From Actinopolymorpha cephalotaxi (lineage in GTDB: Bacteria; Actinomycetota; Actinomycetes; Propionibacteriales; Actinopolymorphaceae), in assembly GCF_013408535.1 (NCBI RefSeq), contig NZ_JACBZA010000001.1, forward strand, positions 744,001 through 808,000: 64,000 nucleotides of DNA. Reading direction: 5' to 3'. The notes below the pieces were generated by a model, which saw only the letters and a program-made list of their open reading frames with translations, was not told where the DNA came from and did no database searches. Position 1 is the first letter of the stretch; every line of letters begins with the position of its first letter. The translations under genes were made by a program, and so were the position numbers. Below, in pieces: positions 1-64,000 of the stretch.

Positions 1-569
1 GCGGGTCCGAGCGGCAGCCCGATGTCGGTCGCGCCGACCACCTCGGTGGCGAGCTGGCCGAGGCCCTGACCGACCTGGGCGCCGAACATCATCCCGCCGA
101 CCTGGGTGAGGACGCCGGTGAGCTGGGCGCCCATGCCGGCCGCCTGTTCCGGCAGCGCCTGGCCCATCGCACCGACCACGTGTGCGGCCAGCGGCTCGAC
201 CAGCTTCTTCCACGCGGGCAGCGTTCCGTCCAGCCACTCGGCGCGGTTCCACGCCAGCGCCTGCCCGGCCGAGGCGGCCGGCAGGCTGGTGGCGTCGTCG
301 AGCCAGTGCTCGGCGAGGCGTACGGTCTGGTCGACCTGGGCACGCTCCTCAGCGGTGAGGGACGCGTCACCGGTCTGGCGGATCGTCTGCTTGGCCGTCT
401 CGACGGCGAGTTGCCAGTTGATAGGGCCGCCCTGCCACGAGAACATGTTCTGCAGCTGACCGAAGATCGCGCCGAGGTCGAACCCCGGGAACGGGTTGTC
501 CGGGCCGCCGGGTGGACGCTTCTCGGGCTCCTCGCCCTCGCGACCCGGGCCGGGCTCGTCGTTGCTCAC
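1..569 (-). CDS. Zinc-dependent metalloprotease family protein (DUF2342-like), N-terminal part, cut by window edge
   Basis: Only about 189 N-terminal residues are present. The GTG start at 569 has a GGAGG-type ribosome site 6-7 nt upstream (576-581 read on the minus strand). The protein opens with a charged, Pro/Gly-rich tail, then a hydrophobic helical region rich in Gly/Ala (Phe-Gly-Ala-Gln-Val-Gly-Gln-Gly). This matches my memory of the actinobacterial DUF2342 zincin family, whose HExxH site lies in the part that is cut off, so catalysis cannot be checked. It is divergent from the epimerase gene, with 217 bases between. The family name rests on N-terminal resemblance and on the known neighbourhood with YlbL and UPF0182 genes. 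Confidence 0.7.
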   Translation of the reverse strand, partial: MSNDEPGPGREGEEPEKRPPGGPDNPFPGFDLGAIFGQLQNMFSWQGGPINWQLAVETAKQTIRQTGDASLTAEERAQVDQTVRLAEHWLDDATSLPAASAGQALAWNRAEWLDGTLPAWKKLVEPLAAHVVGAMGQALPEQAAGMGAQLTGVLTQVGGMMFGAQVGQGLGQLATEVVGATDIGLPLGP

Positions 570-786
570 GGTTGGACCTCCGGCAGGATGAGGGACAGCT
601 GCGTGTGGTGGGGATCGGGTTCGGGCTGTGCCGCCCGACGTGTCCCAGCCGCACGAAGCGAGCAGTTCATGTCGTCCAACCTAGCCCGGGAGTTTCCCAC
701 TGAACGACGAACCCACCCCCGTTGGTGCCCGGCGCCCCCGGCGCACCACGCGTCGCACCGCGCCGGCCCGTCGTGGCGGTGGTCTG

Positions 787-1836
787 GTGGTCGCGGTGAC
801 CGGTGCTGCCTCCGGGCTGGGCCGGGCACTGGTCGAGCGGCTGGCCGGCCTGGCCGAGATCAACCGCGTCGTCGGCCTGGACGAGCGGCGCGGTGACGTT
901 GAGGGCGTGGAGTGGCGGGTACTCGACATCCGGGACCCCGCGGTCGCGCAGCGGATCGCCGGGTGTGACGTGGTGGTCCACCTCGACGTCGACCTTTCGC
1001 CCGATACGGAGCCGCGGCAGCGGAGTGCCCGCAATGTCCGTGGCGCGCAGACCGTGCTGACCGCGGCGGCGGCGTCCGGCGTACCCCGGATCGTGCTGTG
1101 TACGAGCGCGATGGTGTACGGCGCGCTCGCCGACAACCCGGTGCCCCTGGCCGACGACGCGCCGCTGCGCGCCCGGCCCGAGGGCGTGGTGGCCGACCTG
1201 CTGGAGATCGAGTGGCTGGCCCGGCGGGCGCCGCGGGCGCACCCGGGTCTGTCGGTGACGGTGGTGCGGCCGGCGATGGTGGTCGGCGGCGCCGTCGACA
1301 CCTTCCTCACCCGGCACTTCGAGGCGGCGCGGCTGCTGGTGATCCGGGGCAGCCGGCCGAGCTGGCAGTTCTGCCACGTAGACGACCTGCTGAGCGGGCT
1401 GGAGTGGGCGACGCTCGGGCGGGTCGAGGGTTCGGTGACGGTCGGCAGCGAGGGGTTCCTGGAGCAGGACGAGGTGGAGAAGCTCGTCGGCCTGCCCCGG
1501 CTCGAACTCCCCGAGAGCCTCGCGCTGGGGGCGGCCGAACGCCTGCACCGGCTCGGGCTCACCCCGGCGCCGGCCAGCGACCTCGCCTACGTCAGTCACC
1601 CCTGGGTAGTCTCCTCGGACAAGCTGCTGGCCGCCGGCTGGCGTCCCGTTCACGACAACACCACCGCGTGCGAAGCCCTCGCGACCGACGTGGCCGGACG
1701 GCACACCGCGCTCGGCCGGCGGATCGGCCGGCGGGAGACCGCGACGTTGGGCGCGGCCGGTGCGACGGTGGCGCTGCTGGGTACGGCCGCGGTCGTCCGC
1801 AGGGCCCGGCGCCGCAAGACCAGAGGGGGAACGTGA
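787..1836 (+). CDS. NAD-dependent epimerase/dehydratase (extended SDR) with C-terminal membrane helix
   Basis: A 349-residue SDR-type protein. The dinucleotide-binding motif TGAASGLG sits at residues 5-12 and an Asp-rich second beta strand follows. An active-site-like segment (Ser-Ala-Met-Val-Tyr-Gly) lies near residue 108. The last 35 residues contain a hydrophobic helix and an Arg/Lys tail, suggesting tail-anchoring at the cytoplasmic membrane. The substrate cannot be assigned. The GTG at 787 lies only 4 codons before the Rossmann glycines and has no clear ribosome site. The frame stays open upstream to 685 and contains a CTG at 700 with GGGAG 7 nt before it, so the true N-terminus may be about 29 residues longer. 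Its stop overlaps the moaE start by 4 bases, so the two are probably co-translated. Confidence 0.75.
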   Translation: MVAVTGAASGLGRALVERLAGLAEINRVVGLDERRGDVEGVEWRVLDIRDPAVAQRIAGCDVVVHLDVDLSPDTEPRQRSARNVRGAQTVLTAAAASGVPRIVLCTSAMVYGALADNPVPLADDAPLRARPEGVVADLLEIEWLARRAPRAHPGLSVTVVRPAMVVGGAVDTFLTRHFEAARLLVIRGSRPSWQFCHVDDLLSGLEWATLGRVEGSVTVGSEGFLEQDEVEKLVGLPRLELPESLALGAAERLHRLGLTPAPASDLAYVSHPWVVSSDKLLAAGWRPVHDNTTACEALATDVAGRHTALGRRIGRRETATLGAAGATVALLGTAAVVRRARRRKTRGGT

Positions 1837-2333
1837 CCGACGTGACCGACTCGACCGAGCCGACGGCGGCCACCGCTGTCACCGCGACGTCCGCCGGTGG
1901 GACGGCGCCGGACCGGATCCGGTTGCTCGACCTGCGTGAGACCCCGCTGTCCGCCGACGAGGTGCTCGCTGCGATCGCCGACCCGCGCGCGGGTGGCTTC
2001 TGCCTGTTCGTCGGTGCGGTCCGCGACCACGACGACGGCCGTTCGGTGACCGAGCTGGGGTACGAAGCACACCCGCTCGCGCTGCGGGAGCTGCGCGCCG
2101 TCGCCGAGGAGGTCGTCGCGGCGCATCCGGTGTGCGGCCTCGCGGCGGTGCACCGCACCGGTGACCTGGCGGTCGGCGAGGCGGCGGTCGTCGTGGGAGT
2201 GTCCGCGCCCCATCGGGACGCGGCGTTCGCGGCCGCCCGGATGCTGATCGACGACCTGAAGGCGCGGGTCCCGCTGTGGAAGCACCAGCGGTTCACCGGC
2301 GGCGACGCGGAATGGGTCGGCGCGCAGGACTGA
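1833..2333 (+). CDS. moaE: Molybdopterin synthase catalytic subunit MoaE
   Basis: 166 residues, the usual MoaE length plus a 30-residue Thr/Ala-rich N-terminal tail. MoaE with MoaD converts cyclic pyranopterin monophosphate to molybdopterin in the cytoplasm. Family landmarks are visible: GGFCLFVGAVRDHDDG near the start of the fold, YEAHP, the HRTGDLAVGEAAVVV strand, APHRDAAF, and the C-terminal VPLWKHQRF in which the conserved lysine lies. The GTG start at 1833 overlaps the previous stop (GTGA), indicating translational coupling. No moaD or moaA is visible in the window. Confidence 0.93.
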   Translation: MTDVTDSTEPTAATAVTATSAGGTAPDRIRLLDLRETPLSADEVLAAIADPRAGGFCLFVGAVRDHDDGRSVTELGYEAHPLALRELRAVAEEVVAAHPVCGLAAVHRTGDLAVGEAAVVVGVSAPHRDAAFAAARMLIDDLKARVPLWKHQRFTGGDAEWVGAQD

Positions 2334-2408
2334 GCCCGGACGGGTCCGGCGCGCGTCTCGAGCACGCCTGCCGATGTCACCGGGGCGTCGTCACCTAACC
2401 TTGCCCCC

Positions 2409-3464
2409 ATGTCCCGCCGTACCGCGACGATGGCGCTGACCGCCGTCCTGCTCGTCGCCCTGGTCGCTCTCGCGTGGTTGGTACCGGTTCCGTACGTCGC
2501 GATGAGCCCGGGGCCGACCGAGAACACCCTGGGGAAGTTCCGCGGGAAGCCGGTCGTCACCATCCAGGGACACCGGACCTACCCCACGAAGGGGCAGCTC
2601 GACCTCACCACGGTGGCGGTCACCAGCCCGGACCAGAAGCTCGACCTCGCCGGCATGGTGGCCGGGTGGCTCGACCCGCGGGTGGCGGTCATTCCCCGCG
2701 ACTACGTCTACCCGCCGAACCAGACCCCGGCGCAGGTGCAGCAGCAGAACGCCGAGCAGATGGAGACCTCCCAGCAGGCGGCGGTGGCCGCCGCGCTGCG
2801 CCAGACCGGCGACAAGGTGACGTCGGTGGTCCAGGTCAAGGCCGTCGTGGAGAAGTCGCCCGCGGTGGGCCGGCTGAAGGCCGCCGACGTGATCCTCGCC
2901 GTCGACGGCACCAAGGTCACCAGCGCCCAGCAGGTCGTGGCGCTCGTCGGCCGGCACCGGCCGGGGGACAAGCTGAGGTTCTCCGTCCGGCGGGGCGGCA
3001 AGCCGCGTGAGGTCAGCGTCACCACCACGAAGTCGCCGACCGACGCCAAGCGGGCGTTCGTGGGAATCCAGCCGTTCGACGGCTTCCAGTTCCCGTTCGC
3101 CGTGCGGATCAACCTCGGTCAGGACATCGGCGGGCCGAGCGCGGGCACGATGTTCGCGCTGGCGATCGTCGACAAGCTCACCGCCGGCGAGCTGACCGGA
3201 GGCCGGCACGTCGCGGGCACCGGCACCATCGACGCGGACGGCAAGGTCGGCCCGATCGGCGGGATCCAGCAGAAGATCGCGGGCGCCAAGGAGGGCGGCG
3301 CCACGACGTTCCTCGTCCCGGCGGCGAACTGCCCGGCGGCGGCCGGCGCGTCCACCAAGGACATCCGGCTCGTACGGATCGCTACACTGCGTGATGCCGT
3401 CTCGGCGTTGGAGGCTCTGAACAAGAACCCCAGGGCCACCGTGCCGACCTGCAGCAGGGGCTGA
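2409..3464 (+). CDS. YlbL-type PDZ domain / Lon (S16) protease
   Basis: 351 residues. An N-terminal membrane helix (about residues 7-26) anchors the protein, with the rest predicted outside. A PDZ domain spans roughly residues 130-205 (AVGRLKAADVILAVDG). The C-terminal Lon-type proteolytic domain carries the Ser in GGPSAGTMFAL (Ser244) and the Lys in IQQKIAGA (Lys289), the S16 Ser-Lys dyad. It belongs to the membrane-anchored YlbL group, a quality-control protease in Firmicutes and Actinobacteria whose substrates here are unknown. It lies between moaE and the UPF0182 gene on the same strand, a common actinobacterial arrangement. Confidence 0.9.
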   Translation: MSRRTATMALTAVLLVALVALAWLVPVPYVAMSPGPTENTLGKFRGKPVVTIQGHRTYPTKGQLDLTTVAVTSPDQKLDLAGMVAGWLDPRVAVIPRDYVYPPNQTPAQVQQQNAEQMETSQQAAVAAALRQTGDKVTSVVQVKAVVEKSPAVGRLKAADVILAVDGTKVTSAQQVVALVGRHRPGDKLRFSVRRGGKPREVSVTTTKSPTDAKRAFVGIQPFDGFQFPFAVRINLGQDIGGPSAGTMFALAIVDKLTAGELTGGRHVAGTGTIDADGKVGPIGGIQQKIAGAKEGGATTFLVPAANCPAAAGASTKDIRLVRIATLRDAVSALEALNKNPRATVPTCSRG

Positions 3465-3662
3465 CCCGGCCGCGGCACGACGATCGACCGGGAGGGCGGG
3501 AACTCCGCGGCCCGGCCCGAAGTTGCCTGACTGACGGCGGGACGTCCCGTGCGTCCGCTTCGGTGTACCCGCTGTTACCGACTTTCGCCGAAGATCCCGA
3601 CCGAAGGCCAGGCCGAAGAACCCAGGCCGAAGAACCACCCCGCACCGAGGAACGAGGACCAC

Positions 3663-6650
3663 GTGAGCAGCTTCTCCGCCCCGCGCGATCCGTCCAGGCG
3701 AGGCTTCCCCCGGGGCAACGTCCGCACGCGGGCACTGGTTCCCACGATCGTGGTCCTGGTCGTCCTCATGGCGGTCTTCGGGATCTTCACCAACTTCTGG
3801 ACCGAACGCCTGTGGTTCGGCGCGGTCGACTACTCCGGGGTCTTCACCACGACGCTGGTCACCAAGGTCGGGATGTTCGCCGTCTTCGGCGTGTTCCTGG
3901 GCGCGGTGGTGTTCGCCAACCTCGCCCTGGCGTACCGCCTGCGGCCCCGCTACCGCGCGATGTCGACCGAGCAGCAGACCCTGGACCGCTACCGCGCCGT
4001 GGTCGACCCGCACCGCAAGCTGATCGGGGGAGTCGCCGCACTGCTGCTGGCACTGATCGCGGGGTCGAGTGCGGCCGGCCGGTGGGAGACCTTCCTGCAG
4101 TGGCGCAACGCCACCAGCTTCGGCACCAAGGACCCGCAGTTCGGGCTGGACGTGTCGTTCTTCGTGTTCGGCTATCCGTGGTACCGCTTCCTGATCGGCT
4201 TCGGCTTCTCCGTCATCGTCCTGTCGCTGATCGCCGCCCTGGTCGCGCACTACCTCTACGGCGGGATCCGGCTGCAGACGCAGGGGCAGAAGGCGTCCTC
4301 CGCCGCACAGGCGCACCTGTCGGTGCTGCTCGGGCTGTTCGTTCTGCTCAAGGCGGTCGCCTACTGGTTCGACCGCTACGGCCTGGTCACCGCCGGGCAC
4401 CGGATGTCCAACCAGGCGTTCACCGGCCTCACCTACACCGACGCGCACGCGGTCCTGCCTGCCAAGACGGTGTTGACAGTGATCGCGGCGATCTGCGCGC
4501 TGCTGTTCTTCGCCAACGTCGTCCGCCGCACCTGGCTGCTGCCCGGGCTCGGGGTCGGCCTGCTGGTGCTGTCCACGGTGCTGCTCGGCTGGGCGTGGCC
4601 GGCGATCATCCAGCAGGTGACCGTCCGCCCGAACGAGCCGGTCAAGGAGAACAAGTTCATCCAGCGCAACATCGACGCCACCCGCGCGGCGTACGGCGTC
4701 AACGGCACCGACGTCACCGAGTACACCGCGAAGACGACCACGACCGCCGGTCAGCTGGCCGACGACGCCGAGACCCTGCCGGGCGTACGCCTGATCGACC
4801 CCGCGATCGTGGGGGAGACGTTCGAGCAACTGCAGCAGGTGCGTGGCTTCTACACCTTCAACAAGCCGCTGGACGTCGACCGCTACAAGATCAACGGCGA
4901 GTCGCGCGACGCGGTGGTGGCGGTGCGCGAGCTGAACCTCGCGGGCGTCCCGGCCGACCAGCGCAACTGGAACAACGACCACACCGTCTACACCCACGGC
5001 TACGGCATCGTCGGCGCGTACGGCAACCAGCGCACCAACGAGGGCAGTCCGCAGTGGCTGCAGGGCGGCATCCCCACCCAGGGCGAGCTCGGGAAGTTCG
5101 AGCCCCGGATCTACTTCGGCGAGGAGTCGCCGCCGTACTCCATCGTCGGCGCGCCCAAGGGCTCCAAGCCGGTCGAGCTGGACATCCCCGGCGGCAGCGG
5201 TGACGCGAAGACCACCAACACCTACCAGGGCAAGGGTGGGGTGCCGCTCGGGTCGTTCGGCAGCAGGCTGCTCTACGCCGCGAAGTTCCAGGACTTCAAC
5301 ATCCTGCTCAACCAGTCCCGGATCAACTCCGACTCCAAGGTGCTGTACGACCGCGAGCCACGCGAGCGGGTGCAGAAGGTCGCGCCCTGGCTGAGCCTCG
5401 ACTCCGACCCGTACCCCGCGGTCGTCGACGGCCGGATCAAGTGGATCGTCGACGGCTACACCATGTCGGCCGACTACCCGCTGTCGCAGCGGTTGCTGCT
5501 GGACGACGCGACCTCGACGTCGCTGACCCGGCAGCCGGCGATCGCGGGCCAGCCCAGCGAACGCCTCAACTACGTACGCAACTCGGTCAAGGCGACGGTC
5601 GACGCCTACGACGGCACGGTCTCGCTGTACCAGTGGGACACCAAGGACCCGGTGCTGCGCACCTGGATGAAGGCGTTCCCGAACACCGTGCAGCCGCGGT
5701 CGAAGATGCCCGACGCGTTGCTGGACCACGTGCGCTATCCCGAGGACCTGATGAAGATCCAGCGGGAGATCCTCGCGCAGTACCACGTCGCCGACGCCGG
5801 GTCCTTCTACCAGGGCACCGAGCGGTGGCGGGTGCCGTCCGACCCGACCCAGCAGGGCGCGAAGCAGCCGGCGTACTACCTGTCGGTGCGGATGCCGGGG
5901 GAGAAGAGCCCGGCGTTCTCGCTCACCTCGACCTACATCTACTTCAACCGGGAGAACCTCGCGGCGTTCGTGGCCGTCGACGCCGACGCGAGATCGAAGA
6001 ACTACGGCAAGATCCGGGTGCTGCAGCTCGCCGACAAGACCCAGATCGACGGGCCGAGCCAGATCGCCAACAAGCTCAACTCCGACACCCGGGTGGCCGG
6101 CGCGCTGCTGCCGCTGACCCGCGGTGACAGCCGTCCCACGAAGGGCAATCTGCTCACGTTGCCGGTCGGCGGTGGCCTGCTCTACGTCCAGCCGGTGTAC
6201 GTCGAGAGCGGCTCCGGCGACGCGTCCTACCCGCTGCTCCGGCTCGTGCTCGCGTCCTTCGGCGGGCAGACGGGTGTGGGCACGACGCTGCAGGAAGCGC
6301 TGAACATGGTGTTCCAGGGCGACGCGGGCGCCGACACCGGGGAGAACGCGGGCGACCAGCCGAGCCAGCCCGAACAACCGGGCAAGCAGCCGAACCAGCC
6401 GAACCAGCCCTCGGAGACGGTGGCCACCGCGCTGGCCGAGGCGAGCAAGGCGTTCGACCAGGCCCAGGCCGCGTTGCAGAAGGGCGACCTCAAGGGGTAC
6501 GCGGACGCGGTGGCGCGGGCGCAGGAGGCGGTGGGCCGGGCGGCGAAGGCCCAGGCCGCGGAGCGTGACCGGGCGGACAAGGCGACGCCGAAGCCGGCCC
6601 CCAAGGCGACGCCGAAGCGGACGCCCACGCCGGCACCCCGCCCCGGATAG
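3663..6650 (+). CDS. UPF0182 family large membrane protein
   Basis: About 995 residues. The GTG at 3663 is chosen over an upstream in-frame start at 3549 because family members begin just before the first helix. The N-terminal third has about seven transmembrane segments, starting with TIVVLVVLMAVFGIFTNFW and the typical WFGAVDYSGVF. A long soluble domain follows (residues about 310-890) with the family segments NKPLDVDRY and YGNQRTNEGSPQWL. The C-terminus has a Pro/Gln linker, an Ala-rich coiled-coil-like stretch and a Pro/Lys tail. Function is unknown in all bacteria I know of. The 17-bp inverted repeat 3' of it may end its transcript. Confidence 0.92.
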   Translation: MSSFSAPRDPSRRGFPRGNVRTRALVPTIVVLVVLMAVFGIFTNFWTERLWFGAVDYSGVFTTTLVTKVGMFAVFGVFLGAVVFANLALAYRLRPRYRAMSTEQQTLDRYRAVVDPHRKLIGGVAALLLALIAGSSAAGRWETFLQWRNATSFGTKDPQFGLDVSFFVFGYPWYRFLIGFGFSVIVLSLIAALVAHYLYGGIRLQTQGQKASSAAQAHLSVLLGLFVLLKAVAYWFDRYGLVTAGHRMSNQAFTGLTYTDAHAVLPAKTVLTVIAAICALLFFANVVRRTWLLPGLGVGLLVLSTVLLGWAWPAIIQQVTVRPNEPVKENKFIQRNIDATRAAYGVNGTDVTEYTAKTTTTAGQLADDAETLPGVRLIDPAIVGETFEQLQQVRGFYTFNKPLDVDRYKINGESRDAVVAVRELNLAGVPADQRNWNNDHTVYTHGYGIVGAYGNQRTNEGSPQWLQGGIPTQGELGKFEPRIYFGEESPPYSIVGAPKGSKPVELDIPGGSGDAKTTNTYQGKGGVPLGSFGSRLLYAAKFQDFNILLNQSRINSDSKVLYDREPRERVQKVAPWLSLDSDPYPAVVDGRIKWIVDGYTMSADYPLSQRLLLDDATSTSLTRQPAIAGQPSERLNYVRNSVKATVDAYDGTVSLYQWDTKDPVLRTWMKAFPNTVQPRSKMPDALLDHVRYPEDLMKIQREILAQYHVADAGSFYQGTERWRVPSDPTQQGAKQPAYYLSVRMPGEKSPAFSLTSTYIYFNRENLAAFVAVDADARSKNYGKIRVLQLADKTQIDGPSQIANKLNSDTRVAGALLPLTRGDSRPTKGNLLTLPVGGGLLYVQPVYVESGSGDASYPLLRLVLASFGGQTGVGTTLQEALNMVFQGDAGADTGENAGDQPSQPEQPGKQPNQPNQPSETVATALAEASKAFDQAQAALQKGDLKGYADAVARAQEAVGRAAKAQAAERDRADKATPKPAPKATPKRTPTPAPRPG

Positions 6651-6664
6651 GCGACGCACCCAGG

Positions 6665-6738
6665 CCTCCGCCGCGGGCTGGCAGGTGGAGTTCCGACCCG
6701 GGCAAACCCGGGCGAATGCTCCCAGCCCGCGGCGGAGG
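6665..6738. repeat. Nested inverted repeat (17-bp arms with an inner 6-bp hairpin)
   Basis: Arms at 6665-6681 and 6722-6738 are perfect reverse complements of 17 bp. The loop itself contains an inner hairpin, CCCGGG-CAAA-CCCGGG at 6697-6712. It lies 14 bases after the UPF0182 stop and just before the tRNA promoter. It may act as a non-canonical (U-poor) terminator for the UPF0182 transcript, a type reported for actinomycetes, or extrude as a cruciform. Confidence 0.7.
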
Positions 6739-6746
6739 GGGCCGAT

Positions 6747-6775
6747 TTGCACTCCGCGATCAGTGCCCGTAGTCT
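6747..6775 (+). promoter_or_regulatory. Probable housekeeping promoter of the initiator tRNA
   Basis: A TTGCAC -35-like hexamer (6747-6752) and a TAGTCT -10-like hexamer (6770-6775) are separated by 17 bases. The mature tRNA begins 13 bases downstream, allowing a short 5' leader. This is pattern matching to the SigA/HrdB consensus only. Confidence 0.45.
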
Positions 6776-6787
6776 TCTACATGTCGA

Positions 6788-6864
6788 CGCGGGGTGGAGC
6801 AGTTCGGTAGCTCGCTGGGCTCATAACCCAGAGGTCGCAGGTTCAAATCCTGCCCCCGCTACCA
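6788..6864 (+). tRNA. Initiator tRNA-fMet (CAT)
   Basis: A complete 77-nt cloverleaf with encoded CCA (6862-6864). Initiator hallmarks are visible: an unpaired C1:U72 at the acceptor tip and three consecutive G:C pairs below the anticodon loop (CTGGG-CTCATAA-CCCAG). The anticodon is CAT. The T arm reads GCAGG-TTCAAAT-CCTGC. The mismatch at position 1:72 and the GGG/CCC pairs separate it from elongator tRNA-Met. Confidence 0.97.
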
Positions 6865-6871
6865 ATCGAAA

Positions 6872-6901
6872 CCGGCCCGGGCTATCGCCCGGGCCGGCTT
6901 T
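6872..6901 (+). terminator. Intrinsic terminator after tRNA-fMet
   Basis: An 11-bp perfect GC-rich stem (6872-6882 with 6887-6897) closes a 4-nt loop and is followed by CTTT. It begins 8 bases after the tRNA CCA end. Confidence 0.85.
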
Positions 6902-6915
6902 GCATTCCAGCAGGG

Positions 6916-7533
6916 GTGTGTCCCGGGCTGGGATCCCGGACAGCCGGGGCGGCGGCCTCGATGTGGCCGAGGATCAGGTCGGCGACGGTTGTGGCCCGCT
7001 ACTCGTCCTTCGAGAACCAGAGCAAGGGGCCGGACACGACCAAGCTCCAGGAAGCGGCGTACAACTCGCAGTTGGCGGCCGGTTTACCGATCAGTGAGCT
7101 GGCACGCACCCTGTTCGTACAGACCGACGGAGCGATCCCCCTTCGGTGTTGCGCGTCCTATGTTCATGCCATCCAGAACATGGACTGGTTCAAGGCGGCG
7201 TTCACTGCACATGGCGACCCGGTAGTCGTCGTGGGTGGCAGGGGGAGCAGCGGTGCTGATGCCGCTCAGCGGCGGGTGAAGATCGACACGAACGACCGGT
7301 GGAACCCATCCCGGTGCGAGCACGCGTGTCTTCATGAACTGGCCCGCGTGGTGACCCCTGATCGTGGCTCGGACGGGGAGCTCCGCGAGCCTGCTCACGG
7401 CAGGGACAGCAGCAGGGGCCACCATCACGCGTGGCGAGCCAACTTCGTCTTCATCGTGAGAATGACACTGGGGAAGCAGGCCGCGCTACGGCTCAGGCAC
7501 GAGTTCTGTCAGTGGGGACTGCCAACACGCTGA
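6916..7533 (+). pseudogene. Unrecognised, lower-GC open frame; possible gene remnant
   Basis: The 6902-7602 stretch has lower GC and less actinomycete-like codon use than its surroundings. An open frame of about 205 codons (6916-7533) includes a protein-like middle part (residues about 30-100, with SKGPDTTKLQEAAYNS and NMDWFKAAFTAHGDPVVVV). A His/Arg/Ser-rich tail reads like out-of-frame translation. No good ribosome site precedes its start. I recognise no family. The position just after a tRNA gene fits a decayed insertion, but no attachment repeat of the tRNA 3' end is visible. It may be non-coding. Confidence 0.3.
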
Positions 7534-7602
7534 ATCGAGACGCATTCGCCGAGGTCGGGCGGCATGGGCGGGATTCCCGCACCTGTCGGGCAGACTGAGC
7601 GC

Positions 7603-9015
7603 GTGCTTCTGACCGTCTCGACCACGCACCAGCCGGCGACCGACCTCGGCTACCTCCTGCACAAGCACCCCGACCGGGTGCAGGAGTTCAGGCAGTCGTT
7701 CGGCACCGTGACGGTTCTCTATCCCGAAGCCACCGCGGAACGCTGCACCGCCGCGCTCCTGCTCGACGTCGACCCGGTCCGGCTGGCGCGTTCACAGGCC
7801 AGGAACTCTCCCGACTTCAGTCTCGCGCAGTACGTCAACGACCGGTCCTATGCCGCCTCGTCACTGCTGGGTGTGGCGATGGCCGACGTGTTCAGCACCG
7901 CCCGGAGTGGCCGATGCGCCTCCCGGCAGGAGCTGGCCGACTCGGCGATCCCGCTCGAGATCGCCGTTCCCGTACTCCCGTGCCGGGGCGGCGCCGACAT
8001 CGCCCACCGGCTCTTCGAGCCCCTCGGCTGGGCGGTCGAGGCCGACCCGATCCCCCTCGACGAGGCCTTCGCCGAGTGGGGCGACTCCCGCTACGTCCGC
8101 CTTCGGCTGACCGGCGTCGTCCGGCTGGCCGACGCGCTGAACCAGCTGCACGTGTTGCTGCCGGTGCTGGACGAGTCCAAGCACTACTGGCAGGGCCCGG
8201 ACGAGGTGGACAAGCTGCTGAGGTCGGGAGAGGGCTGGCTCGGCACCCACCCGGACGCCGCCCTGATCACCCGCCGCTATCTCGGCCGTCGAAGCGGCCT
8301 CACCCGGACCGCGCTGGCCCGGCTGGCCGAGCTCGGCGACGAGACGGAGGAGGCCCTCGAGCGGGCCGAGGAGGAGGACGTCTCGCAGCCGGAGGAGAAG
8401 CGGATCCCGCTCAACGTCGCGCGCCACGAGGCGGTCCACCAGGCCCTGCTCGACCTGGGGGTGAGGACGGTGATCGACCTCGGCTGCGGCCCGGGCCAGT
8501 TCATGGACCGGCTGGTGAAGACGCCGGCGTTCACGCGCGTCGCGGGCAGCGACGTCTCCACGCGTTCCCTCCAGTACGCCGCGCGGCGGCTGCGGCTGGA
8601 CCGGATGAGCGAGCGGCAGGCCGAGCGGGTCGCGCTGTTCCAGAGCGCCCTGACCTACGAGGACGACCGGATCGCCGGCTTCGACGCCGCCGTCCTGATG
8701 GAGGTCGTCGAGCACGTCGACCCGTCCCGCCTGGAGGCGCTGGAACGGGTGGTGTTCGGCGCGGCGCGGCCCGGTGCCGTTCTCGTGACGACCCCCAACG
8801 CCGAGTACAACGTGCTGTACGAAGGACTGGCCGGCATGCGGCACCCCGACCACCGGTTCGAGTGGACCCGGGAGGAGTTCACCGAGTGGTCCGGCCGGGT
8901 CGCCGCGACGTACGGCTACCTCGTCGACCTGCGAGGCGTCGGCGACCTCGACCAGACGCTCGGCACCCCGACCCAGCTGGCGATCTTCACCCGGAAGGAA
9001 GGCGACGATGACTGA
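7603..9015 (+). CDS. hen1: 3'-terminal RNA ribose 2'-O-methyltransferase Hen1
   Basis: 470 residues. Bacterial Hen1 2'-O-methylates the 3'-terminal ribose at a cleaved RNA end so that the RNA resealed by Pnkp resists re-cutting. The N-terminal Hen1 domain (LLTVSTTHQPATDLGYLLHK onward, residues about 1-240) is bacteria-specific. The C-terminal methyltransferase domain has the SAM-binding VIDLGCGPGQF (about residue 290), the metal-site motif MEVVEHVD and the TTPNAEYN...RHPDHRFEWTREEF block. The GTG at 7603 is chosen because Hen1 proteins start directly with LLTVST; an in-frame ATG lies 13 codons upstream. The stop overlaps the pnkp start by 8 bases, so the pair is one translational unit. Confidence 0.94.
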   Translation: MLLTVSTTHQPATDLGYLLHKHPDRVQEFRQSFGTVTVLYPEATAERCTAALLLDVDPVRLARSQARNSPDFSLAQYVNDRSYAASSLLGVAMADVFSTARSGRCASRQELADSAIPLEIAVPVLPCRGGADIAHRLFEPLGWAVEADPIPLDEAFAEWGDSRYVRLRLTGVVRLADALNQLHVLLPVLDESKHYWQGPDEVDKLLRSGEGWLGTHPDAALITRRYLGRRSGLTRTALARLAELGDETEEALERAEEEDVSQPEEKRIPLNVARHEAVHQALLDLGVRTVIDLGCGPGQFMDRLVKTPAFTRVAGSDVSTRSLQYAARRLRLDRMSERQAERVALFQSALTYEDDRIAGFDAAVLMEVVEHVDPSRLEALERVVFGAARPGAVLVTTPNAEYNVLYEGLAGMRHPDHRFEWTREEFTEWSGRVAATYGYLVDLRGVGDLDQTLGTPTQLAIFTRKEGDDD

Positions 9016-11530
9016 CGTGCCGACCGGCAGGCAGCAGGTCGGCGTTCCCGCCATGGGACTCGTCGTCCTGGTCGGCGTCTCCGGCAGCGGCAAGTCCACC
9101 TTCGCCCGCCACCACTTCAAGCCCACCGAGGTCGTCTCCAGCGACTTCTGCCGTGGCCTGGTGGCCGACGACGAGAACGACCAGTCGGCCACCCCCGACG
9201 CCTTCGACGTACTCCACTACATCGTCGGCACCCGGCTGCGCCGCGGGCTGCTCACCGTGGTCGACGCCACCAACGTCCAGCAGGCGGCACGCGCGGCGCT
9301 GGTCAAGCTGGCCAGGAGCCACGACGTGCTGGTCGACGCGATCGTCCTCGACGTCCCCGAGCCGGTCGCGGTCGAACGCAACCGGCAGCGGCCCGAACGC
9401 GAGTTCGGCGCACATGTCGTCTCCCGCCAGCACCGCGACCTCAGGCAGTCGCTGCGGCGGCTGAACAAGGAGGGTTTCCGCCGCGTCCACGTGCTGCGTG
9501 GTGCCGACCGGATCGACGCGGCCGAGATCGTTCGCGAGCGCCCGTGGAACGACCGCAGGGACGTGCACGGCCCCTTCGACATCATCGGCGACGTCCACGG
9601 CTGCGCCTCCGAGCTTCGCACCCTGCTCACCGAACTCGGCTGGAAGATCGAGTACGACGGCAGTGCGGCGGTCGACGCCACCCACCCCGAGGGCCGCCAG
9701 GCCGCGTTCGTCGGCGACCTCGTCGACCGCGGCCCGGACACGCCGGGCGTACTCCGGCTCGTGATGGGCATGGTCGCGTCCGGCAACGCCCTGTGCGTCT
9801 CCGGCAACCACGAGGCCAAACTCCTACGTGCTCTCAGGGGCTCGAAGGTGAGCGTCTCCCACGGCCTGGCGGAGTCGCTCGCCCAACTGGACAGCGAGCC
9901 GGAGGAGTTCCGTTCCCGGGCGTACGCGTTCATGGACGGCCTCGTCAGCCACTACGTGCTCGACGACGGGAAGCTGGTCGTCGCGCACGCCGGGCTGAAG
10001 GAGTCCTACCACGGACGGTCGTCCGGCCGGGTGCGTTCGTTCGCGCTGTACGGCGACACGACCGGCGAGACCGACGAGTACGGCCTGCCCGTCCGTTACC
10101 CGTGGGCGCAGGAGTACCGCGGCCGGGCGGTCGTCGTCTACGGCCACACCCCGGTCCCGGCGGCGGAATGGATCAACAACACCATCTGCCTGGACACCGG
10201 CGTCGTCTTCGGCGGCGCGCTCACCGCGCTGCGCTACCCCGAGCGCGAGATCGTCTCCGTACCCGCCGAACAGCAGTGGTACGAGCCGGTCCGTCCCCTT
10301 GCCCCGGCCACGGCGGACCGGGAGGCCTCGGTCCTGCGGATCGGCGACGTCGCCGGCACCCGCTGGCTGGAAACGACCCACGCCGGCAAGGTGAAGATTC
10401 CGGAGGAGAACGCCGCCGCCGCGCTGGAGATCATGAGCCGCTTCGCGGTCGACCCGCGATGGCTGGTCTACCTCCCGCCCACCATGTCGCCGGTCGCGAC
10501 CGCCACCACCGAGGGCTTCCTGGAGCGTCCCGAGCAGGCCTTCGAGGAGTACGCCGGGTGGGGAGTCTCCCGCGTGGTGTGCGAGGAGAAGCACATGGGC
10601 TCGCGCGCCGTCGCGGTCATCGCGAAGGACGCCGACGCCGCCGAACGGCGCTTCGGAGTCGGGGACGGCACCACCGGCGTGGTGTACACCCGTACCGGCA
10701 GGCCGTTCTTCACCGACACCACCGAACTCGTCGACCGGCTGCGCGATACGGCCGGGCCGCTGTTCGAGTCACTGGACACCGACTGGCTCGCGCTGGACTG
10801 CGAGCTTCTGCCCTGGTCGGCCAAGGCCGAGGACCTCATCAAGGCGCAGTACGCCTCGGTGGGTGCGGCCGCCCGCGGCGCGCTGCCCGAGGCGCTCGAC
10901 GTGCTGGAGCGGGCCGCGGCGCGCGGGCTCGACGTCGGCGGCCTCCTCGACAAGTCGCGGCGGCGGCTGAAGAACGCCGGGGCGTTCCGGGACGCCTACG
11001 CGGCCTACGTCCGGCCCACCGACGGGCTCGAGGGAGTCACGCTCGCGCCGTTCCAGATCCTCGCCTGCGAAGGCCGCGCGCTCGCGCTCACCGAGTCGCA
11101 CGAGTGGCACCTCGCCGAGCTGGCGAAGCTGGAGGGCGACCTGATCACGCCGACGCGGCACCGGTTCGTCGACCTCGCCTCCGGAGACGAACGCGACGCG
11201 GCCACCCGGTGGTGGCTCGACCTGACGGCCGACGGCGGAGAGGGCATGGTGGTCAAGCCCGCGCACCTCGTCGAGGGAAGAGTTCAGCCCGGCATCAAGG
11301 TGCGTGGCCGGGAGTACCTCCGGATCATCTACGGCCCCGACTACACCGACTCCCTCGACGTGCTCCGTGGCCGCCACCTCGGAAAGAAGCGCCAGCTCGC
11401 CCAACGTGAACACGGGCTGGGGCTGGAGGCACTGACCGCGTTCGTCGGCCACGAGCCCCTCTGGAAGGTCCACCAGTCGGTCTTCGCGGTGCTTGCGCTG
11501 GAGTCCGAGCCGGTCGACCCTCGGCTGTGA
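9008..11530 (+). CDS. pnkp: Polynucleotide kinase-phosphatase-ligase Pnkp (RNA repair)
   Basis: 840 residues with the three Pnkp modules in order. The 5'-kinase has P-loop GVSGSGKST (residues about 21-29). The calcineurin-like 2',3'-phosphatase carries GDVHGC, GDLVDRGPD and SGNHE (about 195-265). The C-terminal ligase-type nucleotidyltransferase has the adenylation lysine in EEKHMGSR (Lys528) and later the EGMVVKP motif. It heals and, with Hen1, seals cleaved RNA such as tRNAs cut by ribotoxins. The start overlaps hen1. All signature residues I can check are intact. No ribotoxin gene is adjacent. Confidence 0.95.
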   Translation: MTDVPTGRQQVGVPAMGLVVLVGVSGSGKSTFARHHFKPTEVVSSDFCRGLVADDENDQSATPDAFDVLHYIVGTRLRRGLLTVVDATNVQQAARAALVKLARSHDVLVDAIVLDVPEPVAVERNRQRPEREFGAHVVSRQHRDLRQSLRRLNKEGFRRVHVLRGADRIDAAEIVRERPWNDRRDVHGPFDIIGDVHGCASELRTLLTELGWKIEYDGSAAVDATHPEGRQAAFVGDLVDRGPDTPGVLRLVMGMVASGNALCVSGNHEAKLLRALRGSKVSVSHGLAESLAQLDSEPEEFRSRAYAFMDGLVSHYVLDDGKLVVAHAGLKESYHGRSSGRVRSFALYGDTTGETDEYGLPVRYPWAQEYRGRAVVVYGHTPVPAAEWINNTICLDTGVVFGGALTALRYPEREIVSVPAEQQWYEPVRPLAPATADREASVLRIGDVAGTRWLETTHAGKVKIPEENAAAALEIMSRFAVDPRWLVYLPPTMSPVATATTEGFLERPEQAFEEYAGWGVSRVVCEEKHMGSRAVAVIAKDADAAERRFGVGDGTTGVVYTRTGRPFFTDTTELVDRLRDTAGPLFESLDTDWLALDCELLPWSAKAEDLIKAQYASVGAAARGALPEALDVLERAAARGLDVGGLLDKSRRRLKNAGAFRDAYAAYVRPTDGLEGVTLAPFQILACEGRALALTESHEWHLAELAKLEGDLITPTRHRFVDLASGDERDAATRWWLDLTADGGEGMVVKPAHLVEGRVQPGIKVRGREYLRIIYGPDYTDSLDVLRGRHLGKKRQLAQREHGLGLEALTAFVGHEPLWKVHQSVFAVLALESEPVDPRL

Positions 11531-11609
11531 CCCGGAGCGCCGGACGCCGACGGTACGCCTCGACGAGTGCGACGAACTTCGGGGTTCGGACTGATGTTCA
11601 CCTTCCGGC

Positions 11610-12689
11610 CTAGGACACGCCCTGGCCGACGGCGAGCTTGGCCAGTCGGACCGCCCCGGCCTCGTGGGTGCCGGCAGCCTGCTGATACCCGGCGCTCTCG
11701 TAGCGCCGGATGTTCGTCTCGCTGCGGGCGCCGGTGGACAACACGATGTGACGGCAGCCGGGCTCGCGGGCGTCCTCGGCGACGCGGAGGAGCCAGCTGC
11801 CAAGGCCCCGGCCACGCAGGTCGGGTACGACGCCCAGCCGGCCGACGTGCCAGGTGTCGTCGACCCGGCGCGCCCTGACCATGCCCACGAGTCGACCGTC
11901 CTGCCACAGACCCCAGGTGTGCCAGGTCGTGAGCCACGCCTCGACGTCCTCCAGCGACTCCTGCAGGGCGGGGATGGCCAGGGTGTCGTTGGCGAATGCT
12001 TCGTCGACCCAGCAGCATCGCTGCAGAACCGCGACCTGGGCGGCGTCGAACGGGGCCAGGCGCCGCAGGTACGACCCGGGGAGTGGGCCTGGCACGGCCT
12101 CGTTCTGCTCTCGTTCACGCAGGGGCCGAAGCGCGTGGGAGACCCGCACCAGCTCCTCCAGCAGTTGAACGGCAGCCTGGTCGCGATACGCATCCGGACG
12201 GAGCCGGTCGTTCTCGACCGCTTCCCCGATGCGGATCGCGAGCGTGGCGCCGAGTGGGACCAGCCGCAACGTGGTCACCACCTGTTTGGCGTGCTGGACC
12301 GACCGCGTGCCGGCCGAGGTGTTCCCGTAGCTGACGAAGCCGACCGGCTTCCACGCCCACTCGCCGGAGAGGTAGTCCAGCGCGTTCTTGAGGGTCGCGG
12401 GCATGCCGTAGTTGTACTCCGGCGTCACCACGACGAAGCCGTCGGCGGCGCCGACGATCGCGCTCCACCTCCTGGTGTGTTCGTTCCGGTAGATGCCCGT
12501 CGAAGGATGCTCCTCCTCGTCGAGGAACGGCAGATCGACGTCCGCCAGGGAGACGGGCACGAGCTCGACGAAGTGTTCGGCGGCGGTCGGGGCCATCGTC
12601 CGGGTCAGCCACTCACCGATCACCGGGCCGAGAGCTCCGGGACGGGTGCTGCACACGAGAACGAGTATCCGCAGGGGTTTCGTTGACAT
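11610..12689 (-). CDS. Fusion protein: NADPH-dependent FMN reductase + GNAT acetyltransferase
   Basis: 359 residues in one frame with two unrelated folds. Residues about 6-185 are a flavodoxin-like NADPH-dependent FMN reductase: LRILVLVCSTRPG at the phosphate-binding start, then TPEYNYGMPATLKNALDYL and GFVSYGNTSAGTRSVQ. Residues about 200-355 are a GNAT domain with LGVVPDLRGRGLGSWLL (acetyl-CoA pyrophosphate loop RGRGLG) and NIRRYESAGY. The ATG at 12689 is 31 bases from the divergent MarR start. Likely cytoplasmic redox or xenobiotic handling with acetyl transfer; the substrate is unknown. The reductase part alone would be a complete gene, so the fusion looks genuine and not a missed stop. 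Confidence 0.85.
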   Translation of the reverse strand: MSTKPLRILVLVCSTRPGALGPVIGEWLTRTMAPTAAEHFVELVPVSLADVDLPFLDEEEHPSTGIYRNEHTRRWSAIVGAADGFVVVTPEYNYGMPATLKNALDYLSGEWAWKPVGFVSYGNTSAGTRSVQHAKQVVTTLRLVPLGATLAIRIGEAVENDRLRPDAYRDQAAVQLLEELVRVSHALRPLREREQNEAVPGPLPGSYLRRLAPFDAAQVAVLQRCCWVDEAFANDTLAIPALQESLEDVEAWLTTWHTWGLWQDGRLVGMVRARRVDDTWHVGRLGVVPDLRGRGLGSWLLRVAEDAREPGCRHIVLSTGARSETNIRRYESAGYQQAAGTHEAGAVRLAKLAVGQGVS

Positions 12690-12732
12690 GGAAATGAACT
12701 GTAGCTGCTAGATTGATTACATGTCAAAGAAA
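12678..12732. promoter_or_regulatory. Mirrored 13-bp repeat and divergent promoter region of the fusion gene and marR
   Basis: TTTCGTTGACATG (12678-12690) and CATGTCAAAGAAA (12720-12732) are inverted copies with one mismatch, about 42 bp centre to centre (four helical turns). Each copy covers one of the two divergent start codons. Between them are a TTGACA hexamer (12683-12688) and an extended -10-like TGCTAGATT (12706-12714) pointing at marR. Its transcription start would fall at about the ATG (12721), implying a leaderless marR mRNA. MarR proteins commonly bind such dyads next to their own gene; binding here is inferred. Confidence 0.5.
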
Positions 12733-13179
12733 TTGCCGCCGAAGTCCGTGCGATGGCTGAGTGAGGACGAGGACCGGGCATGGCGGGCCTTCCGGCGCAC
12801 GATGATCGCCGTTCAGGAACGAACCGCCAGGGATCTGGCGGACGTGGGTCTGTCCGAGGCCGACTACGAGGTGCTCAGCACTCTGTCGGAAGCCACGCAC
12901 CACACCAGCACCCTGCACGCGCAGGCGGCCAAGATGGCCTGGTCACGTAGCCGCCTGTCACGGCACGCCAGCCGCATGGAGGCGCGCGGGCTGATCGAAC
13001 GCCTGCCCGACCCGGACGACGGCCGGGGCTGTCTGCTGGTCCTCAGCCCCGATGGTCTGCGGACTCTCCGGGAGGCCGCTCCCGCCCACGTCGCCTCGGT
13101 CCGGCGCCACTTCGTGGATCGCCTCGATCCGGCGGACCTGGCTGCCCTCGAGCGCATCGCCCAGAGGGTGGAGAGCTGA
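12721..13179 (+). CDS. MarR family transcriptional regulator
   Basis: 152 residues, standard MarR length. The winged-helix core is recognisable: DLADVGLSEADYEVLSTLSEA, recognition-helix region KMAWSRSRLSRHASRMEARGLIER, and the wing DPDDGRGCLLVLSPDG. The terminal helices for dimerisation flank it. It is divergent from the FMN-reductase/acetyltransferase fusion with only 31 bases between, so it most likely represses that gene and itself. The ligand is unknown. Confidence 0.9.
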   Translation: MSKKLPPKSVRWLSEDEDRAWRAFRRTMIAVQERTARDLADVGLSEADYEVLSTLSEATHHTSTLHAQAAKMAWSRSRLSRHASRMEARGLIERLPDPDDGRGCLLVLSPDGLRTLREAAPAHVASVRRHFVDRLDPADLAALERIAQRVES

Positions 13180-13301
13180 CGGCCCGGCGGGTACCGAAGT
13201 CACACCTGTGCGGACTTTCGTCACAGCGCACCGGGTGGCGCGAGGTCAGAGTTGTCGCGTAGCCGCTCGAGAGGAGCGGTGTCGCCGACGAAGGAACTCT
13301 C

Positions 13302-14207
13302 GTGAGCAAGCTGCCTGACCCGATAGCCGACGTGTCCGTCCTGAGCACCGGATCGGTCGTCATCCGTCCCGAACACGTGGGCCCGACCAAGCTGAACACC
13401 TACGTCTGGCTGGCGACCTCGCGCCGCTGGACGAAATCACTGCCGATCAACGTGTACGTGGTCGAGCATCGCGACGGCCTGGTGTTGTTCGACACCGGAC
13501 AGGACCGGGCATCGGTCACCGACGCCGGCTACTTCCCCGGCGGGCTCAACGGGCTGGTCTACTCGCGGTTGAGCAGGTTCTCCATCGCCGAGGACCAGAC
13601 GCTCACCGCCGGGCTCGCCCGTCTCGGACACGACGTCCGGGACGTGCGGACCGCGGTGATCTCCCACCTCCACCAGGACCACATCGGCGGCCTGCGCGAG
13701 CTGGGCCACGCCCACCTACTGGTCAGCCGGCCCGAGTGGGCGACGCTCGCGAAGCCGTTCCCGGAGGCGCGCGGCCTGATGCCCCGGCACATCGACCTGC
13801 CCGGGCTGCGCTGGAACCCGGTGGACGCCGAACCCCTCGGCGACGCGGCGGTCGCGCCGTTCACCCACGGCCACGACGTTTTCGGCGACCGGAGCGTCGT
13901 TCTGCTGCCGACCCCGGGGCACACCCCCGGATCGCTGTCCATGCTGGTCCGGCGTCTGGATCGGCGCCCGCTGCTGATGGTGGGCGACCTGACCTACGAC
14001 GACCGGCTCCTGAACGCCGGTCACCTGCCCGGGGTGGGCGACAAAAGGCAGATGCGCCGGGCCGTACGGATGGTCAACGAGCTGCGCACGAACCTGCCGG
14101 GTCTCGTCGTACTCCCGGTGCACGACCCTGGTGCCGCAGCTCGGCTCCGCGACGCACTGGCCGCCGGCCCGGTCCGGCCGGACGCCACCGTGCGGCCGAG
14201 AGCATGA
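13302..14207 (+). CDS. Metallo-beta-lactamase fold hydrolase, N-acyl-homoserine-lactonase-like
   Basis: 301 residues. The zinc-binding HLHQDH motif (about residue 125) is followed by LLPTPGHTPGSLS and MVGDLTYDD, and a late His in LPVHDP. The layout (NVYVVEHRDGLVLFDTGQ near the start) is that of the AiiA/AttM-like lactonase branch of the MBL superfamily. Cytoplasmic, with no signal peptide. Real quorum-quenching activity is not implied; many actinomycete members are promiscuous lactonases or esterases. The GTG start has GAAGGA 8-9 nt upstream. It sits 12 bases before the SRPBCC gene on the same strand. Confidence 0.8.
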   Translation: MSKLPDPIADVSVLSTGSVVIRPEHVGPTKLNTYVWLATSRRWTKSLPINVYVVEHRDGLVLFDTGQDRASVTDAGYFPGGLNGLVYSRLSRFSIAEDQTLTAGLARLGHDVRDVRTAVISHLHQDHIGGLRELGHAHLLVSRPEWATLAKPFPEARGLMPRHIDLPGLRWNPVDAEPLGDAAVAPFTHGHDVFGDRSVVLLPTPGHTPGSLSMLVRRLDRRPLLMVGDLTYDDRLLNAGHLPGVGDKRQMRRAVRMVNELRTNLPGLVVLPVHDPGAAARLRDALAAGPVRPDATVRPRA

Positions 14208-14218
14208 GGGGAACGGTC

Positions 14219-14662
14219 ATGGAGTTCAGCAACACCGTGCGGATCGAACGCCGGCCGGAGGACGTCTTCGCGTTCCTGAGCCACTTCGAGAACCTGCCCC
14301 GCTGGAACTACGCCCTGGACCGGACCGAGCGGGTCGGCACCGGGCCGGTCGGCGTCGGCGCGCAGTACGTCCAGGCTCGGACGGTTCCCCGGTCCGCCGT
14401 CGAGAGGTTCGAGGTGGTCGAGCACCGCCCGGACCGGGCCGTGGCCATCCGGGGCCTGCTGGGACCGTTCGACACGACCAGCAGCTACCGCCTCGAACCG
14501 GTGGGCGAGGCCACTCTGCTGACCAACTCCATGCGGCTGGAGCGGCCGGGCATCCTGCCACTGGCGACCCTGGCCGGGCCGAGGGTGCGGTCGGCCGTCG
14601 CGGAGAACCTGCGGGTGCTCAAGGAACTCCTCGAGCTCGGCGCCGACCGCTCATCGACGTGA
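14219..14662 (+). CDS. SRPBCC family protein (polyketide cyclase/START-like)
   Basis: 147 residues beginning VRIERRPEDVFAFLSHFENLPRWN, the characteristic first strand and helix of the SRPBCC (Bet v1-like) ligand-binding fold. It ends with the long C-terminal helix (AENLRVLKELLEL). The ATG has GAGGGG about 6 nt upstream. It probably binds a small hydrophobic molecule; no specific role can be assigned. It follows the lactonase-like gene closely and is probably in the same transcript. Confidence 0.8.
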   Translation: MEFSNTVRIERRPEDVFAFLSHFENLPRWNYALDRTERVGTGPVGVGAQYVQARTVPRSAVERFEVVEHRPDRAVAIRGLLGPFDTTSSYRLEPVGEATLLTNSMRLERPGILPLATLAGPRVRSAVAENLRVLKELLELGADRSST

Positions 14663-14674
14663 CCGCCGCGGTCG

Positions 14675-15346
14675 TCAGTCGGGCAGGTGCGCGAGCGCGT
14701 CCGGATCGAGCAGCCGGATGCCGCCGGGACCGCCGGAGACGAGACCGTCGGCACGGAGCGCGGCAAGAGTGCGGGCGACGACCTCGCGTACGGTGCCGAC
14801 CGCGTCGGCAAGCTCCTGGTGACTCGCCCGTACGACCAGCGCCTCACCCTGCTGGTGCTCGGTGGCGAGGTCGAGAAGGTGCCGGCCGAGGCGCCGGCGT
14901 ACCGGCCAGAACGCGTTCATCGCCAGCTCCTGGAGCAGACCGTCGACGCGTACGGCGAGCTCGTCGGCCATCCACGTACCGACGCGGGGGTCGCGCCGGG
15001 CCAGCTGCGGCAGCACCCCGGGGCGGGTCGCCACCGCCACCGCGTTGGTGACGGCGTACGCATAGACCGGTGCGGCTCCGGAGACGACCACGGGCAGGCC
15101 GAGCAGGTCACCCCGCCGCGCGTACCGCACCGTGACCTGGCGTCCCTCCTCCGAGACCATCGAGACCCGGAGGAGTCCCTCGACCACCAGGTGCAGACCC
15201 GCGCTCTCCCCGGGCCGGTACAGCACGTTGCCGGCCGCCGCCCGGATCACGGTGTGGCCGTCGAGCAGCCGGGTGAGCACCTCGGGCGGCAGCTGGGCGA
15301 GCGGGCCCTCCGCCGCCGCGGCACGCGGGTCGGTGCTTCGGTTCAC
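14675..15346 (-). CDS. Crp/Fnr family transcriptional regulator
   Basis: 223 residues. A cyclic-nucleotide-binding-like beta barrel spans residues about 18-130 (GNVLYRPGESAGLHLVVEGLLRV). The dimerisation helix follows, then a C-terminal HTH_Crp domain with the recognition helix in ASHQELADAVGTVREVVARTLAALRADG. No Cys cluster for an iron-sulfur centre is seen, so it is not a classical Fnr. The barrel lacks an obvious RxS cAMP motif, so the effector is open. The GTG start at 15346 overlaps the stop of the upstream NTF2-like gene (GTGA), coupling the two. Confidence 0.85.
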   Translation of the reverse strand: MNRSTDPRAAAAEGPLAQLPPEVLTRLLDGHTVIRAAAGNVLYRPGESAGLHLVVEGLLRVSMVSEEGRQVTVRYARRGDLLGLPVVVSGAAPVYAYAVTNAVAVATRPGVLPQLARRDPRVGTWMADELAVRVDGLLQELAMNAFWPVRRRLGRHLLDLATEHQQGEALVVRASHQELADAVGTVREVVARTLAALRADGLVSGGPGGIRLLDPDALAHLPD

Positions 15347-15798
15347 GGCTGCAGCGTCGCGATCAGGGCGTCGACCTCGTCGGCCGCCTGGGCGCTCCGG
15401 ATCGGGTCGATGTAGTCGCGGGACTCGACGATCTCGCCGTCTCGTACGCGCAGAACGAAGACGCACGGGACCTTCGTCACCGGACCGTCCGGCCGGAAGA
15501 ACTCGTAGCCGAACTCCGCGACGATCACCTCCGGATCGGTGGTCTCGTGGACGACGACATCGACGACCCGCCTCCGCGGGATCGACACCGCGGTGTCCGG
15601 CGGGACGGTGAAGTGTGCGCGCAGCGAGCTCCGGCTTGTCAGCGGCGACACTTCGGGTGTCGCCATCGCATGCCGCACGTCGGTCTTCTCGGCGTACAGG
15701 TCCGCCAACTCCTCGAACCGGCCGTCGGCCACACCGTGGACGAGGCGGAGGAACACCTCACGTGGGCTGGGGTTCGGGTTGGGCGTCGTGGAACTCAT
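15343..15798 (-). CDS. NTF2-like / SnoaL-fold protein
   Basis: 151 residues with the cone-shaped NTF2/SnoaL pattern: PREVFLRLVHGVADGRFEELADLYAEKTDVRH at the start and a terminal strand (KVPCVFVLRVRDGEIVESRDYIDP). Members act as small hydrolases, isomerases or ligand-binding proteins; the substrate here is unknown. The ATG at 15798 is preferred over an upstream in-frame start at 15933 because SnoaL folds begin here. It precedes and overlaps the Crp/Fnr-type gene by 4 bases, so it may report on or modulate the regulator's ligand (inference). Confidence 0.75.
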   Translation of the reverse strand: MSSTTPNPNPSPREVFLRLVHGVADGRFEELADLYAEKTDVRHAMATPEVSPLTSRSSLRAHFTVPPDTAVSIPRRRVVDVVVHETTDPEVIVAEFGYEFFRPDGPVTKVPCVFVLRVRDGEIVESRDYIDPIRSAQAADEVDALIATLQP

Positions 15799-15926
15799 CC
15801 GGCCTCTTGCTCCCATCGTTGCTTCGCACTGGTCAGCGGCACGAGCATGGCCGATACTCACGGTCAGCCGGGCAGCCTGACAACCAGGTTGTGCCGGTCG
15901 AGAGATGCGGTCGACGGGGGAGTCGG

Positions 15927-16562
15927 ATGGCAACTGCTACGGAAACGCCGGTGCCGGAGAGTGTGGCCACCGGTGAGCGCAGCCACCGGATGGTGTGGCC
16001 GTTCGTGGCGGCTCTGCTGGCAGCGGTCGTGGTGGTCGCGGGCTGGTATGCGTACGCCCGGTCGTACGCGCCCCTGCACGTCGACTCCTACGCCGGCACG
16101 AAGAGCGGTTCGGTCACCCTGGAGTCCGACGACTGGGGCGCGTCGCGCTTCGTGCTGCACGGGCACCAGGGACAGCGCGGCGAGGTCGCCTACATGCTGA
16201 GAAACGACGGCCGGCACGCGGTACGGCTGTCCGGGCTGGCGCCCTACGACAGTGCCGACACCACACTCCTCGCGGCCGGGTGGACGCCGTTCCTGACCGC
16301 GAACCGGGTGGGCGGCGGACTTCGCAGCGACCTGCGGAACTTCCCCGTCACGATCCGCCCGGGCGAGGCGGTCAACGTGTGGCTCACCGCCGTCCGGCCG
16401 AAGTGCGGCCCGGGCATCACGGTCACCTTCTGGACGGTCCGACTGCGCTGGTCCGCCCTCGGAGTCGAGCACCGCGACCAGATCCCGCTCGGTCAGGTGC
16501 CGGAGGAAGAAACCTACGAGCAGACCGCCATCCCGATCCAGGTCTGCGGCCCGAGGTCCTGA
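15927..16562 (+). CDS. Membrane-anchored protein of unknown function
   Basis: 211 residues. A short cytoplasmic tail precedes one transmembrane helix ([20 protein letters not shown], residues about 22-41). An extracytoplasmic beta-rich domain follows, with a Cys pair (PKCGPG and the final IQVCGP) that could form a disulfide. I recognise no family. The ATG at 15927 lies 128 bases from the divergent NTF2-like start. Nothing nearby hints at a role. Confidence 0.6.
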
Positions 16563-16576
16563 GCAACGAGGGCCCT

Positions 16577-17086
16577 TCAGGCGAGGCGGAACGCGAGCTC
16601 GGTCTCCCACTTCGACGGGTCGGGCTCCTCGGCCGGGTTGGTGTGCCAGATCTCCAGCCGCGATCCCCAGCGGTCGCCGCGTTCGGACTTCTCGACGTCG
16701 AACGCGAGGTCCCGGTCGGCGGCCCACTCCAGCAGCTTCGCGGTGACCTCGATCAGCCGGTCGGGGTGGCCGACATGCGTCAGAGTGACGTACTTCCCGG
16801 CCGGGAGTACGCCGGCACGGATCGGTCCGTCGTCGTCCACCGGCGAGGCCACCGGGACGCCGACCTCGACCTCGAGCTCGCGTTCCATGTCGATGACGTG
16901 GTAGCGGAAGAACGGCGCACCCGCCGGCGCGATCCCGCGCTCGGCCAGCCACCCGAAGACCCCCGGCATCCGGTCGGCGATCTCGTTCATCGTGGTCATC
17001 GTGACCCGCCCGGTGATCCCGGCGTAGGGCTGCTCGGGGCGCTCGACCACTCGCGGGCCGGACGTGGCGTTCGTGGGTGTGCTCAT
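16577..17086 (-). CDS. GyrI-like / AraC effector-binding domain protein
   Basis: 169 residues forming one GyrI-like small-molecule-binding domain: [94 protein letters not shown]. There is no DNA-binding domain, so it is a stand-alone effector-binding protein, perhaps a ligand buffer or hydrolase as described for some GyrI-like proteins. The ATG at 17086 is used. It is divergent from hutI. Confidence 0.82.
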
Positions 17087-17224
17087 GCGGGGAAGACCGG
17101 CCGGGGACCGGAAACTCATCGGGCGCGGCCACCTTCGCGTGCCCGCCACGATTCTCACGGCACACCCGAGGGTGGGGTGCGGAAAGGGCGGGCAGACCGG
17201 GCCGGACTGGGGCAGGCTCGACGG

Positions 17225-18409
17225 ATGGTCTCGGTCCTGCTGGACGACATCGGTCTGCTCGTCACCAACGACCCGGAGCGCGACGCCCCGCTCGGTGAGC
17301 TGCGGAACGCCGCGGTGCTCGTGGAGCGCGGTGTCATCCGCTGGGTCGGGCCGGCCACGTCGGCGCCGGTCGCGGACAGCCGGATCGGATGCGGCGGCCG
17401 GGCGGTGCTGCCCGGTTTCGTGGACAGCCACGCCCACCTGGTGTTCGCGGGTGAGCGGGCGGAGGAGTTCACCGCCCGGATGAGCGGCCGCCCCTACGAC
17501 GCGGGCGGCATCGGTCTCACCGTGCGGGAGACCCGGGCGGCGCCGGACGAGGTGCTGCACGCGCGGACCGGCGCACTGGTCGCGGAGATGCTCGCGGGCG
17601 GCACGACCACGGTCGAGATCAAGAGCGGGTACGGCCTCACGGTGCGCGACGAGGCGCGTTCGCTCGCGGTGGCCGCCGCCCTCACCACCGAGACCACCTA
17701 CCTCGGCGCGCACGTCGTACCGCCGGAGTACGCAGGCCGCCGCGACGACTACGTGGATCTCGTACGCGGCGACATGCTGGCGGCCTGTGCGCCGGTGGCC
17801 CGCTGGGTCGACGTCTTCTGCGACCGGGGCGCGTTCGACGCCGACGAGTCCCGCGCGGTGCTCGCCGCCGGGATCGCGGCCGGGCTGTTGCCGCGGCTGC
17901 ACGCCAACCAGCTGGGGCCCGGACCCGGCGTGCGACTGGGCGTCGAGATCGGCGCCGCCTCGGTGGACCACTGCACGCACCTGTCGGAGGAGGACGTGGC
18001 CGCGCTGGCCGGTTCGGCGACGGTGGCGACGCTGCTGCCCGGCGCGGAGTTCTCCACCCGCTCGCCCTACCCGGACGCGCGCCGGCTGCTGGACGCGGGA
18101 GCGACCGTGGCGCTGGCCACCGACTGCAACCCGGGTTCGTCGTACACCTCGAGCATGGCGTTCTGCGTCGCGCTCGCCGTCCGGGAGATGGGGATGACGC
18201 CGGCGGAGGCGGTGTGGGCGGCGACCGCCGGTGGCGCGAGGGCGCTGCGCCGCGACGACGTGGGCGTGCTCCGCCCGGGTGCGCGGGCGGACCTGACGGT
18301 GCTCGACGCGCCGTCGTACGTCCACCTCGCCTACCGTCCGGGCGTTCCGCTGGTACGCGAGGTGTGGAAGGACGGCCGCCCGGTCTCGGGTCACGCGTGG
18401 GCGCGGTGA
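17225..18409 (+). CDS. hutI: Imidazolonepropionase HutI
   Basis: 394 residues of the amidohydrolase superfamily. It converts 4-imidazolone-5-propionate to N-formimino-L-glutamate in histidine degradation, in the cytoplasm. Visible are the metal-binding HxH in [39 protein letters not shown] and the catalytic [14 protein letters not shown]. The ATG at 17225 fits the family N-terminus; the frame stays open far upstream but that part is not HutI-like. No hutU, hutH or formiminoglutamate hydrolase lies in the window, so the pathway is split. Confidence 0.93.
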
Positions 18410-18425
18410 CTCCAGCCGGGCCCGT

Positions 18426-19349
18426 TCAGGAGGTCGGTCGCTCCAGCAGCGGGCTCAGGTGCACGGTCGTCAGTGCGCGGACCGCCTGCTCCGCGCCTGC
18501 CCGCAGAGCCCGCGGTGCCGGGGAGCCGGCCAGGTGCGCGTGCAGGAAACCCGCCATGAACGCGTCGCCCGCGCCGTTGGTGTCCACCACCGTGGCGACC
18601 GGCGCGGCCGGCACCCGGTGCACGTCGTGGCGGTCGTCGACGGCCACCGCCCCCTGCGCCCCGAGCGTGCACACCGCGATCCTGGCTCCGTCGGCGACCA
18701 GGGCGTGCAGGAGCGCGAGCGGGTCGTCGAGCTTGTCCGCGTTCATGAAGACGTACGACGCGGCGGCGGCGAACGGCCGCTGGAACGCGGCGCTGCCGTC
18801 GTAGTCGTGCAGATCGGTCCAGATCGGCACGTTCGTCGCGCGTACGACGTCGATCAGGTCCCGGGAGTGCTCGGACAGGTCGAGGACCACGGCGCGGGCG
18901 CCGGCCAGCTGCGCGCGCAGGCCGGGATCGGGACAGCCACCGTCCGGCGGACCGCCGCCGGGAACCTTCGGCAGGTCGAGGTAGATCGACAGCCGGCCGC
19001 CGTGGGAGTCCATGAGGTTCAGGTGCCGCTCGCTGGCGCCGGGCACCCGGCGCACCCGCAGCGGTACGCCGGCCGCGGTCAGCGCGGTCCGGATGCGTTC
19101 GGCATGGTCGTCGCTGCCGAGCACCGTGTGCAGCGTCACCGACCGGCCGAGGTCGACCAGGTGCAGCGCCTTACCGGCCGAGGTGCCGCCCAGCGTCTCG
19201 ACGTCGCCGTCGGCGACCACCATGTGCGGGCGCGGTTCGGGGAGTTCGGCGACCCGCACGATGTGGTTCCACGAGGCAGGGCCGCACACGACGACATCGC
19301 ACCCGACGACATCGGACGTACGACCGGACGTGGGACTGTCGGAGCGCAT
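18426..19349 (-). CDS. PfkB family carbohydrate kinase
   Basis: 307 residues of the ribokinase/PfkB fold. The C-terminal signature with the catalytic base is DTNGAGDAFMAGFL (about residues 245-258). The N-terminal substrate region is VVADGDVETLGGTSAGKALHLVDLG. It phosphorylates a sugar, nucleoside or related alcohol using ATP; the residues visible do not fix the substrate. It lies just downstream of the CBS-domain gene on the same strand and converges on hutI with 16 bases between stops. Confidence 0.85.
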   Translation of the reverse strand: MRSDSPTSGRTSDVVGCDVVVCGPASWNHIVRVAELPEPRPHMVVADGDVETLGGTSAGKALHLVDLGRSVTLHTVLGSDDHAERIRTALTAAGVPLRVRRVPGASERHLNLMDSHGGRLSIYLDLPKVPGGGPPDGGCPDPGLRAQLAGARAVVLDLSEHSRDLIDVVRATNVPIWTDLHDYDGSAAFQRPFAAAASYVFMNADKLDDPLALLHALVADGARIAVCTLGAQGAVAVDDRHDVHRVPAAPVATVVDTNGAGDAFMAGFLHAHLAGSPAPRALRAGAEQAVRALTTVHLSPLLERPTS

Positions 19350-19370
19350 GCACCAATGATGGCCCGGCGG

Positions 19371-19799
19371 TCAGGCCTGGGCGATGTAGTTCTCCAGCTG
19401 CTCGCGTTCGAACTCCAGCTCACCGATCCGGGTCTTCACCACGTCGCCGATGCTCACCAGCCCGGCGAGCCGGCCGTCGGCGACGACCGGCACGTGGCGT
19501 ACGCGCTGCTCGGTCATCAGCCGCATCAGCGAGTCGACGGTGGCGTGCGGTGCGCACGTGTGCACCTGGCTGGTCATGATCGTGGACACCGGCTGGTCGA
19601 GGAGCCGGGACGGGTCGGTGAGATGCCGCACGATGTCGCGCTCGGAGACGATGCCGGTGATCGTGGCACCGTCCTCGCTGACCACGACCGCGCCGATGTT
19701 GGCACTGTCCAGCAGCTGGAGGAGGTCGCGTACGGCGGCGTCCGGTCTGATCGTCACGACCTTGGGGCCCTTGCCGCGCAGCACGTCGCTGATCCGCAT
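19371..19799 (-). CDS. Two-CBS-domain protein
   Basis: 142 residues made almost entirely of a CBS pair: MRISDVLRGKGPKVVTIRPD...IVSERDIVRHL (CBS1) and VSTIMTSQVHTCAPHATVDSLMRLM...GLVSIGDVVKTRI (CBS2). An acidic C-terminal helix follows. Such stand-alone pairs sense AMP/ATP/NADH-type ligands. The target is unknown. Start ATG at 19799. Confidence 0.9.
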   Translation of the reverse strand: MRISDVLRGKGPKVVTIRPDAAVRDLLQLLDSANIGAVVVSEDGATITGIVSERDIVRHLTDPSRLLDQPVSTIMTSQVHTCAPHATVDSLMRLMTEQRVRHVPVVADGRLAGLVSIGDVVKTRIGELEFEREQLENYIAQA

Positions 19800-20042
19800 C
19801 ACCGGCTCCCTTCGCGCCCTGCCGGTCCGACCTGCGGCCAGCACCGGCCAACGTTCCGTGTTGGGCACGCTAGCCCGGACCGGGCCGCAAAGAAATCCCC
19901 CGCGGTGGCGTATGCGCGTAATTACCGGGAAGTCCGCCGGCCCGCCATGGGGAGGGCTCGCCCCCGACACCGGCGAGGGCGGCCTTGGCGGTCACCCGAT
20001 CATCGGCGCGACGATCACGCGGCGCGACCGGCGACCAGGTGC

Positions 20043-20117
20043 GGTGATCGCCGGCGTGATGATCGCGAGCCCGGTGATCGCGGGCCTGGTGATCGCGGGC
20101 CTGGTGATCGCCGGGTC
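20043..20117. repeat. Five imperfect 15-bp direct repeats
   Basis: Units based on GGTGATCGCGGGCCT start at 20043, 20058, 20073, 20088 and 20103. Two adjacent units are identical. The array ends at the first two bases of the hisN stop codon, so it lies immediately 3' of hisN. It is the only structured element in the 316-base gap between hisN and the CBS gene (19800-20115); nothing coding is seen there. Confidence 0.8.
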
Positions 20118-20910
20118 AGTCCTTCGGGTCGCCGATCAGGCCGAGGACCTCGTCGTGCAGCAGGCCGTTGGTGGCGAGCGCGCCGTTGCCGTACGGGCCG
20201 GGAACACCGGCCAGGGACGTGAACCGTCCGCCGGCCTCGTCCACGATGACACTCAGGGCGGCCATGTCGTGCAGCTCGAGCTCGGGCTCGCAGGCGATGT
20301 CGACGCTGCCCTCCGCCACCAGCATGTACGACCAGAAGTCGCCGAACGCGCGGGTGCGTCCGCAGCTTTCCAGCAGTCGCCCGAACCCGGCGCCGCGTCC
20401 CTCGTCGATCCACTCACCGGGACCGGAGTAGGACAGGAACGCCTCGGGCAGCGTGGCGACCTTCGACACCTGGCACTGCTGCGCCAGCCGCATGCTGCGC
20501 CCGGCGTGCGCACCGTCGCCCTTCGACGCCCACCAGCGCCGGCCGAGTGCGGGAGCCGACACCATCCCGACGGTGATCTCCTCCTCGACGGAGAGGGCGA
20601 TCAGGGTGGCCCACACCGGCACGCCGCGGACGTAGTTGGCGGTGCCGTCGATCGGGTCGACGATCCAGCGGCGGGCGCTGTAACCGCTGCGGCCCATCTC
20701 CTCGCCCTGGATGCTGTCGCGGGGGCGGGCCCGGCCGAGTGTGCGGCGGACGGCCTCCTCGACGGCGGTGTCGGCCTCGCTCACCGGAGTCTCGTCGGCT
20801 TTCGTCGACACCTGCAGGTCAAGCGCACGGAACCGGCTCATCGTGAGCGCGTCTGCGTCGTCGGCGATCATGTGAGCGAGCCGCAGATCTTCGGTGTGCG
20901 TCGAGGCCAT
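20116..20910 (-). CDS. hisN: Histidinol-phosphatase HisN (inositol-monophosphatase family)
   Basis: 264 residues. Metal and substrate motifs of the IMPase fold are intact: IQGEEMG (metal Glu pair), WIVDPIDGTANYVRG (DPIDGT), and late CEPELELHDMAALSVIVDEAGGRFTSLAG. HisN dephosphorylates L-histidinol phosphate in histidine biosynthesis and sits next to rsgA/aroA in many actinomycetes, which supports the HisN call over a general IMPase. The ATG at 20910 is used; a long in-frame upstream extension is not family-like. Confidence 0.88.
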   Translation of the reverse strand: MASTHTEDLRLAHMIADDADALTMSRFRALDLQVSTKADETPVSEADTAVEEAVRRTLGRARPRDSIQGEEMGRSGYSARRWIVDPIDGTANYVRGVPVWATLIALSVEEEITVGMVSAPALGRRWWASKGDGAHAGRSMRLAQQCQVSKVATLPEAFLSYSGPGEWIDEGRGAGFGRLLESCGRTRAFGDFWSYMLVAEGSVDIACEPELELHDMAALSVIVDEAGGRFTSLAGVPGPYGNGALATNGLLHDEVLGLIGDPKD

Positions 20911-21079
20911 GGTGCACACGGTAGTGGGCCCGTGATGATCGCACATTTCGACCCGCTGATCGAACCGCCGGTGGGGCTCGGACGTGTGGGTAGGAAACCA
21001 CCGGTCGGCGCACGTGGCGTACCGGCGCAGGTGGCCGCGCGGTGATGCCGCGGAAGCAGTACGAACCCTGGAGGGTGGC

Positions 21080-21574
21080 ATGTTCGACCGGGCCTTCGGA
21101 CTTCCCCTGCACGTGCTCGTCAACCACCTGACCATTGTGTTCGTCCCGCTGACGGTGCTCGCCGCACTGGCGTTCGCGGTGGTCCCACGGTGGCGGTGGC
21201 TGCTGCGGTTGCCCATGGTGGCCGGTGCGGTGATCTCCCTGGTGGCCACGTTCGTCACAGTGCGCAGCGGCTACGCGTTGTACGACCGGCTGAACAGGCC
21301 GGCCGTGGTCGAGGTGCACGAGCACCGGGGCCAACTGCTGCAGTGGATCGTCCTGGCGTTCGTCGTCTGGTGCCTGGTCTCGGCGTACGTCCTCGGCGGC
21401 CCGGGTGCGCCGACCCCGCGCTGGGAGGTGGGCCGGCGCCGGGCCGCGGGAATCGCCCGGCCGGTCCGGATCGTGGTGGCGGTGGTTCTCGTCGTGCTCG
21501 CGGTGGCGACGGGGATCCAGGTCGTCCTCACCGGTGACGCGGGTGCCCGCGCGGTGTGGGGCGCCGGCGGATAG
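21080..21574 (+). CDS. DUF2231-like small integral membrane protein
   Basis: 164 residues with four predicted membrane helices (VFVPLTVLAALAFAV, LPMVAGAVISLVATFVTV, LLQWIVLAFVVWCLVSAYVL, VRIVVAVVLVVLAVATG). It opens with the typical GLPLHVLVNHLTIVFVPL, where His residues face the membrane. The family has no established function; some members are proposed to bind heme or act in redox. GGAGGG lies a few bases before the ATG. It interrupts the otherwise minus-strand aroA-rsgA-hisN run. Confidence 0.8.
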   Translation: MFDRAFGLPLHVLVNHLTIVFVPLTVLAALAFAVVPRWRWLLRLPMVAGAVISLVATFVTVRSGYALYDRLNRPAVVEVHEHRGQLLQWIVLAFVVWCLVSAYVLGGPGAPTPRWEVGRRRAAGIARPVRIVVAVVLVVLAVATGIQVVLTGDAGARAVWGAGG

Positions 21575-21604
21575 CAGCCCTCGTTCCGGTTTGCCGGTCG
21601 CCGG

Positions 21605-22621
21605 TCAGTCGCCGGCGTGGAACTCGCGGGAGTCCAGCAGCCGGCGGTAGGACTCCACCCGGGCCGCGTCCAGCCGGCCCTCCGCCACCGCCTCGTCCAG
21701 GGCGCACTCAGGTTCGGTCCGCTGGTGGGTGCAGCCGCGGGGGCACTCCTCGGCCACGTCGTCCAGGTCGCCGAACGCGCCGATCAGGCGGTACGGGTCG
21801 ACGTGCGCCAGCCCGAACGACCGGATGCCCGGCGTGTCCACGATCCAGCCGCCGAACGGCAACGCCAGCATCACCGCCTGGGTCGAGGTGTGCCGGCCCC
21901 GGCCGGTGACGTCGCTGACCTCGCCGGTCGCCCGGTGAGCGTCCGGGATCAACGTGTTGACCAGCGTCGACTTGCCCACCCCGGAGTGACCGACCAGGAC
22001 GCTGACCCGGTTCGCGAGCCGCTCGCGGACCAGCTCGCCGAGCTCCTCGTCGTGCCGGGTCACCACCGACTGCACGCCCAGCGGGCGGTAGATGTCGAGC
22101 AGGTCGTCGGGGGAGGCCAGGTCGGCCTTGGTGAGACACAGCAGCGGCTCGACGTCGGCGTCGAAGGCGGCGACCAGGCACCGGTCGATCAGCCGTGGCC
22201 GCGGCGGCGGGTCGGCCAGCGCGGTGACGATCACCAGCTGGTCGGCGTTGGCGACGATGGGGCGTTCGATCGGGTCGTCGTCGTCGGCGGTACGCCGCAG
22301 GACGGTGGCGCGCTCCTCCACCTCCACGATCCGGGCCAGCGTGCCCTGGTCCCCGGTGACGTCGCCGACCAGGCGTACCCGGTCGCCGACGATGACGCTG
22401 GTGCGGCCGAGCGTTCGGGCCCGCATCGCGAGCACCTGGCGGGCGGCGTCGTCGCCGTCCTCCACCCGGCAGGTGTAGCGGCCGCGGTCGCGGGTGACCA
22501 CCACCGCCGTGGTGGCGCCGGCGTAGTTCGGGCGCTGCTTGGTACGCGGACGGGTCCGCCGCGCCGGCCTGCCGTAGCTCTCGTGGTCGTCGACCTCGAA
22601 CCGGCGCTGCCGCGGAGTCAC
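21605..22621 (-). CDS. rsgA: Ribosome small-subunit-dependent GTPase RsgA
   Basis: 338 residues. The order is an OB-fold, then a circularly permuted GTPase: LTKADL (G4), [16 protein letters not shown] (G1 P-loop), the switch with [18 protein letters not shown] (G3), and a C-terminal zinc knuckle [14 protein letters not shown]. It checks late 30S ribosome maturation in the cytoplasm. The GTG start at 22621 overlaps the aroA stop (GTGA), so it is translationally coupled to aroA, a conserved actinobacterial arrangement. Confidence 0.95.
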
Positions 22622-23910
22622 GCAGCCGCCTCCGGGCCGAGCATGGCCGTCCACATGGCCGCGAAGTCCGGCAGGGTCTTGCCGGTGGTGGCGATGTCCT
22701 CGACGCGCAGGCCCGGGACGACCAGTCCGAGAACGGCGGCGGCGTGCGCCATCCGGTGGTCGTGGTAGGTGCGGAAGTCGCCGCCGTGCAGCGGGCGCGG
22801 CGAGATCTCCAGGCCGTCCTCGGTGTCGCGTACGTCCCCGCCCAGCCGGTTGAGCTCGGTGGCCAGGGCGGCCAGCCGGTCGGTCTCGTGGCCGCGGATG
22901 TGCGCGATCCCGCGCAGCCGGGACGGCCCGGTGGCCAGCGCCGCCACGGCGGCCACCACCGGGGTCAGTTCGCTCACGTCGTGCAGGTCGAGGTCGACGC
23001 CGGTGATCGTGTCCGGGCCGGACAGGGTGAGCCCTTCACCGTCCAGCCGTACGTCCGCGCCCATGAGGGTGAAGATCTCCCGGAGCGCGTCCCCGGCCTG
23101 CTCGGTGGTCCCGGGCCAGCCGGGCACCCGGATCCGGCCGCCGGTGACCAGGCCCGCGGCGAGGAACGGCGCGGCGTTGGACAGGTCGGGCTCCACGTCG
23201 GTGTCGTACGCCCGGACCGGACCCGGGTCCACCCGCCAGGTGTGCGCGTCGCTGTCGTCGACGGCCACGCCGCGCTCGCGGAGCATCGCCACCGTCAGGT
23301 CGATGTGGGGGAGCGAGGGCACCGGCTTGCCGACGTGGTGGACCGTCACGCCGGCGTCGTAGCGGGCGCCCGCCAGCAGCAGCGCGGAGACGAACTGGCT
23401 AGACGCCGAGGCGTCGATCTCGACCGTGCCGCCCGGCATCGCGCCGGTGCCGCGCACGGTGAACGGCAGTGCGTTGCGGCCGGCGTCGTCGACCGTGCCG
23501 CCGAGGGTGCGCAGCGCGGACAGGATCGGGCCCATCGGCCGCTCCCGTGCCCGCGGGTCACCGTCGAAGTCGATGTCGCCGTCCGCCAGCGCCGCGACCG
23601 GCGGGACGAAGCGCATGACGGTGCCGGCCAGCCCGCAGTCGACCTGGGCCGGACCGCGCAACGGCTCCGGCGTGACCTGCCAGCCCCGCGGGGTCTCCTC
23701 GATCCGCGTACCGAGCGCGCGCAGCGCCCCGGCCATCAGGGCGGTGTCCCGGGCCCGCAGCGGGTGCCGGACGTCGGAGGGCCCGTCGGCGAGTGCGGCG
23801 AGCAGCAGCGCGCGGTTGGTGATCGACTTCGACCCGGGAACGCGGACGTCGGCGTCCACCGCCGCGGCGGCGAGCGGCGCGGTCCACAGGTCGCTGGCGA
23901 GTCTTCCCAT
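22618..23910 (-). CDS. aroA: 3-phosphoshikimate 1-carboxyvinyltransferase (EPSP synthase)
   Basis: 430 residues, normal length. It joins shikimate-3-phosphate and PEP in aromatic amino-acid synthesis. Visible are the N-terminal [19 protein letters not shown] (substrate lysine), the [11 protein letters not shown] loop, [26 protein letters not shown] and [11 protein letters not shown]. The loop has the Gly-Leu-Ala-Gly-Thr form usual in actinobacterial enzymes. The ATG at 23910 is chosen by family length over one at 23979. Confidence 0.96.
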
Positions 23911-24155
23911 CGAACGCCGAGCGTAGCCGACCGGTCGGGCCGCGTACTCCGCCACGTCACGCCGCGGCGGTGAGGTCACCGCCCGGCGGAGCGATCACCG
24001 CCCGGTCGGGAAGATCGCCCGCTGCCGATCCGGCCGCATCGGGGTACGCGGTGTCAACCGCGGCTTGCGCGGGCGGACGATGCCGGATCGTCGCCGGACC
24101 GCGACGACGGGCTCGAGGACCGGGAGCTCGGCAGAGGTCGGCTGTAGGGGATCGA

Positions 24156-25493
24156 CTACAGGGGCCGAAGGTTTCGTACGCCCTTGGACAGGCTGGCCAC
24201 CACCGCTGCCACCGCGAGGATCCCGGCGAACACGAGGAACGCGCCGCGGCCGCCCCACCAGGTCACGGCCGCGCCGCCGAGCAGCGGCGCCAGCGGCTGC
24301 AGGCACTGGGCGAGCAGACCGATAGCGCTGTCGACCCGGCCCTGCATGTGGTCCGGTGTGATCGCGATCTGGTAGCCGACCATGCCGGCGTTGAGAGTGG
24401 GGCTGGGCAGAATCGCCAGCGCCAGCAGTCCGGCCACCAGGTAGGTGCCCGGCACGAACGCCGCCGCCGCGACCAGGCCGGTGATGACCCAGAGGAAGCC
24501 GACGATGAGCGTCTGGATGCGGATCCGGGGCTGCAGCCACGGCGCGGCCAGCGCACCGAGCAGGCCGCCGACCATGATGGCGGACTGCACGGCGCCGACG
24601 GCCGCGGGCGGCGTCCCGCGCTGCAACAGCACCACCACGAGGACGAAGAACACCCCGGCGAACGCCGCGTTCGCCAGCGGTGCGAGCACCAGCACCGCCC
24701 GCAGGAACGGGTCGCCGACCACGAACCGCAACCCCGACCGGACCGCGCGCCCGAGGGGCTCCGGCCTGGTTGTGCGTACCTCCTGCAGGGGGCGCCGGAT
24801 CAGCCACACAGCGACCAGCGAGACGACGTAGGAGATCGCGTCGGCGAGGAACGGTGCCCAGCGGGCCAGCGCGAACAACGCGCCCCCCAGCGGCGGCCCG
24901 GCAAGTTCGGCCGCGTAACCGCGCGCCTCGTTGCGTGCCGCCGCGGTCGGCAGTTGCCCGGCCGGAACGATGTGGCGGACCGCGGCGGTCTGTGCCGGTC
25001 CGAACAACGCGCCGGCTCCGCCCTCGATCACCGCCACCACGAGGATGAGCGGCAGCGACGCCCACCCGCCGACGATGGCGAGTACCAGTCCGACGGCCGC
25101 GCCCGCCCGCAGCGCCTCGCAGCCGATCAGGACGCGGCGCCGGTTCCAGCGATCCACCAGTGCGCCGGCCGGCAGGCCGAGCACGGTGCCCGCCGCCATC
25201 CGTACGGTGCCGGCCAGCCCGGCCTGCAGAGGTGAGCCGGTGAGTGCCAGGACCAGAAGCGGATACGCCAGTCCGGCGGCGCCGGAGCCGAGCTCGGAAC
25301 AGGCCTGGCCGATCCACAGCCGCCGGAAGTCGCGGTTGCGGTGCAGGGGGACCGGCGGATCCGCCGGCGCCTCGCCGGTCGGGTCAGGCCCCTTGGCGCC
25401 GTCGGCCCTCTCGGCACCATCGGCCCGCACAGCCGGGCCGGCCCGCTCGGCGTCGTCGACCCGCTCGGCGCCGTCGGTCGTGTCGCTGGCCAT
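24156..25493 (-). CDS. MFS transporter, EntS-like 12-helix exporter
   Basis: 445 residues. A 50-residue Ala/Asp-rich N-terminal tail precedes NRDFRRLWIGQACSELGSG, the start typical of the EntS/DHA3-type MFS branch. About twelve hydrophobic helices follow, with the loop motif GALVDRWNRRRVLI between helices 2 and 3. Such proteins export siderophores, drugs or small metabolites; the substrate is unknown. The ArsR-family gene upstream on the same strand and the palindrome at 25538-25557 suggest local repression. Confidence 0.87.
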   Translation of the reverse strand: MASDTTDGAERVDDAERAGPAVRADGAERADGAKGPDPTGEAPADPPVPLHRNRDFRRLWIGQACSELGSGAAGLAYPLLVLALTGSPLQAGLAGTVRMAAGTVLGLPAGALVDRWNRRRVLIGCEALRAGAAVGLVLAIVGGWASLPLILVVAVIEGGAGALFGPAQTAAVRHIVPAGQLPTAAARNEARGYAAELAGPPLGGALFALARWAPFLADAISYVVSLVAVWLIRRPLQEVRTTRPEPLGRAVRSGLRFVVGDPFLRAVLVLAPLANAAFAGVFFVLVVVLLQRGTPPAAVGAVQSAIMVGGLLGALAAPWLQPRIRIQTLIVGFLWVITGLVAAAAFVPGTYLVAGLLALAILPSPTLNAGMVGYQIAITPDHMQGRVDSAIGLLAQCLQPLAPLLGGAAVTWWGGRGAFLVFAGILAVAAVVASLSKGVRNLRPL

Positions 25494-25537
25494 CCGCGCC
25501 CCCTGCGGTCCACGCCGACGCCGGCGCGACGGTCAGT

Positions 25538-25557
25538 TGTGAAGGTAATGCTTCACA
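25538..25557. promoter_or_regulatory. Palindromic operator upstream of the MFS gene
   Basis: TGTGAAG-N6-CTTCACA, 7-bp perfect arms, lies 45 bases upstream of the MFS start and between that gene and the regulator gene. Its size and symmetry fit an ArsR-family dimer. It sits in an AT-richer patch within high-GC flanks. Confidence 0.55.
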
Positions 25558-25655
25558 TCTGTCCGGGGCAAGAGAGTTTCACCGGGGCTGTGCGATCGGC
25601 CGGGTCACCAGGCGGGTCACCGGTCAGGTCGCCGCCCGGGTTCGAGCACGCCTGC

Positions 25656-26282
25656 CTAGGACCCGCCCTGGTCGACGATCGGCACCACCATCAGCGAGGT
25701 GCGAACCCGCCGGGTTCCCTCGCGCCGCCGCCGGCCCAGCCGCTGGAACGGCTCCGCGGCCGCGTGCAGCGCGGTGAGGAGTTGTTCGGTCTCGGCCGCG
25801 GTGAGGTAGGCCGTGCCGGTGTCCAGCCCGACCTTGCCCCGCCACTCCGCCGGCAGCGTGGACTCCCCGGCGACGTACGCGTGCAGGTCGGCACGCTGCG
25901 CGTCCAGCAACGCGCCGCCGAGCAGGGTGACCGCCGCCCGCTGGGCGCGAGTGGCGAGGGAGGCGACGTTCAGCGCCCTGGCGGCCGCCCGCCAGGGCCG
26001 GGCCCGGCCGTCGGCGGCGGCGGACTCGTCGCGTTCGACGATGCCGAGGTCGGCCAGGGCGCGCAGGTGGTAGCTCATCGCGCTCGGCGTCAGGCCGGTG
26101 AGCTCGGCGAGTTCGGTGGACGTGGCCACCCGTCCGCCGTACAGCTCGTCGATGACGGTCAGGCGCGCGGGATGGCTGAGTGCCCGGATGGCGCGCGGGT
26201 CCTCGAGAGTGATCTGGGAACGGCGGCGCCCGCCCGGGCGACGTGCGGGCGGCATACGGCCGGAGGGTGCGGTGCGAGCCAT
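25656..26282 (-). CDS. ArsR-family winged-helix transcriptional regulator
   Basis: 208 residues. The DNA-binding domain covers residues about 25-100: ITLEDPRAIRALSHPARLTVIDELYGG, then ATSTELAELTGLTPSAMSYHLRALADLGIVER. The C-terminal half is a ligand-binding or dimerisation region ending TSLMVVPIVDQGGS. There is no metal-binding Cys motif, so the signal is probably organic. The ATG at 26282 fits the family; the in-frame extension to 26498 does not look coding. It is transcribed towards the MFS gene, its likely target. Confidence 0.85.
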   Translation of the reverse strand: MARTAPSGRMPPARRPGGRRRSQITLEDPRAIRALSHPARLTVIDELYGGRVATSTELAELTGLTPSAMSYHLRALADLGIVERDESAAADGRARPWRAAARALNVASLATRAQRAAVTLLGGALLDAQRADLHAYVAGESTLPAEWRGKVGLDTGTAYLTAAETEQLLTALHAAAEPFQRLGRRRREGTRRVRTSLMVVPIVDQGGS

Positions 26283-26445
26283 GAACCCGACCCTAGGCCG
26301 TGGTTCGCGGTGGATGCCCGACTCGTGTCGCCCCGCATCGCGGCCGGCCCGGAACACACCGGCAGAAGCCAGCCGGCGCCGACCGGTCGGCGAACAGGGT
26401 TCACCGACCGGTCGGCGCCGGAAAGTCGCTCGACCTCGCCCCGGG

Positions 26446-27174
26446 TCAGTTCCCGATGCCGGCCTTCGCCAGCACCGGCTTGGCCGCGTGCGTGGCACCC
26501 GAGCCCAGGGCCTTCGCCGCCTTGCCGGCCCGCTTCGCGTCGCGCTTGGCGCCGCGGGTGAGGCGGGACGGGCTGGTCGCCCTGGCCGCGAGCCTCGCCT
26601 CCTGGCGGGCGAACAGCTTGGCGAGCTTGGCCTCCTGCCGGGCGGTCCGGGTGGCGATCTTCGCCTCCCGGCGGGCGCCGCGGGTCATCCGCTTCGTCGC
26701 CGCGCGGGTGTGCTCGGCGCTGTGGCTGGCCCGCCAGGCCAGTCCCGGCTTGCCCTCGGTGTCCACCGCGGCGAGGAGCAGCCCGCCGAAGATGCTGACG
26801 TTCTTCAGGAAGTGGACCTGCTGGCTGCCGCGGGACTCGGCGTCGTCCTCCTGCCAGAACGCGTGACCGGCGTACGTCGTCGGCAGCACCGAGGCGGCGA
26901 GCGCGAGCGCGCCCCAACGGCGGCCGACGCCGGTGGCGAGGGCGATCCCGCCGACGACCTGGACAACGCCGTTGATGCGGACGAGCGTGCGCGGGTCCTC
27001 GGGGATCCGGTCGGCGATCGCGGGCGGGGCCACCCGCTTGGCGGCCGGAACCAGCTGGTCGGTCACCGACTTCGCGCTGGGCACCAGTGGGTCGGGGTTG
27101 CGGATCGCGCGGACCCCGTGGACCACGAAGGTCGACGCGAGCATCGGACGAGCGAGCATTCGTACGAGCGTCAT
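26446..27174 (-). CDS. DoxX family membrane protein with basic Ala/Arg/Lys-rich tail
   Basis: 242 residues. The N-terminal half is a DoxX-like four-helix unit (MLARPMLASTFVVHGVRAIRNPDPLVP, GVVQVVGGIALATGVGRRWGALALAA, HFLKNVSIFGGLLLAAVDT). The C-terminal 90 residues are a highly basic helical tail of repeated Arg-Lys-Ala-Lys-like units (RGARREAKIATRTARQEAKL). Basic tails of this kind could contact nucleic acid or lipid head groups, but no role is known. ATG at 27174. Confidence 0.8.
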   Translation of the reverse strand: MTLVRMLARPMLASTFVVHGVRAIRNPDPLVPSAKSVTDQLVPAAKRVAPPAIADRIPEDPRTLVRINGVVQVVGGIALATGVGRRWGALALAASVLPTTYAGHAFWQEDDAESRGSQQVHFLKNVSIFGGLLLAAVDTEGKPGLAWRASHSAEHTRAATKRMTRGARREAKIATRTARQEAKLAKLFARQEARLAARATSPSRLTRGAKRDAKRAGKAAKALGSGATHAAKPVLAKAGIGN

Positions 27175-27300
27175 GGGATCTTCATACCGCGTCCGGGGGT
27201 GGTCCGAACATTCCGACTCCCTCCGGCGGCACACCAACTGGCCGAAACCTGTCGGGTGACCACGCAGCGTGGCTCCCGGGCGGGGCTCGAACTCGACCCG

Positions 27301-27340
27301 GCGTCCGGGTGCCGCACCGAACGGCACGGCACCCGGACGC
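27301..27340 (-). terminator. Hairpin terminator after aspS2
   Basis: Perfect 14-bp arms (27301-27314 and 27327-27340) with a 12-nt loop, starting 29 bases past the aspS2 stop on the minus strand. There is no U-run, as often in high-GC actinomycete terminators. Confidence 0.6.
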
Positions 27341-27368
27341 GACCGACCCGGACTCGACTCGGACGGGC

Positions 27369-28724
27369 TCAGGGCGCCAGGCGGTGCAGGTCACGCGGGA
27401 ACAGCGTCACCTGCCGGATGTTCTCCGCGCCGACCAGCCGGGCGACGAACCGCTCCAGCCCGAACGCGAACCCGCCGTGTGGCGGCATGCCGTACCTGAA
27501 CGTCTCGAGGTACGTCGCGTACGGCTCCGCCGGCTGGCCCGCCGCCTCCAGCGCGGCGAGGTAGTCGGCGTACCTGTGCAGCCGCTGCCCGCCGGTGACG
27601 AGCTCGACTCCGCGGAACAGCAGGTCGAAGGAGTTCGACCAGCGCGGGTCGTCCGGCTGCGGGTGGGTGTAGAACGGCCGCTTCCTCATCGGGTAGCCGA
27701 CGACGAACACGAAGTCGCTGCCGTGCTCACGCAGCGCCCACTCACCGATCGCGCGTTCGTGCGCGGGCGCGAGGTCCGGCTCGTCCGGGTCGGCGCCCAC
27801 CAGCGCCAGCGCGTCGGCGAAGTGCAACTCGGGGATCCGCGGCGGCAGCTTCGGCAACTCCACCCCGAGCCGGTCCAGCGCGGCCGGTGCCCGCTCGCCC
27901 ACCGCCGCCAGCATCCCGCCGACGACCGAGGAGACGACCTCCATCACGTCCCGGTGGTCCCGGACGAACCCGAACTCCGCGTCCAGGGAGACGTACTCCG
28001 CGAGGTGGCGGACCGTGTCGTGCGGCTCGGCCCGGAACACCGGGCCCACCTCGAAGACCCGCTCGAACACCCCCACCATCGTCTGCTTGTAGAACTGCGG
28101 CGACTGGGCGAGGTAGGCGGGCCGGCCGAAGTAGTCCAGCTTGAAGACGTTCGCGCCGCTCTCGGTGGCCGACGCCACGATCTTCGGGGTCTGGATCTCG
28201 GTGAACGCCAGGCCGGTCAGCGTCTCCCGGAAGCCCGCGACGGCGGCCGCCGCCAGCTCGAACGGCGCCCGCAGCAGCGGGTGCCGCAACGTGACCGGCG
28301 CGTGGTCGAGCAACGTCGGCAGGCCGGCGTTGACAGCCGGGCGCCACAGCTCGATCGGCGGGGTCGGCGCGGGGTCGGTGAGGGGTGTGAAGGCCGGTTC
28401 GCCGACCTCGACCCCTCCTGGTGCCTGCGGGTTGGCCACGGCCTTCCCGGTCACCTCGACGACTGTCTCCTCGGCGTACTCCTCGATGCGTTCCACGGTG
28501 GCCGGGTCGCGCACGACGACCTGGGCCAGCCCGGAGCGGTCACGGAGTACGACGAACGTGACGGACGCGAGGCGCCGGCGGCGGTGGATCCAGCCCGCGA
28601 GCCGGACGTCCTCACCGGCCCGGGCGGGCAGCTCGGCGGCGAGAGTACGGACACCTGCCTGCTCGAGGGTCTGCTCGGAGGACTGCTCGGAGGTCTGCTC
28701 GAACGCATGGACAGGTCGCTGCAT
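27369..28724 (-). CDS. aspS: Aspartate-tRNA ligase, archaeal/non-discriminating type (AspS2)
   Basis: 451 residues, much shorter than bacterial AspRS because the GAD insertion domain is absent. It has an N-terminal OB-fold anticodon domain (VRLAGWIHRRRRLASVTFVVLRD) followed directly by a class II core. Motif 2 region is FEVGPVFRAEPHDTVRHLAEY and motif 3 is GMPPHGGFAFGLERFV. QTPKIVASATESGANVFKLDYF is typical of the archaeal-type group, which often charges both tRNA-Asp and tRNA-Asn. The ATG at 28724 has GGGAGG 8 nt upstream; an in-frame GTG at 28733 overlaps that site and is less likely. It is preceded by a T-box leader. Confidence 0.9.
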   Translation of the reverse strand: MQRPVHAFEQTSEQSSEQTLEQAGVRTLAAELPARAGEDVRLAGWIHRRRRLASVTFVVLRDRSGLAQVVVRDPATVERIEEYAEETVVEVTGKAVANPQAPGGVEVGEPAFTPLTDPAPTPPIELWRPAVNAGLPTLLDHAPVTLRHPLLRAPFELAAAAVAGFRETLTGLAFTEIQTPKIVASATESGANVFKLDYFGRPAYLAQSPQFYKQTMVGVFERVFEVGPVFRAEPHDTVRHLAEYVSLDAEFGFVRDHRDVMEVVSSVVGGMLAAVGERAPAALDRLGVELPKLPPRIPELHFADALALVGADPDEPDLAPAHERAIGEWALREHGSDFVFVVGYPMRKRPFYTHPQPDDPRWSNSFDLLFRGVELVTGGQRLHRYADYLAALEAAGQPAEPYATYLETFRYGMPPHGGFAFGLERFVARLVGAENIRQVTLFPRDLHRLAP

Positions 28725-28733
28725 GGTGGTCAC

Positions 28734-29050
28734 CTCCCACGGGTGCGGGACCCCTGGACTGCTGCGCAGTCACTGGGCGGGTCCCTGCCTGGTTGCGTCC
28801 CCTGGGGTGTGGGCGAGGGGGACTCGCGGTGCCACCACACCTTCGCCGCCGATCCCGCTGAGCGCGGGGCCCGGCGGCCTCGTTCGGGCCCGTTGACGGG
28901 GGCCGGTCGGCGGGGCTTACCAGCCGGGTGACCGGCGTTCTTCCCCGCGGCTCGGGAGTGTCTTCGCGTGGGGTTCGGAGGCCGCCTTCTCAGCTGCCGG
29001 CCGGCTCTCTGGGCTCCGGGGTGCCCCGCGCTACTTGTCTCCGTCGTCGC
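28734..29050 (-). promoter_or_regulatory. T-box riboswitch leader, aspartate specifier
   Basis: Read on the minus strand. The T-box core TGGCACCGCG lies at 28834-28825, bulged in an antiterminator. Its outer helix is GGTGTGG (28841-28835) with CCACACC, and its inner helix is GCGAG with CTCGC. Upstream are Stem I-like motifs: AGACAAGTAGC (from 29040), CAGAGAGCC, GCTGAGAAGG, and the specifier loop with GAA-GAC-AC. The codon GAC (28962-28960) specifies Asp and is followed by A as usual. A competing hairpin GTCCCC/GGGGAC (28823-28797) overlaps the antiterminator. Uncharged tRNA-Asp would therefore favour aspS2 expression. Whether control is at transcription or translation is unclear. Confidence 0.85.
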
Positions 29051-29174
29051 CGTTGGCGCCCAGCGTACGCGTGGCGGCGACAGTCCCGCACCCGGGATTT
29101 GGCACCCCGCCGGGCTGCTGAGAACAATGGGGGCGGCGCCGGTCCGCCCGGACCGGTCACGGGAGGTGGTCGGT

Positions 29175-29984
29175 GTGTGCGGAAGATACTCGCTGAGCCG
29201 GGACCCTGAGGATCTCGCCCGCGAGTTCGAGGTGACCCAGGTCGACGTGCGGGAGAAGCTGGCCGACTACAACGTCGCACCCACCAAGCAGGTGGCGGTG
29301 GTGGTGGACCGCCCGCCGCGCAGGGGCGACGACGCCAAGCCGGCCACGACAGCCAAGGACGCCAGGACCGGCAAGGGCGGCGAGGGCGACGACGCAGGGC
29401 TCGAACGCCATCTCCGTACGGTCCGCTGGGGCCTGATCCCCTTCTGGGCCAAGGACCCCAAGATCGGCAACCGGCTGATCAACGCCAGGCTGGAGACCGC
29501 GGCGGAGAAGCCCGCGTTCCGCAAGGCGTTCGCGTCCCGCCGGTGCCTGGTGCCCGCCGACGGCTACTACGAGTGGTACGGCGAGAAGAAGGGCCACAAG
29601 CAGCCGTTCTTCATCCACCGCAGCGACGGCGGTGTGCTGGCGATGGCCGGCCTGTACGAGATCTGGCGCGACCCGGACAAGGGCGAGGACGACCCCGACC
29701 GGTTCGTGTGGACGTGCACGGTGCTCACCACCACCGCCGAGGACGAACTGGGCCGCATCCACGACCGGATGCCGCTGCTGGTCGAGCCCGCGGAGTACTC
29801 CACCTGGCTGGACCCGCGCCGCGACGACGCCGACCAACTGCGTTCGGTGCTGGTGCCCGCGGCGCCCGGACGGCTGGACGCGTACCCCGTCTCGACCGAG
29901 GTCAACAACGTGCGTAACAACGGCCCACAGCTGCTCGATCCACTCCCGGCGGAAGAGGCGGGCGACGTGGCGGACCCCCGTTAG
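29175..29984 (+). CDS. SOS-response-associated peptidase (SRAP/YedK/HMCES family)
   Basis: 269 residues. SRAP proteins crosslink to abasic sites in single-stranded DNA through Cys2. The GTG at 29175 puts Cys directly at position 2 (V-C-G-R-Y), which fixes the start; GGGAGG lies 8 nt before it. Other family residues are present: Asn in YNVAPT, RWGLIPFWAKD, NARLETAAEKPAF, the catalytic YYEWY Glu and HDRMPLLV His. An inserted charged loop (residues about 48-75) is specific to this protein. No LexA box is evident upstream. It is divergent from the T-box leader. Confidence 0.92.
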   Translation: MCGRYSLSRDPEDLAREFEVTQVDVREKLADYNVAPTKQVAVVVDRPPRRGDDAKPATTAKDARTGKGGEGDDAGLERHLRTVRWGLIPFWAKDPKIGNRLINARLETAAEKPAFRKAFASRRCLVPADGYYEWYGEKKGHKQPFFIHRSDGGVLAMAGLYEIWRDPDKGEDDPDRFVWTCTVLTTTAEDELGRIHDRMPLLVEPAEYSTWLDPRRDDADQLRSVLVPAAPGRLDAYPVSTEVNNVRNNGPQLLDPLPAEEAGDVADPR

Positions 29985-30014
29985 GGTGTGTCCACCCCTG
30001 CGGATGAGGACGTC

Positions 30015-30677
30015 ATGAACACCGTGAGCGAACGCGTGGTGGAGACCCCGGAAGGTCCCGCCCGCCTGATCTACAACCGGGGCCGCCGGACGGCCGTCAC
30101 CCTCGTCCTCGGGCACGGCGCCGGCGGCGGGGTGGACGCCTGGGATCTCGCGGTGCTCGCCGAGGCGCTGCCCGAGTACGACGTGACCGTGATCCGCGTC
30201 GAGCAGCCCTGGCGGGTGGCCGGCCGCAAGATCGCGTCCCCGCCGGAGAAGCTGGACCAGGGCTGGATCGCCGCGCTGAACAGCATGCGCACGAGGACGC
30301 CGCTGATCGTGGGCGGGCGCAGCGCGGGCGCCCGGGTCGCCTGCCGGACCGCCCGAAGCCTCGGCGCGATCGGCTGCCTGGCGCTGGCGTTCCCGCTGCG
30401 TCCGCCGGGCCGTCCGGACAGGTCCCGCGCCGACGAGCTTCGCAACACCGGGGTGCCCACGCTCGTCATCCAGGGGGAGCGGGACGCCTTCGGCGGGCCG
30501 AGGAACATGCCGAGGGGCCTGCGGCAGCAGAAGGTCGTGGCCGTGCCCGGCGCCGACCACAGCTTCGTGGTCCCGCGCTCCGCGCCGCTCACCCAGGAGG
30601 AGGCGCTCACCCTGATCGCCGAGTCCGCGCTGGAGTGGATCGCCCGGACGTCCGGGGCCGAGCTGCCGCAGCCGTGA
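30015..30677 (+). CDS. Alpha/beta hydrolase of the KANL3/Tex30 type
   Basis: 220 residues. A small alpha/beta-hydrolase with [15 protein letters not shown] (oxyanion region), [14 protein letters not shown] as nucleophile elbow (Gly-x-Ser-x-Gly), the Asp in [12 protein letters not shown] and His in VPGADHSF, completing the triad. It is closest in pattern to the dienelactone-hydrolase-like KANL3/Tex30 group, cytoplasmic, substrate unknown. It starts 30 bases after the SRAP stop, probably the same transcript. Confidence 0.82.
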
Positions 30678-30760
30678 GCGACTCGTGGCGACCCGCCGGG
30701 CGGACTCGCCGACGCGGATGTCCGGCCCGCGAGGTTTGTGGAGGTTTCGCCCGGCGGCAG

Positions 30761-30787
30761 GGAATGTTCGGCGGACCGGGAAGCGTT
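30761..30787 (+). promoter_or_regulatory. SigR-type (ECF) promoter driving sigR-rsrA
   Basis: GGAAT (30761-30765) and GTT (30785-30787) with a 19-base spacer match the SigR/SigH thiol-stress promoter consensus (GGAAT-N18/19-GTT). Transcription would start about 30795, upstream of the alternative GTG at 30841. Autoregulation of SigR is established in Streptomyces. Confidence 0.7.
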
Positions 30788-30963
30788 CCGGTCTGCGACG
30801 GTGCCGCGCGAGTGTCGGGTGCCGCCACGAAGGAGGTCCAGTGGTTGCCGCGTGCCAGAACCGCCCGACGCCCTCCACCCAGCCGCCGCCGGAGGCGGTC
30901 GCGGTCTGGCGTGAGTGGACTCCCGAAGACGGCTCCTCCTCGGTGGGGCTATCCTCGCGGGCG

Positions 30964-31578
30964 ATGACAGCTGCCGTGAACGCCGAGACGCCGGAGGAGC
31001 GGAGCGCCCGATTCGAGCGGGATGCCCTGCCCTTCCTGGATCAGCTGTACAACGCTGCCCTGCGGATGACCCGCAACCCGGCGGACGCGGACGACCTTGT
31101 GCAGGAGACCTTCGCCAAGGCGTACTCCTCGTTCCACCAGTTCAGCGAGGGAACCAACCTCAAGGCGTGGCTGTACCGCATCCTGACCAACACGTTCATC
31201 AACACCTACCGCAAGCGTCAGCGGGAGCCGCAGCGCGCCGCCACCGAGGAGATCGAGGACTGGCAGATCGCGCGCGCGGAGTCGCACACCTCGGCAGGGC
31301 TGAAGTCCGCCGAGGCGGAGGCGCTGGAGCACCTGCCCGACTCCGACGTCAAGGAGGCCTTGCAGCAGGTGCCCGACGACTTCCGGATGGCCGTCTACCT
31401 CGCCGACGTGGAGGGCTTCTCCTACAAGGAGATCGCCGACATCATGGGAACACCGATCGGCACCGTGATGTCCCGGCTCCACCGGGGCAGGCGCCAGTTG
31501 CGTGAGCTGCTGCAGGACTACGCCCGCGGGCGCGGGCTGGTGCCGGCGGCGGACGCGAAGGGTGGCGAGAACGCATGA
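30964..31578 (+). CDS. sigR: ECF sigma factor SigR (thiol-oxidative stress), with a possible longer form from 30841
   Basis: 204 residues from the ATG at 30964. Sigma region 2 is [35 protein letters not shown] (residues about 15-50). Region 4 is [39 protein letters not shown]. It directs RNA polymerase to thiol-stress genes when RsrA is oxidised. A second in-frame start, GTG 30841, has a strong AGGAGG (30831-30836) and adds 41 residues, as in the inducible SigR-prime form of Streptomyces. A TATCCT -10-like element (30950-30955) could give a leaderless transcript for the short form. Coupled to rsrA by an ATGA overlap. Confidence 0.95.
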
Positions 31579-31862
31579 GCTGCGGCAAGCCCCACGAGAC
31601 CGACTGTTCGGAGGTCCTCGAGCGGGTCTTCCTCTTCCTCGACCGGGAGATGGAGGCCGCGGACTGTTCGCAGATCCAGCGGCACCTGGACGAGTGCGCA
31701 CCGTGTCTGCAGAAGTACGACCTCGAGGGCCTGGTGAAGTCCCTGGTGGCGCGCTCCTGCGGACAGGACAGGCCGCCGAGCGACCTTCGCCAGAAGGTGC
31801 TCCTGCGCATTCGTGCGGTGCACGTGGAGATCAGCGAGGACTCCGGGCCGCAGGCGGGCTGA
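31575..31862 (+). CDS. rsrA: Redox-sensing zinc anti-sigma factor RsrA
   Basis: 95 residues. The ZAS signature H-x3-C-x2-C is present as HLDECAPC with the upstream His/Cys ligands in [12 protein letters not shown]. Thiol oxidation ejects zinc and releases SigR. The start ATG overlaps the sigR stop by 4 bases. A second Cys near residue 62 (RSCGQ) is additional. An intrinsic terminator follows 81 bases later. Confidence 0.95.
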
Positions 31863-31943
31863 CCCCCGGCCGTTCCGCCCGCGAGTCCGGGCCGCCGCAC
31901 CCCCAGGACACTCCGGGACACTCCGAGGTCGCCACAGACGAAG

Positions 31944-31982
31944 ACGGACCCCACGCCATCGGCGGTGGGGTCCGTTCGTTTT
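31944..31982 (+). terminator. Intrinsic terminator of the sigR-rsrA operon
   Basis: Perfect 11-bp arms (31944-31954 and 31965-31975) with a 10-nt loop, followed by TCGTTTT. It sits between rsrA and the convergent bL37 gene. Confidence 0.85.
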
Positions 31983-32038
31983 CCAGGGACAGGGCGCGGG
32001 ACCGCGCTCGGACCCTGGTGGCCTGCGCTGGCGGCGGC

Positions 32039-32113
32039 TCAGGTGTTGGGGCGCTTGCCGTGGTTGGCGGCCTTCTTGCGCCGGGCCCGACGTCGCCTTC
32101 CGTTCTTCGCCAT
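32039..32113 (-). CDS. Ribosomal protein bL37, 24 residues
   Basis: The whole protein is MAKNGRRRRARRKKAANHGK followed by RPNT, an Arg/Lys-rich peptide ending in the ANHGKRPN signature of bL37. bL37 is a small actinobacterial 50S subunit protein first seen in mycobacterial ribosome structures. The ATG at 32113 has GAGAGGG about 9 nt upstream. It is too short for most gene callers. A longer in-frame extension to 32251 is not bL37-like. Confidence 0.9.
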   Translation of the reverse strand: MAKNGRRRRARRKKAANHGKRPNT

Positions 32114-32819
32114 CTCGTCACCCTCTCGTGGTCCGTGTGTCGCGCACGGTGCACCGATGCGTTCGTACGCCCGGGCATCCTCCCACGACCTCCGATTTCC
32201 TCCAGCAGGGCATCCTGCCGAAGGAGATCGGAGCGAGGGTGTGGCGCTCAAAAAACCTGTGACTCTGCGTAGAGAAATTTTGCGCCCAGGTCCGCCCGCG
32301 GGCCGCCGGATCTGCGGAGATTGGTCACTTTCAGTAATGAACCTTCGAACCGCTCACATCACCGTGGCGGGCACGCCTGCGGGGGACGGAACGCCGGCTG
32401 TGGCCGGGTTCGTCGGCACTCACACGCGCCCGATGGCGCCGTTGACTCTATGTAACTTCGAGTGGTCGATCTGCCGGATTCTCGGTCTGACCATATGAAC
32501 GAGGCGTAACCAGAACTCCTTTGGTTCGTACGGTTTGGGGGATTCTGCGGACAAACCATTACCCACGAGTACTCACCGAGAGTAGTCACTACTCTTCGGA
32601 GTTGCGGCTCCAGTACCGAGTTGACCGCACTGATCTTTTTCCGTTGACTCGTCATCACCGGGTCACGAGCGAGGAGCGGAGCCGCGACCGAGGTGATGTT
32701 TCGGTGGCAGAAAGTGATCATCGTGCCCACGGACCCTTACCTCCGATGTAGCTCTCCGTGGTGGCTTCCCCGGTCCTTGTCGATTCGCCCCACGTCATCA
32801 CTCCAAGGAAGGCAGTCTT
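32114..32819. other. Long non-coding region with a dyad cluster
   Basis: 706 bases without a convincing gene, with several AT-rich patches unusual for this genome (for example around 32249-32285 and 32630-32650). Short open frames here lack ribosome sites and good codon use. It contains an 8-bp palindrome GAGTACTC (32567-32574) and, next to it, GAGTAGT-C-ACTACTC (32580-32594) with flanking CCGA/TCGG pairing. It probably holds the bL37 promoter on one side and the promoter and control region of the micro-ORF/HD cluster on the other. Confidence 0.6.
32567..32599. promoter_or_regulatory. Clustered palindromes, probable protein-binding site or RNA hairpin
   Basis: Two adjacent symmetric elements share the core GAGTA: GAGTACTC (32567-32574) and GAGTAGT-C-ACTACTC (32580-32594), the latter extended by CCGA and TTCGG. 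They lie about 225-250 bases upstream of the first micro-ORF. I do not recognise the regulator. Confidence 0.45.
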
Positions 32820-32876
32820 ATGAACGGCTCTCGCACCAGCGCACCGGCGGCCAAGCGTGGCTGGGAGTGGAGCTGA
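32820..32876 (+). CDS. Micro-ORF 1, 18-residue peptide ending GWEWS
   Basis: Sequence MNGSRTSAPAAKRGWEWS. The ATG has AAGGAAGG (32805-32812) 7 nt upstream, a proper ribosome site. The last five residues match the end of micro-ORF 2 (GWEWS versus GWEWA), with identical codons for Gly-Trp-Glu-Trp. It could be a regulatory leader peptide (three successive codons include two Trp), a secreted or processed signal, or a toxin-like peptide. No known family. Confidence 0.5.
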   Translation: MNGSRTSAPAAKRGWEWS

Positions 32877-33011
32877 CCGTGGGCCCGGCCGGGCGACCCG
32901 GTCAGAGGCGACCATGCACGCGTGCCTGACCTGAACCTGTGAAGTTCGCACGTGCCTTCGCCGGATGACACGGCTGTCACTCGGCCGAAGGGGATGTGCC
33001 CGCCGCGGATG

Positions 33012-33030
33012 CCTGCCGGGAACCGGCAGG
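33012..33030 (+). promoter_or_regulatory. Perfect 8-bp hairpin between the two micro-ORFs
   Basis: CCTGCCGG-GAA-CCGGCAGG, a tight stem with a three-base loop. Just upstream (32955-32991) another hairpin pairs CCTTCG with CGAAGG around an inner TGACA-CGGC-TGTCA. Both lie in the 200-base spacer between the micro-ORFs and could form attenuator-like RNA structure. No U-run follows. Confidence 0.45.
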
Positions 33031-33076
33031 AGGCGGTTACGGAAACTCTGCCGATACCCGAGGAGGAGGCGACATT

Positions 33077-33106
33077 ATGAACTGGAGCGGCTGGGAGTGG
33101 GCGTGA
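33077..33106 (+). CDS. Micro-ORF 2, 9-residue peptide MNWSGWEWA
   Basis: Nine codons with three Trp, preceded by an ideal AGGAGGAGG (33061-33069) 8 nt upstream. It ends 57 bases before the HD-GYP gene and shares Gly-Trp-Glu-Trp with micro-ORF 1. The strong ribosome site on such a short frame, duplicated motif and position argue for real translation. Function unknown; leader peptide control or a processed peptide signal are the options. Confidence 0.55.
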   Translation: MNWSGWEWA

Positions 33107-33163
33107 GGATGGTTGCCGCTGCGGCTAAGCTGCACCGCAGCCGGTCAGGAAGAGTGGTCATCC

Positions 33164-34507
33164 ATGCCGAGTCGGTCCACCCGGGCTTACGTTCTGGGGT
33201 TGTGTGTGGTCGCCGCCTCGGTCTCGGTCATCTCGATCGTCAACGTCTCGCGGCCGACGGACATCGCGTGGTTCGCTGCTCTGGTTCTGCTGACGGTGCA
33301 GCTGAAGGCGCCGCTCGGCCGTAACGTCGACGTGTCGCTCACGTCGGTGGTGGCGGTGGCGACCTACCCGGTCCTCGGGATGTGGGGCGCTCCCGCGCTG
33401 ATCGGCGCCCTATTCGCCACCAGGCAGCAGACCTCCTTCTACAAACGGACCTACAACGTCGCCCAGAACGTCGTCTGCACCTTCCTCGGCGGTGCCACCT
33501 ACGTCGCGCTGGGGGGTGAGGTCGGTGACCTGGCCCGTAGCTCGTTCCCGCAGATCCTGCTCCCGATCACGCTGGCCATCGTCGCCTACCACGTGGCGAA
33601 TGCCGGCCTGCTGATGGGCGTTCTCTGGCTCGACGGCGGCCGAGCGCCCGTGCGCGTGCTCCGCGCCAACTTCTTCGAGGTCTTCCTCTCCTTCCTCGGC
33701 TACTCCTACCTCGGCCTGTTGCTCGCCGTGCTGTGGCTCGGCCAGCTCGGCCCGTTCGCCGGTCTGTTGCTCCTGGTGCCGTTGCTGGTCGCGCGGTGGG
33801 CGTTCGCGCAGTACGCCGCGGAGCAGAAGTCCCACCAGTCCACGCTGCAGGCACTCGCCCAGGCGATCGAGACCAAGGACCTCTACACCCGCGGCCACGG
33901 TGAGCGGGTCGCCCGGGCCGCCCGCATGCTCGGCACCCAGATGGGCTGGGACGGCGACCGGCTGGACGCCGTCGCCGAGGCCGGTCTGCTGCACGACGTC
34001 GGCAAGATCGGCGTACCCACCCGGGTTCTGCAGAAGGACGGCCGGCTCACCGAGGAGGAGTTCGAGGCCATCAAGCAGCACCCGCTGTACGGCGTCGAGG
34101 TGGTCGGTGACATCGCGTTCCTGGAGGACGCCCGGGCCGGGATCATGCACCACCACGAGCGCTACGACGGAACCGGCTACCCCTCCGGACTGCGGGCCGA
34201 GGACATCCCGGTCTTCGCCCGGGTGCTGTCGATCTCCGATGCCTTCGACTGCATGACCAGCGTGCGTTCCTACCGCGCCGCCCGCCCCGTCGCGGAAGCC
34301 CTGGCCGAGCTTCAGCGCTGCCGCGGAAGCCACTTCGACCCCGAGCTGGTCGACCGGTTCGTCACCGCCGTCGAGCACGAGGGGTGGCAGCCCGCGCCCG
34401 TCCAGGCGGTGCAGCCGGTGCCGCCGGCCGAGCAGAAGGTCGTCTTCGACCACGACGACCCGGTGCACCCGCCCCAGGTCGAGGGCTCGGCCGAGGCGGC
34501 CTCGTGA
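33164..34507 (+). CDS. Integral membrane HD-GYP domain phosphohydrolase
   Basis: 447 residues. Six or seven membrane helices fill residues about 8-220, beginning with AYVLGLCVVAASVSVISI. A cytoplasmic HD-GYP domain follows: HGERVARAARMLG, LLHDVGKIGVP (His277-Asp278), HHHERYDGTGYPSGL (the GYP motif) and ISDAFDCMTS with RSYRAARP. All signature residues are intact. HD-GYP enzymes hydrolyse cyclic dinucleotides, classically c-di-GMP. The membrane part probably senses a signal. The ATG at 33164 is used; an earlier in-frame start at 33113 has no advantage. The stop overlaps the next gene by 4 bases. Confidence 0.9.
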   Translation: MPSRSTRAYVLGLCVVAASVSVISIVNVSRPTDIAWFAALVLLTVQLKAPLGRNVDVSLTSVVAVATYPVLGMWGAPALIGALFATRQQTSFYKRTYNVAQNVVCTFLGGATYVALGGEVGDLARSSFPQILLPITLAIVAYHVANAGLLMGVLWLDGGRAPVRVLRANFFEVFLSFLGYSYLGLLLAVLWLGQLGPFAGLLLLVPLLVARWAFAQYAAEQKSHQSTLQALAQAIETKDLYTRGHGERVARAARMLGTQMGWDGDRLDAVAEAGLLHDVGKIGVPTRVLQKDGRLTEEEFEAIKQHPLYGVEVVGDIAFLEDARAGIMHHHERYDGTGYPSGLRAEDIPVFARVLSISDAFDCMTSVRSYRAARPVAEALAELQRCRGSHFDPELVDRFVTAVEHEGWQPAPVQAVQPVPPAEQKVVFDHDDPVHPPQVEGSAEAAS

Positions 34508-35805
34508 GCGGCGCACTGTCGCCGTACCGCTCTCACCCACGACTGGACGGCTCGGTCCTGCTGGCGGTCTGCGCCGGCGTCCTGGTCCTGGTCGCGGTGG
34601 TCGAGACGGCCGTCCGCGGTGTCGCGGCACCCGCCGTGGCGGGCGTGTTCGGGTGCCTCGTCGCGGTCGGGGAGATGGTGCGACTGCGGCTGCCCGACGA
34701 CCGGGTGCAGGCGCCGATCGGGCTCGCCACGGCCCTGGGATACGCCCTGCTCAGTCACCTGCCCACCGAGGGGCGGGCGTCCCACTCGATCCTGCAGACC
34801 GTCGCGGTGACCTCCGGTGGCATGCTCGCCGGCGCGCTCCCGCACGTGCTCGCCGGCCGGTCGGCCGAGCTGGAGGGCATCGCCCGGCGGGTGCTCGTCG
34901 TGGCCGGGGTCGCCCTGCTGTTCCGCCCGCTGGTTCTGGACGAGGACCTGTTCGCCGCGTTCGACAGTCACGTCCCCTCCGACTACGTCCTGCTCACGGT
35001 GGTCGTCGGCCTGGTCGCCTGGCCACTGGAGGCGGTGCTGGCCGCCGGGGTCGCGGCCAGCCAGCAGTGGGGGCCGTTCCGGGCGCTGCTGCGCAACGAG
35101 CTCGGCGCGTTCTTCGGCATCGGCGCGGCGATCGCCTCCACCGGTGTGCTCATCCCGCTGGCCACCTGGGAGGTCGGTCTGTGGGGCCTGCCGCTGGTGA
35201 CCATCCCGCTGCTGCTGGCCCAGCTGTCCTACCGCCGCTACGCCGCGATCAGGCGTACGCAGGTGCAGACCATCCAGGCGCTGTCGCGGGCCACCGAGGT
35301 CGGCGGCTACACCGACGCCGGGCACGCTCGCCGGGTCACCGACCTCGCCCTCGCCATCGGCCGCGACCTGGGCCTGCCCGAACGCCGGATGCGGGTGCTG
35401 CAGTACGCCGGTCTGATGCACGACCTCGGCCAGCTCTCCCTCGCCGACGCCATCCCCGGCGGCGCGACCGTACTGGTGACTCCGGACGAGCGTCGGCGCA
35501 TCGCGACCTTCGGCGCGCAGGTCGTCCGCCAGGCCGGTGTCCTGGAGGACGTCGCGGAGGTGGTGGAGGCGCAGTCCGAGCCGTACCGCCGCCCGCACCT
35601 GCCCGACGACCCGACCGTGCCGCAGGAGAGCCGGATCATCAAGGTCGTCAACGCCTACGACGACATGGTGGGCCGGGCCACCAGCGAGGACGCCCGGCTG
35701 GAGGCGCTGGAGGGGCTTCGGCTCGGGATGGCGTACGAGTACGACCCGCGGGTCGTCGCCTCGCTGGCGAGGGTCCTCGACCGGGTGACGCCGGCCCCAC
35801 GCTGA
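34504..35805 (+). CDS. Second integral membrane HD-domain protein, GYP motif degenerate
   Basis: 433 residues with the same layout as the preceding protein: several N-terminal membrane helices (SVLLAVCAGVLVLVAVVET onward to about residue 245), then an HD domain. The HD pair is kept (GLMHDLGQLS) and GHARRV is present. The HHExxDGxGYP segment is replaced by a stretch around EAQSEPYRRPHLPDDP, so catalysis is doubtful. It probably arose by duplication and may form a complex with its neighbour, sensing or regulating it. The GTG start overlaps the upstream stop. Confidence 0.85.
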   Translation: MSGALSPYRSHPRLDGSVLLAVCAGVLVLVAVVETAVRGVAAPAVAGVFGCLVAVGEMVRLRLPDDRVQAPIGLATALGYALLSHLPTEGRASHSILQTVAVTSGGMLAGALPHVLAGRSAELEGIARRVLVVAGVALLFRPLVLDEDLFAAFDSHVPSDYVLLTVVVGLVAWPLEAVLAAGVAASQQWGPFRALLRNELGAFFGIGAAIASTGVLIPLATWEVGLWGLPLVTIPLLLAQLSYRRYAAIRRTQVQTIQALSRATEVGGYTDAGHARRVTDLALAIGRDLGLPERRMRVLQYAGLMHDLGQLSLADAIPGGATVLVTPDERRRIATFGAQVVRQAGVLEDVAEVVEAQSEPYRRPHLPDDPTVPQESRIIKVVNAYDDMVGRATSEDARLEALEGLRLGMAYEYDPRVVASLARVLDRVTPAPR

Positions 35806-35885
35806 CGGCGGGCCGGACGGCGGGCCATCGTGCCGGTCCCGCTCGGCGTGATTGGATGGCGGGCGGTCCAGGGGAAGGAGAGGCC

Positions 35886-36101
35886 GTGGCCGAGCAGGTC
35901 AGAGCGGAAATGGTCGCCAACGTGTTCGAGGTCGCGGTGCATTCCGGCGACCCGGTGCAGGCGGGGCAGATGCTGCTGGTGCTGGAGTCGATGAAGATGG
36001 AGATCCCCGTCCTCGCCGAGCACGCCGGCCGGGTCCGCGAGGTCACCGTCAAGCCCGGCGAGGTCGTGCAGGAAGGTGACGTGCTCGTCGTCCTCGACTG
36101 A
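35886..36101 (+). CDS. Stand-alone biotin/lipoyl attachment domain protein
   Basis: 71 residues forming a single biotinyl domain: VFEVAVHSGDPVQAGQMLLV, the biotinylation motif LESMKMEIPV (Lys at about residue 36), and GEVVQEGDVLVVLD. It would be a free biotin carboxyl carrier protein for an acyl-CoA carboxylase encoded elsewhere. GTG start with AAGGAG some bases upstream. It follows the HD genes by 80 bases; a functional link is unproven. Confidence 0.9.
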   Translation: MAEQVRAEMVANVFEVAVHSGDPVQAGQMLLVLESMKMEIPVLAEHAGRVREVTVKPGEVVQEGDVLVVLD

Positions 36102-36142
36102 GCCGCGTGCACACCGTGCCGCCGCCGGAGGCCGCGTCGCCC

Positions 36143-37165
36143 TCAGACCTCGCGGCGGTAGGCGAGCAGGGTGACACCCGGCACGGGACGCCAGTCGCGG
36201 TCGGGCACCCGGCCGAAGCCGAGGCGTTCGTACAGCCGGTGCGACCGGTGCCCGACTGTTGTCGTCGACAGCACCACCGCGTGGTGGCCGTCGGCGTGGG
36301 CGCGCGCAAGCATGGTGCGGACGAGCAGCTCGCCGACGCCACGGCCCCGGGCGGGCGGTGCCACCGCGAGCATCCGGAACTCTCCCTCGCCCGGCCCGCT
36401 CAGCTCCTGGTACGTCGACCCGGCCGGGCAGTAGGTCACCGTGCCCAGCACGGCGGCCCCGGTCCGCGGGACAGCCCCCTCGACAGCCCCGTCGGCAGCC
36501 CTGTCGGCAGCCTCGTCGACGGCCACCATCAGGGACGCCTCGACGGCCCGCCGCTTGGTGTCGAGCAGCGCCTCGGCGTAGTCGTCCGCGTCGCCCAGCA
36601 GGCCGTCCCGCTGGTACGCCGCCAGCGTCACCTGGCCCGCCGCGGCGTACTCCTCCGGACGTGCCTCCCGGACCACCGGCGCGGGCGGCAGGGAGCGGAC
36701 GTAGGCACGCAGCGGCTCGCCGGACTCCGTCACCCAGTCGCGCACGGGTGTGCGGACGAAGCCGAGGCGTTCGTAGCGGCGGTGGGCATCGACCATGGAA
36801 TCGGTGGTCGTCAGCGCGACCGTGGTCTCCCCGGCCAGCCGGGCACGTACGGCACACTCCTCGATCAACGCGGTGCCGACGCCGCCACGGCGCGCCTGCG
36901 GGGCGACCGCGAGCATCCGCAGCATCGCTTCCTGCGGCGGAACCTCGGTCCAGCGCGTGCCGGGCAGGGTGAGCGTCGCGGTGCCGACCACCCGGCCGGC
37001 GTCGACCGCGACGAGCACGTCGGTGGCGGGGTCCTCCGCCCGCCGCCGGGTGTCGGCCAGGGCCGGGAGGTAGTGGGGATGGACCAGGCTCTCGCCGCCG
37101 TAGACCTCGCCCAGCAGGCGGCTCACGGCGGCGTACTCGCTCGGGCGGGCGTCGCGGACCAGCAT
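36143..37165 (-). CDS. Tandem GNAT N-acetyltransferase (two domains)
   Basis: 340 residues with two GNAT domains. Domain 1 (residues about 1-160) has MLAVAPQARRGGVGTALIEE and ERLGFVRTPVRDW. Domain 2 (about 170-340) has MLAVAPPARGRGVGELLVRT and ERLGFGRVPDRDW. Both keep the acetyl-CoA loop, so both could be active. The halves resemble each other, indicating an internal duplication. Substrate unknown. The linker in domain 2 has an Ala/Asp repeat (DEAADRAADGAVEGAV). Confidence 0.85.
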   Translation of the reverse strand: MLVRDARPSEYAAVSRLLGEVYGGESLVHPHYLPALADTRRRAEDPATDVLVAVDAGRVVGTATLTLPGTRWTEVPPQEAMLRMLAVAPQARRGGVGTALIEECAVRARLAGETTVALTTTDSMVDAHRRYERLGFVRTPVRDWVTESGEPLRAYVRSLPPAPVVREARPEEYAAAGQVTLAAYQRDGLLGDADDYAEALLDTKRRAVEASLMVAVDEAADRAADGAVEGAVPRTGAAVLGTVTYCPAGSTYQELSGPGEGEFRMLAVAPPARGRGVGELLVRTMLARAHADGHHAVVLSTTTVGHRSHRLYERLGFGRVPDRDWRPVPGVTLLAYRREV

Positions 37166-37233
37166 CCGTCCGTTATAGCCGAGGCGACCGACAGCCCGTC
37201 GGACAGCCCGGGCGGGATGGACCCGGCCGCTCC

Positions 37234-38943
37234 TCAGACGCCGAAGGTGGACCGGGGGTACGGGATCTCCGGGTCGGTGAGCACGTTGAGGAGGTACGGC
37301 ACGTCGGAGTCGAACGCGCGTTTCAGCGCCGGCCCGATGTCGTCCGGGCGGGCCACCGTCTCGCCGGCCCCGCCCAGGGCGCGCACGACCTCGTCGTAGC
37401 GGGTGGCCGGCGCCAGGTCGGTGGCGACGTCGTAGCCGTACAGCATCCGCATCGGGTGCTTCTCCAGCGCCCAGCAGCCGTTGTTGCCGACGACCATCAC
37501 CACCGGCAGCCGGTGCCGCACCAGCGTGTCGACGTCCAGCAGCGACATCCCGGCGGCGCCGTCACCGAGCAGCAGCACGACCTGCGAGGACGGCCGGCTC
37601 ACCCGCGCGGCGATCGCCGCGCCGAGGCCCGCGCCGAGACAGCCGAACGGCCCGGGATCCAGCCAGCAGCCCGGGCGGCCCGGCTCGACGTACTTCCCGG
37701 CGAACGACACGAAGTCACCGCCGTCACCGATCACCACGGCGTCCTCGGCCAGCACGCGGCGCAGCTCGCCGTAGATGCGGGCCGGGTGGATCGGGTCGCT
37801 GTCCACGGCCAGCAGCGCGGCGTCGCGGGCCCGCGCCGCCTGCTCGCTCGCCCGCAGCTCGGCGGACCAGGCCGTCCAGCCGGGGCGGCGCAGCACCTGC
37901 TCCCACGCCGTGGCCAGAGTGGCCAGCGTGATCCGCAGCGGCCCGGCCGCGGCGGCCGCGAGGGGAACGTGGCGGGCCAGCTGGTCCGGTGCGTCGGCGA
38001 CGTGCACGACCTTCGCCTGCGGCGTACCGTCACGGCCGCCGAAGGAGCCGTACGCCAGCCGGAAGTCCAGCGGCGTGCCCACCACGATGGCCAGGTCGCA
38101 GCGTCCCACGGCGACCGAGCGGGCCCGGGACACCAGCTGCGGGTGCCCGGGTGGGAAGACCCCGCGCCCCATGCCGTTGGTGACCACCGGTAGCTCGAGC
38201 TCCTCGACCAGCGTGCGGGCGGCACAGTCGGCTCGATCGAGGTAGACGTCGGAGCCGAGCACCAGCAGTGGGCGCTGGGCGGACCCGAGCAGGGTCGCGA
38301 TCTCACCCACGGCCTCGGCATCCGGCACACCGAGGTCGGGTTCGGCCACCTCGGGCACGGACGCGGAGGTGCGGCTGTAGAGCTGGTCCATGGGTACGTC
38401 GAGGAAGACCGGGCCCCGGTGCCTGGTGCCGGCGAGTCGGAACGCGCGGTCCACCGCCGGGACGATCTCGTCCACGGTCGGGACGGTCGCGGCCAGCTTG
38501 GTGACCGGGGCGAGCAGCGGCGGGTGGTCCAGCTCCTGCAGGCTGCCCGCACCCCACCGCTGGGTCGGCGCTCGGCCACCGAGCAGCACCAGCGGCGACC
38601 CCGCCTGGTGGGCCTGGGTCACCGCGCTCACCGCGTTCGTGACGCCCGGGCCCGCGGTCACGACGGCCAGGCCGGGGGTGCGGGTGAGCTTGCCGATCGC
38701 CTCGGCCGCGAACACCGCGGTCTGCTCGTGCCGGACGTCGACCAGGCGCAGCGGGGGAGGCGACGGCCGCTCGGCGCCGCCGACAGCCGCGTCGTACAGC
38801 GGGAAGACATGGGCGCCGGACAGGGTGAACATCGCGGAGACCCCGTGTGCCCGGGCCACCGCGACCGCGAGGTCGCCGCCGTGCCCCTCACGCACCACCG
38901 AGCCCTGCGAGCCCCCGGAGCCGGTCTGCTCGATCTCGGTCAT
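37234..38943 (-). CDS. Thiamine-diphosphate-dependent enzyme, acetolactate-synthase-like
   Basis: 569 residues of the AHAS/pyruvate-oxidase superfamily. The N-terminal PYR domain has the cofactor-activating Glu in DVRHEQTAVFAAEAIGKLTR. The C-terminal PP domain has the ThDP motif GDGAAGMSLLDVDTLV ending VVGNNGC. A dinucleotide-like central domain lies between. It resembles the IlvG/IlvX-type large subunit paralogues of actinomycetes, which lack a small subunit partner; none is adjacent. Real substrate may be acetolactate or another 2-keto acid. Start GTG/ATG region at 38943. Confidence 0.85.
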   Translation of the reverse strand: MTEIEQTGSGGSQGSVVREGHGGDLAVAVARAHGVSAMFTLSGAHVFPLYDAAVGGAERPSPPPLRLVDVRHEQTAVFAAEAIGKLTRTPGLAVVTAGPGVTNAVSAVTQAHQAGSPLVLLGGRAPTQRWGAGSLQELDHPPLLAPVTKLAATVPTVDEIVPAVDRAFRLAGTRHRGPVFLDVPMDQLYSRTSASVPEVAEPDLGVPDAEAVGEIATLLGSAQRPLLVLGSDVYLDRADCAARTLVEELELPVVTNGMGRGVFPPGHPQLVSRARSVAVGRCDLAIVVGTPLDFRLAYGSFGGRDGTPQAKVVHVADAPDQLARHVPLAAAAAGPLRITLATLATAWEQVLRRPGWTAWSAELRASEQAARARDAALLAVDSDPIHPARIYGELRRVLAEDAVVIGDGGDFVSFAGKYVEPGRPGCWLDPGPFGCLGAGLGAAIAARVSRPSSQVVLLLGDGAAGMSLLDVDTLVRHRLPVVMVVGNNGCWALEKHPMRMLYGYDVATDLAPATRYDEVVRALGGAGETVARPDDIGPALKRAFDSDVPYLLNVLTDPEIPYPRSTFGV

Positions 38944-38996
38944 GCCCGAAACCTACCCTGCGGTAGCCCGCATCCATCCACTATTGGGGTACATCT

Positions 38997-40658
38997 CTAC
39001 GCCTCCGCGGCCGCGCCGGACTTTCCGGCCGTACCCGGGGTCACCACGTCCCGTACCCCCGGCTCTCCGGCATCGGCGACGTAGTCGTGGGGCTCGGTGT
39101 GGTCCTGACCGTTCGGCACCTTCAGCGCCCGCAGGACCACGGTCGCCACGACCGTCACCGCGACGTTGAGCACCCACGCCGTCATCGCGACGTAGCCCTT
39201 CTCGCCCAGCAGCGGGATGCTCGCCGTGGATCCGCCGAAGTGCTGCGCCCCGGTGAGCGGGTTGGGGATGTTGTACGCCGTCCAGGTGCCGTAGGCCATC
39301 CCGACCGCCCATCCGGCGAACAGCGCCCAGCGGTGGAACCACCGGGTGTAGAGCCCGAAGACGATCGCGGGGAAGGTCTGCAGGATCCAGATGCCACCGA
39401 GCAACTGCAGGTTGATGGCGTAGCTCTTGTCCAGGCCCAGCACGAAGATCAGCGCGCCGAACTTCACCACCAGCGAGACAAGCTTGGCTTGCCTGGCCTC
39501 CGCGGCGTGACTGGCGCCCGGGCGCAGGAACGCCTTGTAGACGTTGCGGGTCCACAGATTGGCCGCGGCGATGGACATGATCGCGGCCGGCACCAGCGCG
39601 CCGATCGCGACCGCGGCGAAGGCCACCCCGGCGAACCAGCTCGGGAACATCGCGTCGAACAACATCGGCACCGACAGCTGCGCGTTGGGCTTGCCGTTCA
39701 GCCCGACCGGCTTGATCCCGGCCGCGATCGCCATGAAGCCGAGCAGGGCGAGCAGGGCGAGCAGGAAGGAGTACGCCGGCAGGATCGCGGCGTTGCGGCG
39801 TGGCACGGAACGGTTCTTCGACGACAGGACGGCGGTGATCGCGTGTGGGTACATGAACAACGCCATCGCCGAACCCAGCGCCAGCGTGGCGTACGGCCAG
39901 GCCTGGCCGACGGCGGCGAAGGAGAAGCCCACCGGATGCCCGCCGGCGCCGTCCGCGGCGGTGAACTTCTTCTCCGCCGCGTCGAAGATGCCGCCCCAAC
40001 CGCCCAGCCTGGTGGGGATGTAGACGACGGCCACCACGATCACGAGGTAGATCAGCAGGTCCTTGACGAACGCGATCAGCGCGGGTGCGCGCAGCCCGGA
40101 CGAGTAGGTGTAGGCGGCGAGGACCGCGAACGCGAGGAAGAGCGGGGCGTCGGCGAGCAGGATGTTGCCCGAGCCGCCCAGGCCCATCACCTCGAACACG
40201 GCCTGGATTCCGACCAGCTGCAACGCGATGTAGGGCATCGTGGCCAGGATGCCGGTGAGGGCGACGGCCAGGGCGAGGGCTCGGGAGCCGAAGCGTCCCT
40301 GCACGAAGTCGGCCGGGGTGACGTAGCCACGGCGGTGCGACACCGACCACAGCCTCGGCAGGAACAAGAACACCAACGGATACACGATGATCGTGTACGG
40401 CACCGCGAAGAAGCCCTGCGCGCCGGAGGCGAACATCACCGCGGGTACGGCGACGAAGGTGTACGCGGTGTAGAGGTCGCCGCCGAGCAGGAACCACGTC
40501 ACCCACGTACCGAACCGCCGGCCGCCCAGGCCCCATTCGTCCAGGCTGGCCAGCGAGTCACCCCGCTTCCACCGGGCGGCCTTGAAGCCGAGCACGGTCA
40601 CCGCGACGAACAACACCACGACCACCGCGAGGGCGGTGGCGTCAATCCCGGCTTTCAT
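38997..40658 (-). CDS. Sodium:solute symporter (SSS), MctP-like monocarboxylate permease
   Basis: 553 residues with about 13 membrane helices. The second-helix region LDEWGLGGRRFGTWVTWFLLGGDLYTAYTF is typical of the SSS monocarboxylate branch. The C-terminal tail is hydrophilic. It probably imports acetate, lactate, pyruvate or similar acids with a cation. It is coupled to the upstream DUF3311 gene by a 4-base overlap, a standard pairing for this branch. Confidence 0.9.
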   Translation of the reverse strand: MKAGIDATALAVVVVLFVAVTVLGFKAARWKRGDSLASLDEWGLGGRRFGTWVTWFLLGGDLYTAYTFVAVPAVMFASGAQGFFAVPYTIIVYPLVFLFLPRLWSVSHRRGYVTPADFVQGRFGSRALALAVALTGILATMPYIALQLVGIQAVFEVMGLGGSGNILLADAPLFLAFAVLAAYTYSSGLRAPALIAFVKDLLIYLVIVVAVVYIPTRLGGWGGIFDAAEKKFTAADGAGGHPVGFSFAAVGQAWPYATLALGSAMALFMYPHAITAVLSSKNRSVPRRNAAILPAYSFLLALLALLGFMAIAAGIKPVGLNGKPNAQLSVPMLFDAMFPSWFAGVAFAAVAIGALVPAAIMSIAAANLWTRNVYKAFLRPGASHAAEARQAKLVSLVVKFGALIFVLGLDKSYAINLQLLGGIWILQTFPAIVFGLYTRWFHRWALFAGWAVGMAYGTWTAYNIPNPLTGAQHFGGSTASIPLLGEKGYVAMTAWVLNVAVTVVATVVLRALKVPNGQDHTEPHDYVADAGEPGVRDVVTPGTAGKSGAAAEA

Positions 40659-40972
40659 CGAGTACCGCCTTCGGTCCGGTCGGTCGGCCGCATCGTCTGG
40701 GTCGTGCCACCCGCGCCGGTCGACGCCGAGACGCCGCGCCGGCGGTTCTCCCGCCGCACCAGCAGGTAGGCCGCGATCGTGCACAGGGCGGAAAGGAAGA
40801 TCCACAGGATCTGGTACCAGTAGAAGAACGGGAACGCCCCGAGGCGGGGCTCCACCCTGGAGTACGACGTCACCCACAACGTGCCCACGAACGGCGCGGC
40901 GAGCAGCACCGCGACCACCACCCGGGTGGGTGTGACCAGTGGTGCGGAGCTGCGTGTTGCTGGTGCCACCAT
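40655..40972 (-). CDS. DUF3311 small membrane protein, symporter partner
   Basis: 105 residues with two membrane helices (VVVAVLLAAPFVGTLWV and FFYWYQILWIFLSALCTIAAYLLV). The second carries the FPFFYWYQ signature of DUF3311. It overlaps the symporter start (ATGA) and is probably an accessory subunit. ATG at 40972. Confidence 0.85.
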   Translation of the reverse strand: MVAPATRSSAPLVTPTRVVVAVLLAAPFVGTLWVTSYSRVEPRLGAFPFFYWYQILWIFLSALCTIAAYLLVRRENRRRGVSASTGAGGTTQTMRPTDRTEGGTR

Positions 40973-41112
40973 GACAACCTCCGTCGGCCTACGACGACGT
41001 ACGACGACCCTCCGCGCTGGACAGCCGCGACGAGAGTAGTGCCCGACCCGGTTCGGGGAAAGGGTTGTGACCGCGACGCGCCCTTCGCGTCGGCGGCGAA
41101 GGCCTGGGAACG

Positions 41113-42021
41113 TCAGCGCGAGGGCGCGGAGAACAGCCCCGGCCTGCTGGCCCGCAGCACCCGCAACAGCACCAGCAGCAGGTCGGCGCGTACGTGCGGA
41201 GGTGTTCCGAACAACGCCACGTCGCGTGGTGTCTGCTGCCCCACGACGCCGAGCGCGAGCTGAAGGTGAAGCGCCCGCAGGAACGAACCGGTGTTGCCGG
41301 CGACCGGAGTGGGCCACTCGGGCCAGGGCTCGCCGTCGTCGACCTTCGGCGGAACCAACGTGGCGGCGAGGCGTTCGATCCACGGCTCCAGCACGTCGAC
41401 GCCGAGCAGGTTGCGGTGGAGAACGGTCATCACCGCGAACGCCAGCCGGTCGTCCTCACCGCCCCGGAAGTGCAGCCCGGAGGGCGTGAGCAACCGGTCG
41501 GCCACCACGTCGAGCAGCACGGTGAGCTCGAGCTTGTCGAAGTGTTCGGAGCGGGCCAGCGCGGCGAGCAGGTCGGCGCCGTGGGCGATCGCGTGCGCCC
41601 AGCCGCGCCCGTCGACATACCCGCGGAGATCGCGTTCCCGCACGAACCACGACGCCGCACGGTCGCCCCAGCGGAAGACCGCGTCGGAGTGCAGCACCCT
41701 GGCCGTCTGGTCGCGCAGCACCGCCTCGGCCAGCAACCTGGCCGAGCCGGCCCGCCGGAACACGGTGTCGGTGCCGTCATCGCCGAGCCCGGTGTACAGG
41801 CCCTCGGCCACCCCGTCGCCGAACCCGGTCAGCAGGTCGTCGTACACCCCGTCGCTCATCCAGGTGAGGAGCACCGGCAGGGCGATTCCGTCGCGCACCC
41901 GGGGGTCGGGGTCGCCGAGCATCTGCACGAGCTCGGCGGTCAGGTCGTCGAGGGGACGGTCGTCGGGCAGCCTGAAACCGCTGGCGCGGATGTGTTCCCA
42001 GTAACCTGACCGAACCCCCAC
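41113..42021 (-). CDS. DUF2785 family protein
   Basis: 302 residues, soluble and mainly helical, with the family pieces GRGWAHAIAHGADLLAAL and RAGSARLLAEAVL. HEAT-like helical repeats are suggested by the regular spacing of Leu/Ala. No catalytic function is known. It is divergent from pdtaS with 112 bases between. Confidence 0.8.
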   Translation of the reverse strand: MGVRSGYWEHIRASGFRLPDDRPLDDLTAELVQMLGDPDPRVRDGIALPVLLTWMSDGVYDDLLTGFGDGVAEGLYTGLGDDGTDTVFRRAGSARLLAEAVLRDQTARVLHSDAVFRWGDRAASWFVRERDLRGYVDGRGWAHAIAHGADLLAALARSEHFDKLELTVLLDVVADRLLTPSGLHFRGGEDDRLAFAVMTVLHRNLLGVDVLEPWIERLAATLVPPKVDDGEPWPEWPTPVAGNTGSFLRALHLQLALGVVGQQTPRDVALFGTPPHVRADLLLVLLRVLRASRPGLFSAPSR

Positions 42022-42133
42022 GGGGACATCCTTCCAGACATACGCGTACTCCGCGTGCTATCGAGGACCGCCCGGGCGTGATCGAACCGCCGCAGGCGGC
42101 GAGAGTAGCGCGCCCTCCGGTTACGCTCTCGGC

Positions 42134-43633
42134 GTGCCCTCCCTCGATGACGTGGTCCGCCAGTACACCGAGCTCGCCGAGCTCGATCGTGAGTGGCTGC
42201 ACCGGCTGGTGGCCGAATGGCAGATGCTCGCGGACCTGTCGTTCGCCGATCTCGTCCTGTGGGTTCCGGACCGGGAGCGGCTGGGGTTCTGGGCGTGCGC
42301 GCAGATGCGCCCGACGACGGGACCGACCGCCCACCTGGACGACCTGGTGGGCTCGTTCGTGCCGCGGGGCCGCCGGCAGTTGCTGGACACCGCCTTCGAC
42401 GAGGGCCGGATCTGCCGGGAGGGCGACCCGGAGTGGCGCGACGAGGTGCCGGTCCGGGTCGAGACCATTCCGGTGCGGCGCGCCGGCCGGGTGCTCGGCG
42501 TCATCACCCGCAACACCAACTTGCTTTCGGTCCGAACGCCAAGCCGGCTGGAGCTGACGTACCTCAAGACCGCGGCGGATCTCGCGCAGATGATCAGCGA
42601 GGGCGGGTTTCCGCTGCCGGGGGAGCGAGCCGACCTCGACGCGGCGCCCCGGGTGGGTGACGGTCTGGTCCGGCTCGACGTGGACGGGGTCGTGACGTAC
42701 GCGAGTCCCAACGCGCAGTCGGCGTATCGCCGGCTGGGCCTGACCGGTGACCTCCTCGGCTGTCACCTGGGAACGATCACGGCGGGCCTGCTGCCGCCGT
42801 CGCGCCTGCCGGTGGACGAGGCCATTCCGGTGCTCATCTCCGGTCGCGCACCTCGCCAGACCGAGGTGGAGAACAACGGCGCGGTGGTCACCATGCGGGT
42901 GATCCCGTTGGTGCCGAACGCCAGCCAGGTGGGCGCGCTGGTGCTGGTTCGCGACGTCACGGACCTACGCCGGCGCGAGCGCGAGCTTCTCACCAAGGAC
43001 GCGACCATCCGCGAGATCCACCACCGTGTCAAGAACAACTTGCAGACGGTGGCGGCCCTGCTCCGCCTGCAGGCGCGTCGCATCGGCGCGGCCGGTGGCC
43101 GGGAGGCGCTGGAGGAGGCGGTCCGGCGGGTGGGCACGATCGCGATCGTGCACGAGACCCTGTCGACGGCGTTCGAGGAACGCGTGGAGTTCGACGAGGT
43201 GGCCGACCGGGTGCTGGCGATGGTGGCCGAGGTGTCGGTTCCGGAGACCCGGGTGGTGCCCCGGCGGGTCGGCTCGTTCGGTCTGCTCGGGGCGGAAACG
43301 GCGACACCGTTGGCGATGGTGATCACCGAGGTCGCGCAGAACGCCGTCCAGCACGGCGTGGGCCGGCGGGGCGGCCGGGTCGAGGTGATCGCCGACCGGT
43401 CGGCGGGCCGGTTGCGCGTGGTGGTCGAGGACGACGGTCAGGGCCTGCCCGCCGACTTCGACGTGGAGCGTTCGGGTCAGCTGGGCCTGCAGATCGTGCG
43501 CACCCTGGTGGAGAGCGAACTCGGCGGGGTGCTGTCGATCGGCGGCCGGGACGAAGGCAGCGGAACGCGGGTCGTGGTCGATCTTCCCGACGAGGGGCAG
43601 CCACGCGGTCGCGGCCGGCACGCACAGCTCTGA
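42134..43633 (+). CDS. pdtaS: Sensor histidine kinase PdtaS (HisKA_2 type)
   Basis: 499 residues, all soluble. N-terminal GAF-type domain (residues about 1-160), PAS domain (about 170-285), then HisKA_2 with the phospho-acceptor His in IREIHHRVKNNLQTVAALLRLQARR (about residues 295-319). An HATPase with the N box ITEVAQNAVQHG and G box EDDGQGLPADFD completes the protein. Its partner PdtaR is an ANTAR response regulator acting on RNA; pdtaR is not in the window. GTG start. It converges on whiB1, as in mycobacteria. Confidence 0.92.
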   Translation: MPSLDDVVRQYTELAELDREWLHRLVAEWQMLADLSFADLVLWVPDRERLGFWACAQMRPTTGPTAHLDDLVGSFVPRGRRQLLDTAFDEGRICREGDPEWRDEVPVRVETIPVRRAGRVLGVITRNTNLLSVRTPSRLELTYLKTAADLAQMISEGGFPLPGERADLDAAPRVGDGLVRLDVDGVVTYASPNAQSAYRRLGLTGDLLGCHLGTITAGLLPPSRLPVDEAIPVLISGRAPRQTEVENNGAVVTMRVIPLVPNASQVGALVLVRDVTDLRRRERELLTKDATIREIHHRVKNNLQTVAALLRLQARRIGAAGGREALEEAVRRVGTIAIVHETLSTAFEERVEFDEVADRVLAMVAEVSVPETRVVPRRVGSFGLLGAETATPLAMVITEVAQNAVQHGVGRRGGRVEVIADRSAGRLRVVVEDDGQGLPADFDVERSGQLGLQIVRTLVESELGGVLSIGGRDEGSGTRVVVDLPDEGQPRGRGRHAQL

Positions 43634-43691
43634 CGTCGCCGACCGTCCGTGGACATGAAATCCGGGAACACGAAATCCGGGGACGTGAAAC

Positions 43692-43720
43692 AAGCCCCCG
43701 CCCACTGGGCGAGGGCTGTT
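43692..43720. terminator. Bidirectional terminator between pdtaS and whiB1
   Basis: AAGCCCCCGCCC-ACT-GGGCGAGGGCT stem with one mismatch (43692-43717). On the minus strand it is followed by TGTTTC, on the plus strand by GTT. It serves the two convergent genes. Confidence 0.75.
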
Positions 43721-43736
43721 CCGAGGCGTCGCGAAA

Positions 43737-43988
43737 TCAGATGATGCGGGCCCGGGAGCGGGCGGCGCGGCGCTTGAGCGCCCGTCGCTCTTCTTCGCTC
43801 ATTCCGCCCCAGACACCGGCATCCTGGCCGGTTTCAAGGGCCCACTGCAGACAGAGGTCGACGACTTCACAACGACGGCAGACCGCCTTGGCCTCCTCGA
43901 TCTGCAGGAGCGCGGGCCCGGTGTTCCCAATCGGGAAGAACAGCTCAGGGTCCTCGTCCCGGCAGATGGCCCGGTGGCGCCAGTCCAT
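43737..43988 (-). CDS. whiB1: WhiB1 iron-sulfur transcription factor
   Basis: 83 residues. Cluster ligands are visible: Cys in AICRDEDPELFF, Cys-x2-Cys in VCRRCEVVDLC with a fourth Cys after five residues. GVWGGMSEEERRALKRR is the G[VI]WGG turn plus basic DNA-binding tail. It carries a nitric-oxide-sensitive 4Fe-4S cluster and binds the primary sigma factor. The length and WALETGQDAGVWGG pattern match WhiB1 better than other WhiB classes. A Crp-like site lies upstream. Confidence 0.95.
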   Translation of the reverse strand: MDWRHRAICRDEDPELFFPIGNTGPALLQIEEAKAVCRRCEVVDLCLQWALETGQDAGVWGGMSEEERRALKRRAARSRARII

Positions 43989-44408
43989 CAAGGCTTCACT
44001 CCTCAGTTCGTTGCGTGCCGGATCCACCGGCCTCGCAGTTGGCTTGGATTCTGCTGTGTGAACACTTTCACGATCTTTTGCGTGACAATGAGCGCACACC
44101 AATCTCTGGTGGCGGTCACACGTATGTGATCGCGGTACGTCAGCCCCCGGCGCACGCACCGATCGGGTGACTGCGCCTCTCTGCAGGCTCGATAGTTTCA
44201 ACTCTGCCAGCGATACACAAGACCCTTTCCGCGTTATGCCGCGGAAAAGTCCATGTCGGTTACGTCACAATCCAGGCCCAACGGTCACCGAGTGTGATTT
44301 TGATCTACACGCACCGAACATGTCTCCGCAAACCGCACAGGATATCGACGGGCTCGCGCGAGCGCTGCGTCGGTATCCGCGGACCCCGCGGTCGGTAACC
44401 TTCGCGGT
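43989..44408. other. whiB1 control region
   Basis: 420 bases without a gene between divergent whiB1 and the 44409 membrane gene, AT-richer than average. It holds the Crp-type site at 44057-44072 and a TCACA-CGTA-TGTGA dyad at 44116-44129. No open frame with a convincing ribosome site was found. Confidence 0.7.
44057..44072. promoter_or_regulatory. Crp/GlxR-type binding site upstream of whiB1
   Basis: TGTGA-ACACTT-TCACG differs from the symmetric consensus TGTGA-N6-TCACA by one base. It lies about 70-85 bases upstream of the whiB1 start codon. whiB1 of Mycobacterium tuberculosis is known to be controlled by the cAMP-receptor protein, which supports the call. Confidence 0.55.
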
Positions 44409-44900
44409 ATGTCCCGCCGTCGCACCAAGCCCTCGCCGAAGTCGCCGGCCGACCAGCCGGTGGACCGGTCGGTGGACCAGCCGGAGGAACAGCCCGCGGT
44501 GGCAGGGTCCCGTCCGGCCGACCGGCCCGGACGCACGCCTGCGACCCTGCACGCCGCGGCCGCAGTGGCCGGGCTGGAGGCGCTGGGCGCGGCGGCGGCC
44601 GGCGGCTGGCTGACCGTCGAGGCGATCATCACTCGGACCCGCGGGCTGGGTATCGCCGCCAGTGCGGGTGTGTTCGTGCTCGCCACCGGGGTGGGACTCG
44701 GTTTTCTGGCGTGGGGTCTGCTGCGAGGGCGCCGCTGGAGTCGCGGTCCGGTGGTCGCGATCCAGTTGCTGATGCTGCCGCTGGGGTACGAGCTCCTGTC
44801 GGGGAGCACGACCGTCGTCGGCGCGGCCATGCTGGTGGCGGCGATCCTCACGCTGGTGCTCGTCCTTGCGCCGCCGTCGACCGCGGTGTTCCGGGAGTAG
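44409..44900 (+). CDS. Small integral membrane protein of unknown function
   Basis: 163 residues. A basic, Pro-rich cytoplasmic tail (about 50 residues) precedes four hydrophobic helices: TLHAAAAVAGLEALGAAAAGGWL, GIAASAGVFVLATGVGLGFLAWGLL, PVVAIQLLMLPLGYELL, VVGAAMLVAAILTLVLVL. It resembles small actinobacterial membrane proteins without assigned role. ATG start. It converges on sigF with 44 bases between stops. Confidence 0.75.
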   Translation: MSRRRTKPSPKSPADQPVDRSVDQPEEQPAVAGSRPADRPGRTPATLHAAAAVAGLEALGAAAAGGWLTVEAIITRTRGLGIAASAGVFVLATGVGLGFLAWGLLRGRRWSRGPVVAIQLLMLPLGYELLSGSTTVVGAAMLVAAILTLVLVLAPPSTAVFRE

Positions 44901-44944
44901 GGCACCGCGGTCGCGCGGGCCGTACGGTCGAGCGCGCCGAATCC

Positions 44945-45769
44945 TCAGTCCTGCAACAGGCGTTCGCGAAGTTGCGCGAGCGTACGCGACAGCAACCGGG
45001 ACACGTGCATCTGCGAGATGCCGACCTCCGAGGCAATCTGTGATTGCGTCATCCCCTTGAAGAAGCGCAGCAGCAGGATGCGCTTCTCCCGCTCGGGAAG
45101 CTGCAACAGCAGTGGCCGGAGGGCCTCGCGGTACTCCACGCCCTCCAAGGCCTCGTCCTCGCTGCCGAGGGAGTCCACGACCGCGGGTGCGTCGTCTTGT
45201 CCCTGGTCTGGTGCGTCCAGGGACAGGGTGCTGTAGGCGTTGGCCGACTCGAGCCCCTCGAGGACCTCCTCCTCCCGCACGCCGAGTTTGCCGGAGAGTT
45301 CGCCGACCGTCGGTGCCCGGCCGAGCTCCTGGGTGAGGTCGCCGGTCACGGTGGCGAGGGACAGCCGCAGCTCCTGCAGCCGACGGGGAACCCGGATGGC
45401 CCAGCCGCGGTCGCGGAAGTGCCGCTTGAGCTCGCCGACGATGGTGGGTGTGGCGTACGTGGAGAACTCCACGCCGCGTTCGGCGTCGAACCGGTCCACC
45501 GACTTGATCAGGCCGATCGTGCCGACCTGCACCAGGTCGTCCAGCGGCTCGCCGCGGTTGCGGAACCTGCGGGCGAGATGCTCGACCAGTGGCAGGTGCA
45601 TCTCCACGAGCCGGTCGCGGACCTTGCCCCGGCGCGGGTCGTCGCTGTCGATGCGCCCGAGGTGGGCGAAGAGCTCGCGGGTGAGGGTCCGGGTGTCGAG
45701 CACCCGGTCCAGGCCCGGCAGGTCTTCCGGTGCCGGCCCGTAGTCGTGCGTCACTGGGTGTTCGATCAT
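44945..45769 (-). CDS. sigF: Alternative sigma factor of the SigF/SigB group
   Basis: 274 residues with regions 2, 3 and 4: HLPLVEHLARRFRNRGEPLDDLVQVGTIGLIKSVDRF (region 2), ELGRAPTVGELSGKLGV (region 3) and PEREKRILLLRFFKGMTQSQIASEVGISQMHVSRLLSRTL (region 4). The class governs general stress and development in actinomycetes. The start overlaps the upstream anti-sigma gene by 4 bases, indicating stoichiometric co-production. No anti-anti-sigma gene is adjacent. The exact orthologue (SigF, SigB or a paralogue) is uncertain. Confidence 0.9.
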   Translation of the reverse strand: MIEHPVTHDYGPAPEDLPGLDRVLDTRTLTRELFAHLGRIDSDDPRRGKVRDRLVEMHLPLVEHLARRFRNRGEPLDDLVQVGTIGLIKSVDRFDAERGVEFSTYATPTIVGELKRHFRDRGWAIRVPRRLQELRLSLATVTGDLTQELGRAPTVGELSGKLGVREEEVLEGLESANAYSTLSLDAPDQGQDDAPAVVDSLGSEDEALEGVEYREALRPLLLQLPEREKRILLLRFFKGMTQSQIASEVGISQMHVSRLLSRTLAQLRERLLQD

Positions 45770-46362
45770 TTCTCTGCCGCGCCTCTTCCCCGTGGCGGTA
45801 ACTCCGCCGAGGTGCCGCCGGACGCGGCGCTGCCCTCGGGCGACGTACCGGATTCGCCAGTGTGCTTACGGTGACCTCGGCTGCGCTGGTTGCGCGCGTC
45901 GTCGAGGGTGCGGACGGCGCCACCCGATGGGTGCGCCAGGCCCGCGGTCTCGCCACGCTTGGTCAGCGTGACGGTGGCCCGCTGGTGTTCGGGCTCGACG
46001 AGGGTGTCGACCTGGCCGGCGAGTGCGGTGAGCACTGTCCAGGAGAAGGAGTTGCGGGCGGGCACCCGCGGGTTGCGCGAGTGGACCGTCACCGCGACGG
46101 TGAGCTCGTCACCGGAGAGTTCGAACCGGCACTGCAGCTGCGAGCCGGCCACTGCCTGGTGGAGCAGGAGTGCGCTCGCCTCGTCGACGGCGATGCGCAG
46201 ATCCTCGATCTCGTCGAGGGTGAAGTCGAGCCGGGCAGCCAGTGCGGCCGCCGTTGTGCGCAGGACCGAGACGTACGCGGTTCGTGCGGGTACGCCGAGC
46301 TCCACGACGTCGGTGTCCTGGTCGCGGTGTTCCGCCTCGGCGCTGTGCGGTACCTCGGTCAC
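45766..46362 (-). CDS. rsbW: Anti-sigma factor, RsbW/UsfX-like serine kinase family
   Basis: 198 residues. A GHKL-type ATPase fold: YVSVLRTTAAALAARLDFTLDEIEDLRIAVDEASALLL, SFSWTVLTALAGQVDTL. The N box is the actinobacterial variant DEASALLLHQAV and not the classical E-x2-NA-x2-H, so kinase activity may be weak. A 60-residue disordered C-terminal tail is unusual. GTG start with GGAGGAA upstream. It would hold sigF inactive. Confidence 0.88.
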   Translation of the reverse strand: MTEVPHSAEAEHRDQDTDVVELGVPARTAYVSVLRTTAAALAARLDFTLDEIEDLRIAVDEASALLLHQAVAGSQLQCRFELSGDELTVAVTVHSRNPRVPARNSFSWTVLTALAGQVDTLVEPEHQRATVTLTKRGETAGLAHPSGGAVRTLDDARNQRSRGHRKHTGESGTSPEGSAASGGTSAELPPRGRGAAEK

Positions 46363-46650
46363 TGGGGGTTCCTCCGCAGGTGGTTGCAGGGGGCGCTCGA
46401 CGGGTGTGCGCGCGAGGGTCCGGGTGCGCGTCGTCGAGGGGGTCGAACCTGTCGGGCGGGTCTTCGGTCGCAGGCTTCGGTCGCGACAGCCCCACCGTAC
46501 GCCGGGAGACTACCTGCTGGTGGCGGGTTTGGCGACGGGGAGTGCAAAGCGCATCGCTGCATGTGACGACGCGATGTGGCTGCCGTGCCGCGCTGGGACC
46601 GCGTCGGCGCGGCGTGTCGACGCGGTGTGTCGGTGCCGCGCCGTCGGAAA

Positions 46651-46697
46651 GCACGAACCGCACCGGCTCCCGCGGCGCGGGGGTCGATGCGGTTCGT
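46651..46697 (-). terminator. Terminator after sodN
   Basis: ACGAACCGCA (46653-46662) pairs with TGCGGTTCGT (46688-46697), with an inner CCCGCG/CGCGGG stem. On the minus strand it is followed by GCTTTCC. It begins 32 bases past the sodN stop. The rest of the 366-base gap to rsbW (46363-46728) shows no gene. Confidence 0.6.
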
Positions 46698-46728
46698 TGT
46701 TCTGTGCGGTCGCCGTCGGCGTACGCGC

Positions 46729-47130
46729 TCAGGCCTTCTTGGTCTCCCAGAAGATGTCCGCGATCTCGTCGATCTTGGCGAGCAGCTGGTCGGCGGCCTT
46801 GAGGTCGGCCGAGCCCTTGGTGCCCGAGGCGCCGGCGAGCTTGGTGGCCTCGTTGACGAGCGCGTGCAGCTGCGGGTACTTCTCGAAGTGCGGCGGCTTG
46901 AAGTAGTCGGTCCACAGCACCCACAGGTGGTGCTTGACGAGCTCGGCCCGCTGCTCCTTGATCAAGAGTGCCCGAACCCGGAAGTCGGGGTCGGAGTTGC
47001 CCTCGAGCTTCTCGATGATCGCCTTGACGGACTGGGCCTCGATCCGTGCCTGGGCCGGGTCGTACACCCCGCACGGCAGATCACAGTGTGCCGAAACTTC
47101 CACTGCCGGTGCGATCAGACGCGAAAACAT
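46729..47130 (-). CDS. sodN: Nickel superoxide dismutase
   Basis: 133 residues. The propeptide MFSRLIAPAVEVSA is followed by the nickel hook HCDLPCGVYDPAQARIEAQS: after cleavage His1, Cys2 and Cys6 bind nickel. The remaining helical bundle is full length. It removes superoxide in the cytoplasm. The peptidase that frees His1 is probably the divergent sodX gene at 47230. AAGGAAGGG lies upstream of the ATG. Confidence 0.97.
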   Translation of the reverse strand: MFSRLIAPAVEVSAHCDLPCGVYDPAQARIEAQSVKAIIEKLEGNSDPDFRVRALLIKEQRAELVKHHLWVLWTDYFKPPHFEKYPQLHALVNEATKLAGASGTKGSADLKAADQLLAKIDEIADIFWETKKA

Positions 47131-47229
47131 CCTCGCCCTTCCTTCCCAACCGTGTCTGGGTGGTTATGTTCCCTTGCAACGTCTTGTGACACTACTACCG
47201 CATTCAAACACTGGTGAGCGGGGGAGCTT

Positions 47230-47604
47230 GTGCCGCTGTTCGGAATCGCCGTCGTACGCGGCCGGTCCATGCTGCCGACGCTACGGGACGGAGACCGGCT
47301 GGTGGTGCGCTACACGAGCGCGGCGGGCGGCACCGGGACGGCAGGGGAGCCGGAGGTCCCCGTCCGGCCGGGTTCACTTGTGCTGGTCCGGTTGCCACAC
47401 CGTCCGCTGTCGGTGAAACGGCTGGTCCGCCGCGAACCCGAGGGCTGGTGGGTGGAGCGGGACAACCCGTACGAAGGTGTCGACTCCTGGCAGGTCGGCG
47501 CGGTTCCGCCGCAGGACCTGGTCGCCGTCGTGGTCAGCCGGCTCCGGCTCCTCAACGCCGTCGCCCGCCGGGTGCGCGCCCGCCGCGGTGGACGACTGGG
47601 CTGA
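47230..47604 (+). CDS. sodX: Nickel-SOD maturation protease SodX (S24/S26-like)
   Basis: 124 residues. The signal-peptidase-like Ser-Lys dyad is visible as VRGRSMLPTLRDGD (Ser about residue 14) and RPLSVKRLVRRE (Lys about 59). There is no membrane anchor, as expected for the cytoplasmic maturase that trims the SodN propeptide. GTG start with GGGGGAG upstream. It is divergent from sodN with 99 bases between, which supports the pairing. An unusual Thr/Gly-rich insert (residues about 31-42) separates the dyad strands. Confidence 0.9.
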   Translation: MPLFGIAVVRGRSMLPTLRDGDRLVVRYTSAAGGTGTAGEPEVPVRPGSLVLVRLPHRPLSVKRLVRREPEGWWVERDNPYEGVDSWQVGAVPPQDLVAVVVSRLRLLNAVARRVRARRGGRLG

Positions 47605-47606
47605 GG

Positions 47607-48452
47607 TCAGCGGCCGGCCCGGTCCTCCTCGGCGCGCGTGTGCAGGACCCGCTGGAGGAACGCGCGGGTGCGATCGTGGCGCGGGTCGGTGAGCACCTCC
47701 GACGGCCTGCCGGACTCCACCACCACGCCGTCGTCCATGAACACCACGCTGTCGGCGACGTCGCGGGCGAACCCCATCTCGTGCGTGACGACGACCATGG
47801 TCATGCCGTCCAGCGCGAGTTGACGCATCACCTCCAACACCTCGCCCACGAGTTCGGGGTCCAGCGCCGACGTCGGCTCGTCGAACAGCATCAGCTTCGG
47901 CCGCATGGCGAGCGCGCGGGCGATGGCCACCCGCTGTTGCTGGCCGCCGGACAACTGGGCGGGATGCTTGCGCAGGTGGTCGCGCAGTCCCACCCGCTCC
48001 AGCAGGTGCTCTGCGTGCTGTCGGGCGGCCGAGCGCCCTTCACGTCGCACGCGTACCGGCGCCTCCATGACGTTCTCCACCGCGCTCATGTGCGGGAAGA
48101 GGTTGAACTGCTGGAAGACCATGCCGATCTCGCGGCGCTGCGCCGCCACCTCGCTCGGCTTCAGCTCGTGCAGCCGGGTGCCGCGCTGGCGGTAGCCCAC
48201 GAGCTCGCCGTCGACCCACAGCCGGCCGCCGTCGATCTTCTCCAGGTGGTTGATGCAGCGCAGGAACGTCGACTTGCCCGAGCCCGACGGCCCGATCACG
48301 CAGCACACCTGGCCGGTGGGGACGCTGAGGTCGACGCCGCGGAGCACCTCGTGCCGGCCGAAGCGCTTGCGTACCTGTTCGGCCCGCACCATCTCCCCGG
48401 TGTTCGGCACGCCCCCGGTGCCGTCGGTGCTCGTGCTCGCCGGTGTCGTCAT
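47607..48452 (-). CDS. Polar amino-acid ABC transporter, ATP-binding subunit
   Basis: 281 residues. Walker A is GPSGSGKST, the Q loop FQQFNLFPH, signature LSGGQQQRV, Walker [13 protein letters not shown] and the switch His in VVTHEMGFA. This is the GlnQ/HisP pattern. An N-terminal 20-residue Thr/Ser tail is extra. It overlaps the permease gene by 4 bases and is last in the three-gene operon. Confidence 0.95.
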
Positions 48453-49420
48453 GAGCCACCTGCCCCACCGCGGCCGAGCCGCATCCAGGTCGTGCGGGCC
48501 GCACCCGTGGACCGCCCCGACCGGGACGGCCCCCCGCGGGAGAAGTGTCGTTCGACGAAGTGCTGGACGAGCATCAGGACACTGCTCATCGCGAGATACC
48601 ACAGGCACGCGGCCACAAGCATCGGGAACACTTGGAACGTACGGCTGCCGATGCCCTGTAACTGGAACCAGAGTTCGTACGCGGGGACGTAGGCGACCAG
48701 CGCGGTGTCCTTCAGCATCGCGATCGTCTCGTTGCCGGTCGGCGGCACGATCACCCGCATCGCCTGCGGGAGGATGATCCGCCGCAGCGTGAGCGCCCGG
48801 GACATGCCGAGAGACCCGGCCGCGTCAAGCTGGCCTTGCGGGATCGACTGGATGCCCGCGCGCACGATCTCCGCCATGTAGGCGGCCTCGGACAGTGCGA
48901 GGCCGAGGATGGCGGCGACGAAGCCGGAGATGACCGTACGCGCGTCGAAACCGAACAGCCGTCCGCCGAGGTCCACCCCCAGCAGGTCCGCCAGCGCCCA
49001 GTCGAACGGAACGCCGAACTCGAACCGCCGGTAGAGGATCCCGAGGTTGCCGAACAGCACCAGCAGCACGACGCGGGGTACGGCACGGAAGAACCAGATG
49101 TACAGCCACGCGATCCCGGACAGGATCGGGTTGACCGACAGCCGCATCACCGCGAGCACCACGCCGAGCGCGATCCCGATCGCCATCGCCACGACCGTGA
49201 GTGCGATCGAGGTGCGGGCGCCGTCGAGGACCGGCCCGGAGAAGGCGTTGCGGGCCATGAAGTCCCACTGGAACGCCTTGTTCGTGAGCAGCATGTGCGC
49301 GAACATCGCCGCGAGTACGACGATGACCGCGCTAGCGGCCCACCGCCACGGGTGGCGGACCGGGACCGCCTCGACGTCGTGCGCCTGCCCGGACGGGGTC
49401 TGGGTGCGTGCTTCGCTCAT
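48449..49420 (-). CDS. Polar amino-acid ABC transporter, permease subunit
   Basis: 323 residues with about five to six membrane helices. The HisM/GlnP family signature region includes [26 protein letters not shown] and the EAA loop [34 protein letters not shown] 40-residue Arg/Ser/Gly-rich C-terminal tail is unusual. ATG at 49420; both ends overlap neighbours by 4 bases. Confidence 0.95.
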
Positions 49421-50331
49421 GAGGAGGCGGACTCGACCTTCACCCGGTCGGCGGTGATGGCGCCCTTCTCGTTGCCCCACTTCTTCAGGATCTTGGCGTA
49501 GGTGCCGTCGTCGATGATCGCCTTGGTGGCGGCGGCGATCGCGTCGGCGAACTTCTTCTGGTCCTTTCCGACGATGAAGCCGTACGGTGCCTGGCCGTAC
49601 GGCTCACCGAGCAAGGCCAGCTTGCCCTGGCTCTGCCGCACGGCGTACACGGCGATCGGAAGGTCGGCGGTCATCGCGTCGTACTTGCCGGTGACGACGT
49701 TGCTGGTCACGGTGTCCTGCCCGGGCAGCGCCTGCACGCCGATCTTCGGCTTGCCGGCGGCGACGCACTTCTTCGACCGGGCCTCCAGGTCGGGCACCTC
49801 GACGGTGTCCTTCTGCACCCCGACCTGCAGACCGCAGGCGCTGTCGATGCTGACCTTCTTGGGGTTGCCCTTCTCCGTGACCCACTGAATGGGGGAGTTG
49901 AAGTAGGAGATCATCAGCACCTGCTTGGTGCGTTCGGGGTTGATCGTGAACGACGACACGCCCGCTTCGTACTTGCCCGACTGCACCGCGGGCAGGATGT
50001 TCCCGAACTCGCTGGGCACCCAGTCGACCCGCAAGCCCAGCTTGGCGGCGATCGCGTCGTACAGCTCGACGTCCATGCCGATCACCGTCTTGCCGTCGGC
50101 GTCCATGAACTCGTTCGGCGCGTAGGACGCGTCGGTGCCGACCCTGATCTTCTTGTCCGCCTTGATCTCCTGCGGCACCATCGCGGCGAGCTTGCTGTCG
50201 GCCTTGGTGGTGACGGTCGGTTTGGTGGCCGAACCGGACTGGCTGCTGCTGCCACAGCCGGCGAGCACGGTCGCGGCGGCGACGAGCACCGCGCACGAGG
50301 TGGTCGCGAGGCGGGTGAACTGCCTGGGCAT
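49417..50331 (-). CDS. Polar amino-acid ABC transporter, substrate-binding lipoprotein
   Basis: 304 residues. A lipoprotein signal peptide ends in the lipobox LAGC (Cys about residue 26), so it is tethered outside the membrane. The mature part is a SBP_bac_3 domain: KIRVGTDASYAPNEFMDADGKTVIGMDVELYDAIAAKLG. The motif fits glutamate, glutamine or other polar amino acids; the exact substrate is unclear. First gene of the operon. Confidence 0.94.
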   Translation of the reverse strand: MPRQFTRLATTSCAVLVAAATVLAGCGSSSQSGSATKPTVTTKADSKLAAMVPQEIKADKKIRVGTDASYAPNEFMDADGKTVIGMDVELYDAIAAKLGLRVDWVPSEFGNILPAVQSGKYEAGVSSFTINPERTKQVLMISYFNSPIQWVTEKGNPKKVSIDSACGLQVGVQKDTVEVPDLEARSKKCVAAGKPKIGVQALPGQDTVTSNVVTGKYDAMTADLPIAVYAVRQSQGKLALLGEPYGQAPYGFIVGKDQKKFADAIAAATKAIIDDGTYAKILKKWGNEKGAITADRVKVESASS

Positions 50332-50580
50332 GGCACGTCCTTTGCGTGTGAACTGCTGGTGCGGACTACCGCGGGGTCCCGCGAGTTCGCGTTGTCCCCC
50401 GCGAGGCCGAACATGGTATGACAGACTCCTCTGATACGGGTGATCCCCGTTCGACGCAGCGACCGACCCGGACCCTCCCGTCGCCGCCGCGATCTCGTCT
50501 TTCTCGTGCGCCGGCCGGGCACCGAACGCGTGCCCCCGCCACGATCCGGTCCGTTCTCCCTTCCAACCCGCAGGGTCCTC

Positions 50581-51819
50581 ATGTCGACAGACTCCTTGAC
50601 AGACTCGTCCGTGTCCGGACTTTCGCCGTCGAATCCGGCTCCGCCGCCCGCGGTGCCGATGGGCGGTGAGGAGGATCCGGCGTTCCCGTTCCACCGCGGC
50701 GGCAAGCTCGAGGTCGCCTCGGCGGTGCCGTTGCGTGGCCGCGACGACCTCTCCCTCGCCTACACCCCGGGTGTCGCCCGGGTCTGCACCGCGATCGCCG
50801 AATCGCCCGAACTCGTCCACGACTACACCTGGAAGTCCCGTTCGGTCGCGGTCGTCACCGACGGCACGGCGGTGCTCGGACTGGGTGACATCGGGCCGAA
50901 GGCTGCGCTCCCGGTGATGGAGGGCAAGGCCCTGCTGTTCAAGAAGTTCGGCGGGGTGGACGCCGTACCCATCTGCCTTGACTGCACCGACGTCGACGAG
51001 CTCGTGGAGACCGTGGCCCGGATCGCGCCGGCGTTCGGCGGCATCAACCTGGAGGACATCTCCGCACCCCGGTGTTTCGAGGTCGAACGACGACTTCGGG
51101 ACCGGCTGGACATCCCGGTCTTCCACGACGACCAGCACGGCACGGCGATCGTCGTCCTGGCAGCACTCACCAACGCCCTCGAGCTGACGCGCCGCAAGCC
51201 GGTGGACATCCGGGTGGTCATCTCCGGTGCGGGCGCGGCCGGCGTCGCGGTCGCGGCCATCCTGCTCGCGGCCGGCGTGGTCAACATCGTGGTGACCGAC
51301 CGCGGCGGTGCGCTGCACCCCGGACGGACCGATCTCAACCCGATCAAGCAGACGCTGGCGCTGACCACGAACCCCACCGGGGTGAGCGGCCCGCTGTCGG
51401 ACGTCCTCGCCGGCGCCGACGTCTTCATCGGCGTGTCGGGCGGGCAGGTCGAGGAGGACCTGGTGGCCGCGATGGCGCCGGACGCGATCGTGTTCGCGCT
51501 GGCCAACCCGACGCCCGAGGTGCATCCGGAGGTCGCCGCCCGGCATGCCGCGGTGGTGGCCACCGGGCGTTCGGACTACCCCAACCAGATCAACAACGTG
51601 CTGGCCTTCCCGGGGGTGTTCCGGGGAGCGCTGGACGTACGGGCCAGCGGGATCAGCGAGGCCATGAAGCTGGCCGCGGCCCAGGCGCTGGCCGGGCTGG
51701 TCGGAACCGACCTCGCCGCCGACCGGATCATCCCCTCGCCGTTCGACGCCCGGGTGGTGCCCGCGGTGGCGGCGGCGGTCGCCGACGCGGCCCGCGCGGA
51801 GGGACTCGCCCGGCGCTGA
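50581..51819 (+). CDS. NAD(P)-dependent malic enzyme
   Basis: 412 residues, the short single-domain bacterial form. It oxidatively decarboxylates malate to pyruvate. Visible are [11 protein letters not shown], the general base Lys in [29 protein letters not shown] (metal Asp), the Rossmann [12 protein letters not shown], and [16 protein letters not shown]. The ATG at 50581 is preferred over 50440 because the family begins near this point; a 25-residue Ser/Pro-rich tail remains. Coenzyme choice is not fixed by the visible residues. Confidence 0.93.
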
Positions 51820-51902
51820 GTCGGCGCGCTGGTGCGGATGCGGTGCGGGTGCCGGGTCGCGACCGGCTGACGCCACCCGGCCCGCGTCGGTAGGGTCGGA
51901 AC

Positions 51903-52877
51903 GTGTTAGCCGCCTACGCCGCACGACTCGACGCCCGTGACCCGCTGTCCGCACTGGAGTGGGGTGAGCGCCCCGAGCCGCAACCGGCGCCGGACTGGGT
52001 GCGGGTCGACGTCCGGGCCACCGCGCTGAACCACCACGACCTGTGGTCCCTGCGCGGTGTCGGCCTGGCCGAGAAGCAGCTCCCGATGATCCTCGGCTGC
52101 GACGCCGCCGGGGTGGACGAGGACGGCAACGAGGTCGTCGTGCACGCGGTCGTCGGCGACCCGCACTGGCGAGGTGACGAGACGCTCGACCCGCGGCGTT
52201 CGCTGCTGTCCGAGCGGCACCCGGGCACGTTCGCCGAACAGGTGGCGGTGCCCCGCGCCAACCTCCTGCCCAAGCCCGCCTCGCTGTCGTTCGAGGAGGC
52301 GGCCTGCCTGCCCACCTCGTGGCTGACGGCGTACCGCATGCTGTTCACCCAGTCCGGCCTGCGGCCCGGCGACACGGTCCTGGTCCAGGGCGCCGGGGGT
52401 GGCGTGTCGACCGCGCTGGTGGTGCTCGGCAAGGCCGCCGGCCTGCGGGTCTGGGTGACCGGACGGGACGAGGCCAAGCGGGCGCGCGCGGTGGACACGC
52501 TGGGCGCGGACGCCGCGTTCGAGTCCGGAGCCCGGCTGCCCGAGCGGGTCGACGCGGTGATGGAGACGGTCGGCGAGGCCACCTGGAGCCACTCGCTGAA
52601 GGCGCTGCGACCGGGCGGGACGCTGGTGTGCTCGGGTGCCACCAGTGGTCCGAACCCGCCGGCCGAGCTGAACCGGATCTTCTACCTCGGCCTGCGGGTG
52701 GTCGGCTCGACGATGGGTACCCGGGACGAGCTTGCCGCGCTGCTCCGGCTGTGCGACCAGTCCGGCGTCCGGCCGGTGATCGACCGGGTGCTGCCGTTGT
52801 CGCAGGTGAAGGACGGGCTGGCGGCGATGGCCGACGGCGACCTCTTCGGCAAGGTCGTCTTCACGGTCCAGTCGTAG
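51903..52877 (+). CDS. Zinc-binding-dehydrogenase-like quinone oxidoreductase (MDR superfamily)
   Basis: 324 residues. GroES-like N-terminal half with ALNHHDLWSLRGVG and LGCDAAGVDEDG, then a Rossmann half with VQGAGGGVSTALVVLGKAAG. The structural-zinc Cys cluster is absent, so it is a zinc-independent MDR such as a quinone or enone reductase. NADPH is likely. GTG start. Substrate unknown. Confidence 0.87.
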   Translation: MLAAYAARLDARDPLSALEWGERPEPQPAPDWVRVDVRATALNHHDLWSLRGVGLAEKQLPMILGCDAAGVDEDGNEVVVHAVVGDPHWRGDETLDPRRSLLSERHPGTFAEQVAVPRANLLPKPASLSFEEAACLPTSWLTAYRMLFTQSGLRPGDTVLVQGAGGGVSTALVVLGKAAGLRVWVTGRDEAKRARAVDTLGADAAFESGARLPERVDAVMETVGEATWSHSLKALRPGGTLVCSGATSGPNPPAELNRIFYLGLRVVGSTMGTRDELAALLRLCDQSGVRPVIDRVLPLSQVKDGLAAMADGDLFGKVVFTVQS

Positions 52878-52892
52878 TAAGGAGGTACGGCG

Positions 52893-53042
52893 GAACGTCA
52901 CCCCCGGCGCGAGGTCCAGCCCGTCGCGGAGCACCTGTGCGACCGCCGGGAGGGTGTACGGCCAGGCCTCCGGATCGATGTCCGCGCTCTCGCGGCGCAC
53001 CGCCCGGCGGACCACCCGCCGGTCGGACAGGCCGGTGCTCAC
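52893..53042 (-). pseudogene. Truncated N-terminal fragment of an AAA-family ATPase
   Basis: Reading on the minus strand from the GTG at 53042, 50 codons give an N-terminal piece that includes DPEAWPYTLPAVAQVLRDGL and ends APGVTF. In complete actinobacterial AAA-family ATPases this piece leads straight into the Walker A loop (typically LVGENGSGKST). Here it instead runs into sequence antisense to the end of the quinone-oxidoreductase gene. The GTG overlaps the DUF6104 stop (GTGA), showing that the original gene was once coupled. The break lies exactly before the catalytic part, so this is a remnant of a deletion. Confidence 0.6.
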
Positions 53043-53215
53043 TCGTCCTCGTCGTCCAGCCGGGCCAGCCAGGTGGCCAGCCGCTCGATCGGCGTCTCGA
53101 ACTCGGGGTTGAGATCGACGAACTCCTGCAGCCGTCCGGCCAGCCAGGCGAGCGACACCTCGTCGTCGCCCCGGCGGTCGGTCAGTTCCTCGATGCCGCG
53201 GTCGGTGAAGTACAT
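53039..53215 (-). CDS. DUF6104 family small protein
   Basis: 58 residues: MYFTDRGIEELTDRRGDDEV, then an amphipathic helix and an acidic end (RLDDEDE). It lies 52 bases downstream of kgd on the same strand, a conserved position in actinomycetes. Function unknown. ATG at 53215; a longer in-frame start at 53431 lies inside kgd and is not used. Confidence 0.85.
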   Translation of the reverse strand: MYFTDRGIEELTDRRGDDEVSLAWLAGRLQEFVDLNPEFETPIERLATWLARLDDEDE

Positions 53216-53267
53216 CGTGGCTACGAACTCCGGTCTGCGTACGCGGGTGCCGCCGGCGTCCGGCGGA

Positions 53268-56200
53268 TCAGGACCTGTCCTGGCCGAACACGTTGTCGAA
53301 CAGCGACGCCTGCTCGGTCTTGTGCACCGCACCCGAGCCGACGGCCGGTGCCGCCGAGGCGGGCCTGGCGGCGAGCCGGACGGACTGGCCGAGATGAGGG
53401 AAGAAGTTGAGCGCCATGTGCGGCCAGGCACCCTGGTTCGACGGCTCGTCCTGCGCCCACACCAGGTCGCTGGCCCCGTCGAACTTCGCCAGCTCCACCC
53501 GGAGCGCCTCGGCCGGCAGGGGGCTCAGCTGCTCCACCCGGACGATCGCGGTGCGCGGCTCCGCGCCCTCGCGCCGCTTGCGCTCGGCCAGCAGCTCCCA
53601 GGCGATCTTGCCCGAGCACATGACGACGCGTTCGACGTTGCCCGGATCCACGGTGTCGTCGCCGATCACCGGGAGGAACCGACCCTTGGTGAACTCCTCC
53701 GGCCGGCTGGTCGCCGCCTTGCTCCGCAGCATCGACTTCGGGGTGAAGACGATCATCGGCCGGTGCACCGCGCCCAGGCTGTGCCAGCGCAGCAGGTGGA
53801 AGTAGTTGACCGGGGAGGACGGCTGGGCGACGGTCATCGAGTCGTCGGAGGCGAGCTGCAGGAACCGCTCGATCCGGCCGGAGGAGTGGTCGGGCCCCTG
53901 GCCTTCGTATCCGTGCGGCAGCAGCAGCACGACACCGGACAGCTGGCCCCACTTGGCCTCACCGGCGGAGATGAACTCGTCGATGATGGTCTGGGCACCG
54001 TTGTGGAAGTCGCCGAACTGCGCCTCCCACAGCACCAGCGCGTCCGGCCGGGCCACGGAGTAGCCGTACTCGAAGCCCATCGCGGCGAACTCGCTGAGGA
54101 GGGAGTCGTAGATGTAGAACGGCCCCTGGTCCTCGTCGAGGTGCTGGAGCGGGCTCCACTCCTCGCCGGTGTGCCGGTCGACGATGGTGGCGAACCGCTG
54201 GACGAACGTGCCCCGCCGGCTGTCCTGCCCGGCCAGCCGGACCGGCCGGCCCGCCATCAGCAGGGAGCCGAACGCGATGATCTCCGCGGTCGCCCAGTCG
54301 ATCGGGCCGTCGGTGATGGCCGCCGCCCGGCGCTGCAGCTGCGGCAGCACCTTCGGGTGGACGGTGAACCCCTCCGGCGTCGACACGTGCGCGTCCGCGA
54401 TCCGCTTCAGCGTCTCCAGCGACACCGAGGTGTCGGCCTCGGCGGCCGGCTTCCCGGGGTAGTCCGGGGCGGTGAGGTAGTCGTCGGACGGCGCGTTCTT
54501 GGCGGCCCGCACCTCGGCGAACACCCGCTCCAGGCGTTCCTGGTAGTCGCGGAGGGCCTGCTCGGCCTCCTCGACGGAGATGTCGCCGCGCCCGATCAGA
54601 GCCTCGGTGTAGAGCTTGCGGACCGAGCGCTTGCCCTCGATCAGGTCGTACATCTTCGGCTGGGTGAACGACGGGTCGTCGGTCTCGTTGTGGCCCCGGC
54701 GGCGGTAGGAGATGACGTCGATCACGACGTCCTTGTGGAACGTCTGGCGGTACTCGAACGCCAGCCGGGCCACCCGGATGCACGCCTCGGGGTCGTCGCC
54801 GTTGACGTGGAAGATCGGCGCCTGGATCATCCGCGCGACGTCGGTGCAGTAGGTCGAGGAACGCGACGCCGTGGGCGAGGTGGTGAAGCCGACCTGGTTG
54901 TTGACGATCACGTGGATCGTCCCGCCGGTGCGGTAACCGCGCAGCTGGGAGAGGTTGAGCGTCTCCGCCACCACGCCCTGGCCGGCGAACGCCGCGTCAC
55001 CGTGCACGAGCACCGGAAGGACCGGGAACTCCAGGCCGCGGTTGAGGAGGTCCTGCTTGGCCCGGGCGATGCCCTCCAGTACCGGGTCGACCGCCTCCAG
55101 GTGGGAGGGGTTCGCGGCCACCGACACCTTGATCTTGGCGCCGCTGTCCGCGGAGAACTCGCCCTCCGCGCCGAGGTGGTACTTCACGTCGCCGGAGCCC
55201 TGGATCGTCCGCGGGTCGATGTTGCCCTCGAACTCGCGGAAGATGTGCGCGGCCCGCTTGCCGGCGATGTTGGCCAGGACGTTGAGCCGGCCGCGGTGGG
55301 CCATTCCGATCGTGACCTCGTCCAGGCCCGCCATCGCGGCCTGCTCGCACACCTCGTCCAGCAGCGCGATCGTCGACTCGCCGCCCTCGAGGCTGAACCG
55401 CCGCTGGCCGACGTACTTCGTCTGCAGGAAGGTCTCGAACGCCTCGGCCTGGTTGAGCTTGGACAGGATGCGGAGCTGCTCCTGCTGCGGCAGCCGGTCC
55501 TGGGGACGCTCCACGCGGTCCTGGATCCAGCGCCGTTCGTCCGGCTCCTGCATGTGCATGTACTCGATGCCGACGGTGCGGGAGTAGGCGTCGCGCAGCA
55601 GCCCCAGAATGTGCCGCAGCATCATGAACCGCTTGCCGCCGCCGAAGCTGCCGGTGGCGAACTCGCGGTCGAGGTCCCACAGCGTCAGGCCGTGGGTCAC
55701 CACGTCGAGGTCCTCGTGCCGGCGGACCTTGTAGTCGAGCGGGTCGGTGTCGGCGATCAGGTGCCCGCGCACGCGGTAGGCGTGGATGAGCTCCAGCACC
55801 CGGGCCTGCTTGCCGATCTCGTCGTCGTGCGAGGTCGGGATGTCGGACACCCAGCGCACCGGCTCGTACGGGATCCGCAGCGCGGCGAAGATCTCGTCGT
55901 AGAAGTCCTCGTCGCCGAGCAGCAGCTGGTGCACCCGGCGGAGGAACTCACCGGACTGCGCGCCCTGGATCACCCGGTGGTCGTAGGTGGAGGTGAGCGT
56001 CATCACCTTGCTCACCGCGAGACGGTTCATCGTCTCCTCGGCGGCACCCTGGTAGGCGGCGGGGTACTCCATCGCGCCGACGCCGATGATCGCGCCCTGC
56101 CCGGCCATCAGCCGGGGGACCGAGTGGCTGGTGCCGATCGTGCCCGGGTTGGTGAGGCTGATCGAGGTGCCCCGGAAGTCCTCGACGGTGAGCTTGTTGT

Positions 56201-57089
56201 TCCGTGCGCGGCGTACGACGTCTTCGTACGCGCTCCAGAACGACGCGAAGTCGAGCGTCTCGGCGCCCTTGATGTTGGGGACCAGCAGCTGCCGGGTGCC
56301 GTCGGGCTTCTGGATGTCGATCGCCAGGCCGAGCGCCAGGTGCGGCGGCTTGACCAGGGTGGGCTTGCCGTCGACCTCGGTGAAGCCGTGGTTCATCTCC
56401 GGCATCGACCGGACCGCCTTGGCGATCGCGTAGCCGATGAGGTGGGTGAAGCTGACCTTGCCGCCGCGGGAGCGGGCGAGGTGGTTGTTGATGACGATGC
56501 GGTTGTCGATGAGCAGCTTCACCGGCACCTGACGCACGCTCGTCGCGGTCGGGACGGCCAGGCTCTCGTCCATGTTCTTGGCCGTACGGGCGGCGGCACC
56601 GCGCAGGGTGACGAGCTCCGGCTCGGCCGCCTTGGTCTCCGCCGCCGGGGCGGAGGGCTTGCCGGCGACGGGCTTGGCAGCCGCCGGCTTGGCGGCGGCA
56701 GGCTTGGCAGGGGCCGCCTTGGCAGGGGCCTGCTTGGCGGGCGCGGGCTTCTCCGGCGCGGACTTTCCGGCAGGAGCGTTGCCCGGCGCGGACTTGGCGG
56801 GGGCCGCCTTCGCGGGAGCCGCCTTCGCGGGAGCCGCCTTCGCGGGTGCGGCCGAGGTGCCGTTCGTCCCGGACGCGCCACCGGACCCCTTGGCCTTGGC
56901 CGAGCCACCATCCGTGCCCGCGTCGGCGCCACTGCCGTTGCGGTCGGGCTGGTAGTCGCGGAAGAAGGCCAGCCAGGCCTTGTCCACGGAGTCAGGGTCG
57001 TTCAGGTAGCGCTGGTACATCTCGTCGACGAGCCACTCGTTCGTCCCGAACTGGGACAGCGGGTCGTTGTGCGAGGACTGGGACGCCAC
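53268..57089 (-). CDS. kgd: Multifunctional 2-oxoglutarate dehydrogenase/decarboxylase (Kgd/OdhA)
   Basis: 1273 residues, the actinobacterial E1-E2 fusion form. N-terminal [32 protein letters not shown], then a long Ala/Pro/Lys-rich linker (residues about 70-145, many PAKAA units encoded by 15-base repeats around 56800-56850). An E2-like acyltransferase domain follows, then the ThDP-dependent E1 ([44 protein letters not shown]). It serves the TCA cycle at 2-oxoglutarate, controlled by a GarA-like FHA protein in other actinomycetes. The linker is longer and more repetitive than usual. Confidence 0.96.
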
Positions 57090-57221
57090 GGCGTTGATCG
57101 CCTCTTCCGCTCACCATGATCGTTTGGACCGATTGTTCGGCTTCCGGGAACCAAGCCTAGTCGCCGACTTCAACTCCGTTGGTCCCGGAGCAGTGGTTTT
57201 GGTTACGAGCCGGACCGCGGG

Positions 57222-57261
57222 CGACGACACCGTGTGGGCAGCCGCCCACACGGTGTCGTCG
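57222..57261. terminator. Perfect 18-bp hairpin between the 57281 gene and kgd
   Basis: Arms 57222-57239 and 57244-57261 pair perfectly around a 4-base loop. It lies 20 bases past the 57281 stop on the minus strand and 133 bases before the kgd start. No U-run follows, so it is a U-poor terminator candidate. Confidence 0.65.
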
Positions 57262-57280
57262 AAGCCGGTTTCGGCCCTGG

Positions 57281-58708
57281 TCAGCGGCGGTCCTCGGGAA
57301 GTTCCGAGGCCGCCAGGACAGACCGGAACAAGCTGCGGTAACGGCGCATGATCGACAGTAGCTCGTCGGTGCCGAGATCGGCGTCGTCGCGCCAGTCGCG
57401 CTCGATCCGCTCCCGGTGCTCGGTGAACGTCGAGGTGACGAACACCATGGCCTCACCGACCAGCAGGCCGGCCTCGTGCGCGGCGTCGCGCGGGTCGTCC
57501 AGGAGCTTGGCCTGGGCGTCCAGCCACCGCTGCTGGAGATCGTCGATCCGGCGCCGGTGTTCGGCGTCGTCCCGCTCCGCATGGCCGTTCACCGAGTCGT
57601 CCGGGCCGGCGCCGTCGCCTGCGAGCCCCTCGTCCGAACCGATGCCGCTGGGCAGCGCGTCGTCCCGGTCGGTTCCGGCGCGGTCGCCGAACTGCCGGTC
57701 CGACTCGTCCGAGCCGTACGAGTGGTTCGGAACGTCCGAAGTGTCCGGAAGAGCCGGGACATCTGGGCCATCGGAGCTGTCCGGGCCGTCCTGGCGGTCA
57801 CGGCCCGGCTTCGAGTCCGCGACCGCGGAGCTGTGGTCTCCGGCCGGCCGGGCCCAGCTGTCCCGCTCGCGTCCGGTTGTTTCGGGCGAGTCGGCCCGGC
57901 CGGTGAACGGGCGCTCGGTCACCTCGTCCACTGCTGCCTCCTGTTCGCGGTCCGCCGGTGCGTGGCCCTGCGGCTCGCCGAGCCCGGTGTCGGGCCGGTC
58001 GGTGTCCGGTCGGTCCGGGTCGGGTCGGCTCACGTCGGCCGGCCCGGTCTCGGGACGCTCGGCGTCGGTTCGTTCGGTCTCGCGGTGCTCGGCGTCGTCC
58101 GGCCCGGTTTCGGGCCGCTCGGCGTCGTGCCGCCCGAACGCGCCACCGCCGGGAGCCTGCGGCGGCTCACCGCCCCAGGCGGGCTCACCTACCGAGCCTG
58201 GCTGGGTGCGCCGGAACCCCGGCCGCTCGGATGCCTCCGCGTCGCCGCCTGCGGGGCGGAACGCACCGGGTGCCTGCGGGGACCGGCCCATCGAGCGAAC
58301 CCGATCCTGCGGCCCGGTGCGGAAGTCGCTGGGGGGAGTACGGAGTCCGCGCGGGTGGAACGCGGCATCGAAGTCGTCCGGCTGCCTGCCCTCGGCGCCG
58401 GCGACCCGGGATCCCTGCTGGTGCGGTCCGGGACCGAACGCCTGGCGCTCCTGGTCGTGGCCCGGCTCGGGCCGCCGGCCGTACTCGGGGGAGTGGTCCT
58501 GGCCGCCGCGGTCCTCTGGTCGCCGGTCCTCGGGGCGCTGGTCCTCCGGGTGCTCGTCACCCGAGCTCCCCTCCCGCGGCCCACCGTCGGGCGGGAACGG
58601 CTGGAACGCCTGGGTCTGGTCGTCGTACTGCTCGTTGTCCTCGCCCTCCTCAGGCGGCGAGGTGAGCCGCTCCAGCCATGACTTCCGGCCCTTCTGGACG
58701 TCCTTCAT
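57281..58708 (-). CDS. Disordered Arg/Asp/Pro-rich protein with a conserved-looking C-terminal helical domain
   Basis: 475 residues. Residues 1-385 are low-complexity and acidic/basic, with internal repeats around DAERPETGPDDAEHRETERT. The last 85 residues form a helical domain (DLQQRWLDAQAKLLDDPRDA, then SIMRRYRSLFRSVLAASELP) of a kind found at the end of many actinobacterial uncharacterised proteins. ATG at 58708 with GGGAGG about 8 nt upstream. No known function. It is divergent from the zinc-ribbon and membrane pair and may belong with it. Confidence 0.6.
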   Translation of the reverse strand: MKDVQKGRKSWLERLTSPPEEGEDNEQYDDQTQAFQPFPPDGGPREGSSGDEHPEDQRPEDRRPEDRGGQDHSPEYGRRPEPGHDQERQAFGPGPHQQGSRVAGAEGRQPDDFDAAFHPRGLRTPPSDFRTGPQDRVRSMGRSPQAPGAFRPAGGDAEASERPGFRRTQPGSVGEPAWGGEPPQAPGGGAFGRHDAERPETGPDDAEHRETERTDAERPETGPADVSRPDPDRPDTDRPDTGLGEPQGHAPADREQEAAVDEVTERPFTGRADSPETTGRERDSWARPAGDHSSAVADSKPGRDRQDGPDSSDGPDVPALPDTSDVPNHSYGSDESDRQFGDRAGTDRDDALPSGIGSDEGLAGDGAGPDDSVNGHAERDDAEHRRRIDDLQQRWLDAQAKLLDDPRDAAHEAGLLVGEAMVFVTSTFTEHRERIERDWRDDADLGTDELLSIMRRYRSLFRSVLAASELPEDRR

Positions 58709-59065
58709 CGAACGTTCCTCCCACCTGCGAAAAGCTGTTGGATTGCGAAGGTTTGACCGCTTGGTCCCGGGCAGCCTCGTGCACCTGTGACCCTCTGTCA
58801 AGCCGCCTCCGAGGCGCTCCCGAGCACCTGTCGGCGCGGTGTCCGACCCTGCTGTCACGGCGCCCGGCCGGGCCGTTCGGGACACTCGCGCGGATGCTTC
58901 GCAGCCCTCCCGGCGGGTCTCCCCGACAGGCCGGTCATACGTCTCGTGCGGGCCGAAATCGGGGTACCTTGTGCGAAAGTTCCTCGCCGTCGGGCCCTGG
59001 CGCTTCACCGGCCGGCCAGGCCGCCGCCACGGCCCGACGGCCGGCTTCGTCACGGGGTGAGGCGG
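58709..59065. other. Divergent intergenic region
   Basis: 357 bases between the 57281 gene (minus) and the 59066 gene (plus). An open frame from 58787 continues into the 59066 gene, but its upstream part is Arg/Pro-rich without family-like content. No confident promoter, RNA gene or repeat is recognised. Confidence 0.5.
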
Positions 59066-59914
59066 ATGAAGACCGGGGTGACCCACACGCCGGCGCGCGG
59101 CCGACCGGCCGGTCTGCCGCGCTCGCTCGTCCGGGGCACGGCAGACTCCGCTCGCAGCTCCGACCGCGAGTCCGCCCGCAAGCCGTGGGTCGGTCGTTCG
59201 TACGCGCATCTGGTTTTGCCCGTTCCGCACCTGGACGAGCGCCATCGCGAGCTCCTCGACCGGGCGGTACGCGGCCAGGCCGGCCGCGACACAGATCACG
59301 GAGATGACGGACACGACAGCGGCACCGGCGAGATCCGGCCCGGGCGGGGCGACCGCACCTGGCAGGTGGTCAACGCCGAGGCCGACGCCGAGCCCGGGCT
59401 GCCGGTGCTGCGCCGGCAGTGGAGGCATCCGGGCGGCGACTCGCTGCTGCTGGTGGTCCTCGGGTGGTACCCACTGGTGGTCACCGTGGGGCCGGAGCAG
59501 GCGGCGTCCATCCGGGCCCGCCGGGCGCTGCGCCGGGTGGTGGACGCCGCGCGGGCGGCCGGTGCGCGGACGTTGCCCGACGCTGACCTGTCGCGGGTGC
59601 TGGCGCAGAGCCGCGAACGCTGGGAACGCGCGGTCGCCCTCCGCCAGGTGATCGAGGAACGCCGTACCTGGCTGGAGTGCCGGCACTGCGGCGGCTGCGG
59701 CGAATGGTCGGCGTACGGCGTCCTCCACTGCTGCGGATGTGCGCGCAGGTTCGCTCCCGCCGACGACGCCGAGCGGGACGAGCGCGGCCGGGTCGCGGCG
59801 GAGGAGTCGGCCCGGGCCGAACGCGAGCTGGCCGAGCTGGGTTCGGGCGCCGGGTTGTTCGCCGACTGGCCGGCCAGGCCGGACGGCGGCGCCGACCGGG
59901 ACGCGGACCGGTGA
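59066..59914 (+). CDS. Uncharacterised protein with a C-terminal zinc ribbon
   Basis: 282 residues. A basic disordered N-terminus (about 60 residues), a compact alpha/beta middle including SLLLVVLGWYPLVVTVGPEQ, and a CRHCGGCGEW...LHCCGCARRF four-Cys cluster near residue 210. This could be a treble-clef or zinc-ribbon for protein or nucleic-acid contact. A charged coiled helix ends the protein. ATG at 59066 preceded by GGTGAGGCGG. Its stop overlaps the next gene (GTGA), so the two act together. Confidence 0.55.
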   Translation: MKTGVTHTPARGRPAGLPRSLVRGTADSARSSDRESARKPWVGRSYAHLVLPVPHLDERHRELLDRAVRGQAGRDTDHGDDGHDSGTGEIRPGRGDRTWQVVNAEADAEPGLPVLRRQWRHPGGDSLLLVVLGWYPLVVTVGPEQAASIRARRALRRVVDAARAAGARTLPDADLSRVLAQSRERWERAVALRQVIEERRTWLECRHCGGCGEWSAYGVLHCCGCARRFAPADDAERDERGRVAAEESARAERELAELGSGAGLFADWPARPDGGADRDADR

Positions 59915-62211
59915 TCGGCGAGCGGTGGGGCTGGGAGCTGCGGGCACCCGAGGTGGCCCCGCCGCGGCCGTTCGCCGACCAGCCGCCCGGACTCCCGCCC
60001 GCCGACGCGCCGTGGCTGACCAGGCTGGCCGGTCGCCGCGACCGCACCCCGCTGGGCTGGTGGTCGCACGTACGCCGGGTCTGCGGGCTCGCCCTGTGCG
60101 GCGGTGCGACCTGGATGTCCACGGCGCTGTCCGGCGACGTCGGGCACTGGACGACCGGGACGCTCGGCGTGGGTACGGCAGTCGTCGGCTACTTCACCGT
60201 CCGGCCGCTCGCCCTGCCGTGGTGGAGCGACCTGCGCTACCGCCGCTGGCGGCGGACCGTACTCGCCGACCAGGGTCCGGTGCTCGCCCAGACCCGCGAC
60301 TGGGCACGCCGGCGGGCAGAACACGAACGCGTCCGCTCGGCCGCCGAACGCCCCCAGCGCTGGGAGCCGGTGCGTCCGGTGACCACGCATCGCGTCGACG
60401 TCTACGGCGGTGATCCCGAGGGCGCGGGCGCGTTGCTGCTGAGCGTGGCGGGTTCGCTGCTGGACACCGGTGCCCAGATCACGGTGGTGGACCTGTCCCA
60501 GGACGGGATCTCCCACCCGGTGACCCGGCGGGCGCGCGAGGATCGCCGGGAGGTCGAGGAGGTTCTGCTTCCCGACGGCCTGGCCGCGCTCGACCTGCTC
60601 GCCGGACTGTCCGCGGAGGACGTCGGCGGGGTGGTCGCGGAGGCGGTGCACGTGACCGAACGCGAACGCGGCCCGGGCGGTGACCGCACCCTGGACGCCA
60701 CGCTGATCGAGCAGGTCTGCGGCTGCCTGCGCGGCCCGCTGACCTTCACCCGGCTGCACGCGTCGGTCCGCGTGGTCGCCTACCAGGAGGCGTGCCCGCA
60801 GGACCTGACGCGGGAGGAGTACGACCGGCTGGCCGGCCTGCTGGGCGAGGGCGCCCGGCGGTCCACCGAGGCCCGGTTGTTCCGGCTGGCCGCGGCGTTG
60901 CGGCGGCTCGCGGCGCTGGAGTCCGAATCCCGGGCGGAGTCGTCGCCCGGCGCGGCCGCAGCTCCCGCCCTGAAGGTCTGGGAGCTGTCCGAACGCGTCG
61001 GCGACCTCGCCGGCGACCTGCTCGCCCACGTGGTGTTCCAGGTGCTGCTGTACCGCCTGCGTGCCGAGCGTGGTGAGGAGGAAGGTGACACGTGGTCCGG
61101 CCAGGTGGTGGCGCTGGTCGGCGCGGACCGGTTCCGTCGTACGCACCTCGAACGCCTGGACCGGCTCGCCCGCCGCCGTGGTGTCCGCCTCGTGCTGCTC
61201 TTCCGGCACCTGCGCGAGGACGCGGTGGAGGTGCTCGGCGGCGGCGAGGCGGTGATGTTCCTGCGGCTCGGCAACGCGCGGGAGGCCGAGCAGGCAGCGG
61301 CGTTCATCGGCCGCGACCACCGGCTGGTGCTGAGCCAGTTCACGGTGTCGCGCAGCGCCGCCCTGGCCACCACGATCGGCACGTCCCGGGCCGACAGCGT
61401 GAGCGACCAGCAGGCGAAGACGAGCGGAAAGCAGTGGTCGCGCAGCCGGGAGTACCACTACGGCGCGCTGATGGACTTCCCGCACGACTCCGGCGCCCGC
61501 ACCAGGATGGATCAGTCGTCGACCTCGACCGGACGGAGCACGTCGGCGACCACCGGAACCACCCGCTCCGAACAGTCCGCCACCACCGAGGGCCAGGCGA
61601 TGGGCTACCAGCGGGTGTACGAGTTCAGCGTGGAGCCCGCGTTCCTGCAGGCGCTGTCGCCGACGGCGTTCGTGCTCGTCGACCCCCGTGACCCGGGCAG
61701 CCCGCGGCTGGGCGACTGCGGACCCGAGCTCTCCCAGGAACAACGCGACGCCACGACCTCCCTTCGCCGGCCGGACTTCGGGGTGGACGAGATCGGTACG
61801 CGGGTCGGTGAGGAGCTTCGCGCGCGGCTGGCCCGCTCGACGGGGCTGCCGGACGTGGCGGCGTTCGCCGGCCGCGAGGCGCCGGAGCCGCCCGGTCTGC
61901 CGCGTGGCCCGGCCGGTCCGGGCGCCATCGGCGACGAGCCGCCCCCCTTTGTCGAACCTGTCGTACGCGACGACCTGGCCCGCGACGCCTCGGTGCGCGA
62001 CGATCTCTCGTTCGGCGACGGGCCGGCGGTCGGCGAGGACGTGTCGCGCGACGAGCCGGCGTACGGCGACGACCCCGCGGACGAGGGTCGCCGAGCGGAC
62101 GAAGAACACGAGGTGCGGGACGAGTACGCACCGCGCGAGGGTCACCTGCCGCGTGAGCGCTGGGAGGGGATGTTCCGGCGCCGGCCGGACCGGGACGATC
62201 GCCCTGACTGA
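59911..62211 (+). CDS. Large uncharacterised membrane protein, TraG/VirB4-like resemblance with a degenerate P-loop
   Basis: 766 residues. One or two membrane segments near residues 55-100 (RRVCGLALCGGATWMS, LGVGTAVVGYFTVRPLAL). A nucleotide-binding-like core starts VDVYGGDPEGAGALLLSVAG, where a Walker A GKS/T is expected but missing, then ITVVDLSQDG. A later alpha/beta block (VRLVLLFRHL, GEAVMFLRLGNAREAEQAAA) resembles conjugative coupling or VirB4-type ATPases by pattern only. A Ser/Thr-rich loop near residue 530 and an acidic Asp/Arg tail follow. GTG start overlapping the zinc-ribbon gene. No relaxase or pilus gene is nearby. Confidence 0.5.
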   Translation: MIGERWGWELRAPEVAPPRPFADQPPGLPPADAPWLTRLAGRRDRTPLGWWSHVRRVCGLALCGGATWMSTALSGDVGHWTTGTLGVGTAVVGYFTVRPLALPWWSDLRYRRWRRTVLADQGPVLAQTRDWARRRAEHERVRSAAERPQRWEPVRPVTTHRVDVYGGDPEGAGALLLSVAGSLLDTGAQITVVDLSQDGISHPVTRRAREDRREVEEVLLPDGLAALDLLAGLSAEDVGGVVAEAVHVTERERGPGGDRTLDATLIEQVCGCLRGPLTFTRLHASVRVVAYQEACPQDLTREEYDRLAGLLGEGARRSTEARLFRLAAALRRLAALESESRAESSPGAAAAPALKVWELSERVGDLAGDLLAHVVFQVLLYRLRAERGEEEGDTWSGQVVALVGADRFRRTHLERLDRLARRRGVRLVLLFRHLREDAVEVLGGGEAVMFLRLGNAREAEQAAAFIGRDHRLVLSQFTVSRSAALATTIGTSRADSVSDQQAKTSGKQWSRSREYHYGALMDFPHDSGARTRMDQSSTSTGRSTSATTGTTRSEQSATTEGQAMGYQRVYEFSVEPAFLQALSPTAFVLVDPRDPGSPRLGDCGPELSQEQRDATTSLRRPDFGVDEIGTRVGEELRARLARSTGLPDVAAFAGREAPEPPGLPRGPAGPGAIGDEPPPFVEPVVRDDLARDASVRDDLSFGDGPAVGEDVSRDEPAYGDDPADEGRRADEEHEVRDEYAPREGHLPRERWEGMFRRRPDRDDRPD

Positions 62212-62634
62212 GGCTCCTTCTTACGGCCTCACAGGTGCGCGAATTCCTGACGACGCACGTTTCCTCGTCCGGACGGGAATTCCACACCTGCGCATTTGGT
62301 AGGGCGCATTCCATCGGGGTTCGACACAAGAGCCGTACGGATTCCCAAGCGAGTTTCGTCCGGTTCCACTGCTGCCGCATCGCCTGAAGATCGCCTTGTG
62401 CACAAGGGGTTGAAGATGACCGGAAGTCCCGTTCCCGGTCGGCCCCGAATTGTCATCGCATGTCCTTTGCCGAACTATTGGTGATCGTCATTCCGGCTGG
62501 GTCCAGCGCCGGGAAACAATGTGAAAAAGGCCCGCGACCCGGCGGTCGCGGGCCATAGTCGAAGAAGGTTCGCCCGGCTGCCACCCCGCACTGTGTGGCG
62601 GGCGCTGCGTCCCCAGGGGCGGAAGGGGAGGGGA
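62212..62634. other. Non-coding region with several inverted repeats
   Basis: 423 bases, AT-richer, without a convincing gene. It contains an imperfect dyad CAGGTG...GAATTCC / GGAATTCC...CACCTG (62232-62290), a perfect 14-bp palindrome CCTTGTGCACAAGG (62394-62407) and the hairpin at 62524-62554. It separates the 59911 gene from the regulator gene. Confidence 0.65.
62524..62554 (-). terminator. Intrinsic terminator pointing to the minus strand
   Basis: An 11-bp GC stem (62529-62539 with 62544-62554) is followed on the minus strand by TTTTTCAC. On the plus strand it would end nothing obvious and has no T-run. No minus-strand gene precedes it in the window; a convergent or unannotated transcript is possible, or simple bidirectional use. 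Confidence 0.6.
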
Positions 62635-64000
62635 ATGCCTGCGAGGTCCGAGGTGGGCGATGTGGGCTCCTCGGCACCCTCGCTGATCCCGCACGCACGA
62701 CGTCCGCCGCCGTCCGCACCGCAAGGTTTCCTTGACGCCAAGGTGACCTTGCCCGTGCCGACGGTGCCGGTGCTCCCGCGCCCCCGGCTGTTCGCCGCGC
62801 TGACCGCGGCCGCGGAGCGCCGGGTGACGGTCGTGAACGCCTCCGCCGGCACCGGCAAGACGATGTTGCTCGCCTCGTGGCTGCGCTGGTCGGTGAACCA
62901 GCGGGCGGCCTGGGTTTCGTTCGACAGCGGTGACAACGAGCCGAAGTTCTTCTGGGCGTACGTCGTGGAGTCCCTCCGCCGCGCGTGCGATGCCGAGGAC
63001 GCCGCCGTTCTGGCCGACCTCGGCGGGGCGGACCTGGGTGCCGAGGAGTTTCCGCGGCGGTTCCTGGACGCGGTCGGCCGGCTGCGCGAACCCGTGGTCC
63101 TGATCGTGGACCAGGCGCACGAGATCACCGACTGGCGGCTGCTGGCCGGACTGGAGACGGTGCTCCGGCACGGCCCGGCAGGTCTGCGCCTGGTGTTCGC
63201 CGGGCGTGGGCAGCCGGCGCTTCCCCTGGCCCGGCTGCGGGTGGCGGGCGAGCTCGCCGACCTCGGGTCGGCCGACCTGGCCTGTACTCGCGAGGAGGCC
63301 CGCGACCTGCTGGCGGCGTACGGCGTCCAGGCCGACGATGCCCAGGTCTCCCGGGTGTGGCGGCGTACGGAGGGCTGGACGACCGGCCTGCGGCTGGCCG
63401 CCCTGTGGTGGCACGCGCAGCCGGCCTCGGACCGGGACCTGGCGGGTTTCACCGGCGACGAGCCGCTGGTCGCGGGGTACCTCGACGACGAGATCCTGCG
63501 CCCGCAGCCGCCGCTGGTACGTGAGTTCCTGCTGGCGACCTGCCTGGTGGAGCCGGTGTGCGGCGACCTCGCCGACGCGATGACGGGTGAGCGTGACGGT
63601 GCCCGGACGCTGGAGGAGCTCGACCGGGACAACGCGCTGGTCAACGGTGTCGGCGCGGGGCGGGTGTGGTTCGCGTACGCGCCGCTGCTGCGGGAGTTCC
63701 TGACGTACCGGCTACGGCGGGAGCGGCCGGCACGGGAGCCGGACCTTCGGTGCAGCGCCGCCCGGTGGTACGCGAACGCCGGGATGGTGGCGGGCGCGGT
63801 GCGCTGTGCGGTGGCCGCACGCGACTGGGCGCTCACCGGCGAGATCCTCGGGCGGCACGGCAACCGGGTCTTCGCCAACGGCGAGGGCGCCGAGCTCGAG
63901 CCGCTGCTGGCGTCGATCCCCGCGCAGGACGTCGCGGCGCACGCCGACCTGGCCGCCGCCTGCGCGCACGTACGGCTGAACGCGGGGGACCCGGACGGCG
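62635..64000 (+). CDS. LuxR/MalT-type ATP-dependent regulator, N-terminal part, cut by window end
   Basis: 455 residues visible. The N-terminal NTPase has Walker A ASAGTGKTMLLASWL (about residue 75) and Walker B LIVDQAHEI. STAND/MalT-like winged and helical modules follow (TEGWTTGLRLAALW, LVREFLLATCLVEPVCGDLADAM, WYANAGMVAGAVRCAVAARDW). The DNA-binding HTH_LuxR is expected beyond the window. ATG at 62635 behind GGAAGGGGAGG. Inducer unknown. The palindrome at 62394 could be its operator. Confidence 0.85.
   Translation, partial: MPARSEVGDVGSSAPSLIPHARRPPPSAPQGFLDAKVTLPVPTVPVLPRPRLFAALTAAAERRVTVVNASAGTGKTMLLASWLRWSVNQRAAWVSFDSGDNEPKFFWAYVVESLRRACDAEDAAVLADLGGADLGAEEFPRRFLDAVGRLREPVVLIVDQAHEITDWRLLAGLETVLRHGPAGLRLVFAGRGQPALPLARLRVAGELADLGSADLACTREEARDLLAAYGVQADDAQVSRVWRRTEGWTTGLRLAALWWHAQPASDRDLAGFTGDEPLVAGYLDDEILRPQPPLVREFLLATCLVEPVCGDLADAMTGERDGARTLEELDRDNALVNGVGAGRVWFAYAPLLREFLTYRLRRERPAREPDLRCSAARWYANAGMVAGAVRCAVAARDWALTGEILGRHGNRVFANGEGAELEPLLASIPAQDVAAHADLAAACAHVRLNAGDPDG

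Follow-up and report, generated by a model that had tools for sequence, protein, structure and literature searches.

Micro-ORFs with a terminal tryptophan motif upstream of actinobacterial hdgA: a conserved family and a candidate peptide input to a membrane HD-GYP protein

Two micro-ORFs at the hdgA–hdgB locus

The window analysed here is a 64,000-nt stretch of the Actinopolymorpha cephalotaxi genome (contig NZ_JACBZA010000001.1, positions 744,001–808,000, forward strand), and all coordinates below are counted from its first letter. Near its middle, two very short reading frames stand ahead of a pair of genes for membrane HD proteins, in the following order:

30811–31578, + strand: SigR-type ECF sigma factor, a neighbour (start approximate)
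31575–31862, + strand: RsrA-type zinc anti-sigma factor (zf-HC2), a neighbour
32039–32113, − strand: divergent gene for a 24-aa basic protein, MAKNGRRRRARRKKAANHGKRPNT, which we take to be ribosomal protein bL37 or a bL37-like protein; upstream border of the leader
32805–32812, + strand: Shine–Dalgarno site of micro-ORF 1, AAGGAAGG, 7 nt ahead of its ATG
32820–32876, + strand: micro-ORF 1, MNGSRTSAPAAKRGWEWS (18 aa), from ATG at 32820 to TGA at 32876
32877–33059, no strand assigned: G+C-rich spacer that folds (from the sequence and a single-molecule fold); the conserved part lies elsewhere
33060–33069, + strand: Shine–Dalgarno site of micro-ORF 2, GAGGAGGAGG
33077–33106, + strand: micro-ORF 2, MNWSGWEWA (9 aa), from ATG at 33077 to TGA at 33106
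33164–34507, + strand: HD1, the HdgA orthologue, with a multi-helix membrane domain and an HD-GYP domain (Pfam HD_5, 7.8e-41; invariant residues)
34504–35805, + strand: HD2, the degenerate HdgB orthologue (Pfam HD_5, 1.6e-10), overlapping the hdgA stop
35910–36101, + strand: biotin/lipoyl carrier domain protein, a downstream neighbour (start approximate)

The original prediction, made from the letters of the window, had described two frames of 18 and 9 codons with good Shine–Dalgarno sites and a common Gly-Trp-Glu-Trp, placed directly before a two-gene membrane HD operon, and each of these points was borne out. The shared residues are encoded in both frames by GGC TGG GAG TGG (GGCTGGGAGTGG, 12 identical bases), followed by one further codon and TGA; the stop of micro-ORF 2 lies 57 nt from the start of HD1 (33164), and HD2 overlaps the stop of HD1. 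The spacer between the frames, described as hairpin-rich, is indeed G+C-rich and folds, but it is not the conserved part of the leader. The C-terminal pattern TGGGANTGGNNNTGA has exactly two matches in the 6.86-Mb genome, which are micro-ORFs 1 and 2, and the control with the pattern reversed likewise has two. That the common ends do not reflect chance, as had been supposed, follows from the recurrence of the same arrangement upstream of orthologous HD genes (see below). A sigma-70 promoter scan before micro-ORF 1 gave no match and −10-like conserved hexamers are visible by eye only, so that we claim no promoter for it.

The HD pair matches HdgA (6TM-HD-GYP) and HdgB (degenerate), for which we follow the naming of PMC6205966. 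The HD and HHE..DGTGYP motifs of HdgA are intact within its HD_5 domain, whereas HdgB retains HD and, by eye, lacks HHE and GYP. From its sequence, HdgA of this locus is predicted to be a c-di-GMP phosphodiesterase, and the available text of PMC6205966 also gives c-di-GMP hydrolysis by HdgA as a prediction only. In a structure search with an AlphaFold2 model, the membrane domain of HdgA (33164–33760) weakly resembled the S-components of ECF transporters. The genes that recur around hdgA across loci are sigR, rsrA, hdgB and that of the biotin carrier. The 24-aa divergent gene is also found in relatives from the family of the window and in part of the Kribbella-type loci.

Conservation and forms of the micro-peptides

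Searches for hdgA gave orthologues in 25 of the 57 relatives (E up to 0.001), 79 of the 246 class genomes (E 1e-60), 37 of the 59 genomes in family f36 (E 1e-50) and 83 of the 296 phylum genomes (E 1e-60), some of the last matches covering the HD domain only. The start of hdgA was extrapolated from the aligned part. The loci fall into groups, of which those labelled Kribbella, Sporichthya and Streptomyces take their names from the named loci L033, L034 and L036, from L035 and from L037, respectively.

Among the closest relatives, L002–L004 keep both micro-ORFs as well as the Shine–Dalgarno sequence AAGGAAGG of micro-ORF 1, and the N-terminal part of micro-ORF 2 varies by whole codons in L003 and L004. 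Counterparts of micro-ORF 1 in relatives read MNVVHTSTPAARRGWEWS, MNGVRTSTPAARRGWEWS, MNGVRTTTVTTTVTIATSAAKRGWEWG and MNGVRKCTLVAKRGGWDWG. Micro-ORF 2 is degenerate in L005, and L008 has one micro-ORF with the C-terminus SSWD. Duplication has gone further in L006, with four micro-ORFs ending in GFDWG or GYEWG, and in L007, with eleven ending in GLEWG, nine of them within a 91-nt tandem repeat. All 20 Kribbella-type loci carry a micro-ORF, mostly of 7–9 aa, with D/E-W before the stop (for example MADYWDW); in their 20 distinct C-termini, the last Trp is preceded by D or E, encoded by GAC, GAG or GAT, and the stop is TGA, TAG or TAA. Sporichthya-type loci have MREENWKWG together with a longer peptide ending in ..STAKWE, and further loci have the C-termini ..GWSWW or ..GISWT. 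Across the groups W-x-W is common, a single Trp is frequent (Y/L/F variants), and Trp is absent from eight of the ten f67 loci.

Two counting rules were applied. Under the loose one, a micro-ORF with a Shine–Dalgarno site and a Trp core precedes hdgA at 111 of the 157 loci, where shuffled sequence would give 20.6; this is an automatic rule with ∼ 13% chance hits (20.6/157), and the count includes the window's own copy, L001. By group, it recovered 8/8 loci in the family of the window (window included), 20/20 of the Kribbella type, 23/29 of the P1 type, 19/21 in f20, 4/4 in f16, 23/29 in f36 and 14/17 others. It recovered 0/10 in f67 and 0/19 of the Streptomyces type, for several of which the alignment begins far inside hdgA, so that the upstream segment may be misplaced, above all in L220. 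By eye, the micro-ORF is present in 29/29 P1-type loci, the rule thus missing six of these along with L148, L290, L292 and L295; the count leaves out L103, L214, L035, L166, L272 and L298–L303, which are duplicates or lack upstream DNA, and L297, whose upstream sequence is short. The strict rule asked for a Shine–Dalgarno site of at least 5 nt and Trp among the last two residues, within 500 nt upstream. Of the non-Streptomyces loci, 60 of 87 satisfied it, whereas 20 rounds of Markov shuffles gave 2.05 on average and at most 4, the 87 being drawn from the earlier locus sets, without L001, L103, L214, L035 and loci with less than 250 nt upstream; at the last-two-residue position Trp was the most frequent of all residues. 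The loci are related by descent, and the counts are therefore not independent trials.

Conservation of the micro-ORFs and their Shine–Dalgarno sites next to orthologous HD genes, on which the original prediction had been made to depend, thus proved strong and extends over many families. On this comparative evidence, both micro-ORFs are genuine conserved genes and belong to a widespread actinobacterial micro-peptide family, mostly with a terminal Trp motif, that is seemingly undescribed. Literature searches (open-licence PMC papers) found no published description of the family, in line with the original statement that no system with this layout was known. Ten representative peptides of 20–57 aa had no match above the curated cut-off in Pfam or NCBIfam, in a scan whose 20-residue minimum lies above the length of the two window peptides.

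The P1-type peptides, which span 14 families, have the common form M-K/S-K-I-x-x-A-V-E-x-F-L-x-x-G-A-x-W-x-W, with the last Trp invariant (28/28). An N-terminal helix like MKKIVSAVEQFL is conserved at the amino-acid level in most of these families, the N-terminal form being lost or altered in two (f8 and f14). Pairwise differences among 28 P1-type micro-ORFs are 0.395 at the first codon position, 0.352 at the second and 0.505 at the third; as read from these alignments, selection acts at the amino-acid level on the peptide.

Several loci of f36 repeat the core within one reading frame: AWSWGPQS occurs in this way in two ORFs of L273, where a third ORF ends in GWGPQSAWSW, and cores present twice per ORF include RGWGWGG (L217), RGWEWRGVEG (L275), TWHWNP (L270), TWWWHPRPVA (L287) and FTGWIP (L292). 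To our knowledge, bacterial precursors with repeated near-identical cores are rare. The peptide of L278 has a Sec-like leader and the C-terminus SWDWN, and in the peptide found outside the class a hydrophobic stretch leads into the core (MKTKIIVLLTSLAALVLGGGAGWRW; MSKRLLVAMSSLAALVLSAGANVSWIR), signal peptides and hydrophobic helices having been called by eye throughout. Within f20, the hydrophobic part has been lost while the start, the Shine–Dalgarno site and the C-terminus are kept (MFGKTVVRLTVALALLTPVVALVGLAAGTPGISWT versus MLKEPVSRAHSGITWT; L193, L195 and L197 versus L168, L174 and L176). Together, the multi-core ORFs, the leader forms and the loss of the leader in f20 point to a precursor made of leader plus core.

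In f67, eight of the ten loci (L304, L306, L312, L313 and L316–L319) have a similar hydrophobic micro-peptide that lacks Trp (VKARILMTLAALASLILAGGAGGRLG) and finishes, for example, in AGGAGGRLG or AGGAGSRMG; seven of the eight have a GCGGAGCG-type motif upstream.

Structured RNA in the leader

In the P1-type loci (L143–L147, L152, L153, L155, L157, L158, L161, L163, L164, L167, L170, L171, L173, L177, L179, L181–L183, L185, L187, L189, L191, L196, L198 and L199), the micro-ORF is enclosed by a long helix, whose 3′ strand begins 0–25 nt past the micro-ORF stop. Computed for 28 of the 29 loci, the native strands average −60.5 kcal/mol, compared with −44.5 for swapped partners, and the native pair ranks first in 16 of the 28. 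In 25 aligned rows (of 29 loci, L145 and L187 being duplicates and L147 and L167 having no anchor, with L167 pairing less regularly), 20 of 25 pairs have changed on both sides, and 92.0% of the cells pair, versus 78.6% after shuffling (0/500 as high) and 32–45% when one strand is slid. This covariation establishes the helix. Ahead of the Shine–Dalgarno site of the micro-ORF lies a conserved core, GCGGAGCGGA..hairpin..GTGAC, in which five of nine predicted pairs have changed on both sides (27 rows). The P1-type leader RNA as a whole combines this core with a covarying helix of ∼ 25 bp that closes around the micro-ORF. A model of the core gave 43 matches in 42 of 394 genomes of the class, 39 of them before hdgA and three at contig ends; a weak match (G267, E 6e-4) had no hdgA within the 6 kb examined. 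Its four matches in 296 genomes of the phylum are all, by coordinates, before hdgA.

Rfam at gathering score matched no leader in the window (only tRNA elsewhere) or in 20 relatives; with the threshold relaxed to E 5, the best match in 11 relatives had E 0.95, below the cut-off. The best match of the leader-RNA model R1 in the source genome is weak (E 0.86) and lies away from the micro-ORF locus; we therefore see no sign of a P1-type RNA in the source leader. Kribbella-type leaders (L009–L025, L033, L034 and L036) have a second, different conserved fold, recognized by eye, which ends at the Shine–Dalgarno site of the micro-ORF and reads GTCAGCG..GTCT..variable hairpin..AGAC..CGCTGATC; none was seen by eye in the source leader. 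Despite the differing folds, ACAACTGCA with A/G-rich bases after it stands close to the leader start in both Kribbella-type and P1-type loci and could be a shared promoter or operator element.

Single-molecule folds of seven full leaders (that of the window, three Kribbella-type and three P1-type) showed the long helix in the three P1-type leaders; no on/off alternative pairing for the ribosome site of hdgA emerged in any of the seven. The segment 32100–33300 of the window contains one terminator-like site, against 0.9 expected, and this site is located inside hdgA. The median gap from the micro-ORF stop to hdgA is 36–121 nt in five groups; for Kribbella-type loci it is 31–39 nt in 13 of 20 and an estimated 172–318 nt in the other seven.

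A peptide for HdgA, its rivals and its known counterparts

The reading that we favour is that the peptide is a product acting on the adjoining membrane HD-GYP phosphodiesterase HdgA, to which we give about an even chance; it is preferred because of the multi-core precursors, the micro-ORF arrays and the leaders. The micro-genes would encode a small peptide that is conserved in a short Trp core (W-x-W or a remnant of it), in most cases at the C-terminus. A hydrophobic, amphipathic or Sec-type leader would insert it into the membrane or export it, and in lineages such as that of the source genome little beyond the core would be made. HdgA, partnered by HdgB, would sense the peptide through its S-component-like membrane domain and set c-di-GMP hydrolysis accordingly, with the peptide as an autocrine or cell-to-cell signal. 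Copy number would be raised through tandem micro-ORFs (two at the source locus) or repeated cores in each precursor, and a structured leader RNA probably governs expression in many lineages. Of the roles originally proposed, that of a signal which the HD proteins perceive through their membrane parts accords best with the tandem copies, the multi-core precursors and the secretion-like leaders; that the peptide is translated and exported, binds HdgA and affects c-di-GMP is what we infer. The more specific picture of a peptide-to-c-di-GMP system, in which Trp cores, amplified in up to 11 micro-ORFs or in repeats and often encoded by an RNA-wrapped gene, are ligands of an S-component-fold receptor fused to HD-GYP, is put forward tentatively, at somewhat worse than even chances.

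Alternatively, the micro-ORF could be a cis-acting leader, on which a ribosome at the Trp core or stop controls translation or transcription of hdgA–hdgB, whether through pausing of the nascent chain, the supply of Trp-tRNA or re-initiation; once released, the peptide would have no role. We regard this as rather unlikely and retain it as a serious contender because the micro-gene was never found away from its position upstream of hdgA, always in cis and on the same strand, and because of the RNA: the covarying helix encloses the P1-type micro-ORF and the other fold, seen by eye, precedes the Kribbella-type one. The short gaps to hdgA, the Trp at or beside the stop in most lineages and the existence of 7–9-aa forms agree with it too, and leader peptides rich in Trp are known as a control device of actinobacteria (PMC1262725, in the text available). 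Against it, Trp cores are repeated within longer precursors at a distance from the stop, Sec-like or hydrophobic leaders occur, and a codon sensor would have no need of the conserved N-terminal helix. The 31–39-nt gap of most Kribbella-type loci leaves scant room for a terminator and a ribosome site. In a crude test, TTTT was absent between the last micro-ORF stop and hdgA from all 74 loci of five groups, though present in 6/37 elsewhere (1/23 in f36 and 5/14 in other families). As described in the available text of PMC1262725, actinobacterial trp leaders resemble the present ones in having a short ORF with UGG codons (two or three) near its stop in a leader region, but they have poly-U terminators and precede trp genes, whereas the genes here are not trp genes. 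Tryptophan sensing, another of the roles first suggested, accordingly fails as a general answer: the Trp-less f67 peptide means that it is not universal, and the scarcity of TTTT leaves the classical trp attenuator unsupported as a general device, so that a universal Trp-starvation attenuator is disfavoured.

It is improbable, in our estimate, that the peptide instead remains membrane-embedded within the cell, attached to HdgA/HdgB as a small regulatory or assembly subunit. Many lineages do have a hydrophobic or amphipathic helix (by eye) together with Trp, a residue of membrane interfaces, in an operon shared with a membrane protein, but the helix is missing from the Kribbella-type and window peptides and is lost in f20 with retention of the C-terminus, and multi-core precursors would be unexpected. 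Much less probable still is a RiPP precursor modified by an enzyme encoded elsewhere: short aromatic cores and a multi-core layout resemble RiPP precursors, but Pfam found no tailoring enzyme (P450, radical SAM or YcaO) or peptidase-transporter among the ten neighbouring window proteins, and the recurrent neighbours are those listed above. A type I toxin-like peptide controlled by long-range mRNA folding is just as hard to credit, for the small hydrophobic or amphipathic peptide, the long-range 5′–3′ helix and the tandem copies that recall one are set against a leader RNA that is nearly always single-copy and tied to hdgA, 7–9-aa forms and a fixed linkage to the enzyme pair.

For a peptide acting on HdgA, the nearest analogue, by likeness of arrangement, is the WW-pheromone of the streptococcal ComRS system, ComS/XIP, whose signal consists of the C-terminal 7–8 residues and contains two Trp, side by side or, in S. 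suis, separated (PMC5131902). Both have a tiny precursor gene beside a receptor gene and a Trp-bearing C-terminus, but the ComS/XIP receptor is a cytoplasmic Rgg-type DNA-binding protein, whereas the micro-ORFs adjoin the gene of the membrane HD-GYP protein HdgA, and no Rgg/ComR-type regulator was found among ten further neighbours. Because the receptor type differs, the micro-peptides are not members of the ComS/XIP family; the available text of PMC5131902 mentions no multi-core precursors, tandem micro-ORFs or leader RNA, and no sequence relation to the micro-ORFs is shown. The 5TMR histidine kinases, S-component-fold receptors, are likewise signalling proteins whose membrane domain is like an S-component (PMC11109136, main text, as available, where HD-GYP has no occurrence), but the output here is HD-GYP.

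The Streptomyces HdgA/HdgB (6TM-HD-GYP and 6TM-degenerate HD-GYP) are the same pair, and Streptomyces-type loci too lie beside sigR–rsrA; unlike the source family, they lack the micro-ORF. The Streptomyces work found no phenotype, and the texts available give no input signal for HdgA/HdgB; PMC6205966, as available, considers that activating signals were likely missing under its test conditions, and does not use the term 'leader'. An upstream micro-peptide gene that is fixed in many non-Streptomyces families is a concrete candidate for such an input; under the cis-acting alternative, it would mean a new mode of control over hdgA–hdgB. The locus would also add a micro-peptide family and a structured leader RNA absent from Pfam, NCBIfam and Rfam, as well as a bacterial example of a precursor with repeated near-identical cores. 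As a separate observation on hdgA, its reading frame contains one in-frame TGA in each of two f36 genomes (L283 and L294).
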